Source: Ligustrum vulgare
Taxonomy: Eukaryota; Streptophyta; Magnoliopsida; Lamiales; Oleaceae
Length of the DNA: 64,000 nucleotides
Assembly: GCA_963555705.1 (NCBI GenBank)
Contig: OY743171.1
Coordinates: 26,654,852 to 26,718,851 of the forward strand
Direction of reading: 5' to 3'
Part shown: one piece after another, positions 1 through 64,000 of the stretch
Layout: each line of letters starts with the position of its first letter
Position numbering within the stretch: the first letter of the stretch is position 1
The notes under the pieces: model-generated
What the model saw: only the letters and a program-made list of their open reading frames with translations
Told to the model about the DNA's origin: nothing
The model's database searches: none
Translations under genes and position numbers: made by a program

Positions 1-114
1 CCAATTGATAAATTTAGCATTGGTACATTAAGGAGCACTCTATCAGTGTTATTCATGAATTAAAATTTTCTTGTGATGTAGTTGATATTTCCTACTTTTG
101 GTTAAATATAATAG

Positions 115-246
115 AAAGTTTGGAGGCATTTTACTGCATCAGATGAAGTAGTCCATGACGAGTTCAAACTTCCAGGTTTAGCTAAACTTAAAGGTTCTTG
201 GCGGAGCTATCTGGATGCAAGTGGAGGAGGACATGGGGACACGATG
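115..246 (+). CDS. Orphan exon-like segment, unidentified protein
   Basis: A 132-nt segment is open for 44 codons and bounded by a plausible acceptor (ending ATAG at 114) and a donor (GTAAAC at 247), both phase 0. It reads as balanced protein, with stretches such as HDEFKLPGLAKLKGSW and SYLDASGGGHGDTM, in contrast to the AT-rich, stop-rich DNA around it. I do not recognise the family. It could be an internal exon of a gene that begins left of the window, or a captured or decayed fragment. No further exon is evident before the SINE insertion at 1811. Confidence 0.3.
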
Positions 247-1810
247 GTAAACTTTTCTACACGTCACAATGATCGTTTGAATTACTCAGAGATGAAATTT
301 ATGTTGATACCAACTCTTTTTTATCGACATAAAATTTGATTATATATAATATTGCATCAAACGTGATATAATTATTGATTAACAAATAATTCATTAAGAT
401 TATCATATTTACTTCTGTATAATTTACTGTGAATGTAATTTTTAAATACCGTTTTCAACACAAGCGTGAATAAAATTAATAAAATGATACTTAACAAAAG
501 AATAAAACTCAACTGCAAACAGAAAGTTAAAATTGAATAAACAGAAACGAATTTAATTTAAATAAATAATTCTATTTTATTTTATTTTATAAAAGAAAAA
601 TTATTGTAATTTAATACAAAGAAATAAAAAAATTGTGTTCTATATTTTGTATTATTTTTAACTTTATGCGTACATTATTTATTTTGTGGTTGAAAATAAG
701 TTTGAAAAAAATGATGTTTTGATTAATGAGTACCATTAAACAATATTTTTATTGTTATTTGTATATTTTGATTACGATTACGGGATGCAAATAATGGTTA
801 TTTATTAATGCGTTAGTCTTTCGAGAACGATCTCCTATGAAATTGTGTTTAATACTTCGATATATAAGTAAAGAATATTTGGTCAAAAATCTTTTGAAGT
901 AAAATTTACAAAGAAGCGTGATGGACCGAAAGATTTAAGAAATATTGTTAATTATTTATGGTGGATTATATATCGCCTTTATCATTGATATTGTTCAAAT
1001 CTTGTAATCATAATTTTAATTTTAAATTTATCATTTTGTTTATGATATTCCTAACATGTTTTTACATATGTTGAAAATCCCGTTTTACTATGTCAAGATT
1101 AACTATTAGAAGAGAATTTGAAATTACTAAAAAAAGATTAGAAGAATTAGAGTTACAATTAGAAATAATAAAATAAATTTAGAAGAAATAAGAAGGCTTC
1201 AAGGAGAAGTAAAATTATTGAAATCTAAGATTCAAAATTAAATAAATAGAATTAATAATTTAAATTAAAATATTTAGTTTTATAACTTATGAATTTAAAA
1301 CCCTTAATAGAATTAAATTCTTCATAAATAAACGACTTTAAATATTTAAGAGAAGATACAGTTAAACAACTAGAAACTATAAAAGAAGATTTAAGAAATT
1401 ATAATTGATTAGATTATGCAATAAGAGAACGTTCATTTACAAATATTTCAGAATTGACTAGAAGTATAGTTAATAGAAAGAATAATTAGCGATTTAAAAA
1501 AAAAAAATTGAAGAATTAAACATAATTATCAAAGAAGAAACTTTAACATATAATAATATATTTTACATATTTTATGTTAACAATAAATTTAGAGTCATAA
1601 ACATATCTTTAAAAGCTTGTTTGATAATGGTAAAACTATTACGACAACTTTTCAAACTCAATCTCAACCATCTATTTTTAGTCAAGTCCACTCACTTTTA
1701 ATTTTTCAAACATTTTTAAAACTCTAAAATAATATTCTACTTGTCATTCTTATTGTGCTTTTAACAAGATCCTAGAAGACATACACTCGCAAGTCATCAC
1801 AAGTCAAAGA
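247..1810. other. AT-rich intergenic DNA with short decayed open stretches
   Basis: No gene is supported here. Between about 1090 and 1560 several short stretches read as Lys/Glu/Leu/Ile-rich, coiled-coil-like peptides (for example 28 codons from the ATG at 1090) broken by stops. This could be the remains of a decayed element, but base composition alone would also favour such codons, so no identity is given. Confidence 0.4.
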
Positions 1811-1827
1811 AAAAAACAAATACACCA

Positions 1828-2045
1828 AAGTCCTCTTTCCCTAGTGGTTAAGACTGAGGTATTGCTGGCTGAGGTTCCGTGTTCGAGTCTTCTTACCAGC
1901 AGGGTGGAACTGTGCCTCTCCAAAAAAATCTCTCATACGCGTAGGGCCAAGCGGTGTATACTAACCCGTAGGGCCAGGCCGGAGGGAGGTTTTCTGGAGT
2001 ATGGGGCCGCAGTGCGGTGGGGCCAGTCACCTGTATAAAAAGTTT
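1828..2045 (+). mobile_element. SINE unit 1 (tRNA-related head)
   Basis: The head has an A-box-like TAGTGGTTAAGA (1842-1853) and a B-box-like GTGTTCGAGTC (about 1879-1889), spaced as in a RNA polymerase III internal promoter. The body is GC-rich and contains a repeated GTAGGGCCA motif. It cannot fold as a functional tRNA gene, and no anticodon arm is convincing. Confidence 0.55.
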
Positions 2046-2065
2046 ACCCAACACAGTTTGCCCCC

Positions 2066-2311
2066 AGGGCACATCTCCAAGTGGCAAAGGGGATGGGTGG
2101 TAAGTGCTCAGCGCAGCTGTGTGCTTGGTTCGATTCCCCGCAAGGTGGAATTGGCCTTGTGGCAAACGGGAGTTATTGAGATTTGCTCATGCTTACCATA
2201 AGCCCTTCCATCCTGGCTACTTGAAAGCATAACTTGAATTTACCTTCCCGAACCAATGGTCTTGGGCGTGGTCGGTTCGGGCCCTCAGGGTGTGGGCTAC
2301 ACCTTTTTTTT
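2066..2311 (+). mobile_element. SINE unit 2 (Au-like, T-rich 3' end)
   Basis: An A-box-like AAGTGGCAAAGGGG (2079-2092) and a good B-box GGTTCGATTCC (2127-2137) are followed by a body ending GTGTGGGCTACACC and a T run. A T-rich 3' end is usual for several plant SINE families. Assignment to the Au-type group is from memory of the general layout and is tentative. Confidence 0.55.
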
Positions 2312-2334
2312 AAAAAACAAATACGCCACAAACC

Positions 2335-2794
2335 CACGCTACCCCACACACACTCTCTCTCCCCCTCCCGCCATTCATATTATCCATTATACCACCACGA
2401 CCCACGTCACCACCAACCACACGGACGCGGTTCATACCTTCTGCGGTTGGCCTCCTAGTCATATCAATCCGGCAAGTCTTGCTCTTAACTTTTAGCCTTT
2501 TTTCATGTTCTTAAATTTTTTAACCTTGTAGTTACTTGCTGTTTATTCTGATGCGGTCACTGCTTTGAGGAATATTAATTATTCAACTTGGAAAAGATCG
2601 AGGCTAGTTATAGAGAATTTCGCTACGTGGTTGCTTTGAATTGGGAAACGGATGCTTAGGGGGTTCTTTTTCTCGATATTAGAGGATGATTACCTGAATA
2701 AAGAGTTTGTATTCCGATTAAATTCCAGATAGGATTTAAGCATCTGGATTTTTTATGATTTTAGATTTTTGTTGAGGTTATTATTTGTTAACTT
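2335..2794 (+). promoter_or_regulatory. Putative SPL promoter-proximal region and 5' leader
   Basis: A pyrimidine-rich patch (CTCTCTCTCCCCCTCCC, about 2354-2370) like those near plant transcription starts lies 425 bp before the SPL ATG. The rest is T-rich and may include a 5' UTR intron. No clear TATA box was seen. The transcription start is an inference. Confidence 0.3.
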
Positions 2795-3393
2795 ATGGAA
2801 GCCAGAATTGGAGATGAAACTCAGCTTTATTACGGTCTGCCTTCCACGGATTTGAGGACAGTGGGGAAGAGAAGTCTGGAATGGGATCCCAGTGATTGGA
2901 AATGGGATGGGCATCTATTCGTTGCTTCTCGAGTCAATCCCAATCCTTCTAATCACCAGGGCAGACAATTTTTTCCACTTGAAAGTGGAATTACTGCAAC
3001 TAGGGATTCTTCGAACAGCTCTTCCTCTTGCTCCGAGGAATCAAATCAAGGGGCTGAGAAAGAAAAGAGGGAATTGGAGAGGAAAAGGAAACTTGTCTTA
3101 GTTGAAGATGATAATTTGGCAGATGAGGGCAGCAATCTTATGCTAGAGCTCGGGGGTCAAGGCTATCCAATGATGGAGAGGAACACGGGGAATGGGGATG
3201 GAACATCCGGGAAGAAGACTAAATTTTCTGGAGCCACCACAAATCGTGCAGTTTGCCACGTTGAGGACTGCGGGGCTGATCTGAGTAAGGCTAAAGATTA
3301 TCACAGACGGCACAAGGTTTGTGAGATGCATTCAAAGGCTAGTAGGGCACTTGTTGGGAATCAAATGCAACGATTCTGCCAACAGTGTAGCAG
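2795..3393 (+). CDS. SPL1: SPL exon 1: N-terminus and first SBP zinc finger
   Basis: It starts at the ATG giving [10 protein letters not shown], the typical start of the large SPL proteins, and includes the conserved [10 protein letters not shown] block. From residue 154 ([10 protein letters not shown]) it encodes the first zinc-binding structure and the start of the second, ending at CQQCSR. The donor is AG|GTAGAT. The intron position after CQQCSR is the conserved one within the SBP domain. Confidence 0.92.
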
Positions 3394-6300
3394 GTAGATC
3401 CTAACCCTTCACTTGCTTATCTGTATGGTTATATTTACCAAGTCACCTAGCATTATCTTGTGAAGTCTTTCAGGTTATTAACAGATCCTGATAATTATGT
3501 TGAGTATCTCTTTGATCAGATTTGATTTTTACTAAATCATCGGTTTTTCATTCTGCGTTATCAGAGTCCAACACTGGTGCCTTTTTGACTTAGGGTAATG
3601 CATTAATATTCTTTGAAGTAATGGAGTTATACGGTCACTAGTTCCACATGATTTTAATTTGAGCATAGTCATAATGTCTGTCTAAACTTACAAGTGATTT
3701 CTGTTCTTAGACACCCATATTTTACACATTTTTGCAGGTTTCATGCACTTCAAGAGTTTGACGAAGGAAAACGCAGTTGCCGTCGACGTTTAGCTGGTCA
3801 CAATAAAAGGAGGAGGAAATCTCAACCTGAAAATGTTAACGAAAATAAACATGGCAAAAAGCACGATTGTTGGCATTAATGTGACGGAACAAAGGATTGA
3901 AGACATAGTTGAGAAGGTGGGCTGTGAAAAAGGTAATTGGCCGCTGAATTACCTGGGATTACCCCTTGGTGGAAATCCTAATACTTTTCCTTTTTGGAAC
4001 CCAGTGGTTGAGAAAATTGCAAGAAGATTGGAAGGGTGGCACAAAGGCTGTCTATCAAGAGGAGGCCGACTTGTGCTCTTGCAATCGGTTTTGGGGAGTA
4101 TTCCAACATATTTCATGTCAATTTTTAGAATGCCTTGGAAGGTGGTTAAGTTGATTGAGAAGATGATGAGGGATTTCTTCTGGGAAGGAAGAGGGGAGGG
4201 ATTTAGTGATCATCTAGTCAAATGGGAAGTTGTCACAAAATCCAAGGAAAAAGGAGGTCTAGGGATTGGGAATCTTCATTTGAGAAATTTGGCGCTTCTT
4301 GGCAAATGGCTTTGGCGGTTCCCTTTTGAATCTAACTCACTTTGGCACTCTATTATCATTAGTCGGTATGGTCTCCACTCAAATGGACGGGATGCATGCA
4401 TGGAAATTAATTCCACTTATCGGGCACCATGGAAATCCATTACAAAAGTTTGGAATGCTTTTCAGGTAAACACCAGATTTGTGGTAGGGAAAGGGGATAC
4501 AATTCGGTTCTGGCTTGATAAATGGATGGGTGACCAAACTCTTCAAACATTATTCCCTCGCCTCTTTCGGTTATCTAACAATAAACACTCCGCTATCAAC
4601 GGCATTATATCCGTAACACCAAATTCTACGCCCACTTGGAACCTTGGTTTTCTTAGAAATTTTAATGATAGAGATATAGAAGAATTTACCTCCCTTTCCA
4701 TTTTGCTTGAAAAAATCACTATTGATCCACTTTCATTGGATAAAAGAATTTGGACTGGTCACCCATCGGGCTCTTTTTCATGCAAATCCTTCTTCGATCT
4801 TCTTTGTCAATCCCCTACTGATTCTAACTTCCCCCAATTTAAATTTATTTGGAAAGGTATGATTCCTACAAAAGTCAAAGTTTTTGCTTGGTTGGTGTCT
4901 TTGGGGAAGGTCAATACTTGGGATTTATTACAACTTAAGAGACCTGGTTGGTTTATTTCCCCATCATTTTGCATCATGTGTAAAAAGGCCAATGAAACCA
5001 TTGATCACTTATTGATCCATTGTGAATTAGCAAAACAAATTTGGGATAGACTGCTGGATTTGTTTGGAGTATGGAGTGTTATGCCTAGACGTTGGGCGGA
5101 TTTGATTATTATCAAATGGGATTTTGGGGATAACAAGGAAAGAAAGAAGGAGATTTGGAAAATGTTTGTTATGGCAGCAGCATGGATGATATGGACAGAG
5201 AGGAATAAAAGGATTTTTGACAATGCAGAAAGAACGATAGAAGATATTTGGGAAAACATGATATTTCTCACGGGTTTATGGGCTCGAGCAGTCAATATAT
5301 TTACTGGTTTAGATGATTTTCTTTTTCGTTTACATCCCAAGTGCTCTTTGAATTGTAGTTATGGGTAATCCGTAGACTAGTATATAGTCCTGTTGCCTTA
5401 CCATAGCTTCAATCATTTTTGTGTTGGACTACTCGTTCACAACTTCATTTGTAATTTTTGGATTGTTCAATGAAATTTGAGTTTCTTATCAAAAAAAAAA
5501 AAAAAATGTTAACGATAACAATCCATTGAATCATAACCATGCGAGTGGATATCTATTGATGACCTTACTGAAGATACTCTCCAACATGCATTGTAAGTAA
5601 ATGGTGGACATCGTGTCTTATACGAACTGTTTCACATAACTTATTGGTCATCATTTTTCCTTCTAAGCTTATGACAACTTCAATTAATTTGTTCTGGGTT
5701 CCCTGAGTCGCAGCCAATAGATCAAACCATAAAGATGATCAGGATATGTTGTCTCATCTTCTACACAGCCTTGCTAGCCAGAGGTCTTTGCATGGGGAAA
5801 CAAGCATATCTGGATATCCAAAGGAATCTCAAAACTTGCCGAACTATCTCCCTTATTTAGGAAGTTCAGAATTCTTGCATTCCTTGCTCTCAAACAGTTC
5901 TCAAGGCCAAGGACCTGGAGAACATCTTAGTACAATTCCTGCTGATGAAATGCTGACTAAGGATGGAAATCTACAAACCATAAATTCTCAAAGACCAGGC
6001 GTTATGTTCCCCGACCATGGTATTTCTCCAATTGATGCAGAAGGCAAGGACTGTTCTGCTGGGAGAAGCAAACTGAATAATTTTGATTTGAATGACGTTT
6101 ATGTTGATTCTGATGATGGCATGGATGATGTCAAAAGATCTCCCGTCCCTGTGGATCTGAGGACCAGTTCTATTGAGTTCCCTTCATGGGTACAGCAAGA
6201 ATCACATCAGTCAAGTCCTCCTCAGACAAGTGGAAATTCAGATTCAGGATCTGCCCAATATCCTTCCAGTTCCAGTGTGGATGCGCAGGTATATTTTAAT

Positions 6301-9300
6301 ATGCTATTTAACTTATTGGGTATGTTCTATGTTATTTGCGGTCTTTCTTTTACTAATATTGTACCATATAAATCTGAAGCAAGGAATGACCTATGAGCAT
6401 CATAGTATAGAGCTGAAAACCCGTTGTCACAAGGAAGTTTGATTCAGATTTTCTATAATTAGGTGATCACGGGTCATTAGGGGGCCACACTTTGTTAGGT
6501 GACTCCTAAAATTTTGTGGTTATACAAAGCTTTTTCACTCATATTTTTCATACTGAACTGTCTTTAACTTCCTTTCCAGAAACATTTTATTGCAATTCCT
6601 ATTAGATGTTCCAATAGTCAGAATGAATCAATACATCAGCGATTAAAAATCATTCAGATCAATACAAGTCATCTACTTTAAATATAATGAGCCTATCCAC
6701 TATGTGTTCACTTATTTATTTGATTTCTCACTCATAGGCTTCTAGAGGTTTTCTGAACTTGGATTCTTTGCGCCTCTAATTTGATGTCTCGTCCTTTTGT
6801 TTGAGTGTACAAAATCACAACACTAATTCTTACCATAAGTTATCCTAAAATTTCAGACGAACATGCCTTAGTGGGGCAAGTCTTTACCTACATCCAACAA
6901 GAAGTTACGTCCCAATAAATTGGGGGCCAGTCTATGTCTATTGAAAGGTCCAACAAGATCAAATCTGATGTGATCCCGGGAAGGAATTAGGAAGAACATG
7001 CAGAAAACGCATGGAAAGTTTCGAATTCAGGTTGGAAGGACGGTAAAATGGAGACCTGAGCCTCGCGACTCAAGAACCCAAGGTATATTAAACTTTAGAC
7101 CCGTTAAGATGCGGAGACAAGAACCAACATGAGTTGAATACCACAAAGGTTGCCCACGCCTTTGATAAGTTTGAGGATGTTCAACAAGAACAAGATTTGA
7201 GAGAACACTCAGCACAATTTTTATTAATCAAAAGTCTAATTATTACAATGAAGAAATAGCATATAAATAAGTAAAAAAATGACATAACAACTAGGGTAGC
7301 CACTATAGAGGTACAAAATCCTTAGAAAATAATTAAAAACGGAATTTAATCTAAAAATACACTAAAAATGCGCAAAAACCCTAATTCCCGTCTGCATAAT
7401 TGACTTACTGTTTTGAAGCTCAAACTGATGGAATTTGACCATAAAATCGTGGGCTCAAGGGCTTTAGCCCATGAGTTTTGCTCAGTGGCCCGTTTTTACT
7501 CGAAAAACACATTATGCATCCAGTTCTGACATGGTTGATTGGTTTGACTTGAAAATTTAACTTTTTGTCAAGCCAACTATAATTCGTATCATTCCCTCCT
7601 TCAAGATGATTCGTCCCGAATCATAGCTTTGTTCATGATGTACAACTGCCCCACCTGGATCAAATGGGAAATTCTGACCTTCATGACATGAATTCAATAA
7701 ATTGTACCCCCTCACTTGGTAGACAAAGGTATTGAAGCATAAACTTGATTGGCCAAGGCGAATGTGGCTCAAGCTTCCAAGTGTAATCAACCAGCAAGAA
7801 AGAGTCAAATAAAATGGGAAGGGAAATATTAGTTTCTCCTTGTACAAGGTATGGATCCTTATACTCGTGATACAACACTTCCACTTCTTTTTGCACCACG
7901 AGGCCCTTCTCTTCACCTCCAACAATCATTTCACTTTCTGGCTCATTCTCTTCTATTTCTTCTCTCAAACTTAACCACTTCTTCTAAGTTCTAACTCCAC
8001 ATTCTCACGCTCAACCACCTCTTTTAAATTTTTGGACTCAACCACCTCTCCTAATTTTTCATGCCCAATCTCCATTTCCACATTACCATTCTTTTGCTCA
8101 TGTACCTCATCGACAATCTTATCATCCTGTTGAGGCACATCCTCATCACTACTCAGTTTTTTATTTTCTACCTCGAAATTCGAAGTTTGTTCAACTATTT
8201 CAATTTTCAACTCCCCCTCCTCCTCCTCAACATTCTCATTGCGAGGTTTTTCTTGCAATTTAACTACCTTTTCACCCTTCCGTGCAATAATATTTTGTTT
8301 TAGACGTTTTAATAGCCTCCTCAAACATAACTTTGGGTCACTCTCCTCCGTCACCTTTTTTGTATCTTCAAGTGCTTGTTCTAATGTTAAATCACCTAGT
8401 ACAACTGATCTCCCATCCTTAAAAAATCTGTATATGTGCATACTCTCATCATAATCTGCCCTCCTCTCACGTCTACATGGTTTTCCTAACAATATATGAC
8501 AAGACTCTAGAGGCTAGTCGTCACACCATACTTCATCAATATATTTCCCACGAGTGATAGTCACTAAAACTTGTTTAGTCACATTGAACTTCCCACACTC
8601 CTTTATTCATGTCATTCTTTAAGGTCTAGAATGAGGTACTAGAGTTAATCTCAATTTCTCAACCAGTGTGATATTAACCAAATTAGAGAAATACTCCCCA
8701 TCAATAGCTAAACTACAGACCTTATCACCCACAAAACATCTAGTTTTGAAAACAGAACTCGAACCATAATTCATCTCTTTCGTGGCGATTCAAAAATATC
8801 TCAAGAATAGACATCAAATGGAAGAAGAATTTGATATGAGTAATAAGATCTTTAAGGGAACTCAATAAAGTGATTCTTGAATTTTTGATTTTTTTTTTCT
8901 TTTTTGATGAATTTTCGGAATAAAAAAAATGATTTTTTTTTTTTTTTTTAAAAATCTGAAAAATTCACTACGAATATGGGAAAACAAATGAGACTTAATT
9001 TGGACGAAAAATAGACGTAAAAACAATTTTGAAATTTTCTGGATCAAATACTCTAAGAAACTTAAGAAAAATAAAACACTCAACTACAAGATATGGATAA
9101 TCCATATGGAAGAATCGATAATAAACATAAGAATTAAATTGGGATAGAATAAACGAAAAAAATCTGAATTCAGAGTCTAGCTCGGATACCAGATGATGTG
9201 ATCCCAGGAGGGAATCATGAAGAACATGCGGAAAACGCCGAGAAAGTTTCAAATTCAGGTAGGAATGGACGGTAATATGGAGACTCGAGTCTCGCGACTC

Positions 9301-10732
9301 AAGAACCCAAGGTTTATTATTAAACCTTAGACCTGTTAAGATGTGGAGACAAGAACCAACATGGGTTGAACGCCACAAAGGTTGCCCACGCCTTTGATAC
9401 GTTCGAGTTTGGTGAACGCTACAAAAATTCGAATAATCTTTGATGAGTTTGAGGATGTTCAATAAGAACAAGATTTGAGAGAAAACATTCAACACAATTT
9501 TTATTAATCAAAAGTCTAATTATTACAATGAAGAAATAGCATATAAATAAGTAAAAAATGACTTAACAACTAGGGTAGTTGCTATAGAGGCACAAAACCC
9601 TAACAAAATAATTAAAAATGGAATTTAACCTAAAAATGCACTAAAAATTCGCGAAAACCCTAATTCCTGTCTGAATAATTGACTTACTGTTTTGAAGCCC
9701 AAAATGATGGAATTTGTCCATAAAGTCATGGGCTCAAGGGCTTTAGCCCATGAGTTTTGCTCATTGGCCCGTTTTTACTCGAAAAACACATTATGCATCC
9801 AGTTCTGACATGGTTGATTGGTTTGACTTGAATATTTAACTTTTCGTCAAGCCCGCTATGATTCTTTTTTAATCTGTTCAAGTATTCTCATACATTAAGA
9901 TGCTATTAATGTATTCTCATACATTAATAGGATAGAACTAAAAAAATAAATGAATAAATAAATAAAAATCCATTTTCTTCGGAATACGCAAGCTGCCCAA
10001 ACCGCTCTCCTTTTCATTTAATCACTGATGTCTTCCTTTGATGAGAATCAATACGATCTTTATAAGGCTCCTCCGAATGAAATCCAATGGGATCCAGAGA
10101 GATTCCGTCTTCATCCATAGGATGCCAAGTACCGGGATAGATCGAAAGTTCAATTCTATCTGAACTACTCATTTTCAAATGAAATCCTTGTTCACAAATA
10201 TTTGTTTTTGAATTAAAAAATTTCTTATAATTTAATCCATAACAATTTTTGCATTGAAATGTAAGATCCTAATTTTTGTTACAGCCCTATTATGGGAATT
10301 TTGTCCTTTAACAACCTAACAATCAATAGAAAAGCATAGCTGATCTAACGAGCGTTTCATATAAATTGCCTTAACTGGATTGGTTTTTCCATCACATGAA
10401 ATACCAGTAGCAGTAAACAATTTCTTTTGACCCTCTATAATCCTTTGCATTCGAGTTTTCCTTCATTAATAATTGAATGTAAATTACCCAAAATTTTCCA
10501 ACTTGCATGTACCAGAAGATTTAAAAACCTTCCTCTGCATTTTTTTGTTGATGATTTGGCCAAGTTATTTTTAATTTTTCTATGATTTGAAATTTAAAAC
10601 TACCTACTAACTTCTTTTAAGCCTTAGTTAGTATCAACTGAACTATTACATGTGATCTAGATCTATTTTTCTTGTTTTGATTCTTAAGTAATGTGAAGAA
10701 AAAAATTATCGTAGAAATTATTTTTATTTATT

Positions 10733-10768
<36 letters not shown>

Positions 10769-13562
10769 GGTAGAGATGCCACTATAATAATTCTTTGATT
10801 GTTAATTTCCTGTCATTTTTGTGTCATTACAGAGCCGAACAGATCGCATTGTTTTCAAACTCTTTGGAAAGGAACCCAGTGATTTTCCCATCATTTTACG
10901 AGCACAGGTATTTTTGTTGGATATTCGGCTTTGCCATCTCTCTTTTCTTAGGAAGTTTAACAAAGTGAAAATTTGTATTGCCAGATATTTGATTGGTTAT
11001 CCCACAGTCCTACGGACATAGAGAGCTATATAAGGCCTGGTTGTATCATTTTAACGATATATCTTCGTCTATCTGAGGCTGCATGGGAGGAGGTATGCTT
11101 GTTTTTCAAGATAACATGAATATGAAATTGTTGTTCTTTATTCTTGGACAAACCTCGTTAATTGTGCTTTAAAAGGTACCTCATCAATTTGTCTAACTCC
11201 AATTGCTTTGTGCAGCTTTGTTGTGATTTCGGCTCCAATTTGAGTAGACTTCTAGATTTCTGTCACGATGTCACTTTCTGGAGTACGGGATGGATTTATG
11301 TCAGGGTGCAGAATCAAATAGCATTTATATATAATGGTAGTTATTATTATGATTCTAGAACGTTTTCAGTTGCTACCTTGCAACTATACTTCTTTGTGGA
11401 AGATTAATCACTTTGATGTTCCTATTCTTCAGGTCAGGTTGTTGTGGATACGTCTTTACCTTTCGAGAGTAGTAATTATAGTACAATTCTGAGTGTTAAA
11501 CCTATCGCTATTATATCGTCAGAGAGAGCTCAATTTGTTGTTAAAGGCCTTAATTTTTCGCGACCGTCCACGAGGTATGCATCATGATTTGCTGTATGGT
11601 TTTATTTTCTTCTTGTTTATTTTATGAATGCAAATGTTAGATAGATTCTGTTCTTCCTTCCCTCTAGAGATTCTGAAAATCTTGGTCATAATCACAGACA
11701 CGTGATCACAATTTAAAAATTTGTCGCCAGGATACTCTGCTCTCTAGAAGGGAATTATCTGGAAGCTAACAGTGAGTTAGTTGAACATGAAGGTGGCTTA
11801 GAAGGGCATGATGTTCAATATGTGAACTTTGGATGTTCAATTCCTGCTGTTAATGGAAGAGGATTCATTGAGGTAATGCTTTATTCTGCTTATTGTACAT
11901 TATTCATTATTATATCATGTCAAATTTGGGAATGTTTGTGAATAAAAATTGTTATAAAGCATAATTGTTCGGGGAAGTTTTTCCTACTGTTGACCCCTAT
12001 TAAAGTTTTGTATGATATATCATGGTAGCTGTGACATAATCTGGGCAGTGGGCTAATTCTGATGAAGACGTGCATCTATGGCATGGTAGCTATGAGCACC
12101 AGTATGGCTGCATCCTGGAGTGTTATGCTAGAGTTTTGTACACCACGTATGCATGTTCCCTCTCTCTAACCTCCAAAATTTTCCTAAAATTTATCAAGGT
12201 TGAAGATCATTGTCTTGGAAGCAGCTTCTTTCCTTTCTTAGTTGCTGAGGACGATGTTTGCTCTGAGATGCGTATGCTTGAAAGAGAGATAGAATTGACC
12301 GAGACAGATGATTTCCAGTTAGAAACTAGGAAATTAGAAGCGCGAAACAAAATCATGGATTTCATACACGAAATGGGATGGCTTCTCCAGAGAAATAGTT
12401 TGAAGTCCAGATTGGGGCACTCAGATCCTTCAGACTGTTTTCCTTTTAAACGGTTCAAGTACCTTGTGGAGTTCTCTGTCGACCGTGATTGGTGCGCTGT
12501 TATAAAAAAACTTCTTGACGTTCTTTTCAATGGAACAGTGGGTGCTGGAGAGCAGCCTTTCTTGAAATTTGCTCTATATGAGATGGGTCTCTTACACCGA
12601 GCTGTGCGGAGAAATTCAAGATCTATGGTGGAGATGCTATTTAAATATGCCCCAGAAAGAGTAGCAGATGAACTAAGTTTGCAATACAAGTCCCTTGTTG
12701 AAAGTGACGGGAGTTTCTTGTTTAAACCTGATGTTGTGGGGCCTGCAGGTCTGACACCTCTTCACATAGCAGCTGGTAGGGATGGATCTGAGGATATATT
12801 GGATGCTTTGACTTGCGATCCAGGAAAGGTGATCATTTTCCCCTCCCAATTATAATGTTAAGATTGAAGAGTTTAAACTTAGTCATTTCATTTGCATGCG
12901 CTACGTGTTAGGAAGCCTCTTCTTTGCTTGCACAGCCTTTCAATAAGTTTTGCCAAATAATCGTTGCGACCTGGCCTGGTAAAATTGATTATCAATTGTA
13001 TGAATGAACTAAGACTAGCCTACTTTTGCCATTCTAGACTTGTAGTTAAATGAGTTTTATTTAGTTTATCACATGAATTTAGAATATGCATGTATGCCTG
13101 ACTTAGGTGGGAATTGAAGCATGGAAGAATGCCCGTGACAGCACAGGATTCACGCCTGAAGATTATGCTCGACTGAGAGGGCACTACTCTTACATACACC
13201 TTGTTCAAAGGAAAATTTCAAAGAAAGTATCTTCTGGACATGTGGTTGACATTTCTGAGACTTGTGCAGAAAGCAGTTTGAACCAGAAGAAAATTTTTGA
13301 GATTGGAATGTCCAAAAGTAATGTTCAGCGTTCCTGTGGCAATTGTGATCAGGAATTGGTTTACAGAAGGAGCAGCCGAAATTTGCTTTGTAAGCCTGCA
13401 ATGCTCTCAATGGTGGCCATAGCGGCTGTATGTGTTTGCGTAGCCCTTCTTTTCAAAAGCTCGCCCCAAGTTTTGTATGTGTTCCGTCCGTTCAGGTGGG
13501 AGATGTTGGAATATGGTTCAGCTGAGAGCAACATGAATGAAAATAAATTAATAAGCCCATAG
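2795..13562 (+). CDS. SPL1: SBP-box transcription factor, SPL1/SPL12 type, coding exon 2 split by a LINE
   Basis: Ten coding exons: 2795-3393, 3738-3842 plus 5516-5592 (split by the LINE), 5714-6288, 10833-10907, 10985-11092, 11216-11336, 11433-11574, 11731-11872, 12199-12828, 13107-13562. Without the LINE and one target copy they total 3,030 nt: 1,009 codons and a stop. The protein has the N-terminal motif MEARIG, an SBP zinc-finger DNA-binding domain (from residue 154), a basic nuclear localisation segment [13 protein letters not shown], long mid-region conserved blocks, ankyrin-like sequence ([10 protein letters not shown]) and a C-terminal hydrophobic segment, as in the large SPL proteins that bind GTAC-core promoters. 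As it stands, translation would stop at 3877-3879 after 246 residues. The choice between SPL1 and SPL12 orthology is not settled. A miR156 site is not expected in this clade and was not seen. Confidence 0.9.
3738..3842 (+). CDS. SPL1: SPL exon 2, 5' part: end of SBP domain
   Basis: The acceptor TTTGCAG|G joins in frame to exon 1. The segment encodes [20 protein letters not shown] and the basic tail HNKRRRK, which complete the SBP domain and its nuclear localisation signal. The SPL reading is broken at 3843 by the LINE; the frame then runs about a dozen codons into LINE sequence and stops at 3877-3879. Confidence 0.92.
3830..3842 (+). repeat. LINE target site duplication, 5' copy
   Basis: AAAATGTTAACGA is repeated exactly at 5503-5515 after the poly-A tail. 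The leading As are ambiguous with the tail. The next base differs (A here, T after the 3' copy), which fixes the right edge. Confidence 0.9.
3843..5368 (+). pseudogene. LINE ORF2 C-terminal fragment (RT tail and zf-RVT)
   Basis: About 508 codons are open to the stop at 5366-5368, in a different frame from SPL. Early blocks [18 protein letters not shown] and DFFWEG, then GGLGIGNL, are typical of the region just after the RT catalytic core in plant LINE ORF2. Near the C-terminus, [18 protein letters not shown] is the zf-RVT zinc-knuckle motif, followed by a Trp-rich tail. The endonuclease and RT catalytic residues are absent, so the fragment cannot mobilise itself. The frame is open 10 nt upstream into the target, but no functional start is implied. 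Confidence 0.9.
3843..5502 (+). mobile_element. 5'-truncated LINE (L1-type non-LTR retrotransposon) in SPL exon 2
   Basis: A 1.66-kb insertion sits between two 13-bp target copies and ends in a run of about 12-16 A. It holds only the 3' part of a plant LINE: the end of the reverse transcriptase region, a C-terminal zinc-knuckle domain and a short 3' UTR. Its 5' end is missing, as expected from incomplete target-primed reverse transcription. It lies in the same orientation as the SPL gene. Its ORF remnant is open throughout, which points to a young insertion. Confidence 0.93.
5503..5515 (+). repeat. LINE target site duplication, 3' copy
   Basis: Exact second copy of AAAATGTTAACGA, directly after the LINE poly-A tail. 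The SPL reading frame resumes from here. Confidence 0.9.
5516..5592 (+). CDS. SPL1: SPL exon 2, 3' part, beyond the LINE
   Basis: Joined directly to 3842, this continues the SPL frame through [19 protein letters not shown], a conserved block of large SPL proteins. It ends at a strong donor (T|GTAAGT) in phase 1 that fits exon 3. The coding length is undamaged. Confidence 0.9.
5714..6288 (+). CDS. SPL1: SPL exon 3
   Basis: The acceptor CGCAG at 5713 gives phase continuity from exon 2. The 575-nt exon encodes the [14 protein letters not shown] block and the variable, Ser-rich middle region with the conserved [12 protein letters not shown] motif. It ends at DAQ|GTATAT. Confidence 0.9.
6966..7591 (-). 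repeat. M1 LTR (3' LTR in element sense)
   Basis: 626 bp, beginning TGATG and ending CGTATCA, followed by the reverse complement of a polypurine tract (TTCCCTCCTTC). It aligns along its whole length with 9194-9869. Confidence 0.8.
7557..8774 (-). pseudogene. M1 protein remnant: retropepsin-like domain, acidic linker, conserved tail
   Basis: Reading leftwards from an ATG at 8774, the protein has a retropepsin-like start ([16 protein letters not shown]), then [20 protein letters not shown], a long Glu/Lys/Val-rich linker, then [20 protein letters not shown] and [18 protein letters not shown]. Stops and a frameshift interrupt it, for example between 8492 and 8774 and near 7970. M2 and M3 share this domain order. 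The segment around YKDPYL matches the PR-RT linker of element C1, and the tail resembles the end of a Ty3 pol protein just before the polypurine tract, so RT to integrase has been deleted. Confidence 0.7.
9180..9191 (-). other. M1 primer binding site
   Basis: On the minus strand it reads TGGTATCCGAGC, one mismatch from the TGGTATCAGAGC complement of the initiator Met tRNA 3' end. It lies two bases inside the right LTR. Confidence 0.75.
9194..9869 (-). repeat. M1 LTR (5' LTR in element sense)
   Basis: About 676 bp, homologous to 6966-7591, with an insertion of about 50 bp near 9397-9450. The outer end has lost the expected terminal ATCA and runs into T-rich DNA near 9865-9871. Confidence 0.75.
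10027..10262 (-). pseudogene. accD: Plastid accD fragment in the nucleus (NUPT)
   Basis: On the minus strand the segment reads [41 protein letters not shown] and [13 protein letters not shown]. This is the zinc-finger and following region of plastid-encoded acetyl-CoA carboxylase beta subunit. It is only about 235 bp, has lost residues relative to the plastid protein as I remember it, and sits inside a nuclear intron, so it is a non-functional transfer of plastid DNA. Confidence 0.85.
10723..10770 (+). repeat. TTTA/TTA microsatellite
   Basis: A run of TTTA repeats passes into about nine TTA/ATT repeats, 60 bp before the exon 4 acceptor. Confidence 0.9.
10833..10907 (+). CDS. SPL1: SPL exon 4
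   Basis: 75 nt, phase 0 at both ends, encoding [20 protein letters not shown], one of the most conserved blocks of large SPL proteins. The acceptor is TTACAG and the donor GTATTT. Confidence 0.9.
10985..11092 (+). CDS. SPL1: SPL exon 5
   Basis: 108 nt, phase 0, encoding [20 protein letters not shown] and the [11 protein letters not shown] end. The acceptor is GCCAG and the donor GTATGC. Confidence 0.9.
11216..11336 (+). CDS. SPL1: SPL exon 6
   Basis: 121 nt encoding [15 protein letters not shown] and [20 protein letters not shown], ending in phase 1. The Gly codon of GQVVVD is completed in exon 7. Confidence 0.9.
11433..11574 (+). CDS. SPL1: SPL exon 7
   Basis: 142 nt encoding [17 protein letters not shown], the [15 protein letters not shown] block and [10 protein letters not shown]. 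The donor is AG|GTATGC. Confidence 0.9.
11731..11872 (+). CDS. SPL1: SPL exon 8
   Basis: 142 nt after a GCCAG acceptor, encoding [10 protein letters not shown] and [17 protein letters not shown], ending in phase 0 before GTAATG. Confidence 0.9.
12199..12828 (+). CDS. SPL1: SPL exon 9: ankyrin-like region
   Basis: 630 nt, phase 0. It encodes [20 protein letters not shown], the [12 protein letters not shown] block, [20 protein letters not shown] and the ankyrin-type [20 protein letters not shown]. The acceptor (TATCAAG) has a weak pyrimidine tract but is placed by homology. The frame is open upstream, but that part is intronic. Confidence 0.88.
13107..13562 (+). CDS. SPL1: SPL exon 10: C-terminus with hydrophobic segment
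   Basis: It continues as [20 protein letters not shown], then [14 protein letters not shown], and later [20 protein letters not shown], a predicted membrane-type helix that is a signature of this SPL clade, followed by [17 protein letters not shown]. The TAG stop is at 13560-13562. The 3' UTR and polyadenylation site lie in about 13563-13690. Confidence 0.9.
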
Positions 13563-13689
13563 TTAACTGTAGAGCTGACACGTTTGCTCGACAGCTCTTT
13601 AGGAGTTTATATGATGCTTCATAAAGATTGTGATTCTCTTTCTGGATAAATGTCATGTCTGTGATTGTTTAAGTGAAATAATTATTATA

Positions 13690-13944
13690 TTATTTATCCT
13701 CCTCTGGCCTTGTCAAATGAATCTCTGGTAGTTGTGTTTTGTATTTTTCGGACTTGTAAAATAGACATGTATCTTCATTTATAAAGTTCCCCACTTCCTC
13801 TGATGTGGCCAGCAGTATACAATTTGCAGAATTGTGGATTGCTCCACAATATTCACATGTTGGATTTTTTTGAATTGCGTGAAGGTCCCTAATAATGATC
13901 GATTGGGTCATTAATAGTTCAAAGCGCAGATACTCATCATCCAA
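13690..13944 (-). pseudogene. Retrotransposon gag fragment with zinc-finger-like CEYCG motif
   Basis: 84 antisense codons contain CEYCGAIHNSANCILL, resembling the C-x2-C-x4-H-x4-C knuckle region of Athila/Tat-type gag proteins. It lies in the orientation expected from the primer site and LTR to its right, so it is probably what remains of that element's interior. Confidence 0.5.
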
Positions 13945-14161
13945 GTCTGCAAAAGTATTATACTCGGTCGTTTAGCTCATGTTCTTTTGTGTTACCTTGA
14001 TTTCTTAGCTTTTCTTATATCACTATCAATAATGTCACACAGAAAAACAAGAAGATCGAATGAAAAAGGAAAAAATAAAATAAAATAAACAACTAAATGA
14101 AAACTAAATCTAAAAGCTAAGAATACTAAAAATCAAAATAATTAAATAACAAATTAAAATA

Positions 14162-14180
14162 GTCCCCGACAACGACGTCA
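14162..14180 (-). other. Primer binding site of antisense Athila/Tat-like element
   Basis: On the minus strand it reads TGACGTCGTTGTCGGGGAC, close to the TGGCGCCGTTGCCGGGGA primer site usual for Athila/Tat retrotransposons. The differences are mostly C-to-T-type changes. Confidence 0.65.
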
Positions 14181-14186
14181 AAACCT

Positions 14187-15675
14187 TGTTGGTGTGAAAT
14201 CGCAAATGCACGATATCGTTAACAAGTAGTAAAAGTGGACTTTTGAATCCGAGTTGTCGATCCCACGAGGACTAGTTAATTCGTTATAAATTTACTTCGA
14301 TTTTAAAATCCATAAACTAAAACAAAAACTAATTAAGAAAATAAAATTGCAAAGAATCCAAAATAAAAACAAAATAGAGATTTAATGAAATAAATAATGC
14401 AATAAAAATAAAATTTAAACTAAAAACAACTAATAAAAGCAATAACTAAAGTGGGTGATTTTCGAATAATTAAATAAATATCGGGACTAACGATTTCGAA
14501 GTAATGTTCTAACTTAATTTCGCATCTCAAGTTGTTTTCTAAAATTGTATTTGGTTGAATTCACGCTTGTATCTAATTTACCTCTTGAGCTCAAATTAGA
14601 CCTATTTAACTAAGTCAACCATGTATCTCTACAGTGGGTCAGAGTTCATAAGTGACCATAGGAAACCACAAATTTATATCCTATCTTTTTGTTGAAATTG
14701 TCGAATTTTATTATGTGATCTAATTGTTAACTCACCTTTCGAATTATGAAAACAATCATTAAATCATGAATTGGTGATCAAACCATTCAAGCATTAAAAG
14801 TAATAATAAAATCAATATATAAAAATAAAGTACCAACTTGAGAATTAAAATCAAACTAAACATTAAATCTACATCGTCAATCCCAATTAATAAATTAGCT
14901 ACTCGTATTCCTGGATGGAAGAGCAAAAAATAATAAAATTAAAACCCGGAATTTGAAGAGTTGAAGAATTAGCTTCGCCTCCATCTTCCAATTTTCAGTC
15001 ACCAACCAACCTGTTTTCTCTTTATTTCCAGAAGCACAACCAATTAATTCCTCCAAAATGTGTCACTCGGCTACCTCTTCCACCAGCACAAACCTGCCTA
15101 ATCCTTAGTTAGACAGCCGCACCACTTCTTCTCCAATTAGAGCACTCAATTCCTACTTTTTCACACCAAACCACTAATCTTCCTTCTTTATTTCTACCAC
15201 CAATTACCAATTCAACCTAAAAAAATGTCAGTTCTTTTCCCAATCAGCCTAGTCTCTCCCCATTAATTTCCTCCTCGACTGCTATCCTTTTTTTTTTTTT
15301 TTTCCACGGCTCTTGTTTTTGTATATTAATCCAAGAAAAGCTCCCAAGTTCAACCTCAATTAAAACTCCCAAGAATCCAATTTAAATTGATTTTTAAATC
15401 CCAATTAAATTTGGATAAATTTTATTCCCGAACCTCAATTTTTCCAAATAATTAAAATTGGTCTCTTATCTTCGTTTTATCTCCAATTGCGCATCAAAGA
15501 TTGAGCTTTTGCATCCAATTATTGTGTAATTGCTTCTATTCCTCTTTTTTCTTGATTTTTGGGATAAAACCTGAAATAATAATAAATGACAACAAACTCA
15601 ATAGAATTTATTCAAGAAAAATAAAATAATATTCTAATTTTGACAGATAAATAAATGTATAAAATACACTTATCA
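14187..15675 (-). repeat. LTR of antisense Athila/Tat-like element
   Basis: In element sense it runs from TGATAAGTGTATTTTATACA (ending at 15675) to CACCAACA at 14187, about 1.49 kb, followed by the primer site. It is related to the LTR that starts TGATAAGTGTGCG at 32902. The other LTR is missing, so the element is truncated between the SPL 3' end and this LTR. Confidence 0.6.
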
Positions 15676-16575
15676 GTTCTCATGGAGAAGGATCCCAGAA
15701 AAATCAAAAGTTATGGCATGGACGATGATGAATATATTGAGCATGAAGAAAGAGTGGAGGGGTACAAAAAAGATGAGTATAACTGTCTAAACTATCTTTT
15801 AAATTGTCTTGCTGATCATTTTTATGATTACTATGATACCACTTTCTCGTCTGCCAAGAAAATCTGGAAAACCTTGCAGAACAAATATGATATTGAAGAG
15901 GTGGGAGCGAAATTATATGGAGCAAGTCATTTTTTCTGCTATCAAATGGTAGATGGAAAATCTGTGGTGGAGCAAGCAAAAGATTTTCAAATGATAGTTG
16001 CCAAGCTCTCATTAGAAGGCATTAAAATTGGAGACAATCTTATTGTTGCTGGCATGATTGACAAGCTCCCATCATCTTGGAAGAAATTTCAAAAGAACAT
16101 GCACCACAAACAGAAGGAGATGTCTCTTGAAACTCTTATCACACGCATTTGCGTGGAAGAAGAAGAAGAAGCATGTGGACAAGACGCACTTATTGAAAAA
16201 CATAATGGACATCCCACGAAGGTAAATTTAATTTTTGAAAATTTTCCTACTGGTCATAATTCGAGAAAAGATGTTTTGAAGCCTAATAAGAGAAACTTGA
16301 AAAAGCCTTATAAAAAAAAACAAGGGAACTTGAAGCAAATGGAATAAGAACCTATCACATCCTTAACAAAATAAACAAGGCAAACTTGCTTTGTTTGTGG
16401 AAAAATTGGGCAACTTGCTAAAAATTGCAGATATCAGAAGCGTGAGCCTATTCCACAGGTTAATCTTACTGAAGAACCTTTTGTGGCTATGATTACTGAA
16501 ATTCATATGGTGCAAAGTGTTTAAGGATGGTGGGTGATTCTGGAGCAAGCAAACATGTTTGCTATGATAAAGATT
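15676..16575 (+). pseudogene. copia-1, first part: gag, zinc knuckle, start of protease
   Basis: The gag lacks its N-terminus, cut by the LTR at 15675. It reads [11 protein letters not shown], then [20 protein letters not shown] and [12 protein letters not shown], typical of Ty1/copia gag (UBN2 type), to a stop at 16345-16347. A degenerate knuckle CFVCGKIGQLAKNC (16388-16428, His changed to Gln) follows. The protease active-site region DSGASKHVCYDKD (Asp at 16536) ends at 16575, where the CACTA element begins. The protein resumes at 45861. Confidence 0.85.
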
Positions 16576-16768
16576 CACTACCAAAAACGAGTCCAATAGT
16601 GACAATTATTTAGTAATATTGTGAGAGTCATAAGTGTCACAAAAAAATTTGTGACGAGCAAGCAAACATGTTTTCTATGATAAAGATTCACTACAAAAAA
16701 CGAGTCCAGTAGTGACAATTATTTAGTAATATTGTGAGAGTCATAAGTATCACAAAAAAATTTGTGAC
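16543..16768 (+). repeat. 113-bp tandem duplication spanning target and CACTA end
   Basis: Units 16543-16655 and 16656-16768 are nearly identical. Each contains copia-1 protease sequence, the ATT target and the first 80 bp of the CACTA terminus. The duplication must have arisen after the CACTA insertion. Confidence 0.85.
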
Positions 16769-17095
16769 GGCTTGAAGAAGGTGTGTATATCTCGGGTGTC
16801 AAAATAAATTGTGATGCTTGTAGGTGTCACTAAAATTTGTGACGCTTTCCAATGTCACTAAATATTCTTATGCTAGGAAGCGTCACTAATAAATTGTGAC
16901 TCTTATAGACGTCGCTAAAATTTGTGACGCTTTCCACTATCAATAAATATTCTGACGTTTGGAAGTATCACTAATAAATTTTGACGCTTACAAACGTAAA
17001 AATATTAATTGCGTGGTAGTGAATTAATTGTTCTATAATGACGCTTTTAAGTGTCACTATTACATGAAATATTAAATGCACACTAGTGACACCTC
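16576..17095 (+). repeat. CACTA left subterminal repeat region
   Basis: Many degenerate copies of GTGACGCTT, GTGTCACTAA and their complements occur at intervals of about 20-40 bp, as in the subterminal regions that bind CACTA accessory proteins. Confidence 0.75.
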
Positions 17096-19391
17096 CAAAA
17101 TATAGCGTAAATTATCTAGAATACATCACCAATTCACAACAAAAATTCGTGATAATCTACACAAAATCTCATCAATATACACAATTAAAATGCTATCACA
17201 GAAAATCTTGCACCATATGTTCCATGCTACACAAAAACATGATTAACATATCATTAACAAAAGAAAATACTTAATTGCTCAAGTATCACGATATACCGAA
17301 CCATTACATAATATCTAAAACAATAAAACTTATATTCTTAAACATGATCTAAAGATTTCACTTGACTAAACCTCAAAATGATTACATTCTTCCTCTTGCT
17401 CTCAATCATTATCACCACTATTGGGTGATGAAGTATTGTGTACATCATTCTCTTTCAAATCACGAGAATCCTGAAAAATAATAAATAACAATAAGTAGTT
17501 ATAATTTTTATATATTCCATCAAAATAAAAAAATTGAATCAAATTAGCATAATAAGTGAGATTTTTCCAAGTTATAAATTAGCATAATAATTCTTTTACA
17601 TTCTCGTTCACAATTTCTTGATTTATGCATACCTTAGTTCCCATAAAATCAAAAACACAAGACCACAAAATCCACAAAATGATGAACAATTTTTTTTTTT
17701 TTGGGAAACCACAACATTCTTTAATTACTTGAAATTGTAGCTTCTATTAAAGTAAATACTATTATAATGGTTTAAAGTAAATACTATTATAATTGAAATT
17801 GCAAGATATCTTTGAGTATAACAAGTTTTTCTAAGATATTTAGAATTTAGTAGCATTGTCTCAGTACATGTCTTGGAGCCGATTTTCATAGGGAAAAAGA
17901 ACTAATGAAATCTACCAAGGAACACCTATAGCAGTGTAGTGCTGAAAAAATCTCTCTTGATATGCCTATTATGAATATGCAAGTTAAAGCATTTACTTTC
18001 CTTTCTTCCTTGGAAAGAGAAATTGCTATGCTAAGTGGGTATTTGTCAAATTCCATTTATGTGTTATCTCATTTGGAGGTATAGAGCATATATATGAACC
18101 AATTAGCACTCAAATGTTTGTCAAAGTTCATTCTAAGATTAAACTAATGCAGCAGTAAAAAAAATAAAAATTCATGAAAGCGTTTCTTGAAAATTTAAAA
18201 AATAATGATTGAAATGTAAAGACCTCAACAAGTTGCGTGATATCAAGCTCAAATCCTTAGCTAGAAACCGAAGAATCATAAGTCCACTTGCTGGTTCTCA
18301 TCCTTGTCCAATAATGTAAATGGAGAGACTACATTTTATTGTAGATTGACAGAGAGATTTAATATTTTCAATAAACATCTGGATTGTTTTGATCATTGAA
18401 CAAAATATAATAGAGAAGCAATAATGAACTAAATAATTATAGTCTATAAATTTTAGAAAAAGAAATACAAGATGTAATTAAATGCATCACATGAATGAAA
18501 TTTAATAATTGAACGTAGAAATTATAAAATAAAAAGGGGAAGTGTAACTTAGCAGATGCACGTTATATGATGCTTAGTAAATAGCTACATGATGAACTAA
18601 ATGCTTCTTATATAAGATTGCAATGTAAACTTTAGAAAATATAGAATTTAGTTTGAAAATCAATTTTTTAAGAATATTTTTGATTGAGGATGTCGACCTA
18701 TTTATTTGTTAAGCAGTGAAATGAAATGATACCATTTTTCGGAATCCTTAAGTGACACAATTTAGTAGAGCATAAAAGTTTTACAGGGAGAAGAAAAATT
18801 GTAATTTGATTTTGAAGTCTCAAAGGAGGCATGAGTTACCAAAATTTAGATAGTGCACCACAAATCACAAAGTCTCCCATGTCAAGAAGGCATGTGCCAT
18901 CTAAAAAAAATAAAATAAATCCCCTTCAAACTTCACGAGTTGATTGATTGCAGACAACGTGTAATGTTATGGCAGAAAATACTAACCAAACAAATATAAT
19001 TCTTAAACAGATTTTGAACTTTTACAAGCAAAGTTGCAAGGTCAGAGACATTCACGGCTCAACCATCCAATAGTAAATATGTCAAGTTGCCAACCTATTC
19101 TTCAAAACGTTTTATTTGATAAGACAAAAACAAATAAAAAGAACTGAAAACAAAAATATAATGTTGATAGTATTATATATAGCACATAATTATTTGTGAA
19201 AAGTTTACTGCCTCAAATATCAAATGGCAAATAACAAGACATTATCATACTTCTATTCTCACTACTACTACTACAAAAAAAGTTAATTTCTGAATTAGTG
19301 ACATTTTTTTACTTGAAATAAGAAGAATATAAAAGTTAATCAAACATTAAGAAAGAAAGTAATTTTTCCTTATTTATAAGCTTAGTCAAAC
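17096..19391. other. CACTA interior, AT-rich, no clear transposase
   Basis: No complete gene. A possible terminal exon on the minus strand at 17402-17470 (acceptor at 17471-17473, 22 acidic codons then stop) could be the end of a lost CACTA gene. The rest is AT-rich with no recognisable domain. Confidence 0.3.
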
Positions 19392-20048
19392 TGATGAGGT
19401 TCGAAGCGCGGAAGAAACGACGGAAAGTTCCGAACTCAGGTTGTGGATGGACGGATGAATCATGACTCGATATTCACGACGCGATGGCTCGACGATGCGG
19501 AATAAAGAACCACGACTTTCAAAACGCCACAAGGATTTGCCCAATCTCCCTGATAAGTTTCTGGTTTTGAACGCCACAAATATTCTCAAGAAATATTTGA
19601 TAAGTTCGATATTTGAACGCCACAAGAAATATTCTTGATAAATTCGAAAAACATAGGAATCCACCTATAACTTTTATTGAACCCTCAATAAAAACAGTTT
19701 ATATCAAAATCAAGTCTCAAGTCTGAATTACAATGAATTGAAAGGAATATAAATAAGTAAAATAACCTACCCGCTAATTGACTCAAAATAGAATTCTAAT
19801 TAGACTAAAATTCTAAAATTGGTAAACAAATAATTAAAAACAAAATTTAACCTAAAAATACGCAAAAACCCTAATTTCCGTCTGCATAATTGACTTTCTG
19901 CTTAGTGGCCCATTTCTACTCGAAAAACACATATTATGCATCTAATTCCGACATAGTTGACTGGATTACACTTTTATTTGGCTTGAATATTTAACTTTTT
20001 CCGTAAAGCCTGCTATGACTCCGATTGTCGAGGGTCCAGAACACATCA
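19392..20048 (-). repeat. M2 LTR (3' in element sense)
   Basis: Compared with 21611-22338 it has a 71-bp deletion near 19897 and a few base changes. It is followed by the complement of a polypurine tract (TACCCTCCTTC). Confidence 0.85.
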
Positions 20049-21131
20049 TACCCTCCTTCTTTAGGATGATTCGTCCCGAATCATAGCTTTGTTTATGTTG
20101 TTTCACTTCACCTCCTGGATCAAACGGGAAATTTCTCTTGCCATTGCACATGATCAACCAAAAATATTCCGCAATGGGGGTCATGTGAATGACTTGAAGT
20201 TGAAACACCTTTGGACATTGGTGGTGGTGCCCAAATTTCCACGTACCATTAACCTGCAAGAAAGAATTAAATAGAACGGGGAGGGAAATGTTAGTTTCAT
20301 GAGGTATAAGGTATGGATCATTGTATTCATGAATTATCACAATCAATTCCTCCTTTGGAACCACGAGGCCCTTCTCTTCACCTCGTTCTTCCTTTGCAAG
20401 TTCTCGTTTATTCCTCTCTACTTCTTTTCTCTCAAGCACCTCTTTAATATTTTTACTTTCAAATTCAACCACGCCTCCTATCTCCAGATTTTTATCACCA
20501 CGCTCGTGTACTACCTCATTACTACCCAAATGTGGATCTTCCAATTCAACGCTCAAATCTTGAACTTCAACCTCAACTCCCAATTCCACCTTCTCCTCAT
20601 CAAATTTTGGAGTTTGATTATCCGTTTTTAACTTAAACTCCCCTCCTTCTCTTCAATATCCTTATCCTCACGATGCCTCCTATTACACCACTTTTCACTC
20701 TCCTTCCTTACCCTCCGTGAATCTTCTAGTACTTTTTCTAATGTCAACCCATATAGTACGCATGTTTTCCCTTTCTTAAGGAATTTGTATATGTGCATAC
20801 TCTTATCATAAACAGTCTCCCTCCTACGTCTCCACGGTTTTCCCAATAAAATATGATAAGATTTCAATGACACTACATCACACCATACATCCTCACTATA
20901 CCTTCCCTGGGTGATAGGCACTAGAACTTGTTTGGTTACTTTAAAATTCCCAAACTCCCTCATCCACGTCATCCTATAAGGTTTATAGTGTGGTTCTAGG
21001 GGCAATCCTAATTTTTCAACCACGGTGCTACTAACGAAATTAGTAAAACACTTTCCATCAATCGCCAAACTGCACCCCTTATGATCCACATAACATTTAG
21101 TTTGGAATAAAAATCCCGGATCATAATCCAT
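19966..21131 (-). pseudogene. M2 protein: retropepsin-like domain, acidic linker, conserved tail
   Basis: From ATG at 21131 it reads MDYDPGFLFQTKCYVDHKGC, SLAIDGKCFTNFVSSTVVEK, then HILLGKPWRRRRETVYDKSM and VLYGLTLEKVLEDSRRV, stopping at 20628. A second frame from 20589 continues with a Glu/Val-rich linker, EYNDPYLIPHETNISLPVLF and FPFDPGGEVKQHKQSYDSG. Only the protease and the PR-RT linker of a Ty3 pol remain, joined to a pol-terminal tail. The conserved IDG takes the place of the usual DSG or DTG. Confidence 0.8.
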
Positions 21132-21596
21132 TCCTTATGTGGCGTTAAAAAAAAATTCAAGAATGAAGAGGATTTAAACATCAAATAGCAAGAACGACTT
21201 TTATTGACTTGGAAGGAAATGAATACAAAAAATTTTAAAAAAAACTCAAGAAAGTGGTTCTTGAATTTGGAACAACTCTTTTTTTTTTTTTGAATAATGA
21301 ATTTTCGAAATTAAATAAAAAATAAAAAATAATTTTTTTTAATAACTCCGAAAATTCGACACGAACGCAGCAAAACAAACGAAACAGGATTTGGATAAGA
21401 ATCGAATAAAACAAACACTTTTAAATTTTTGTTGGATTTTTATATGGATTAAAAACCGAAAAATTTTACTGACACGAAGAACAAGAAAACCAAAAAATTA
21501 AAAAGAAAACACTCAACAAGATATGGATGATTTTCATGGGACTCGATGATAAATATAAAAATCAAACTGGATAGAAAAACCTGAATTCAGAGTCCA

Positions 21597-21608
21597 GCTC
21601 TGATACCA
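21597..21608 (-). other. M2 primer binding site
   Basis: On the minus strand it is TGGTATCAGAGC, a perfect match to the plant initiator Met tRNA primer site, two bases inside the LTR. Confidence 0.85.
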
Positions 21609-21610
21609 GA

Positions 21611-22338
21611 TGATGAGATTCGAAGGGCGGAATAAACGCCGGAAAGTTCCGAACCCAGGTTGTGGATGGACGGATGAATCATGACCCGATATTCACGACG
21701 CGATGGCTCGACGATGCAGAATAAAGAACCACGACTTTCAAAACGCCACAAGGATTTGCCCAATCTCCCTGATAGGTTTCTGGTTTTGAACGCCACAAAT
21801 ATTCTCAAGAAATATTTGATAAGTTCGATATTTGAACGCCACAAGAAATATTCTTGATAAATTCGAAAAACATAGGAATCCACCTATAACTTTTATTGAA
21901 TCCTCAATAAAAACTGTTTATATCAAAATCAAGTCTCAAGTCTGAATTACAATGAATGGAAAGGAATTTAAATAAGTAAAATAACCTACCCGCTAATTGA
22001 CTCTAAATAGAATTCTAATTAGACTAAAATTCTAAAATAGGCAAACAAATAATTAAAAACAAAATTTAACCTAAAAATACGCAAAAACCCTAATTTCCGT
22101 CTGCATAATTGACTTGCTGTTTTGAAGCCCCCAATGATGGAATTTGGCCATAAAATCAGTCGGCTCAAGGGCTTTAGCCCATGAGTTTTGCTTAGTGGCC
22201 CATTTCTAATCGAAAAACACATATTATGCATCTAATTCCGACATAGTTGACTGGATTGCACTTTTATTTGGCTTGAATATTTAACTTTTTCCGTCAAGCC
22301 TGCTATGACTCCGATTGTCGAGGGTCCAGAACACATCA
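21611..22338 (-). repeat. M2 LTR (5' in element sense)
   Basis: 728 bp, TGATGAGATTCG to GAACACATCA, the longer of the two M2 LTRs. Confidence 0.85.
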
Positions 22339-23073
22339 CAAAGTTGTTACTATGCATTTGGATCAAAGAACAACAAGAAATCGAGGCAGAAGCATTCTCA
22401 CGGCCGTAACATACCTTTTTACGGCCGTAAAATCATCTTGGCGGAATTTGGGCAGAAAAGCCTTTACGGCCGTAACATATCATCTCACGGCCATAAATGA
22501 AGTAGAAGACTTACGGCTGTAATCAAATACTCACGATCATAACCAAAACTTTGTAACTTTTATTTTTATTCAGAATGTCACTTACGGCCGTAAAAAATAC
22601 TTGTCACGGCCGTAAATTATGTTTTGATTTTTAGACTGTAAGTTACTTACGGCCGTAACTTAGCGCCGCCAATTAAAACCTAGTTTAGGCGTTTTTGGCG
22701 TTTTAGTTTAGGTTGAATTCTAGTTTATTTTTAGTTGCTTTATTTTGTTAGCCTATATATATGGCTTTATTCAGCATTGTAAACAACAACTTTTATTCTT
22801 GAGATTAATGATATTGAAGGTGAGATATTCCCTTAATTCTCTTCTTGTTCTCGTTGAACAAATTTGAACTTATCAAAGGATTTGACAACCTTTGTGGCGT
22901 TCCCCCTTTGTGGTTCTTATCTCCACATCGTAACGGGTTTTGGGTTTAATATACCCATAGTTCTTGGGTCGTGAGGTCGGGGTTGCATTGTTATCGTCTA
23001 CTATCTTGGATTTTAGAGCTTTCCGGCGTTTAATTCCTCGTGTTCTTGGTGATCCCCATATCGGATCACATCA
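22339..23073 (+). repeat. Element B 5' LTR (5'-truncated)
   Basis: It ends ATCGGATCACATCA, two bases before a primer site, and is homologous to 34712-35192. By comparison with element C its first 170 bp or so are missing where M2 abuts. It contains a palindrome array (22398-22659), a TATA-like TATATATAT (22754-22762) and a U5 with CTTATCAAAGG...CTTTGTGGCGTTC, shared with C, M1 and M2. Confidence 0.8.
22398..22659. promoter_or_regulatory. Array of TTACGGCCGTAA palindromes in B LTR
   Basis: Nine copies in about 260 bp: six exact ACGGCCGTAA and three variants (ACGGCCATAA, ACGGCTGTAA, ACGATCATAA) that differ only by C/T or G/A changes. Copies alternate between TTAC and TCAC starts. The array ends about 95 bp upstream of the TATA-like sequence, so a role as clustered regulatory sites is an inference. 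Confidence 0.7.
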
Positions 23074-23075
23074 TC

Positions 23076-23087
23076 TGATATCAGAGC
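23076..23087 (+). other. Element B primer binding site
   Basis: TGATATCAGAGC, one mismatch from the initiator Met tRNA primer site, two bases after the LTR. Confidence 0.8.
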
Positions 23088-23137
23088 CTGTCTCTAAATC
23101 CAATTATTTAGTATTCCAGGTCCACAATCCGGCGTGA

Positions 23138-24108
23138 ATGTGGAAAGGGCAAATAATACGGGGGAGACGTGTGGTGCGGGAATGGCTCAACCACGTTAGG
23201 ATCAACCGCGCAATTTCCCTAATTTACGGAGGCCACTCAAGTATGACTTCAACCCACAGTTTAGAGCTAGGAATGAACATGTTGAGGTTGATGACAGTGA
23301 TGAAGATAGTGGTGAATTGTCTGTTACTAGTGTTGGTAGGAGACGAGATCGGGGAGAAAGACGTGATAGGGGATATAGGCGTGATCGTAGGGATGATGTA
23401 GATGGGCATGTTGGTAATATTAAAATGTCCATTCCCTCGTTTCAAGGTAAAAGTAATCCGAACGTTTATTTTGAATGGGAAAAGAGGGTAGAATTAATTT
23501 TTGATTGTCATAATTATTCTGAAACTAAAAAGGTTAAATTGGCAGTCGTAGAATTTACTGATTATGCTATAGTATGGTGGGATCAATTGGTTACTAGTAA
23601 AAGGAGGAATGGGGAGAGGCCTATTGAAACTTAGGATGAGTTGAAGGCCCTTATGAGAAAACAATTTGTGCCTGGACATTACTATAGGGATCTCTACCAA
23701 AAACTACAATTCCATTCCCAAGGTAGTAAGAGTGTGGAGGATTACCATAGGGAGATGGAGGTTGCCATGATTAGGGAAAACATAGAGGAAGACCCTGAGG
23801 AAACCATGGCTAGGTTTTTAAATGGTTTAAATCGAGATATTGCTAATGTTATTGAATTGCAGCATTATATTGATTTGGAGGAGATGCTTCACATGACCAT
23901 GAAAGTGGAGCGACAATTAAAAAGGAAGGGAACTTCAAAATTCTCTTCAAGTTCTAATCCTTTTGGTAAGTCTACATGGAGCGGGACTTCTAAAATTGAT
24001 GGGGTTGTGTAGAAAAATAAATTTGAGGCACCGAAGGGAAAAGTAGAGCCACCCAACAAAGGTAAAATTGCTTCTGATTCTCAAACTCCTAGGACTAGAG
24101 ATATTCGT
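23138..24108 (+). pseudogene. Element B gag, broken
   Basis: A Ty3 gag: an acidic and Arg-rich N-terminal segment (RRRDRGERRDRGYRRDRRDD), then the capsid core MSIPSFQGKSNPNVYFEWEK, VELIFDCHNYSETKKVKLAV, WWDQLV, LMRKQFVPGHYYRDLYQKLQ and DIANVIELQHY. A frame change lies near 23300, a TAG replaces the Trp codon at 23632-23634, and TAG is at 24010-24012. The zinc knuckle and everything after it are cut off by the C LTR at 24109. Confidence 0.85.
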
Positions 24109-24963
24109 TGATGAGGACCAGAGTGGCACAACGAGTAAGGATCCGTTGCATGTACCGGTGGGACCAATAACGAGGCTGAGGGCTAAGAAGATCAAGCAAG
24201 CAATGTAGGGGTTTATGCAAGCTTGGGTGGATGAATATTCAAGTGCATGGTCAAAGACTCCATTTTCAATGCATGACAAGATGGAAGATGAGCCAAAACC
24301 GTTACAATGCATTTGGGTCAAAGAACAAGGAGAAAAGAATGAAGAAGGCCATTTACGGTCGTAAGTTCTGGAGTTACGGCCGTAAAATTGATATCGCACA
24401 ATTGGGGCAGAAAGTGACTTGCGGCCATAACTATCATTTTCACGGCCGTAACTGAGTTAGGGAATTTTATTCAGTATGTTACTTACAGCCGTAAGAACAC
24501 ATGTCACGGCTGTAAGAGGTGAATCAGTTTTTGGACCCGAGGGTCAATTACGGCCGTAAGCCCATATGTTACGGCCGTAAATTCCGCCGCGTTTTAATTT
24601 GTGTTTTTGCGGCTAGGGTTAATTTTGGACGCGTTTTAGGTTATATTATGTTTCTTTGTCATTGTAAAGAGACAACTTTTATGATTAATGAGATTGTTTG
24701 AATTAGGTGAGTTTATCCCTATTCATCTTCGTTCTTGATTGAACCCCTTGAACTTATCAAAGGATTTGACAACCTTTGTGGCGTTCACCCCTTTATGGTT
24801 CTTCATTCAGCATCTTAACGGGTCTTGGATTTGATACATCCTTGGTTCTTGAGTCGTGAGCGTCGGGTCATATTGTTATCGTCTAACAATCTGGATTTGC
24901 AACTTTCCAAGTGTTTATACAATTTCCGCGAGATTCCGTGATTCCCCAACAAGAATCACATCA
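24109..24963 (+). repeat. Element C LTR 1
   Basis: 855 bp, TGATGAGGACCAG to AGAATCACATCA, inserted into B gag (flank TTCGT). Its 5' part is protein-like (DPLHVPVGPITRLRAKKI), with a TAG in this copy. It then carries a palindrome array, an AT-rich promoter region and the shared U5. The copy at 28135 is the same apart from a 9-bp duplication and scattered changes. Confidence 0.85.
24352..24580. promoter_or_regulatory. Array of TTACGGCCGTAA palindromes in C LTR 1
   Basis: Eight copies: four exact ACGGCCGTAA and four variants (ACGGTCGTAA, GCGGCCATAA, ACAGCCGTAA, ACGGCTGTAA), nearly all by transitions at C/G positions. Confidence 0.7.
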
Positions 24964-25563
24964 TTTGGTATCAGAGCTTGGCTCTAAATCCAGGTTTTGA
25001 TATAATTCTTGTTTTGTTTCATTTTCTTCATTAGATTTCATTGTTCTTGAGCCATCGTTGAATCGATATTATATTCTTGGGTGTCTTGAAATTCTTCACT
25101 ATTTCAAGATTGGTCGTAGTTTCAATTTTGTTATTATTAATTGTTCTTGATTAGGAAAAAAAAAAGGAGATTATTATTGAAGAGCAAGATCAAGAACACA
25201 TTTCCATATTCAAGAAGACCTTTCTTGATACCTTTTTAATTTTTCCACATTCTTGGTAGTTTTCGTCATCCATCACTACTTTCAAAATATTTCATTCCTT
25301 TACATCAATTTTCTTGAGTCCAATATTCCATCAAATCTTCTTTTCATCTATTTGTGTCTTGCACTTTGGGTTAATTCCACAAAGATCAAGTCCATGACTA
25401 GTTCGGTGGGTTCTTTGAGAACTTGAGGAAAAGGGATAGAGAGGAAAAAGGCTGAGTGGTGAGATCAATAGAGGGAAAAAGCCGAATAGAGTGATACACG
25501 AGTACTAAATAAGTGAGGATATATTTTCTTGCCAATTATTTCTTTTTCTTTTGATCACTAACC
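24964..25563 (+). other. Element C1 primer site and leader
   Basis: TGGTATCAGAGC (24966-24977) is a perfect initiator Met tRNA primer site. It is followed by about 580 bp of T-rich untranslated leader before the gag ATG, nearly the same as the C2 leader. Confidence 0.8.
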
Positions 25564-28134
25564 ATGTCACAGAAGGACACATCATCGACAGGGGAGGATA
25601 ACCAACAGTTCCACTTTCTTGCAATGCTGGAAAAACGATTCGAGAGGTGGGATGCGAAGTTGGGGGAGATTAAAAACTCCGTGTACACGCATAGTGCAGC
25701 AATTGCCCAACTACGTAGAGAGCAGCCACACACGGCTCCTAATGACCGGAGGCCGCAAAGGTATGACAATAATCCTAGGAATGGAGTTTGGGATGATGAT
25801 GATGAAGTTCAGATAGGAGATAGTGTTGATGATGATAGTGAAAATGTATCAGTGGCGAGCTTGGGTAGGAGAAGAGGTCGTGGTGGTCGGCGTGGAAGGG
25901 GATATAGGCGTGATTATAGGGATGATGATGGGGTGGATAGAAGCTTGGGAAACATTAAAATGACTATACCAGCTTTCCAAGGTAAAAGTGATCCGGAGGT
26001 GTACCTTGAGTGGGAGAAGAAGGTCGAACTGATTTTTGAGTGCCATAACTACTCGGAGGGGAAAAAGGTGAAGTTAGCAGTTATAGAGTTCGCAGACTAT
26101 GCACTTGTGTGGTGGGATCAATTAGTGACAAGTAGGAGGAGGAATCGGGAAAGACCTATTGAGACTTGGAATGAGCTGAAGGGATTAATGAGAAAAAGAT
26201 TCGTGCCCAACCATTACTAGAGGGACTTATACCAGAAACTACAAAATCTGTCTCAGGGTTCAAAGAGTGTAGAAGAATACCATAAAGAGATGGAGATTGC
26301 TATGATCCCAGCTAATATCGAGGAGGATCCGGAGGCCACAATGGCCAGGTTTTTGAGTGGTTTGAACAGAGACATTGCAAATGTTATAGAATTGCAACAT
26401 TATGTTGAACTGGAGGAGATGCTGCACATGGAAATGAAGGTGGAAAGGCAGCTGAAAAGGAAAGGAACAGCAAAATACACTACGGGTTCTACTCCTTGGA
26501 AATCTACCTGGAGTGGAAATAACAAAAATGAAGGAGCTGCTCCAAAGGGGAAGTCAGAACCACCAAAGGCTCTAGAGGAATCTTCCAATAAAGGTAAACC
26601 CACTTCTGACTCTCAACCTCCTCGAAGTAGGGACATCAAGTGTTTTAGGTGTATGGGAATCGGGCACATTGCATCACAATGCCCAAACAAAAAAATAATG
26701 CTTGTGCGAAATGGGGTGGTGGTGTCGGAGGATGAGGTTGAGGATGATGATGAGTTTAAGGATACGCCTGCATTAGAAGCAGCTAGTGATTGTGACGACG
26801 GGGATTATGTGGTAGCTCAATCCCTTATTACTAGGCGTGCTCTTAGTACCCAGGTTAAGGTGGAGGAGTCTGGTGAGCAAAGGGAAAACATATTTCATAC
26901 TAGATGCTTTGTTAATGATAAAGTGTGTAGTTTGATAATTGATGGGAGGAGTTGTACCAACGTGGTTAGTACCACTCTTGTCGAGAAATTGTGTTTACCT
27001 ATAATCAAACACTCTAGACCTTATAAATTGCAATGGTTGAATGAGTCCGGAGAGATCAAAGTGAATAAGCAGGTGTTAATCAACCTTTCTATCGGGAAGT
27101 ATGAGGATGAGTTAATCTGTGATGTGGTAACAATGCATGCTGGACACATCCTGTTGGGTCGACCATGGTAATATGACAGGAGGGTGGTACATGACGGGTA
27201 CAAAAATAGGTACAGTTTTACAAAGGATGGGAAAAGTATCAAACTCATGCCATTAACTCCAGAACAAGTTTATGAAGATCAGTTGAAATTAAAGAGTGAG
27301 GAGGAAAAGACAAAGAGAGTTGGGACCACGATCCCAGAAAAAGGTGAGCTGAGAGAAAAACAGAGAGTTGGGGGTTCCGCCTCAGAAAAAGGAGAGGGAG
27401 TGACGAGTGCCAGAAAAGAAAGAGGAGAGAAAACCAAAGTGAGCTTCCTTGCCAAAAAGAGTGAGATCAAAAGAGCTGTCCTTGACCAACAACCAATGGT
27501 CTTACTAATGTACAAGGACTCATTCCTTGCACTCGATGACACTAACTCTTCCCTCCCCCGTTTAGCTGTTTCTCTTTTACAGGAGTTTGATGATGTATTC
27601 CCAGACGACATACCTAGTGGGCTGCCACCCATGCGGGGCATCGAGCACCAGATCGATCTTGTTCCAGGTGCTGTCATTCCAAATAGGCCTGCATATAGGA
27701 GCAATCCGGAAGAAACAAAGGAGCTTCAAAGGCAAGTCGAGGAGCTGTTGAGCAGGGGTTATGTCCGAGAAAGCATGAGCCCAAGTGCTGTGCCGGTCTT
27801 ACTGGTACCCAAGAAGGATGGAACCTGGAGGATGTGCGTGGATTGTAGAGCTATCAACAATATCACGGTAAAGTATCGCCATCCCATACCTAGGTTAGAT
27901 GACATGCTTGATGAGTTATATGGTTCATGTGTCTTTAGTAAAATTGACCTTAAAAGTGGATATCACCAAATACGCATGAAAGAGGGGGACGAATGGAAAA
28001 CTGCGTTCAAGACCAAATATGGGCTTTATGAATGGTTAGTTATGCCGTTTGGTCTCACCAATGCACCTAGTACGTTCATGAGGCTGATGAACCATGTCTT
28101 ACGAGCTTTCATTGGTAAATTTGTGGTCGTGTAT
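25564..28134 (+). pseudogene. Element C1 gag-protease-RT, truncated inside RT
   Basis: One frame from ATG 25564 with only two in-frame stops (TAG 26218-26220, TAA 27169-27171). In order: gag capsid region (MTIPAFQGKSDPEVYLEWEK), CCHC knuckle CFRCMGIGHIASQC, retropepsin-like domain (CFVNDKVCSLIIDG, HILLGRPW), a Glu/Lys-rich linker, and reverse transcriptase ([50 protein letters not shown]). The protein stops at VVVY, just before the catalytic F/YDD would come, where LTR 2 starts at 28135. RNase H and integrase are gone and no polypurine tract is present. Confidence 0.9.
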
Positions 28135-28998
28135 TGACGAGGACCAGAGTGGCACAAGTGGCACAACGAGTAAGGATCCATTGCATGTACCGGTGGGACC
28201 AATAACGAGGCTGAGGGCTAAAAAGATCAAGCAAGCAATGCAGGGTTTTATGCAAGCTTGGGTGGATGAATATTCAAGTGCATGGTCGAAGACTCCATTT
28301 TCAATGCATGACAAGATGGAAGATGAGCCAAAACCGTTACAATGCATCTGGGTCAAAGAACAAGGAGAAAAGAATGCAGAAGGCCATTTACGGCCGTAAG
28401 TTCTGGAGTTAGGCCGTAAAATTGATATCGCACAATTGGAGCAGAAAGTGACTTACGATCGTAACTATCACTTTCGCGGCCGTAACTGAGTTAGGGAATT
28501 TTATTCAGTATGTTACTTACGGCCGTAGGAACACATGTCACGGCCGTAAGAGGTGAATCAGTTTTTAGACCCGAGGGTCAATTACGGCCGTAAGCCCATA
28601 TGTTACGGCCGTAAATTCCGTCGCGTTTTAATTTGTGTTTTTTCGGCTAAGGTTAATTTTGGACGCGTTTTTAGGTTATATTATGTTTCTTTGTCAATGT
28701 AAAGAGACAACTTTTATGATTAATGAGATTGATTGAATTAGGTGAATTTATCCCTATTCTTCTTCGTTCTTGATTGAACCTCTTGAACTTATCAAAGGAT
28801 TTGACAACCTTTGTGGCGTTCACCCCTTTATGGTTCTTCATTCCGCATCTTAACGGGTCTTGGATTTGATACATCCTTGGTTCTTGAGTCGTGAGTGTCG
28901 GGTCATATTGTTATCGTCAATTAATCTGGATTTGGAACTTTCCAAGTGTTTATACAATTTCCGCGAGATCCCGTGATTCCCCAACAAGAATCACATCA
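28135..28998 (+). repeat. Element C LTR 2
   Basis: 864 bp, TGACGAGGACC to AATCACATCA. Its first 262 bp are open for protein: DEDQSG, DPLHVPVGPITRLRAKKIKQ, WVDEYSSAWSKTPFSMHDKM, ending GHLRP at a TAA supplied by the first palindrome (28397-28399). This resembles the C-terminal end of a plant Ty3 pol protein, so the pol frame may originally have run into the LTR. Confidence 0.85.
28388..28614. promoter_or_regulatory. Array of TTACGGCCGTAA palindromes in C LTR 2
   Basis: Eight positions corresponding to those in LTR 1. Four are exact. The others (TTAGGCCGTAA, ACGATCGTAA, GCGGCCGTAA, ACGGCCGTAG) are degraded at sites different from LTR 1, so the ancestral array was probably all exact. Confidence 0.7.
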
Positions 28999-29605
28999 TT
29001 TGGCATCAGAGCTTGGCTCTAAATCCAGGTTTTGGTATAATTCTTGTTTTTTTCATTTTTTTTTCTTCTTCATTAGATTTCATTGTTCTTGAGCCATCAT
29101 TGAATCGATAATAGATTCTTGGGTTTCTTGAAATTCTTCACTATTTCAAGATTGGTCGTAGTTTTAATTTTGTTATTATTGATTGTTCTTGATTAGTAAA
29201 AAAAAAAAGTGATTATTATTGAAGAGCACGATCAAGAACACAATTCCATATTCAAGAAGACCTTTCTTGATTCCTTTTATTTTTCCCACATTCTTAGTAG
29301 TTTTCGTCATCCATCACTACTTTCAAATTCTTTCAATTCCTGTTACATCAATTTTCTTAAGTCCAATATTCCGTCAAATCTTCTTTTCATCTGTTTGTGT
29401 CTTGCACCTTGGGTTAATTCCACAACGACCAAGTCCGTGACTAGTTTGGTGGGTTCTTTGAGAACTTGAGAAAATGGATAGAGAGGAAAAAGGCAGAGTG
29501 GTGATATCAATAGAGGGAAAAAGCCAAATAGAGTGAAAACACGAGTGCTAAACACGTGAGGATATATTTTCTTGTAAATTGATTCTTTTCTTTTGATCAC
29601 TAACC
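28999..29605 (+). other. Element C2 primer site and leader
   Basis: TGGCATCAGAGC (29001-29012), one mismatch from the initiator Met tRNA primer site, then a T-rich leader nearly the same as 24978-25563. Confidence 0.8.
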
Positions 29606-31508
29606 ATGTCACAGAAGGACGCATCATCGACAAGGGAGGATAACCAACAGTTCCACTTCCTTTCAATGCTGGAAAAACGATTCGAAAGGTGGGATGCGAA
29701 GTTGGGGTAGATTAAAAACTCTGTGGACACGCATAGTGCAGCAATTGCCCAACTACGAAGAGAGCAACCGCATATGGCTCCTAATATCCGGAGGCCGCAA
29801 AGGTATGAAAATAATCCTAGGAATGGAGTTTGGGATGATGATGATGTTGAGATAGGAGATAGTGTTGACGATGATAGTGAAAGTGTATCAGTGGCTAGCT
29901 TGGGTAGGAGAAGAGGTCGTAGTGGTCGGCGTGGAAGAGGAAATAAGCGTGAAAATAGGGATGAGGATGGGATGGATAGAAGCTTAGGAAACATTAAAAT
30001 GACCATACCAGCTTTCCAAGGGAAAAGTGATCCGGAGGTGTACTTTGAGTGGGAGAAGAAGGTAGAACTGATTTTTGAGTGCCATAACTACTCAGAGGGG
30101 AAAAAGGTGAAGTTGGCAGTTATAGAATTCATAGACTATGCACTTTTGTGGTGGGATCAATTAGTGACAAGTAGGAGGAGGAACCGTGAACGACCTATTG
30201 AGACCTGGAACGAGTTGAAGGGTTTGATGAGAAAAAGGTTTGTCCCCAACCATTACTATAGGGACTTGTACCAGAAACTCCAAACTCTGTCTGAGGGTTC
30301 GAAGAGTGTAGAAGAATACCATAAGGAGATGGAGATCGCTATGATTCGAGCAAATATTGAGGAGGATCCAGAGGCCACAATGGCCAGGTTTTTGAGTGGT
30401 TTGAACAGAGACATTGCAAATGTTATAGAACTGTAACATTATGTTGAGCTGGAGGAGATGTTTCACATGGCGATGAAGGTGGAAAGGCAACTGAAAAGGA
30501 AAGGGACAGCAAAATACTCTTCGGGATCTACTCCTTGGAAACCTACGTGGAGTGGAAATAACAAAAATGAAGGAGCTGCTCCAAAGGGAAAACCAGAACC
30601 ACCGAAAGCTCGAGAGGAATCTGCCTGTAGAGGTAACCCCGCTTCTAACTCTCAACCTCCTAGAAGTAGGGACATCAAGTGTTTTAGGTGTATGGGAATT
30701 GGACACATTGCATCACAATGCCCGAACAAAAAAATAATGCTTGTGCGAAATGGGGTGGTTGTATCGGAGGATGAGGTTGAGGATGATGATGAGTTTAAGG
30801 ATATGTCTGCCTTAGAAGAAGCTAGTGATTGTGACGATGGAGATTATGCTGTAGCTCAATCCCTTATTACTAGGCGTGCTCTTAGTACCCAAATTAAGGT
30901 GGAGGAGTCGGGTGAGCAAAGGGAAAACATATTCCATACTAGATGCTTTGTTAATGATAAAGTGTGTAGTTTGATAATTGATGGGGGGGAGTTGTACCAA
31001 CGTGGTTAGTACCACTCTTGGTGAGAAATTATGTTTACCCATAATCAAACACCCTAGGCCTTATAAATTACAATGGCTGAATGAGTCCGGTGAGATCAAA
31101 GTGAATAAGCAGGTGTTGATCAACCTCTCTATCGGGAAGTATGAGGATGATTTAATTTGTGATGTGGTTCCAATGCATGCTGGACACATCCTGTTGGGTT
31201 GGCCATGGCAATATGACAGGAGGGTGGTACATGACAGGTACAAAAATAGGTACAGTTTTACAAAGGATGGAAAAAGTATCAGACTTATGCCATTAACTCC
31301 GCAACAAGTTTACGAAGATCAGTTGAAATTAAAGAGTGAGGAAGAGAAGACAAAGAGAGTAGGGACCCCGATCCCAGAAAAAGGAGAGCTGAGTGTTCAA
31401 ATGAGAGTTGGGACCACGATCCCAGAAAAAGGTGAGTTGAGAGAAAAACAGAAAGTTGGGGATTCCGCCCCAGAAAAAAGAGAGGGAGTGACGAGTATTG
31501 TGTATTGA
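29606..31508 (+). pseudogene. Element C2 gag-protease, truncated in the PR-RT linker
   Basis: Starts MSQKDASSTREDNQQ at 29606. There is a TAG at 29707-29709, a TAA at 30434-30436 in place of Gln, and an extra G near 30985 that shifts frame inside IIDGG. It carries the same capsid, CFRCMGIGHIASQC knuckle and retropepsin-like domain as C1. The linker ends at GVTS, then IVY and a stop, a deletion relative to C1 that joins the linker to the last codons before the RT active site. Confidence 0.88.
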
Positions 31509-32901
31509 CATGTTAGATAGCCTTGCTGTGGCCAGGATTACTTGATGTTTAAAATTGTTATTGATTCATGATTTATGACCAATATGCTACTTGTGTCTAT
31601 TTTTATAAAATGCTTATCCATGCAAGATCATAATTATCTTGAGCACAATAGTCATGATTGATTGTTGGTGAAGTTGGGAATTGTTAAAGGGTGAAGAGGT
31701 TAATGGAGTAGAAGAATTAGGTTGTGAGCTTGTATTTTTAATTTTTATCAACCTATCAAATGTTTCCCAAAACTCTAAATCTCTTGATCCGAATGTAAGA
31801 TAAGTTTGGGGGTGGTTGACCCGGTGAAGGAGACGGTCTAGACGTGTGGTGATTCCATGCATGTTGGAAATAAATTTTGTGTGGAGTGTATTTCGCCAAG
31901 TATAAGCTAAGTAATGACCGTATGCTAAAGTTCTAAGCCCATTTTAATTTTTTGCATTGCATTGCCCTATCTCGAAGCCTTTTTGACTTGAGTAATTAAG
32001 CCCGTAGGAGTATCTTGAAACTTGGTGCCTTAAGTTTGAAACTTGGGAGTCATCGGCCGAAAGCTCGCTACATGGGTCAATTAGAAAGCTTAATGAGTAG
32101 GGTACTCACACACACACACACTTGAAAAAAAAAAAAAAAAGCACATTATCATTGCATTTGCTTAATAAGTCTACCTCACTTCGTAGCCTTTTTGACTCGA
32201 GTTAATAAGTCCGTAGGGGTATTTTGAAACCTGGTACCCTTTGATCTTAAAACAATCGGGGAGTTGCCGACCTAAAGCTCGCTACATGGGTCAATTAGAA
32301 AGCTTAAGGGAGTGGGGGAAGACATGAGCATTCATCACGTTAGTTTTTAGAAATCATGCATTTGTACTTGCATAAGGGCTCTTAGATGAATAGTGGGTTT
32401 GAATTGCTTGGTATAAACTTGAATGTCGAAGCACTCATTAGTGGAGAGTCATCGCATTTCTAGGTTGTCGAGATTGTCGGTAAAACACACCCAAACTAGA
32501 GTGGAAAAAGAAAAGAGTGATTTGAGAGTACCCTATAGAATTGCATCCCGGGAGAAGAAAGAAAAATATGTATTGGGGGATGAATGTCACGAGTGGGAAA
32601 TAAAAAGAATTGACCACTAACGGTGGGTACTTTTGACTTGAAACTTCTTTACTCATCAACATTCTCGAAACTTAATTGACAATTGAATGTGACTATGCAC
32701 ACACACAACGATCGAACATTGGATTAGCTTAACTTCTTTTTTGTAGCATTATTTGGAATCATACTTTTGAATTGGTTATACAATTTTGTACTCATGAGTA
32801 ATTTGCAAGTTATCTAACATTGTTGATCTATATTTCATGTTACTTGAGTGCACTAGTAGATAATTTTGCTCGAGACGAGCAAAAGCTCAAGTTTGGGGGT
32901 G

Positions 32902-34711
32902 TGATAAGTGTGCGTTTTACACACTTATTTAGTTCCTAAATTAGCACTTTAATTGATAAATTGAGCAAATATCTACTTATAAATTGTGTTTATCTTGTAA
33001 AATTAGGTACAAACTCAATTGGAAAGCAAATGGACAAGATTGGAGTGCAATTGAGCTTAAAGATGAGCAAATTTGATGTCCAATGACCTATTTGAAAGAA
33101 ATCAAAAGTTTGGGGACTTAATTGCAACATCTCAAAAGTTGAAGGACCAAAAGTGCAATTTTAGCAAGAATAAGACAAGAGAACGTGGCTGGGAATCACA
33201 TGAGCTGGAAATGATGGGAGAGTGATGGAGAAAAGATGCTGAGAGACAAAGAAGCATGGGCAAGAAAAAGTGCCGTGAGCTGGACAGGAAAGAGGCTGCT
33301 ATACATATACACACACAACCAGACACAAGAGGAGAGGATCACTGCTGGTGACAGCAGCAGTGGGAGCTAGGAAGAAAGTAGATAGATTGATACATATACT
33401 GAGATAGATAGGTGACTGCAGGGAGAAAACCAGGGTGGAAGCCGGAGAGGTAGCTGGGTGACAGACTGTTGCTACTGGTGTGTTGATTCCTGGTGGTCAC
33501 TGCTGCTGGAGGGAAGGAAGCCGCTACTGCTTCTGCCTGAAAGTGGGAGCTGCTGCTGGTTCAACAGAAGCAGGAGCTGGTGCAAGGAAGGAAGAAGCTG
33601 TTGGAGGCAGCAGAGTGACACTGCTGCCTGTGAAATTTGCTACTGCTGAGTGCTGGCTGGTGCTGGTAGGTTGCGAGACTGCTGCTGCCATTAAGAAATC
33701 TGAACTGGTTCTGCTGCCAACTGAACCTGTTGCTGCCTGAAAGCTTTCTGGTGCGGTAGAGACTGCTGCAGGTTGGTGGTTGCTGAGGTGAATACACTGC
33801 TGGATCTGTTGCTGAAGCTGGAAGCACCTGGGAGTGACAGCCTGCTGCCGGTGAAGGAAACTTTATTGCTGAGCTTGAAGGCATTTGGGAAGACATTGCT
33901 GGTTGCAGCCTATTGTGAAACGAAGAAAGCTGTGCTGCTGGGAAGCTGCTGAAAGCTGGAAGACTGCACGTGCTGCTGGAGCTGCTGCCTGAATAGCTGG
34001 AAATCTGCTGGTGCTAGAGAAGGCTGCTGGAGGTGCTGGACTGCAATGGAGAATGCTGCCATGGCTGGACTGATTTGCACAAAGCTGGAAGTTTAGGGAC
34101 TGAAATGCAATTACTTAATAGTTGGAGGACCTTGATGCAAATTCCACCATTTCCAAAATCCGGGTTGTAATTTTATCATCTATCGCTTTTTCTTCCAATA
34201 TGTTTAGCTAAATTTTAATGTTGGGATTTATGGCATGAATTTAACCTAACTTGGATTAATTTCAATATTTGCCTTTTTGATTAAATGCTTATTTCATGTG
34301 TATTTGTCATTGAGATTATTCCATCTGTTTGCTTGATCACCAAATATATGTTATGTGAAGTGTATGATAATCTAGAGATATTGTGCATTTTAGACCAAAT
34401 GACAAATGCTCTAGGTTCTTGTTAAGGATAGAGATATACCTTAAACCCTAGATGATCCATTGAGCTATTTTTACAAAACGTTAATGCAATTGATTGGGTT
34501 TTAATCGACATAGAGATATAGTAGGTTAAACCAATTGATTAGGGTTAATTTCACTCGAGAGAGGTAATTAGCTAAGTTTGAAAAATCGGGTCTAACATTG
34601 TAAATGAGTAATTTATTAATTTGCATGTTGAGAAATTAATTAGGCGACGGTTAAATGAAACCATGAATCCCAACCACGTTTTATCTTTCATTTTCCGTAT
34701 TTTAATTCGGT
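32902..34711 (+). repeat. LTR of Tat/Athila-like fragment
   Basis: It begins TGATAAGTGTGCG right after the polypurine tract and has an inverted CACACTTAT shortly downstream. It is related in layout to 14187-15675. The 3' end is truncated before the conserved terminal segment. It includes a CTG-rich low-complexity part (33300-34090). Confidence 0.6.
33300..34090 (+). repeat. CTG/CTGGAAG-rich low-complexity region
   Basis: About 790 bp dominated by CTGCTG and CTGGAAG-like words, much more GC-rich than its surroundings. The open frames here are composition artefacts; no protein is proposed. Confidence 0.7.
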
Positions 34712-35192
34712 TAAATTATGTTTTGATTTTTAGACCGTAAGTTACTTACGACCGTAAACATAAAAGTTACGGCCATAACTTAGCGCCGCGAATTAAAACC
34801 TAGTTTAGGCGTTTTTGGCGTTTTAGTTTAGGTTGAATTCTAGTTTATTTTTAGTTGCTTTATTTTGTTAGCCTATATATATGGCTTTATTCAGCATTGT
34901 AAAAAACAACTTTTATTCTTGAGATTAATGACATTGAAGGTGAGATATTCTTTTAATTTTCTTCTTGTTCTCGTTGAACAAATTTGAACTTATCAAAGGA
35001 TTTGACAACCTTTGTTGCGTTCCCTCTTTGTGGTTCTTATCTCCGCATCGTAACGGGTTTTGGGTTTAATATACCTATAGTTCTTGCGTCGTGAGGTTGG
35101 GGTTGCATTGTTATCGTCTACTATCTTGGATTTTAGAGCTTTCCGTCGTTTAATTCCGCGTGTCTTGGTGATCCCCATATCGGATCACATCA
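34712..35192 (+). repeat. Element B 3' LTR (5'-truncated)
   Basis: Closely matches 22617-23073: the palindrome remnants GACCGTAA, ACGACCGTAA and ACGGCCATAA, the TATATATAT promoter and the end ATCGGATCACATCA. The upstream part of the LTR is lost against the Tat-like fragment. With 22339-23073 it bounds a composite of about 12.8 kb. Confidence 0.8.
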
Positions 35193-35227
35193 TAAACTAT
35201 TATCTGTGATAAAATTTTTCTAACAAG

Positions 35228-35240
35228 TGGTGTTAGAGCC
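35228..35240 (+). other. copia-2 primer binding site
   Basis: TGGTGTTAGAGCC, two mismatches from the initiator Met tRNA primer site TGGTATCAGAGCC, two bases after TAACA. Confidence 0.6.
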
Positions 35241-36049
35241 ACCTAAATGTTGAATTATCAGATCTTTATACGTGTGCATATGAAATATATTTTCCACCGG
35301 GTTTTATATGCATTTAGTTTGCTGCCTATACATGCGATTTTGGGATATTATGTATTTGGGTTTTCAACCAAATCAATCTTTCTTTGTGAGCATATATGCA
35401 AAAAATTTTATTACGAAAATTGGGCATAAAGATCTTTAAATTGATTTTTCGAGTCTGATTTTGAAATTGATTTGAAATCGTTGTGAACACTTGAACATGG
35501 ATTCTGATTCAGATTTAGTTTTGTGATATATGTATATACTTTTATGAATCACGCATGAATTTCATTTAAATTTGATTATTTGATTGTTGAGCAATTGGAT
35601 TTTGAATCTATTTTCTGGTGAATTTTGATATGGATTAAGTTGGGCTTTTTATTTAATATTGAAATTTGGGAATTTGTGTACGGTTGAATTTGTGGATTTA
35701 TGTTGAGATTTTTGTTGTTGAATCGAGTGTGGCCGTATGGTGGAGTTATGGGTTGGTTGCACACAGAAGTCGTGGCATTTGCGTCACTGTCGGAAGCTGG
35801 CTGTGCACGGCGTTGCAGGAAAACAAGGCTAGTAATGGCGCTGCGACCTCCGGTGGTTCGTCGGTAGTGACGTACTCTGGTGATGGAGCCACGTTCTTTG
35901 GATATGGTGGGGCGTTGGCGGCAGCTAGGGTTTTTAAACCCTAATAGTTGCAATTCGGATATTGGGACAGGGGCTTTTACTGGAAATTTAAAGTCTCCAG
36001 GGAGGTTGGTACAATTTTGGATAATTGGATAATTTGCACCTCCAGTCCT

Positions 36050-36560
36050 CCCTGTTTGTTTGGAATTAAAGTTGATCCCTGAAGGTTTTGGATTTTATAA
36101 TTAAGCCCCTAAGGTTTTAAATTATTTAAGTTGGCCTTTAAATTTCTGAATTTTGTAAAATCAGCCCCTAAATTTATAAAATTGTTTAGTTAGGCCTTTT
36201 AAAGTTCTGGATTTTATAACCAGTCCCTAAAGTTTGTAAATTTTCTAAATTGGTCCGTAATGTTTGAAAATTTTAGAAATTGATCTTTAAAGTTCGAAAA
36301 TTTTCATATTCAGTCCTTAAAGTTTCAAAATTCTCTATTTTGAACCCTAAAGATTGATTTTCTTTTAAATTAGAATCTAAAGTTTGGAATTCTCTTAATT
36401 TGGCCAATAAGGTTTTAGAAAAATTATAAATTAAGTCCTTCAAGCTTAAATTTTTTCATAATTGGCCACCAAAAGTTTAAGAATATTGCAATTTGACTCT
36501 CCCAACTAAAGGATTGCTTTATTCTAAAGTTTTGAATTCTATAATTCAAATCCTAAAGTC
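36050..36560 (+). repeat. Degenerate tandem array, period about 36 bp
   Basis: At least ten diverged units of the form AATTGGTCCCTAAAGTTTG followed by AAATTTT-rich spacer. Similar words (TTTGGTCCCTAAGTTTG) occur near 63950 at the window's end. Confidence 0.65.
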
Positions 36561-36706
36561 AAATATATGTGCAAATTAGTGATTTTGGTTTCAAATTTTG
36601 GTACTACGGACTCTTTTGAGAGATATAATATTCGAAAGTAAGTTAGTGGAATCAACATATTGCCAAAGCAACCTCTCTTGTGTATATTAATTAACTTAGA
36701 ATATTA

Positions 36707-37125
36707 GAAGGTATTTGTGTGTGTTATTCATTGCGGATGTTGATTGACTCAAAGGAAGATCAATAAATCGAAGATCAATGTTTGACTCGAATTTCACATG
36801 CACCTGTGATGATGAATACGTGGCAATTATTTGGTTTAACGTGTAATCAATAAATATGTCCAAAAAAAGATTTATTGGTTAACATGTCTTATTTCCAGTG
36901 TTTGATCACTACACTAAGGGAAAATTAGGTGTTTGTGTGTTATTCATAAGGATATTGATCGGCCCAAAGGAAGGTCAATGTTTGGCTCGAATTTCACCTG
37001 AACTTGTGGTGATAAACACGTGACGGCTATTTGGTTTAATGTGTGATCAATAAATCAGTCCAAAGAAAGGTTTATTAGTTGACATGTCTTATTATCAGTG
37101 TTTGATCACTACACCAAGAGTACCA
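36707..37125 (+). repeat. Two-unit tandem duplication of about 205 bp
   Basis: Both units run from a TTTGTGTGTGTTATTCAT-like start to GTGTTTGATCACTACAC. They differ by many substitutions and a short deletion in unit 2, so the duplication is old. Confidence 0.75.
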
Positions 37126-37329
37126 CTTACAAGTCAATATTTCTATCCATAGACTAAATATTGATGTTGTGCTAGGTATCTTGTGATGGGCCCTGCCATT
37201 ATTTGAAAGTATGATTTGCATAATAAGGTATTTATGTGAGCTATTTTGTTTAAGCGTTCTCGATTCGGTTTCAAATTATCCTAGTAGTATATCTACAAGC
37301 TCAAATTTAATCCCTGTATTTATGGAACA

Positions 37330-37941
37330 ACTTCAAGGACTGGACAAAGAACATTAATATTGTTCTTGGATGCATGGATCTAGATCGTGCACTAAGGATT
37401 GAGCAACCTGCTCCTTCGACAGATGAAAGTTCATATAATCAAAGGAGGAACTTTGAGAAGTGAGATCACTCAAGTCACATGAGTCTAATGAATATTATGC
37501 GCGGCATTCTGGAAGCCTTTAGTAGCATAGTATTTGGGAGGTAAATAATGCCAAGGAATTCCTTACTGAAATTAAGAAACATTTTGTGAAAAATAATAAG
37601 GCTGAAACAAGCACCCTTCTGCAAAGCTTGATTTCATTAAAGTATAAAGGAAATTGGAATATAAGGGAGTACATCATGGAGATGTCTCACACCGATTCAA
37701 AAACTTAAGGCACTAAAACTCGACTTGTCTGATGACTTGATCGTGCATTTGGTATTGATATCACTTCCTGCACAATTCAGTCAATTTATGGTCAATTATA
37801 ACTGTCAAAAGGAGAAATGGACTCTCAATGAGCTCATTCATAGTGTGCAATCTTCTTACACAATTCAGTCAATTTAAGATCAGTTTTAACTACCGAAAGG
37901 GGGAAATGGACACTTAATGTGCTCATTTTTCATTTTATGTG
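37330..37941 (+). pseudogene. copia-2 gag, first part
   Basis: Reads FKDWTKNINIVLGCMDLDRA, then AKEFLTEIKKHFVKNNKAET, LLQSLISLKYKGNWNIREYI and WTLNELIHS, a copia-type gag with frameshifts. The last block is present twice (37771-37850 and 37858-37930), a short tandem duplication. It is interrupted by a solo LTR at 37942 and resumes at 41869. Confidence 0.75.
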
Positions 37942-38297
37942 TGCTAATGGGCAATCCCACCTGGGTGACGAAATGACGACTTTTGACGACGTTCAGAGTT
38001 TTGAGGTCGGATCATTAAAGATAATCAACATGTCCGACCTAACACTCCCCAGGTCGGACAACGAGTAAATCATCTCTAAAAAAACAAACAAAGAGGCTCC
38101 AATCCATTTTCCGACCTGGACATGTCAGATCGGGCAGACTTTATTTATTCCCAGCAATGGAAAAGACGAGGTCCAGTCTATACATCCGAGGTGGAAGAGT
38201 CAGGTCGGACGTTGACTTGCAATGATTGAACGAGGTCATAACTACTTTCTTATATGGCAGTTGAAACAGTTATTTAGACATGTAATCAGTTAGAACA

Positions 38298-39048
38298 TGA
38301 TGTGATTCGGGATAGGAGCTCAAAGGAGCAGTCAAGTCACGGATGACGCAACAACATTCGACATAGGAAAATGAACAACTTCCATGTTGGAAGCTAGTCG
38401 AGACGACGAGTGGATCAACCTCATTCAAGTCGTAGAAGAAAATTATGAAATCACAAATTCACGGCCGTAACATACACTACTCACGGCCGTAACTTACAGT
38501 GTCACGGCCGTAATGCAGTTTCTGTTAAATTATGAATTTTCGAGGAAAAAGGATTTAAGGCCGTAAATAAAGTCTCACGGCCGTAACTGAGAATCAGAAA
38601 GCTTCTTACGGCCGTAAAGGAATTAGTCACGGCCGTAAAAGTCGGTTTCCGTAATTTTAGGATTTTATTTATTTCCTTATTTTTAGGTATTTGTTTCCTA
38701 GTTTAATTAGAACTTCTAACCTAGATTTTGACCATATTTATAGGGATGTAATTTTCATTATTCAGGGGACTTGACACAACTTTGGTATTATAATTGAGAG
38801 GCTATTTTGCTTTCACAATCTTATTCTTCATTGAATAAATTCCGAACTTGCGAGTAATTCTTGTTTGTTCAAATCTTAGGTGAGATTTATTTTCATTGTG
38901 ATCAAGAGGTCAACATATCAATTGATTGTGTTGGTTGCTTGGTTCAATTTATTTGAATCAATCTCTAAATCGTGATTCTTTGGCGTTCTTGGGTCGATTC
39001 CAATAATTTGTGGGTTGCGTAGCTACAACTGCTACGTGGTTTGCATCA
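38298..39048 (+). repeat. M3 5' LTR
   Basis: 751 bp with a palindrome array at 38459-38638 and a TATA-like TATTTATAG at 38735-38743. Confidence 0.92.
38459..38638. promoter_or_regulatory. Array of TTACGGCCGTAA-type palindromes in M3 LTR
   Basis: Seven copies in 180 bp: six exact ACGGCCGTAA and one AAGGCCGTAA. The array ends about 100 bp before the TATA-like sequence. The 3' LTR has the same array (40969-41146), with ACAGTCGTAA at one site. Confidence 0.75.
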
Positions 39049-39050
39049 TC

Positions 39051-39062
39051 TGGTATCAGAGC
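39051..39062 (+). other. M3 primer binding site
   Basis: TGGTATCAGAGC, a perfect initiator Met tRNA primer site, two bases after the LTR. Confidence 0.88.
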
Positions 39063-39674
39063 TTAGGCTCCAAAAATCAAGGTTATATCTTTATTTTGTT
39101 TTCTTGAGTTTTCTATCCAGTTTGATTTTTATGTTTATCATCGAGTCCCATAAAAATCTTCCATATCTTGTTGAGTGTTTTGTTTTTCAGTTTTTTGCGT
39201 TCTTCTTGTTCTTGAGTTTGTTGAGTCTTTAATCCAGAAAATCGTTCCAAAAAATTTCAAAAGTGTTTGTTTTGCTTAATTCTTATCCGTATTAAGTTCC
39301 GTTTGTTTTGTCGTGTTCGTTGTCGAATTTTCGGATTTATAAAAAAAAAAAAAAAGATTATTTTTTTATTTATTTTATTTATTCCGAAAATTCACCCAAA
39401 ATTAAAAAAAAAAAATTATTTCCATTCAAGAACCACTTTCTTGAATTTCCTTAAATTCTTGATAAATCCTTGTCTTCCAAGTCAAATTAAAATTTTTGAT
39501 ATTCTTTCCTTTCTAGTCAAAATTCAAGAATCACTTTCTTAAGATTTCTTTAATTCTTGACATTCTCTAAATTTCTTTCTTCCGTTTATTTTTCGAGCAA
39601 GAAAATAAATTCCTTCTTGCTAGTTGGTGTCTAGATCATCTATTCTTGAATTTTCTTGAATTGCCACATAAGGG

Positions 39675-40812
39675 ATGGATTATGATCTGGGTTCGTTGTT
39701 CCAAACTAGATGTTATGTGGGTCAAAAGGTGTGCAGTTTGGCAATTGATAGAGAGTGCTTCACTAATTTTGCTAATATCAACATGGTTGAAAGATTGGGA
39801 TTATCTCTAATACCGCACAATAGACCTTATTGTGTGACGTGGATGAGGGAATTTGGAGAATTCCATGTAACCAAGCAAGTTCTAGTGACTATCACCCGTG
39901 GAAAATAAATTGATGACGTATTTTGTGATGTAGTGCCTTTAAAGTCTTGTCATATTTTGTTGGGAAAATCGTGGAGTCGTATGAGGGAAGCAATATATTA
40001 TAAGAGTATGCACATATACATGATTCTTACGAGAGGGAAAACATTCACACTGTATGGATTGACACTCGAGGAAGCACTAGACGATTCGAGAAAGGTAGAA
40101 AAAGAGAGAGAGAGAGAGGAAAGTTGTAGTGAGATTGCAAGAGGATCCTCGAGATAGGGATGTTGAGAAGGAGGGAAAGCTGAAACTAGAAACGGTTGAT
40201 CAAATTCCAAAATTTGAAGTAGAAGATGAAGAATTGGGTAGTAAGGAGGTGAATGAACAAGGAAATAAAATTGTGGAAGAGGTGATTGAGGATGAAGGTG
40301 TGGTTGAAAATAAAAATGTGGAAAAGGTAGTTGAGACTAAAAATGTAGAAGAAGTTGAAACTAAAAATTTAGAAGAGATAGTTGAGCTTGAAAATGTGGA
40401 GTTAGAAGAGGTGGATGAGTATGAGAGAAAAGAAATAGAAGAGATTGAGCAAGAAGTTACAACAAAAGAAGGAAGTGAAGAGAAGGACCTCGTTGTTAGG
40501 GAAGAGGATTTGGAGATGACATACCATGAGTACAAGGATCCATATCTTGTACTTTGTGAAACTAACATTTCCCACCCTATTTTGCTTAAATCTTTCTTGC
40601 AGGTTGAATATACTTGGAGGTTTGAGTCACACCACATTTGGCCAAGGAAGTTCTTATTTCGACTCGTCCTTCCAATCCAAGTATTCGACTATTGGTTGAT
40701 CCTATGTAATGGAGGCAAAAATTTTCCTTTTGATCCAGGCGGTGCGCTGAAACACCATGAACCAAGCTATGATTCGGGACGAATCATCTTGAAGAAGGGG
40801 AGAATGATGTGA
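39675..40812 (+). pseudogene. M3 protein: retropepsin-like domain, acidic linker, conserved tail
   Basis: ATG at 39675 gives MDYDLGSLFQTRCYVGQKVC and SLAIDRECFTNF, with a TAA at 39906-39908, then [20 protein letters not shown] and LYGLTLEEALDDSRKV, then a frame change near 40120. The frame from 40129 has a long Glu/Val/Lys linker with repeated VETKNVEE-like units, [40 protein letters not shown] and the stop at 40810-40812, inside the polypurine tract/LTR junction. It matches M1 and M2 in order and content; RT, RNase H, integrase and gag are absent. Confidence 0.82.
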
Positions 40813-41555
40813 TCCGGGATAGGAGCTCAAAGGAGAAGTCAAGTCACGGACGACGCAACAACATTCGACATAGGAAAATGAACAATTTCCATGTTGGAAG
40901 CTAGTCGAGACGACGAGTGGATCAACCTCATTCAAGCCGTCGAAGAAAATTATGAAATCACAAATTCACGGCCGTAACATACACTACTCACGGCCGTAAC
41001 TTACAGTGTCACGGCCGTAATGCAGTTTCTGTTAAATTATGAATTTTCGAGGAAAAAGGATTTAAGGCCGTAAATAAAGTCTCACGGCCGTAACTGAGAA
41101 TCAGAAAGCTTCTTACAGTCGTAAAGGAATTAGTCACGGCCGTAAAAGTCGGTTTCCGTAATTTTAGGATTTTATTTATTTCCTTATTTTTAGGTATTTG
41201 TTTCCTAGTTTAATTAGAACTTCTAACCTAGATTTTGACCCTATTTATAGGGATGTAATTTTCATTATTCAGGGGACTTGACACAACTTTGGTATTATAA
41301 TTGAGAGGCTATTTTGCTTTCACAATCTTATTCTTCATTGAATAAATTCCGAACTTGCGAGTAATTCTTGTTTGTTCAAATCTTAGGTGAGATTTATTTT
41401 CATTGTGATCAAGAGGTCAACATATCAATTGATTGTGTTGGTTGCTTGGTTCAATTTATTTGAATCAATCTCTAAATCGTGATTCTTTGGCGTTCTTGGG
41501 TCGATTCCAATAATTTGTGGGTTGCGTAGCTACAACTGCTACGTGGTTTGCATCA
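40805..41555 (+). repeat. M3 3' LTR
   Basis: 751 bp, same length as the 5' LTR. It is preceded by the polypurine tract AAGAAGGGGAGAA and followed by GAACA. Confidence 0.92.
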
Positions 41556-41868
41556 GAACATATAAAAAGTCAACTACCTAGTCCTATGTAAGAGTTCAAT
41601 TAGTTTAGTTATGTCGTAATGCCAGGCAGTCAGGTATTGTAATAAGTCAACTCATCCATTTTTCCTATAAATACAAGGAAAGATGGCTCACAAAAGGATC
41701 CCAACTTTAGCTATTCACAGTCGAATATAAATATATTAAACCATACGTGAAGTCCAGGTCGGCAAGTCCGAACTGGTCACTTCTTCCACATACAACTTTT
41801 TATTAGCATAATTGATATTCACCCATTCTTCTTGCTGACTTGGAATATTTTTATTTCAACTATCAACA

Positions 41869-44079
41869 GTGTGCAAGAGGAAGAAAAGTTGAAGCATGAC
41901 AGAACTGAAAGTGTTGACATGGCAAATACCTCTAAAGATAAGGGCAAGAAAACAAATAAAGAACATAAAGTTGCTAAGGGTTCAGAACAAAAGAAACCAC
42001 ATAATGACATTAAGGGTTGTTTCTTTTGCCATATTTTTGGACATTTGAAGAAAGATCGTACATACTACCAACTAAAGCTGCTACCAAAATACCTTAAGAG
42101 CTTTTGACAGGCACAAAGCTTAGTCTAAAGCATTTTCACATTTAGGGATGTCCAGCTAAGGTTAGGCCTTATAGGCCACATTAAAAAATTGGACTCCAAA
42201 ATAGTAAGCAGCTACTTTATTGGTTATTCTAAGCGATCGAGAGGCTATAAATCTTATGATCTCATACTTAAGTCAATTTTTGAAACAGGGACTGCAACAT
42301 TTTTTGAGTATGTTGAGTTTTGGGAGAGAAATAAGGTTAGAGATATTGTCTTTAAGGAAGAAGTTGAGGAGGGTTCAGTTTTGATTCCTACTATTGCTTT
42401 TGACAGTGTGCAAATTTCCATACATGTCATTGATCAAGAAACATATCTGGAACCTCAACTAGAAAATGTTGAAGAACCTCCCATCCAGAATAAGGTAAAT
42501 TTTAGAAGTACAACCTCAATAACCAAAGTCATTAAGGAGATCCATAAGAGAAAGGAAAAAAACTATTCCGGATAATTTAATAATATTTCTCTAAAAGCAT
42601 AAGGAAAATAATGGAATGGTGGAAGATTGTCCAATCAATTTTCATCAAGTCATGGAGGGTTCTAACTTTCAAAAGTGGATTGATGCCATAAATAAGGAAT
42701 ATAAGCATATGCAAGATAATAAAGTTTGGGATCTTGTCCCATTAACAGAAGGTGCGAAGCCCATTGGTCTTAAATGGATTTTTAAACCAAGAGGGATTCG
42801 ATAGGTAATGTGGAAAGATATAAGGTTTGTCTTGTATCTAAGGGCTTTACATAGACTGATGGCATTGACTTCAAAGAGACTTTCCCTTTGATTTCAACGA
42901 AAGTCTCTTTCAGGGAAATTATGATTATTGCACATTTTGACCTTAAGTTACATCAGATGGATGTTAAGATGACGTTTCTCAATAGAGACATTGATGAGAC
43001 AATCTATATGGTGCAATCAGAAATTTGTGTTCGTAGACCCGAAGAATATGGTTTTCAAATTAAAGAAATCCATTTGTGTGCTCAAGCCAGCTTCCCGTTA
43101 AGGGTAATACAAATTTCATCAAGTAATTATCTCATTTGATCTTGAGATTTATGCTGTTGATGGTTGTGTATTACAAGTTTAGTGGGAGTACATATATTTT
43201 CCCGGTTTTATATGTAGATTATTGCTTGACACCAATGATATAGGTATGTCACATAAAATTATGAGATTTTTGGTCAAGGAATTTTGAGATTAAAAATCTT
43301 GGTGACGTCTCTTTTGTATTAGGAATTCAGATACACCGGGATTACCCTAGGGGTATTCTTGGATTGTCACAAAAGGGCTATATTGATAAAATTGGCATGC
43401 AAGATAGTAAATCAGGGGACACCCCTATCGCTAAGGGAGACAAATTAGTCTCAACTAATGCTCGGAAAGTGATCTTGAAGTTAAAGAAATGCAGAGGATC
43501 CCATATAGTTAACCCATAGGGAGTCTGATGTATGCTCAAATGTGTATGCGTTCGGATATTGCATACATTATTGGGATACTAAGGAGATATTTAAGTAACC
43601 TTGGGATGGATCATTTGGAAAGCACCCAAACATGGGTTATAAGGTATTTAAAGAGAACAAAAAATTGCATGCTCACGTACAGAAAATCGGATCAGTTGGA
43701 GATCATATGGTATTATGATTTCGATTTTCTAGATGTCAAAACAGTAGGAGATCCACATCAAGCTACATCTATCTGCTAGTTGGAGGAGTTAGTCCCGGAA
43801 GGAGTGCCTACACTAATAACTTCTTCCACCATGACAGCAGAGTTTGTAGCATTTTTAAAGGCATCTAATCATGGAATATAGTTGCAAAATTTGGTCACTA
43901 GGCTGTACATTCTGTATAGTATAGAAAGACCACTAAAGTTATATTGTGAAAATAATTCAGTTGTTTTATATTCTAGTAACAACAGGAGCTCAACTAAGTC
44001 AAAATACATTGACATAAGTTCCTATTGTGAAAGATACAGTTCAGAGTTGACATGTGTCAATAAGAGCACATTAGGATAA
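41869..44079 (+). pseudogene. copia-2 gag end, integrase tail, RT and RNase H remnants
   Basis: VQEEEKLKHDRTESVDMANT and a degenerate knuckle CFFCHIFGHLKKDR (Cys lost) are followed after a deletion by the end of integrase (LKHFHI, SYFIGYSKRSRGYKSYD). RT pieces follow: KWIDAINKEYKHMQDNKVWD, PIGLKWIFKPRG, LHQMDVKMTFLNRDIDETIY. The active site reads YVDY instead of YVDD (43211-43222). RNase H pieces (SNNRSSTKSKYIDI) end near 44079. Many stops and frameshifts. Confidence 0.8.
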
Positions 44080-44601
44080 ACTCCATAATTACGGATCCGC
44101 TTACTAAGGTATTACCACCCAAGGTCTTTCATGAGCACATTGCTCATATGTGTGTTTTATTTCTTGAGGATATTTGATTTTAGTGGGAGTTTGTATTTTG
44201 GGTGCTTTAGACACATTTACTGTCCTTTTGAATACAGTTTAAAGTTAAAGTTATTTATAGCTGTAAAGTTTCAAGTTTATTATCTCTGAACTTGTTTAGA
44301 ATGATCTCACTAAAGTTGGACCAGTTGGAAATAGGCATGTTAAGATCACATTACATGTAATTTCCATGCTACACATCCATACTTGATCCATGTCAATCAG
44401 CTATGTCGATATACGTGACCATTGATGGGCTTAGTTATGATAAATGTAGCGAAAGCCGCTTTGATCCTTCCTATGTTGATATGATTGATGGACCGGATTG
44501 TTTGGGGATGCATTCAGTAATGATAGCAAAATTCTAAGTACTCATAAGGTTATGATTGATACATAATAGTAAGGTTAAACATATAGCCCAAGTGGGAGAT
44601 T

Positions 44602-44750
44602 GTAAGGTTTAAATCAATCGTGTGGGCTTCTATGTGAATTACTGTGTATTGAATAAAAAGCTATCAAATTTGGTTAAGTCCATTTAAAGTGATCTAATAA
44701 GGATTTGGTATATTGGGCTTTAATGCATCTAATTAATGTATAGGCTTTTA
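44602..44750 (+). repeat. copia-2 3' LTR start
   Basis: The polypurine-like CCAAGTGGGAGAT precedes TGTAAGGTTTAAATC, the likely LTR start. It runs to 44750, where solo LTR D is inserted. Confidence 0.5.
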
Positions 44751-45720
44751 TGTGTTGTTAAACATGAGGTGCAACCGAGGCTTGAATCGCGATTTTTTCG
44801 GCAAACTTACCGACGGTCGAGGTAGGTAAGTTTCTGGGTAATTTGTTTCTTGGGCTTGGGTTTGATTTGGTGGTATTTTTGAGTTGGGACCGTGGCTGTC
44901 TTAGTGTGGTGTGCGAGTTTGGAATTGGGTGCGGTGGTGGTTTGAGGTGAGTGGTTTGTGCAGGTTGAGGTGGTGGTGTTTGGGTTGTGATGGAGGTGGC
45001 TATGGTGTAAGAATGGTGGTCTGGTTTCGATCTTGGAGGTGATGGGGACTGTTTTGGTTGTTGGTGATGATGGAGGTGTGTGGGAGGTGGCGGTGCTGCA
45101 GGTGGTTGGGTGGTTTCGAGTATGGCAGCGGTGATGCTTTCTGTGGTAGTGCACGAATGGGGAAGTGGTGGTGAGGTGAGGTGGTTACCTGGCTGCGGGA
45201 GGTAACTGGAAATCAATGTTGTGGTTTGAAGTTTGCTGAGCTCCAGCTGGTCGTGAATGGTGTTGCTGGGCACAGAGGATGAACCTGTGGTTGTGTTGAG
45301 AGAGGGAGCCTGAAATTGTTGAGGTGTGGGTTGGGAAGTGAGTATGAGAGTTTGATAGGGTATGAGATTGATGTAGTTGGTGGGAGGTATGGGTTGATTA
45401 GGGTAGTTTGGAAACCTTGACAAGCAATGTACGGAATTTGAGAAAAATAATACGCACGAATCAACTGAGTCTAAAAAATGAATCTGATAAAATGAGCTTG
45501 ATGTAATTTGAAATTTAAAACGATTTCGAAAATAATAATTTAATTAAATCAATAAAATTTTAGAAATTCGAATTTTAATTAAAATCGAATGGACTCGATA
45601 TTTCTCGACTCGACTAGACGAATACGTCACGACTTTAATTTAATAATGGGTGAGATCGCAACGGCACGTTTCATAGTTTAAAAATAATTATTAAATGCGT
45701 AAAAATTCTTGATCACTACA
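44751..45720 (-). repeat. Solo LTR D
   Basis: 970 bp, TGTGTTG to CACTACA, flanked by a 5-bp duplication TTTTA (44746-44750, 45721-45725). In its own sense it starts TGTAGTGATCAAGAATTTTT and includes a CA/CC-rich part that gives misleading open frames. Homologous to the LTR that starts at 62496. Confidence 0.8.
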
Positions 45721-45725
45721 TTTTA

Positions 45726-45857
45726 ATATGAACATAATTATTTGCGACGCTTCAAACCATCACAATATTTAGTTATGCTTTCAAGCGTCATAAAAATTGT
45801 GACTCTTGCATAACACGTAGCAAAAAAATGTCACTACTAGACATTTTTGTTGTAGTG
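45726..45857 (-). repeat. CACTA right subterminal region and terminus
   Basis: Contains GCGACGCTTCAAAC, AAGCGTCATAA and GTGACTCTTG words and ends AGACATTTTTGTTGTAGTG, the inverted partner of the left terminus. Confidence 0.8.
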
Positions 45858-45860
45858 ATT

Positions 45861-46602
45861 GGTTCAAAACTTGTACTCCTTTTAAAAAGCCTATGACTAT
45901 GATGCTTGGAGATTCTCATACTATATAGGTTCTTGAAACTGGAGATGTTGAACTCAAATTCACCTCTAGAAGAGTCTTGACATTAAAAGATGTACTATAT
46001 ACACCTTCCACGAGAAAGAGTTTGATGTCTGGTTATCTTTTGAATAAGGCTGGCTTCAAACAAATAATTGAATTCGATCAATATGTGATTACCAAGAAGG
46101 GTGCTTTTGTTGGCAAAGGATATGCTTGTGATGGAATGTTCAAATTAAACATTGTAAGTAATAATAAAAATGCTTCTACTTCTGTTTATATGCTCTCTTC
46201 ACTAAGTTTTTGGCATGCTCATTTATGTCATATCAATAAACGATATGTGGGAATCGTGAAGTTCAAGATTAATTCCCAATGTGAAAAAAGATTTAGAAAA
46301 ATGTGATACTTGCAATCAAGTGAAAATTATAAAAAAAAAAAACTCATAAAAGAGTTGAAAGAAATACCAAATTATTAGAAATAATTCATACTGATTTATG
46401 TGAATTTGAAGGAATTTTAACTCGTGGAGGAAATAGATATTTTATCACTTTTATTGATAATTGTTCAAAATATACTTATGTTTATTTATTGAAAAATAAA
46501 AGTGATGCTTTTGAACGTTTCAAAAAATTCCTCCTAGAAGTTGAAAATCAATTCGGTAGGAAAATTAAACAAATTCGAAGTGATAGAGGTCGAGAATATG
46601 AA
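45861..46602 (+). pseudogene. copia-1, second part: end of protease, pre-integrase, integrase start
   Basis: Continues directly from 16575 with WFKTCTPFKKPMTMMLGDSH, then KDVLYTPSTRKSLMSGYLLN (protease end and linker), HAHLCHINKRY...CDTCNQVK (integrase zinc-binding region, with a frame change near 46300) and IIHTDLCEFEG...YFITFIDNCSKYTYVYL, IRSDRGREYE (integrase core). Cut at 46603 by element E. Confidence 0.85.
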
Positions 46603-47857
46603 TGTAACGCCCCAAAACTTGTGTCCCAGAGGTTACTCAAATCATCCGTTCATTCGTAAAAATATTGACTTGACATAGGATGTAATAATAATTTTAAAGA
46701 ATAATAACGCGGAATAATGTAATTAAACTTTATGTCTTACAAAACATCAAATAACTAAAAATCATTTTTGAGATCTATATTATAAATTAATAAAAATTTA
46801 ATTTGCAAAAGAATTGTCTAATTAACTAAAAAATTATCTTGATCCAGCGACATGGCTCTCGGCCAGCAGTTTCAACCTCCAACTCCGATCAATCATGCAT
46901 CTGTAAAATATTTTAAATATCGAATGAGCATATAAATATACTCAGTATAGATCTCGTACCAGTATTTTCATAATTTAATATAAAATGTAGTAAATTAAAC
47001 ACATAACATACTTTTATAGTGGAATAGAAACCCGACCATCTCAATATTCTCAATTTAGGTCATACTCATTCTCAATCTCAATTTATGGTCTAGTACTATG
47101 ACTGGCTTCTGTAGATCTACATAATACCCTTTGGTATTGTCCACACGATCCTCATTACTATTAATTCGGATCACATAATAACACATAAATTACTCAAACT
47201 TAAAACATTAAAAAACGAAAACACAAACAACTTGGCACATAGATAAATCCATACCTTGTTCGTTAAATTGATCGTAAACTTGAGTAATAAAAACTGAAAA
47301 TATTGGCAAACGGATCTCGAAAGCGTTGAAAAACTTTTATTTATTTTCTCTCTCCTTTCGCTCTCTAGTTCTTTTCTTTCCCGGCTCTAATTGTCTTAGC
47401 AATTTTTTGGTGAATAATGCATGAACAGATTGGTTCTTTGAATAATGCATGAACAGATTGGTTCTTTAAATAATGCGATTGGCGTGAGAATTGATGTGGA
47501 TAATCACTATCACAAACTGGTAATTATCTAAATAAATGCTACTTGATTAAGGTTAATCATACAATTAGCATTCTAGTAGGAGTCTTCATTTAATTAAAAT
47601 TGAACTTCTACTAACAATTGATAATGCATAAAATTTATGTTTGAGAGGAATTCTAACGTGCAAATTATTAATGTTTCATCCAAATACTTATCCGATAATT
47701 CATGAAAATAAACGATTAAATAATGCATAAATATTAAAATAATTCGATGATTAATAAATATTTAAAATTTTAATCAAATTATAATTTCACGCAAAACTCA
47801 AATTACCAAATATTAGAACTATTAGCACAATGTTCCTAGAATATTCGGGGTGTTACA
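46603..47857 (-). repeat. Element E LTR (3' in element sense)
   Basis: Complete LTR, inserted in the copia-1 integrase after ATGAA. The internal side carries the complement of a polypurine tract. Confidence 0.8.
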
Positions 47858-48890
47858 TCATCTCCTCCTAAAATAAAATTTCCTCCTCGAAATTTTCCTA
47901 AGATATCGAGAAGTACCATTAAAATTCAAAATATATGGGCATGGTAGGAAATCCAATTTAATTTAAGTTCATGTTTTCAAGTCTTGATTACACATTTATA
48001 ATAAGCATAAGAATATAAAATTTTATAGCTAAACCTCAAAGATATAATAATTAGCTATAAGTATCGATAAACATCTATCAAACAAAGAACAAACGTACCT
48101 TTGAGGAAAAATAGATCAACTACTAATTTGTTCATTTAAGCAATCATGAAACGAAATTTCACGTCCATACAAGAAGATTTAATCTTATGGCTAAAATCTA
48201 AAATACTATTATTTTCGATAAGCATTAACATTAATTGAAGGTATACGGAACTATGAATTATTAAATATTAAATCAAGCAAAATAAATCCCAAGATCAGAT
48301 TTGTGTGTATATATATATTTTTTAAATAATAATTCTGTAATAAATCCCCATGTTTACTAATTTCAAGATAAAAGTTTCTAATAACTTAGGCAGAGAACAA
48401 AATCCAATTTATAATCTAATAAATAATTAAGTACTTCATTAATCTATCCTAGTCACAATTTCCGCATGCATCCTTGATTATGGACATTTTTCATGCAAAA
48501 TTAAATATATTCAAGTATTACAAAAATAATTATATATCCTTCGAGTAATTCACACCCTTAAGAAGCGTGTCAAATTAATGGCAACATTACTTTATTTGAA
48601 GTAACTTAACCGTGTAAATTGTATCAAAAGAAACAACATAACTGTGAACAATAAAATATGGAAATTAACTTTATTCAAAGAGAATAGATCAACTACAAAT
48701 AATCTTAACTGATTAACTTTAAAATTAATAATTTCATACCTTAGATCGTCAGCTAGAAGTTGATCATGCTCATCCCGGGTCCGATGTCTTGTGGATCGAA
48801 ATTAATTTTATTTTAGCATATAAAGAAACTTAAAATTTTAATTTCACAAAAGTCTACAGGAAAGATTGGCTGAGCTCTCTGATACCATTA
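47858..48890 (-). other. Element E interior, non-coding
   Basis: AT-rich, with no frame resembling gag or pol. Only the primer site and polypurine tract are recognisable. Confidence 0.65.
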
Positions 48891-49596
48891 TGTAACGCCC
48901 CGAAACTTGTGTCCCGGAGGTTACTCAAGTCATCCGTTCGTTCGTAAAATTATTGACTTGACATAGGATGTAGTAATAATAATTTTAAAGAATAATAATG
49001 CGAAATAACGTAATTAAACTTTATGTCTTACAAAACATCAAATAACTCAAAATCATTTTTGAGATCTAAATAATAAATTAATAAAAAATCTGATTTGCAA
49101 AACAATTGTCTAATTAAATTAAAAATAATAATATTTTTCTTGACCCAGCGACATGGCTCTGCCAGCAGTTTCAACCTCCAACTCCGATCGATCATGCATC
49201 TGTCAAATATTTTAAATATGGAATGAGCATATAAATATACTCAGTGTAGATCTCGTACCAGTATTTTCACAATTTAATATAAAAAAACAAGTAAATTACG
49301 CACATAACATACTTTTATAGTGGAATAGAAACCCGACTATCTCATTCTAAATTTAGGTCATACCAATTCTCAATCTCAATTCCGTCTGGTACTATGATTG
49401 GCTTCTGTAGATCTACATAATACATTTTGGTATTGTCCACATGATCCTCATTACTATTAATTCGGATCACATAATAACAAATAAATTACTCAAACTTAAA
49501 ACATTAAAAAACGAAAACACAAACCACTTGGCACATAGAGAAATCCATACCTTGTTCGTTAAATTGATCGTAAACTTGAGTAATAAAAACTGAAAA
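48891..49596 (-). repeat. Element E LTR (5' in element sense), truncated
   Basis: Matches the first 700 bp or so of 46603-47857, ending at ACTGAAAA where element F begins. The remainder is not seen in the window. Confidence 0.8.
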
Positions 49597-50266
49597 TGTT
49601 GAATCCGAGCCCAAAGAAAGGTACAGTGATCCACCAGCGAAGGCCCAATAGTGGCCCAATGGACCATGGCCCACAGCTAAAGGCCTAAAGTATCACCTGG
49701 GAAGAATGCCGAGGTGGTACATCGAGCAGACCTCTTTAAGCCGACCTGGTTAACGACTAGCCGAAGTGCTTTATACCCAGCCGGGGCGCTTTACGGCGCT
49801 GACCTGAAGAGAGATGGAGTCAGTGATGGGACACTGCCTTTACCAAGACGTGACAGACGCCCATCCCCTACGAAATGTAGCAATGATTAGGGTTGAAAAA
49901 CAAGGTTGTCACCTCCATGAGCTAGGGTGATGACAAGTGTAAAGTATGCCACGTGTCGTGATACGAGATAAAAAGTTCCTCTATAAATAAAGCACGATTG
50001 TCTCCAAGTCAAAGGTTAGCAACTTCTGATTCTTAACTCTATATTTCTCTCACTCCCTTTTCTCTCTTTTACACATTTATATTTCCCGCACCCAATATAT
50101 ATTTGCCCAAAATGAGTATTGACTTAGGCATCGGAGTGCAAACGGGAGCCACCTCGGCCCCCTTTGCAAACTGATTGTTTGTCACAGTGCGCAGGAGGTT
50201 CACGTATCCAAGAGGGAGGAGCTGAGACATGTTGGTCCAAGGTCCATCCGGATTTTGTGGTCAACA
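49597..50266 (+). repeat. Element F 5' LTR
   Basis: 670 bp, TGTTGAATCC to GTGGTCAACA, with a TATA-like CTATAAATAAAG at 49981-49992. Confidence 0.88.
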
Positions 50267-50286
50267 TTTTGGCGCCATCTGTGGGA
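50267..50286 (+). other. Element F primer binding site
   Basis: TTTTGGCGCCATCTGTGGGA directly after the LTR, the usual type for Tat elements (TGGCGCC core). Confidence 0.85.
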
Positions 50287-50389
50287 AGCCATACTGCTAA
50301 CCACCAAAACACATGGTAAAAAGCCATACATGGAAAGGTAGTCCTGAAAAAGGACGAAGAACCATTTACGAAGAAGCGGAAAAAAGCAA

Positions 50390-50560
50390 GAGCTTTGAAA
50401 GATAAGCTGGTTGGCCTTGAAAAAGGCGAGAGCTTTGAAAGATAAGCTGGTTGACCTTGAAAAAGGCAAGAGCTTTGAAATATAAGCTGGTTGGCCTTGA
50501 AAAAGGCAAGAGCTTTGAAAGATAAGCTGGTCATCTTTGAAAAAAGGGTGTAATAACTTT
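50390..50560 (+). repeat. 40-bp tandem repeats in element F leader
   Basis: About four units built on AGCTTTGAAAGATAAGCTGG followed by a CCTTGAAAAAGGC part. More degenerate units continue to about 50690. They lie between primer site and gag, where packaging signals would be expected. Confidence 0.85.
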
Positions 50561-50701
50561 GAAACACAAGTGTAATAACCTTGGAAAAAGACATATAACT
50601 TTAAGATACAAGTTTAATAACCTTGAAAAAGGCGGGGATTTTTGAAACGAAAGTCCACTCATCTTTGAAAAACAGAGTAAAATTAAGGCATTTCCCTAAA
50701 C

Positions 50702-51591
50702 ATGAACGAAAGTGATGGTGATGTTAACCCCCGTAGGGGAAGAAGTGGCCAACACAGCGAGGGCGAAGTTCCTCAAGGACTCCATGAAAACGCCAATGAG
50801 GAAGTGGTACAACCAAACCCACCTCGCCGGCACCGAAATCGCCGAGACATGACACGCATGGCGGCCCAAATGCTGGAGATGCAGAGGCAGCAAATAGAAC
50901 AGACTGCTGCAATGAATGCTTTTATGGCTAGAGGGTATGTTATGAACGAACCCGTGATGCCTCAACAATACTCACAGCCACAACATTCACCATCCGAGGT
51001 GACCACTGTCTCGTATTATTATCAAGATCCACAGACATATGCCGAGGTGGAATCCGAGCCTTTCTACGAGCGAGACCCGGAACATGAAGCACATGAAGAA
51101 CAAAACCCACTCCCAGATAGACGCAGGGAGGCTTCTCCCGTAAGATCCGGCAGTGTTTTCATCCGAATGGGAGGGTTATTGAGGGGCCAACGACGAGGAC
51201 AAACGGATCCAGGTCGGCACAATGCCACAGAGCCTAGAAATAGGCACGAGCGACATGCTGAAGAAGCCTTGTCGCAGGGTCAAATGTATAGGGACCAACA
51301 TGGAACGGGAGCGGAAAGGTTGGCATCAACACATGAGCCTAGGAATAGGCATGAAAGAAGAGCCGAAGCAGTTCGGACTAATCCTCGCAATGAATTACAG
51401 AGCCATGAAAGGCCAAACTACGGCCACGTTCCACCACCACAAAGGCAGGAGTATGCTCTGCCACTCTATGGCCAATACCGTGATCCGGAGTACTCCGGTC
51501 ATGACGAGAATAGCGAGCCGCCGTCATACGAGTTAGATGATGAAGAGGAAGTAAGTCCCTTCACAGAGGGCCTCCGTAGATGCCCCGTACC
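50702..51591 (+). CDS. Element F gag, N-terminal part
   Basis: ATG at 50702 opens a polar, Arg/Glu/Gln-rich N-terminal gag region (RRHRNRRDMTRMAAQMLEMQ), typical of Tat gag before its capsid domain. The frame is uninterrupted up to the solo LTR at 51592. Across the insertion the reading resumes as RRCPVPHDFEMPEIAKYFG at 54794. Confidence 0.8.
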
Positions 51592-52361
51592 TGTAACACC
51601 CCAAGTTCAAGAATCTTAACCTAGGTATGTTAACTTCCATTCACATTAATTTCGGAATTTAAAACGTTTACACGACAAAAATGTTCATTTATCCATTATA
51701 AAATTTTACAGAAATTTCGACAGAGTCTCCTCTATAAACTGGACATAGCCAACCTGTAGAGGGACATCAAGACCATTTTACAAATTCAAAGCATCAATCA
51801 CATCACAATGACATTCACCATCGCCAAAACCAATCCATTCATTTCCCGAACTCCTCAAGTATAAGATTTTCCAAAACATCATCAAACATTGACAATTGAA
51901 ATAAAAGGTAATTTAACCTCTAATACGTTCCATACTTAATCAAAATAACTTCAACCAAACCATTATCAATAATAATGAATGAAGAAATAAATTTAAATGA
52001 TAACTCGAATGAATTTAACTTTATTAATTAAGGCGACAACGGGTACTGTCGGAGTCAGCCGCCAAGTGCTCCTATCTGATCATCTAACTTTCATCACCTG
52101 AAATGTTGGGGAGGGATTGGGGTGAGCTAAAGCTCAGTAAGTAAACTGTATGCATGAATGCATGCTTATGACATGAATGCTTTAAAAATTCCATGTATGT
52201 ATCCCCATTTACTTTACTTTCCAGAACTTTCAAACTTTTCAAACTTTCACTTAACATTTCAAAACTCTCACTTCATTCCATCGTGAGCTCACTTGGTGTA
52301 ACTTCTAGTCAATCAGAATACAGTGGGCAATGACTTATTTGGAACCAGATTACATGCGCAT

Positions 52362-52490
52362 TTCCACCGCAAAGCGGTTTAACATTCACTTTCCCACCGC
52401 AAAGCGGTTTAACATTCACTTTCCCACCGCAAAAGCGGTTTAACAGTCCACCGTAAACGGTTGAACATTCCGTCGCAAAGCGACTTAATT
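52362..52490 (+). repeat. 30-bp minisatellite with CCGCAAAGCGG hairpin units
   Basis: Three units of CCACCGCAAAGCGGTTTAAC plus a TTCACTTTC spacer, then two degenerate units (CCGTAAACGG, CGTCGCAAAGCGACT). In the degenerate units both arms of the small inverted repeat have largely changed together. Confidence 0.75.
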
Positions 52491-53830
52491 CGGGTACGCC
52501 GGTCCCCCGCGCCCCATTTCCCACTCGCAACTTTCATGAACTAGAAGTACACCCATTCATTCTTTCAAAAACTTGGGATACATAACTTTTGAACAAACTT
52601 GCACTTTTACACATTTCTTTCATTTAAAACATTTGACTTCCAAATTTCGATGTCAATGCATGCTTGATGATGCAATGACATCATAATGTGCATGCTTAAA
52701 CATTCTTCTCAATAACATATGCTTTCATAATGTAAATGCAATTCATCAAAGCAAGTAAGTTGCACGACAGTCATTTACACATAACTTTCACATTTACATT
52801 CAACTTCTATGAAAATAGGGGGAAGTTTACTTACTTGACATCCTTAGCATTTACCGTTATCTGGATTTGCAAGTGGAGGAACATCGGCTGCCCGTGTCAT
52901 CAATGTACCAAGATTTTAGTTGCATCTATCCATTTAGTAAAATATACTTTCAGTTCAAATATAAATATATTCATCATTCTTTTAACATTACATTAAACAC
53001 GTTAAGACAATAAATCTTCTTCACTTTTTCATTCTTGTGATCATTTATTCCAAACAAGGTATTAAGATATATTAAATACTTCCATACCATGCTCGAAATC
53101 GAAAGATTTAAACCATTCGACAAAACGTGTAACTTTCAGTTCACACACATTCGTTATTCATTTTAATAATAATCAAACATTAACCGAGATTAAAACTTCA
53201 ATTTAATATATAATCCAAACCAAGCGGAATCTTAAGCTATGTCTAACACATTTAACACCATATTCGAAATGAACAATCAATTCAACACACCATAGTAAAA
53301 TTTTACTCATCTTTTAGTTCAAACTAAAATTCAAAATTTCATTACCTAACTTTACAAAATTTCTCAATTAAAATTCTAAATATCAATAAATTTGAAAATC
53401 TCAAATTAACTCAACATTCAAAAATTTCAATTAAACTAACTGAAATCAATTATCAGTTACACTAATTAGAACTAAATTTCCTAAATTCGAAAATACATTA
53501 CAATTTCCAATTTAGTTATAAATTCAACAAAACCAATTAATTCAATGAATTCATAAAATCTGAAATTATAGAATATGACATTACATATCTCAAATTTTCA
53601 AATAAAAACTCAAGATTCAAGAAAATATAATTAAGCCCCAAATCTGAAATTCCTTCATATACTATGCAAGACCCATATTCATATATTTGAAATATGACAA
53701 TCTACTACTGTGAAATTGCATATCCATATATACATCTTCATCAGAATTGAAAATTACATTTATAACTCTAAGTTAAACTACAAATCTCAACTAAACAAAT
53801 TTTAATCTAAAATTTTCGAAATCGGCAGAT

Positions 53831-53835
<5 letters not shown>

Positions 53836-53861
<26 letters not shown>

Positions 53862-53863
53862 GC
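53836..53863 (+). repeat. TA microsatellite
   Basis: An uninterrupted run of about 13 TA dinucleotides within solo LTR G. Confidence 0.9.
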
Positions 53864-54793
53864 CCACAAACTGAAATTAACAATTAAATTCGAATTTAAA
53901 CTATTCCAAAATCTGAATTTTGAAAAAATCTTAACATATATACATACACTCAACTTATATATATATACCTCAATTTGAGTTTAACAATTTAAAATTAGAA
54001 ATTTAACCAAAACCCAAAATCTGAAGATCATTCATTTACATACATACATACATTCCACACACATTTACATACACAAAAATCAATAAATATATGTGTATCG
54101 AAGTGTGAAAGTGTGTGTGCGAGCATTGTGCGTGTAAATTTCAGGTGCGAGTGGGTTGTTTTCTCGCGTGTGTGGGTGCGCGCTCGAGGGGAAAGGGAAG
54201 AGAAAAAGGTAGAGAGGAGCACCCTACCGTGATGGCGACCGGTGGTGAGGTGAGCGTTGCCGGCGAGAGGTGAGAGAGACGGGAGACAGAGAGCGCAGAG
54301 AGAGACAGAGTGTAGAGATCGCGAGGGAGGCGATGTGAGGGAGAGGAGTGAGTCGCTTTGAGTCGGGTGTGGGAGTGGGATCCGGGTTTGGGAATAGGGT
54401 AGGGTTTTAATTTTAACTTTCAAAATTTGTAACTTAGTCCCTCACTCTCCCCATGCGCATAGGTAGGTCCATAACTTCAATTTAGTCTACAATTACCACC
54501 AAATTTTCCCCAAATTTTAATTTAACACAATTTAGGTCACTTACAACTTAATCAATTAAAATTTATAGCATGCTTAGGTAATAAAACAATTAATCACATA
54601 AAATTTCACGTAACCAATTTATAAGTTTTCTAATTGGCACATTGATCGAGACGGCGTCCAAGTCCTTCCACTGCAAAATAATTCAAATCATAGACATTAA
54701 AAATTATCAATTTAAAATTTATAACAACATTAACATAAATATCACGTAGGATTTCAGAATTGTCCATAAAATGAAAAGCGATCTTACAGTACC

Positions 54794-56000
54794 CCACGAC
54801 TTTGAGATGCCAGAAATAGCAAAATACTTTGGCCGAGGTGATCCTGACGATCACCTGTTAAATTACCGAGCCAGCATGGAAATAGCCGGGGCCACCCCGG
54901 CACTGAAATGTAAAGCTTTTGCTTTAACCCTTGAGGGAAGTGCCATACGATGGTATAAAAAACTCCCTCCTGGAAGCATCCACAGTTGGAGGGATATGAA
55001 AACTGCTTTTAAGAATGGCTTTGTTTCTTCCAGGCTTGGCCAACTCCCACTCCAACGCCTTCAGGATCTGAGGCAAGGGAGGGACGAATCTCTGAAAAGT
55101 CACCTAGCTAGATTTATTGAAGAAATGCATATCTGCGAAAATATCACAGAAGCGGAGATGTTTTCCGCCTTAAAAGGAGGGCTAGATATGACCAGCATGT
55201 TTTGGAGAGATGTTCGGAGCAGGAAACCAAGGGATTACAATACCCTGGTAGACCTGATGAAGGAAGAGATTGTGTCGGAGGAAATGGCTAGGGCCAGAGA
55301 TAATCACCCCCAAGGGAGATACAACCTTGGATATTCCAATGAAGCGAACCTCAAAAAGGGAGGAAACAAGGATAGGGTCGGCGGTAACCGAGGTGGTGCG
55401 CCTCGTCCGTTCCCGGGGACAGGATCTAGCTTTGCAGCAGAGATCACAGAAGCTATCCCTCACTTGCACTCTAACACCCCTTCTCAAAATCCTCCCACGG
55501 CTCAAGGGAGAGTGGAAAGCAGCCGAAGTGGAAAACAGCCCATGATTGGGGCTTATTGTGCCTACCACAGATATTACGGTCACGCAACAGAGGATTGCAG
55601 GGAAATCCACATGTTAGCTGACCAAAAGGTGCAGGGGAGAAGGGGGGGTAACTTCCCCCTCGACATAGGGAGAACTCAAAAATCTGGTGGCCAGAAGTTC
55701 AACCGAGCTGATAGGAGAGCTCCGTGGAAGAATTCAACTAAAGAAAGAATTGACAATAGTCAAAGAGACAGGAATAAGGTTCAAGATACCGCCTCGGCAC
55801 ATGCTAAAGATACACGGGAACCACCTATGCAAGTGGCCGACCTTCCCATTCGCGAAATTGACACAATACTGGGAGGCCCCCACCCAGGGGGGAGCACAAA
55901 CAACTCCCAAAAGAGGTATGTAAGAGAGGCCAAGCAGCCCGCCAACGTGAACTATCATATCCATTCCCATCCTGTTGGGATGCTCGGATGGAACCTATCA
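54794..56000 (+). CDS. Element F gag, capsid and zinc knuckle
   Basis: Continues gag as FEMPEIAKYFGRGDPDDHLL, KAFALTLEGSAIRWYKKLPP, FVSSRLGQLPLQRLQDLRQG and ESLKSHLARFIEEMHICENI, the Tat capsid domain, and a knuckle YCAYHRYYGHATEDC (near 55554). The gag frame runs on to 56096, but the homologous protease frame takes over near 55985, which implies a small frameshift or programmed shift there. Confidence 0.85.
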
Positions 56001-57529
56001 CATTCACACAAGACGATGCCGTTGGAGTGCACTTCCCACACAACGACGCAATGGTTATCAGAGTGGTGGTGGCTCGGAATGGGCTATCACAAATGATGGT
56101 GGATGATGGTGCCTCGGTAAATGTGATTTACGGGGTAACTTTTGATAAGATGGGGATCAGCACCCCACTCATTCCAGTCCCTGATCCAATATACGGTTTC
56201 ACGGGGGACAGCATAACCCCCAGAGGATACATAACACTTATGACTGAAGTAGGGCAAGCACCGACCCTCTCCAGAATCCCTATGGAATTCTTGGTGGTTG
56301 ACAAAATCTCCTCCTATCATGGCTCAATTGGGAGGCCTGGTCTTATTGACTTGGGGGCTGTAACGCATACCAAATACATTTGCATGAAGTTCCCCACGGA
56401 GCATGGCGTTGCAACTGTGAGGGGAAGCCAAACAGAATCCCGGGCTTGCTACAAAAATGCAATCCGGAAGTTTCAAGATCGAAGCTTGAACATGATCAGT
56501 GATGTAGCCATGGCCGAGGTTGCTCCAGACCCTGAAAGATTGGGTGAAGGGCCTTCTGGAGATAAGGATGTCACAATGACCCTAAAAGAGGATCTAGCAG
56601 ATCTAGACCTCAGAATGGCGGGTGAAAATTGCCCCACCCCGACCGAAAAGTTGGAATGCTTCGGCGTGGACCCACTTGATCCAATCAAAGAATTACAGAT
56701 CGGACTGGACTCGCCAACCGAATACAAGAGCCAATTGAAGGACTTCCTACTTCAAAACCTCGATGTATTCGCATGGAAGCATGGTGACATGATTGGGATC
56801 GATCCTAAGGAGGCCTGTCACCGGCTCCAGCTGGATCCCCGAAGCCCTGGGCACAGGCAAAAGCGAAGGCCCATGAGTTCGGACAAGTATGAGGCCTTGA
56901 AAGACGAGGTTCCAAAGCTATTGAAAAATGGCTTCATCAGAGAGTCCCGATACCCGAAGTGGGTATCAAATCCTGTTTTAGTATTAAAGCACAATGGGAA
57001 ATTGAGGGTGTGTATTGATTTTTCCAACTTGAACCGGGCATGTCCCAAAGACAACTTTCCATTGCCCCGGATCGATCAACTGGTCGACTCCACAGCAGGA
57101 CACGAATTGCTAAGCTTCATGGATGCATATTCCGGGTACAATCAAATCCCCATGTTCGAATCGGATGAAGAGCATACTTCATTTATCACAGATAGGGGGC
57201 TCTATTGCTACAGAGCTATGCCATTTAGCTTGAAGAATGCGGGAGCTACCTATCAGAGGCTGGTAAACTGCATGTTCTCGAAACAATTGGGGAATACTAT
57301 GGAGGTGTATGTTGATGACATGCTGGTAAAAAGCATGGTCGCTGCGGATCATATCCGCCATCTGTCAGAAGCGTTTGATGTTTTGAGAAGATATCGGATG
57401 AAACTCAACCCAACGAAGTGTGCTTTCGGGGTAGCATCTAGGAAATTCCTCGGATTCATGGTGAACAAGAGAGGAATCAAAGCCAATCCGGACAAAATCA
57501 ATGCTTTTCTAAACATGCAGTCGCCGTGA
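55988..57529 (+). CDS. Element F protease and reverse transcriptase
   Basis: It begins ITFTQDDAVGVHFPHNDAMV. The retropepsin active site reads VDDGASVNVIYG (D-D-G instead of D-N/S-G). RT follows: PKWVSNPVLVLKHNGKLRVC, IDFSNLNRACPKDNFPLPRI, MDAYSGYNQIPM, MPFSLKNAGATYQRLVN and the catalytic YVDDML (57310). The frame ends at 57527-57529, where TGA stands in place of the Trp of a SPWNPKEVQSLTGR-type block; the same frame then goes on after it. Confidence 0.9.
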   Translation: MEPITFTQDDAVGVHFPHNDAMVIRVVVARNGLSQMMVDDGASVNVIYGVTFDKMGISTPLIPVPDPIYGFTGDSITPRGYITLMTEVGQAPTLSRIPMEFLVVDKISSYHGSIGRPGLIDLGAVTHTKYICMKFPTEHGVATVRGSQTESRACYKNAIRKFQDRSLNMISDVAMAEVAPDPERLGEGPSGDKDVTMTLKEDLADLDLRMAGENCPTPTEKLECFGVDPLDPIKELQIGLDSPTEYKSQLKDFLLQNLDVFAWKHGDMIGIDPKEACHRLQLDPRSPGHRQKRRPMSSDKYEALKDEVPKLLKNGFIRESRYPKWVSNPVLVLKHNGKLRVCIDFSNLNRACPKDNFPLPRIDQLVDSTAGHELLSFMDAYSGYNQIPMFESDEEHTSFITDRGLYCYRAMPFSLKNAGATYQRLVNCMFSKQLGNTMEVYVDDMLVKSMVAADHIRHLSEAFDVLRRYRMKLNPTKCAFGVASRKFLGFMVNKRGIKANPDKINAFLNMQSP

Positions 57530-57541
57530 AATCCAAAGGAA

Positions 57542-59662
57542 GTGCAAAGCTTAACAGGAAGAATTGCAGCCTTGAACCGATTCGTCTCAAAATCCACTGA
57601 CAAATGCTTGCCATTATTTAAGGTCCTAAAGGGGGGAAAACGATTCCAATGGACACCGGAATGCGAGCAGGCGTTTTCCGACCTGAAATCTTCTTTGGGT
57701 CGTCCCCCATTGCTATCAAAGCCAAAGAATGGCGAGCCTCTCTACCTATATATGGTTGTATCCAAGGAGGCTGTCAGCTCGGTGTTAGTTAGAGAGGAGG
57801 ATGGGAGCCAGTTACCAGTGTATTACGTGAGCAAAGCTATGCTGGACGCCGAGACGCGCTACCCAGACATGGAGAAGCTTGCTCTCTCGCTAATCACAGT
57901 CTCTCGCAAGCTTCGTCCCTATTTTCAATCACACTCCGTACACGTGCTGACCAACTTCCCCATGAGACAAGTGCTACAAAAACCAGATGTTTCTGGAAGG
58001 TTACTGAAATGGGCAATAGAAATCAGCCAGTTCGACCTACATTATGCGCCTCAGACTGCTGTAAAGGGTCAGGCATTGGCGGACTTCATAGTTGAATTTA
58101 CACATCCACCTGAGGTTGAAATGGTAGATAACACGGATGACAGCCAACATGATGGTCAAGAGTGGAAATTGTTCGTTGACGGGTCCTCGGCTGATGGACG
58201 ATCTGGCCCAGGAATAGTGTTAATAAGCCCAGAAGGGTTTAAATTACACAGTGCAATCCGTTTCGAATTCAAAGCCTCGAACAATGTTGCTGAATACGAG
58301 GCGTTATTAGCCGGGCTAAGGCTTGCGAAAGCCCTGAAAATTAAATCCGTGGTGGCCAATAGCGATTCGAAACTTGTTGTGAGCCAGTTCAACGGGCAAT
58401 TTTCTGCCAAAGAACCCTCTATGGCCGCTTACTTGAAAAAAGTAAGAAATCTGGCTGCGCAGTTCGGGAAAATGGAGTTGCAACGCATCCCCAGGATGGA
58501 AAATTCCAATGCCGATGCTCTGTCCAAACTGGCAAGTAGCGGCGATTCGGAGTTACACAATCTAATCCCAGTTGAACACATGTTGACTTCCTCTATTGAG
58601 CCAGGACCGGAGATCTTGGCGATTGAAGAAGAGGAATCTTGGATGAATCCCCTGATCGCCTATTTAAAACATCAGACAGTTCCGAATGAGCCAGAAGCAG
58701 CTCGGAAGTTGCAGAAATACTCTGTGAATTTCGTACTCTTGGACGACATACTTTATAAGCGGAGTTACACCTCTCCTTTGCTGAGATGTGTGGGGCTACA
58801 GGAGGGGCAGTATGTGATGAGAGAAATCCATGAGGGCATATGTGGCAACCATGCCGGGGCTTTATCGCTAGCTCGGAAAGCCCTCAAACAGGGATATTTT
58901 TGGCCTACTATGCGAAAGGATTCCCATGATTTCGTGCGCAAATGCGATAAATGCCAAAGGCACGCGACCATACCACATCAGCCGCACCACGAGCTAATTG
59001 TGGTGACTAGCCCTTGGCCTTTTGCAAAGTGGGGGGTTGACATTATTGGTCCTATGCCTAGAGGAGCTGGTAACAATTGCTTTGCGATAGTAGCAATTGA
59101 CTACTTCACCAAATGGGTCGAAGCAGAACCTTTGATGAAGATCACCGAGGCCAACACCACCAAGTTCGTTTGGAAAAATATCATATGCCGATTCGGGATA
59201 CCACATTCACTGGTTAGTGACAATGCGAAACAGTTCAAAAACAGGAGTGTCGATGAGTTGTGTGACGATTTGGGAATTAAGAAGCTGTTCTTATCTCCAC
59301 ATCACCCACAGGCCAACGGACAGGTCGAAGCAGTGAACAAGACCATAAAAAATACCCTGAAAAGGAAGTTGGAATTCAGGAAGGGCGCATGGGTAGACGA
59401 GCTACCACAAGTGTTATGGGCGCTTCGAACCACCTCGCACACCGCTACTGGTGAAACACCCTTCTCGCTGGCCTATGGAGCCGAGGCGGTATGCCCCGTT
59501 GAAATCGACGTCCCTTCGCTTCGTCTAATTCATCATGACGAAGTTAGGAACGAGGAAGCGCAAAGGGCCAGTTTAGATTTCCTCATGGAAAAGCGGAGTG
59601 ATTCCCAAGTGGTAATGGCCAAATACCAGAAAAAGATGGCTCGATACTACAATAAAAGATGA
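57542..59662 (+). CDS. Element F RNase H, archaeal-type RNase H and integrase
   Basis: After LTGRIAALNRFV comes the first RNase H (LYLYMVVSKEAVSSVLVRED-type region to HVLTNFPMRQVLQKP), then a second one: EWKLFVDGSSADGRSGPGIV, NNVAEYEALLAGLRLA, NSDSKLVVSQFNGQF, NADALSKLAS. The integrase has an HHCC region (HEGICGNHAG, CDKCQRH) and DDE residues (VDIIGPMP, SDNAKQFKN, ANGQVEAVNK). It is in frame with 55988-57529. It ends at a TGA where a frameshift separates the last integrase segment. Confidence 0.92.
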   Translation: MQSLTGRIAALNRFVSKSTDKCLPLFKVLKGGKRFQWTPECEQAFSDLKSSLGRPPLLSKPKNGEPLYLYMVVSKEAVSSVLVREEDGSQLPVYYVSKAMLDAETRYPDMEKLALSLITVSRKLRPYFQSHSVHVLTNFPMRQVLQKPDVSGRLLKWAIEISQFDLHYAPQTAVKGQALADFIVEFTHPPEVEMVDNTDDSQHDGQEWKLFVDGSSADGRSGPGIVLISPEGFKLHSAIRFEFKASNNVAEYEALLAGLRLAKALKIKSVVANSDSKLVVSQFNGQFSAKEPSMAAYLKKVRNLAAQFGKMELQRIPRMENSNADALSKLASSGDSELHNLIPVEHMLTSSIEPGPEILAIEEEESWMNPLIAYLKHQTVPNEPEAARKLQKYSVNFVLLDDILYKRSYTSPLLRCVGLQEGQYVMREIHEGICGNHAGALSLARKALKQGYFWPTMRKDSHDFVRKCDKCQRHATIPHQPHHELIVVTSPWPFAKWGVDIIGPMPRGAGNNCFAIVAIDYFTKWVEAEPLMKITEANTTKFVWKNIICRFGIPHSLVSDNAKQFKNRSVDELCDDLGIKKLFLSPHHPQANGQVEAVNKTIKNTLKRKLEFRKGAWVDELPQVLWALRTTSHTATGETPFSLAYGAEAVCPVEIDVPSLRLIHHDEVRNEEAQRASLDFLMEKRSDSQVVMAKYQKKMARYYNKR

Positions 59663-59870
59663 AGAGCCGACGCTTCAATATTGGGGACTTGGTCCTCAAA
59701 AAGGTTCTTCATTCAACACATGAGCCAGGATAGGGACTCTAGGTCCTAACTGGGAAGGCCCTTACAAGGTCGTTGCCGAGGTGGTACCCGGAACATACAA
59801 AATTGAGGACCTGTCTGGAGTACCTCTATGTAATCCTTGGAACACGGACCACCTTCGCCGCTATTTTCAA
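59663..59870 (+). pseudogene. Element F integrase C-terminal end, frameshifted
   Basis: In shifted frames it reads RRFNIGDLVLKKVLHSTHEP, then WEGPYKVVAEVVPGTYKIED and PWNTDHLRRYFQ with a stop near 59870, the usual end of Tat integrase. Two stops and at least two frame changes lie between. Confidence 0.75.
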
Positions 59871-61032
59871 TAAAACTAAATTCCTCCTTTACGATCCAAG
59901 ATTATTTTAGTCATGACGCCAATCTCTATACTAGACAAACATAATGGATAAATGCACGTTCCAAGATTATTTTGGTCATGACGCCATACGTCCACGTTAT
60001 GCATAAAGATTGTTAAGGACAAGGGACTCTCATAAGGTTAAACTACAATCACCATGTAAGAATTGGGATTTTTTAAACGCGTTCGAATGTTTGTCACAAT
60101 CAGATTTTACTAGTAAAAATAAATGCTTCGAACCACTCGGATCTAAGGTACATGTACTCATTAACCGCCATTCACCGTGCAATACGTCTAGAATCATTCG
60201 AACTTAACCAAATATTGTCGTATAAACCAAAATCCTTGGCGCTTTAAGTTAGTCCATACATACGGAGCGCCCTCTTGTGCGAAATATTAAACGTTTACAC
60301 AAAGTTGTCGATGCTTTCCTACATGCGCTTAGGCGAGGCGCCCGTAAGACATGTGTACTAAATACTGTGTAATCAAGCGTAAAAATCCCTATATTATTTT
60401 AAAAACGAAACGACTTGCGAATTTACAACATGACCACAGTGTATGGGTTAAAAATATTCACGCCATTAGCAGAAGCTCATGCAAAGTTATAAGTATAAGT
60501 GCTAATGAATATAAGGTGAAAACTGCCCAAAAGTTGGTTTAAATCAGATCCAACCAGCAAACGTGAACGCATTAAGCTCGTTAGATCTGAGGGACTAGAC
60601 ATTTACAATTAGACATTTACAATGTCCCACATATCATCATACAATTACGAAGCCTTCGCACTTTGAAATATTCATGCTTAAACAGATTATTAGAAACGTT
60701 GCTACGATGAAATGTAAATAAACCATTCCATTCATAAAAATGAGGCATTTACAGATCAAATAAAGGTTGCATTTACAGTATTAAGATGCTGGAGCACTTA
60801 CAAAAAAAGAAGAGAAAGAAGAAGGAGAAAACAACAAAAATGAACAACACTAACAACAACTAGACCGAGGTGGAAGAAGATCAGTGTGGAGGAATGCCTT
60901 CTAGAGAGCCCTTGCTGGATGCGTCTAAAGGATCTGCAGGAGCATTTTGAGGCTCGGGGTAGAATGCTTCAATGGAGGACAGGTCCAAGGTTGGAAAAGC
61001 CTCCTTCACGTCCCCCAAGGCCATCCTAGACC
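59871..61032. other. Element F region between integrase and antisense ORF
   Basis: No coding region is recognisable. A short direct repeat (CCAAGATTATTTTRGTCATGA at about 59897 and 59959) is present. It may hold the 3' UTR of the antisense gene. Confidence 0.5.
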
Positions 61033-62226
61033 CTAAGTTCCAAAAACCCGCTGCATAGGCTCATACTCAGGGGTCTCTTCAAAGGTGTCCTTGAAGTCCT
61101 GGACAGCTTCCGACACTCTAGTTTTTAAAGCATTCTCCACCCGTGTCGCGACAGTCTGTTCCAAGACTTCAGTGATCCTCGTTTGCATGTGTTTTTCCAG
61201 CGAGGCAAGGTCCTCCTCTGCTTTCGCCCTAGCCTCCAGCTCCCTCCCCAGTTTTTCGTTTACCGCTGCCGCCTCAGCTTCTAGCTTCAACTTGGCTGCA
61301 TTAGCGGCGGCCAGGGCCTCAGAGGCAATAGACTGTGCACGATTGGAATCATCCAATTTTTTTCATAAGGCCGCCACGTCTGATTCAGAGGCATGGAGGT
61401 CATGCTTCAATTTGTCGTTGTCCTCTTGGAGGCGCTTCGCATTAGCCCTCTCTTCTGAAGAAGATTTGCGGGCTATGGACAGCTGGGCCTTAAGGTCATT
61501 GATCTCCTTGAGCATATTGTCAGCGTGGCGAAGAGCAGTCTCAGCATCCCTCTTATCCCGTTGAGCTACCTCCACGGAGGACTCTACCTCGTCAATGAGA
61601 GCTAGAGCTCTGGCGTTCATAGCCTTGCCAGCGAGCAGCTTCCGAGATGGAGTAGCACTGGAGGAAAAGGCGGCCCAACCCTCTGTCCAAAACTGTTCGG
61701 TAAATAAGGCCGCCCTGGCTGGAGGCGAACTGGGGGAGTCGAACAACGAAGGGCTGAAAGTGACATCTCTGGGGAGGATACTGGTTTTAATATGCTTAAG
61801 CTCTTCCGCCCCCTCTGGTGTCACTTCATAATCCAAGCCCGGCATGGGCACAGATGGCTCGTCCTCCAGTTCCTCGATCATTGATGGCGGAGGTACGGAA
61901 GTGGACTCCTTGCCTTTTCCCCTTCTGAGCCTTTTTAAGGGAGCAGGCTCCTCCTCAAGTGCTTGCTCAGAAATGTCCTCGGACAAGGAAGGTGGCACTG
62001 GGGCGTCCTTAGTCTCCCTGCCCCTCTTGGATCCGCCTCTATCCGACCTCTTCCCTTTTCCTTTGGCGACGCCTTTTTCAGTATCTGCCTCTCCAGCAAT
62101 GTTGGGTTGTTGGGGACCCACCGGCAGCAAAGTGGACGGTGGCAGTAGAGCTGGGAGAGGACCCTGAAGTTGGGTAGTAGACTTCTCAGACACTTCCCTG
62201 GCCACCCCAATTTGCAGGTCGGCCAA
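61033..62226 (-). pseudogene. Element F antisense ORF (coiled-coil protein)
   Basis: 398 codons on the minus strand with a single TGA (61363-61365). The N-terminal half is Pro/Ser/Glu/Arg-rich with basic clusters (KGKGKRSDRGGSKRGRE). The C-terminal half is an Ala/Glu/Lys/Leu-rich predicted coiled coil (ALRHADNMLKEINDLKAQLS, AANAAKLKLEAEAAAVNEKL). Antisense ORFs between pol and the 3' LTR are known in some Tat elements such as maize Grande; their function is unclear. A further exon upstream (to 62291) is possible. Confidence 0.7.
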
Positions 62227-62495
62227 ACCGCTTTCTGTTTTCTTTCAACCTCGCTCCCGTGGCGCAGAGCCAGAGGAACCTTCGTAGCCATGAGGCCCTT
62301 TAAAGAAATCTTTGGGAATTCTTTGGAACCTAGCAGGAAAAGGAGGACAATGAGGGTTTATATAAAAAAAAAAAAATAACAACGAACAAACACAAGAGGT
62401 AACAGCAATAAGGGGGCGAATTTACTCATAGCTCGCATAAGACCGTGCTTAACGAATAATTTGTTCTGTTGTATGACCCCTTGGAAAGTGCCCTT
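62227..62495. other. Upstream of antisense ORF, no clear feature
   Basis: Contains an A run (62368-62378) and possibly the first exon or promoter of the antisense ORF. The F polypurine tract and 3' LTR are not visible before 62496. Confidence 0.4.
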
Positions 62496-64000
62496 TGTAG
62501 CGACCAAGAATTTTTACGCAATTTAATAATTATTTCAAAGTTTCGAAAAAACGTGTCGCTGCGATCTCTTCCATTTTTAAGTTAACGTCACGACGCGTTC
62601 GTCTAGCCACATCGAGAAATATCGAATTAATTCCATTTAAAAAAAATATATTCCGAATTTCTAAAATTATATCATTTTATTTATTTATTTAAAATATTTT
62701 TTCTCAAATCATTTTAAATTTCAAATTACATCAAGTTCATCGTAACAGATCCTTTCTTTCAGTTCAGTTGAATTCACGCGTATTATCTCCTCGATCTCCG
62801 TGCTTGTGTACCCAAATCCCATAACATTCCCAACATATTTCCACCAACCCATCATTCCACCAACCTAAGCCCATACTCCATTTCTCTCACTTCACCCAAC
62901 ACACTCCATTATACATGATCAAACCCCACAATTCTGTCCAGCAACCTGCTTGAATTCCGTTCCTCACCTCACAGCTTTCAAACAGCCAAGGTTTTCTCCT
63001 CCAGCCAGCCCTCCTCTCAACCGTCCCAGCCTCCTCCCAGCACCACTCCATAGCAGCCACCAACACACACTCTCATACACTACTCAACCCAACCCCTCAA
63101 CAACTTCAGCCTCGCCTTCATCCAGCCTCCAATCCAGCATTTCAGCCAGGGTAAGGTTTGCTTCTCCTTCTCCTTCATCATCATCACCGTCACCCACCAC
63201 TGCAATCTACCTCTGCCTCGACGCAGCCACCACCAACACACTGTAACCTACCATTTCCAAACCAATGCATCATCACCTCAACCACTGCAACCAGCTCAGC
63301 TCCATTGCAGCCTCTGTCCCAGCAGTACCAACACGACATTCAGCCTCCCTTTGCAGACCCCATTGCAGAAGCAATGGCACATCTTGCTCCAATCACGACC
63401 GGCCACTGCCACCACCACCCAAACCACCAGCAAGACCAAGAACCACCACCCCTGCCGCACCGTCACCTCCAACTCATCCCCATCTTCAAACACCAATTTA
63501 ATCATCTTCATTATCATCAGCATCATCACCGTCTCACCACCGCCGCCACCGCACGCAGCCACTTCCCAGCATCACCACTGCCATGCTCGAAAACGCCCAA
63601 CTACCTGCAACACTGTCATCCTCAAACACCCAACATCATCATCATCATCATCACCCAAGAATCCACCACCGAACCACATCCAAACCCACTCCATGCCTCG
63701 TTTTTGGCCTCGGTTTGGACATCCAATCTCGCACCAAACGCGCAGAAACTTGAACCCCTTTTGAAACCGCTGCTTGCCGCCTCCCTCGCCGGCGTTTTCG
63801 CCGGCACACCTCGCCGGCTGAAGATCGATTTACGCGAAGGGAGCACCGGATTCGCTCCCTCCCCTCCCTCTGTGCCTCTGATCGAAATGGGTAGAGAGAG
63901 ATAGTAAGAATTGTTTTAATAATTTTGATTTTCAAAATTTACACTTTGGTCCCTAAGTTTGTAAAATGATTTAAATCAGTCCCTATAGTTTTAAAACTTA
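62496..64000 (+). repeat. LTR D, second copy, running off the window
   Basis: It starts TGTAGCGACCAAGAATTTTT and matches solo LTR D (44751-45720, opposite strand) through CGTCACGACGCGTTCGTCTAG-like and GAGAAATATCGA segments. It then has a long CA/CC-rich part (62790-63660) and CGCCGGCG-rich DNA near 63790. The open frames in it are compositional. The element continues beyond 64000. Confidence 0.65.

Follow-up and report, generated by a model that had tools for sequence, protein, structure and literature searches.

A probably young, 5'-truncated L1-type LINE interrupts coding exon 2 in an SPL1/SPL12-type gene of Ligustrum vulgare

Introduction

In the window analysed here, a stretch of 64,000 nucleotides from Ligustrum vulgare, the reading frame of an SPL1/SPL12-type gene is cut by a retroelement directly behind its DNA-binding domain. 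The accessible part of one Arabidopsis study reports partial sterility of the spl1 spl12 double mutant and ties SPL1 and SPL12 to the thermotolerance of reproductive tissue (PMC6600651). A LINE in a gene for a development regulator is known from the Arabidopsis accession Kil-0, where, according to the available portion of the article, a 5.7 kb element with homology to At_LINE1-8 in intron 1 of FLOWERING LOCUS M (FLM) lowers the amount of full-length transcript through premature termination and through aberrant, decay-prone transcripts, with nonsense-mediated decay suspected (PMC4619661). The two cases share a plant LINE within such a regulator gene; as far as that portion goes, the FLM element is intronic and accompanied by transcript and accession data, whereas the element described here is exonic, strongly 5'-truncated and known from sequence alone. 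Our literature search found no LINE insertion in an exon of a SQUAMOSA promoter-binding gene, which is not a claim that none is in print; in the available text of a paper on the SPL genes of Fraxinus mandshurica (PMC9490987), the terms SPL1, SPL12 and word-initial transpos have zero occurrences, a match that names such as FmSPL1 would escape. The locus would provide a conserved plant regulator that has been knocked out or truncated naturally, in an event whose age can be bounded from above. If the allele segregates, it would allow SPL1 dosage to be tested in a woody plant and would point to recent LINE activity in the lineage.

Results

Ten exons of an SPL1/SPL12-type gene

The gene lies on the plus strand and comprises ten exons between 2795 and 13562. 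Joined without the LINE, these exons form 3,030 nt from the ATG at 2795 to the stop codon ending at 13562, i.e. 1,009 codons with no internal stop. Exon 1 (2795..3393) opens with the ATG, remains open up to its GT donor and encodes the first part of the SBP domain (PF03110). Exon 2 begins behind the acceptor TTGCAG and carries the frame on; its pre-insertion part (3738..3842) completes the SBP domain and includes the basic stretch NKRRRK, which we take to be nuclear-localisation-like, and its post-insertion part (5516..5592) is defined by the joined frame and by alignment with relatives. The joined open frame continues through exon 3 (5714..6288), exon 4 (10833..10907), exon 5 (10985..11092), exon 6 (11216..11336), exon 7 (11433..11574), exon 8 (11731..11872), exon 9 (12199..12828), in which domain profiles match ankyrin repeats, and exon 10 (13107..13562), which encodes a hydrophobic segment of 19 residues identified by hydropathy and ends in the stop codon. 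All nine introns are of the GT-AG type, an agreement that is partly by construction because the splice sites were picked by eye; independent support for the gene model comes from the single open frame and from the alignment of 99% of the joined reading to SPL1/12 proteins. This alignment and the SBP domain bear out the gene identity proposed in the initial annotation. Its statement that the remaining exons are intact is borne out as well: the ten exons show no further stop or frameshift, and no splice site is lost.

The SBP domain was matched with an E value of 4.7e-31 at residues 154-227, corresponding to profile positions 1-74 of 75, and solved SBP structures, including those of SPL12, SPL4 and SPL7, match the same domain. 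Exon 9 alone passed the cutoffs for Ank and Ank_3; the joined reading passed the Ank cutoff by 0.2 bits and missed Ank_4, and the domain search of the joined reading did not report PF26102, which is assigned to relatives. The hydropathy of the joined protein peaks at residue 956, marking the C-terminal hydrophobic segment. The joined reading thus has the layout of the SPL1/SPL12 clade (SBP domain, conserved C-terminal part, ankyrin repeats and C-terminal hydrophobic segment) and differs from it in that the LINE interrupts the reading frame behind residue 234. Judged from its sequence, the gene is by descent a disrupted member of this clade.

Among the best 120 of 1,377 proteins found, the closest relative of the joined reading was SPL1 of Olea europaea var. 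sylvestris (P0001, 87% identity), followed by a protein of Abeliophyllum distichum (86%) and two of Fraxinus pennsylvanica (83 and 84%); a second Oleaceae group stood at 70-72%. A tree of 24 rows (the window gene and 23 relatives, all taken from these 120 proteins and hence SPL1/12-like rows only) placed the window gene inside a group of five Oleaceae A-type rows (support 100/100) and, within it, joined the gene to Olea and Fraxinus A2 (100/99); Abeliophyllum and the second A-type copy of Fraxinus fell outside this pairing, and the branching order among the nearest rows was weakly supported (90/69, 81/68). On these relationships the source plant belongs to the Oleaceae, probably to tribe Oleeae or its vicinity. 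Fraxinus contributed two A-type and two B-type genes to the tree, and an ancestral genome duplication in Oleeae, described in the available part of a published study (PMC7767060), fits the two A-type copies in ash. Counted over the same 120 proteins, Fraxinus pennsylvanica has at least four SPL1/12 proteins, Olea europaea at least two (separate records for var. sylvestris and subsp. europaea), and Abeliophyllum and Forsythia at least one each. Because Fraxinus pennsylvanica has four such proteins, redundancy of SPL1/12 copies in Ligustrum vulgare is plausible by extension from relatives, although Olea, Abeliophyllum and Forsythia list fewer than Fraxinus.

The 3' end of an L1-type LINE within exon 2

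The insert spans 1,660 bp (3843..5502) and lies in sense orientation on the plus strand. It contains the open C-terminal end of a LINE ORF2, 507 codons or 1,521 nt (3845..5365, plus strand), followed by a stop codon at 5366-5368. This end matches zf-RVT (PF13966, E value 5.9e-19), and its protein relatives are 35-65% identical among the 120 listed of 893 found; the best of these was a Lonicera macranthoides protein (55% identity over 97%), and many others were grape (Vitis) proteins named ribonuclease H, TX1 or LINE-1 ORF2. The Lonicera and Vitis proteins share the zf-RVT C-terminal end of ORF2 with the insert, and many of the 120 relatives additionally have the reverse transcriptase domain PF00078 in front, whereas the insert holds only the last 507 codons and the sequence following them; a domain profile search found no match to a reverse transcriptase or endonuclease domain inside the 1,660 bp. 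Given the zf-RVT end and the many relatives with a reverse transcriptase in front, the insert is, on its domain and protein matches, the 3' end of an L1-type LINE, in agreement with both the identity and the 5' truncation claimed initially. A tblastn search of the window returned only the copy itself, with no second LINE copy, and the other six blastn rows obtained with the LINE query in the window were 14-22 bp long (E values 0.22-0.80).

Both ends of the LINE carry the direct repeat AAAATGTTAACGA, exact at 3830..3842 on the left and 5503..5515 on the right (plus strand), with no match beyond it on either side. A run of 16 A (5491..5506, plus strand) adjoins the right copy and has its last four A in common with it; since the first four A of that copy are indistinguishable from the tail, the duplication measures 9-13 bp, 13 as written. 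The probability that 13 bases agree exactly by chance at a position fixed in advance is about 4^-13. At the left junction the duplication starts directly after CTG and reads AAAATG, so that the bottom-strand nick falls at TTTT/CAGG. The L1 endonuclease prefers TTTT/AA, and the nick read as TTTT/CA agrees with this consensus at five of six positions. In the 30 alignment rows inspected at the site (the window gene and 29 relatives out of a 121-row alignment), the four A-type Oleaceae relatives showed no gap against the joined insertion site. The exact 13-bp duplication (9 bp when the shared A are counted as tail), the poly-A tail and the location of the LINE within exon 2, immediately downstream of the SBP domain, agree with the initial description. 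The LINE insertion is real, well formed and ordinary in kind.

A recent target-primed insertion of an L1-type LINE into exon 2, leaving a null or truncating allele, is in our judgement the highly probable history of the locus. The element would have integrated into the SPL1/12 exon in sense orientation by target-primed reverse transcription, starting from a bottom-strand nick at a site near the L1 endonuclease preference, and reverse transcription would have ended early, leaving the last 507 ORF2 codons, the 3' UTR and the tail.

Predicted consequences for the SPL1/12 protein

In the sequence as it stands, the full-length SPL1/12 frame is closed by a TAA at 3877..3879 (plus strand), inside the LINE. 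The predicted product has 246 residues, of which the gene itself encodes 234 and the LINE the last 12, and amounts to about a quarter of the 1,009 residues of the joined reading. It retains the SBP domain at residues 154-227 and lacks the C-terminal three quarters of the protein, including the ankyrin repeats and the hydrophobic segment at residue 956. A stop far before the exon end, with a long 3' UTR and downstream introns, favours nonsense-mediated decay, and such decay would be favoured here because the TAA is 1,715 nt away from the 3' end of exon 2. One AATGAA at 5469 is a possible variant of the poly-A signal. The mRNA may therefore end early within the LINE or be degraded by nonsense-mediated decay, the copy would become a null or near-null allele, and any protein made would be the 246-residue form limited to the SBP domain. 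Loss of function of this SPL1/12 copy is, from the predicted reading, likely; the gene may perhaps be dispensable or buffered by other SPL1/12 copies.

None of the nine GT dinucleotides listed from 3738 to 3895 was part of a GTAAG, GTATG or GTGAG donor when judged by eye. Removal of the LINE by splicing was rejected, as no good donor was seen by eye before the first stop; skipping of exon 2 was rejected because its 182 nt shift the frame, and a fused SPL-LINE reading frame because the two frames differ and a stop follows after 12 LINE codons. Searching with the 246-residue sequence, we saw no annotated truncated product of the species among the best 120 of 3,578 proteins, in which the highest identity was 70%.

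Age of the insertion

The initial annotation had called the insertion recent, and a neutral-decay bound supports this, given neutral drift and an assumed indel ratio. Taken by itself, the intact LINE frame limits divergence at 95% to at most 1.6% for an indel ratio of 0.10 and 1.2% for a ratio of 0.15; the corresponding limits from the 2,322 nt of intact downstream exons are 1.2% and 0.9%. Combining the LINE frame, the downstream exons and the GT/AG sites of eight introns yielded 95% limits on neutral divergence of 0.0064 and 0.0049. The chance of a stop per substitution was set to 0.046 in the LINE frame and 0.034 in the downstream exons; the indel ratios are assumptions, and the bound holds only if neither the LINE nor the downstream exons came under selection after the insertion. 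Under such neutral drift, the intact LINE frame, downstream exons and splice sites allow at most about 0.5-0.65% divergence, and the insertion looks young.

Other readings of the locus

The gene may already have been under relaxed constraint, with the LINE only finishing it, a scenario that we regard as possible but on the whole unlikely and that would loosen the tie between the LINE and the loss of function. It draws on private changes at conserved columns, which were those with an identity of 95% or more across 116 other proteins, with columns dropped that had gaps or disagreement among the other four sequences: such changes numbered 9/266 in the window gene, compared to 1/258 in Olea, 5/262 in Abeliophyllum, and 4/261 and 1/258 in the two Fraxinus sequences. 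The ratio of conserved to other private changes was 9:36 in the window gene vs 11:153 in the four relatives (Fisher p = 0.018), a comparison that involves small numbers and was selected after seeing the gene. When all differences at conserved columns were counted, private or shared, the window gene had 18/303 and the relatives 10, 13, 10 and 10, where two of the four relatives have gaps that perhaps stem from annotation. Against earlier relaxation, private changes overall are similar (45 in the window gene vs 35-52 in the relatives), and outside the insertion the joined gene has neither a stop nor a frameshift and has kept all its splice sites. The two sides of the insertion are similarly close to the relatives, with identities of 85.8-88.8% before it and 84.4-88.2% behind it.

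The remaining readings concern what the locus still makes and whether the LINE is truly there. It is improbable that the 246-residue protein is made and working, although the stop directly behind a complete SBP domain and basic stretch would suit a factor that lacks the C-terminal part and membrane segment, is constantly nuclear and drives or competes for SPL1 targets. The long 3' UTR and downstream introns should favour decay instead, and the window gene has a private change, Q155H, at a conserved position of the SBP domain. A precedent exists in the N-terminal part of Arabidopsis SPL7, whose SBP domain without the presumed dimerisation domain is, in the available part of the report, constitutively nuclear and constitutively activates targets (PMC4158090); the fragment resembles the 246-residue reading in keeping the SBP domain and losing the presumed dimerisation domain and membrane segment, but SPL7 is another gene and, as far as that part tells, its fragment was engineered, while the window case is a natural insertion in an SPL1/12 gene with a predicted product. 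Still less probable is the more specific proposal that, through the LINE, an SPL1-type factor once probably anchored in a membrane would have become a free and permanently nuclear protein of 246 residues with the SBP domain only, and that this natural gain-of-function or dominant allele would have been kept for changed heat tolerance or reproductive traits; such a dominant allele is unlikely unless a stable transcript exists. We likewise give little credence to a gene that still works, whether through splicing that removes the LINE or through a useful C-terminal protein translated from an in-frame start further downstream. In-frame ATG codons do occur behind the LINE at 5559 and 5586, with no later stop in exon 2, and the LINE in FLM of Kil-0 permits some full-length mRNA, as the accessible portion of that article states (PMC4619661); however, the FLM insert is intronic, the donor survey and the frame shift on skipping described above argue against removal of the window LINE from the transcript, and a C-terminal product would be without DNA binding. 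Placement of the LINE by an assembly error or chimera is the least credible of these readings: the region appears repeat-rich by eye, but a misjoin would hardly leave junctions that combine an exact duplication with a tail and an L1-like nick site. The recent target-primed insertion with loss of function thus remains the reading that we prefer.

Other elements in the window

Intron 3 is 4.5 kb long owing to an element flanked by repeats. This element, at about 6966-9866, has long direct repeats with a K2P distance of 0.105 over 639 aligned bases and is probably a non-autonomous LTR retrotransposon; because its repeats differ to this extent, it is far older than the LINE. By eye, its inner minus-strand frame resembles a frame at about 20.6-21.1 kb. 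Beyond the gene, much of the segment 15000-64000 resembles retrotransposon remains when judged by eye from the list of open frames: frames of gag/pol-like appearance lie at about 23.2-28.1, 29.7-31.5 and 54.7-59.7 kb, and a copia-like piece is located near 46 kb. Upstream of the gene, at 120-246, the exon-like open stretch RHFTASDEVVHDEFKLPGLAKLKGSWRSYLDASGGGHGDT is perhaps part of a neighbouring gene.
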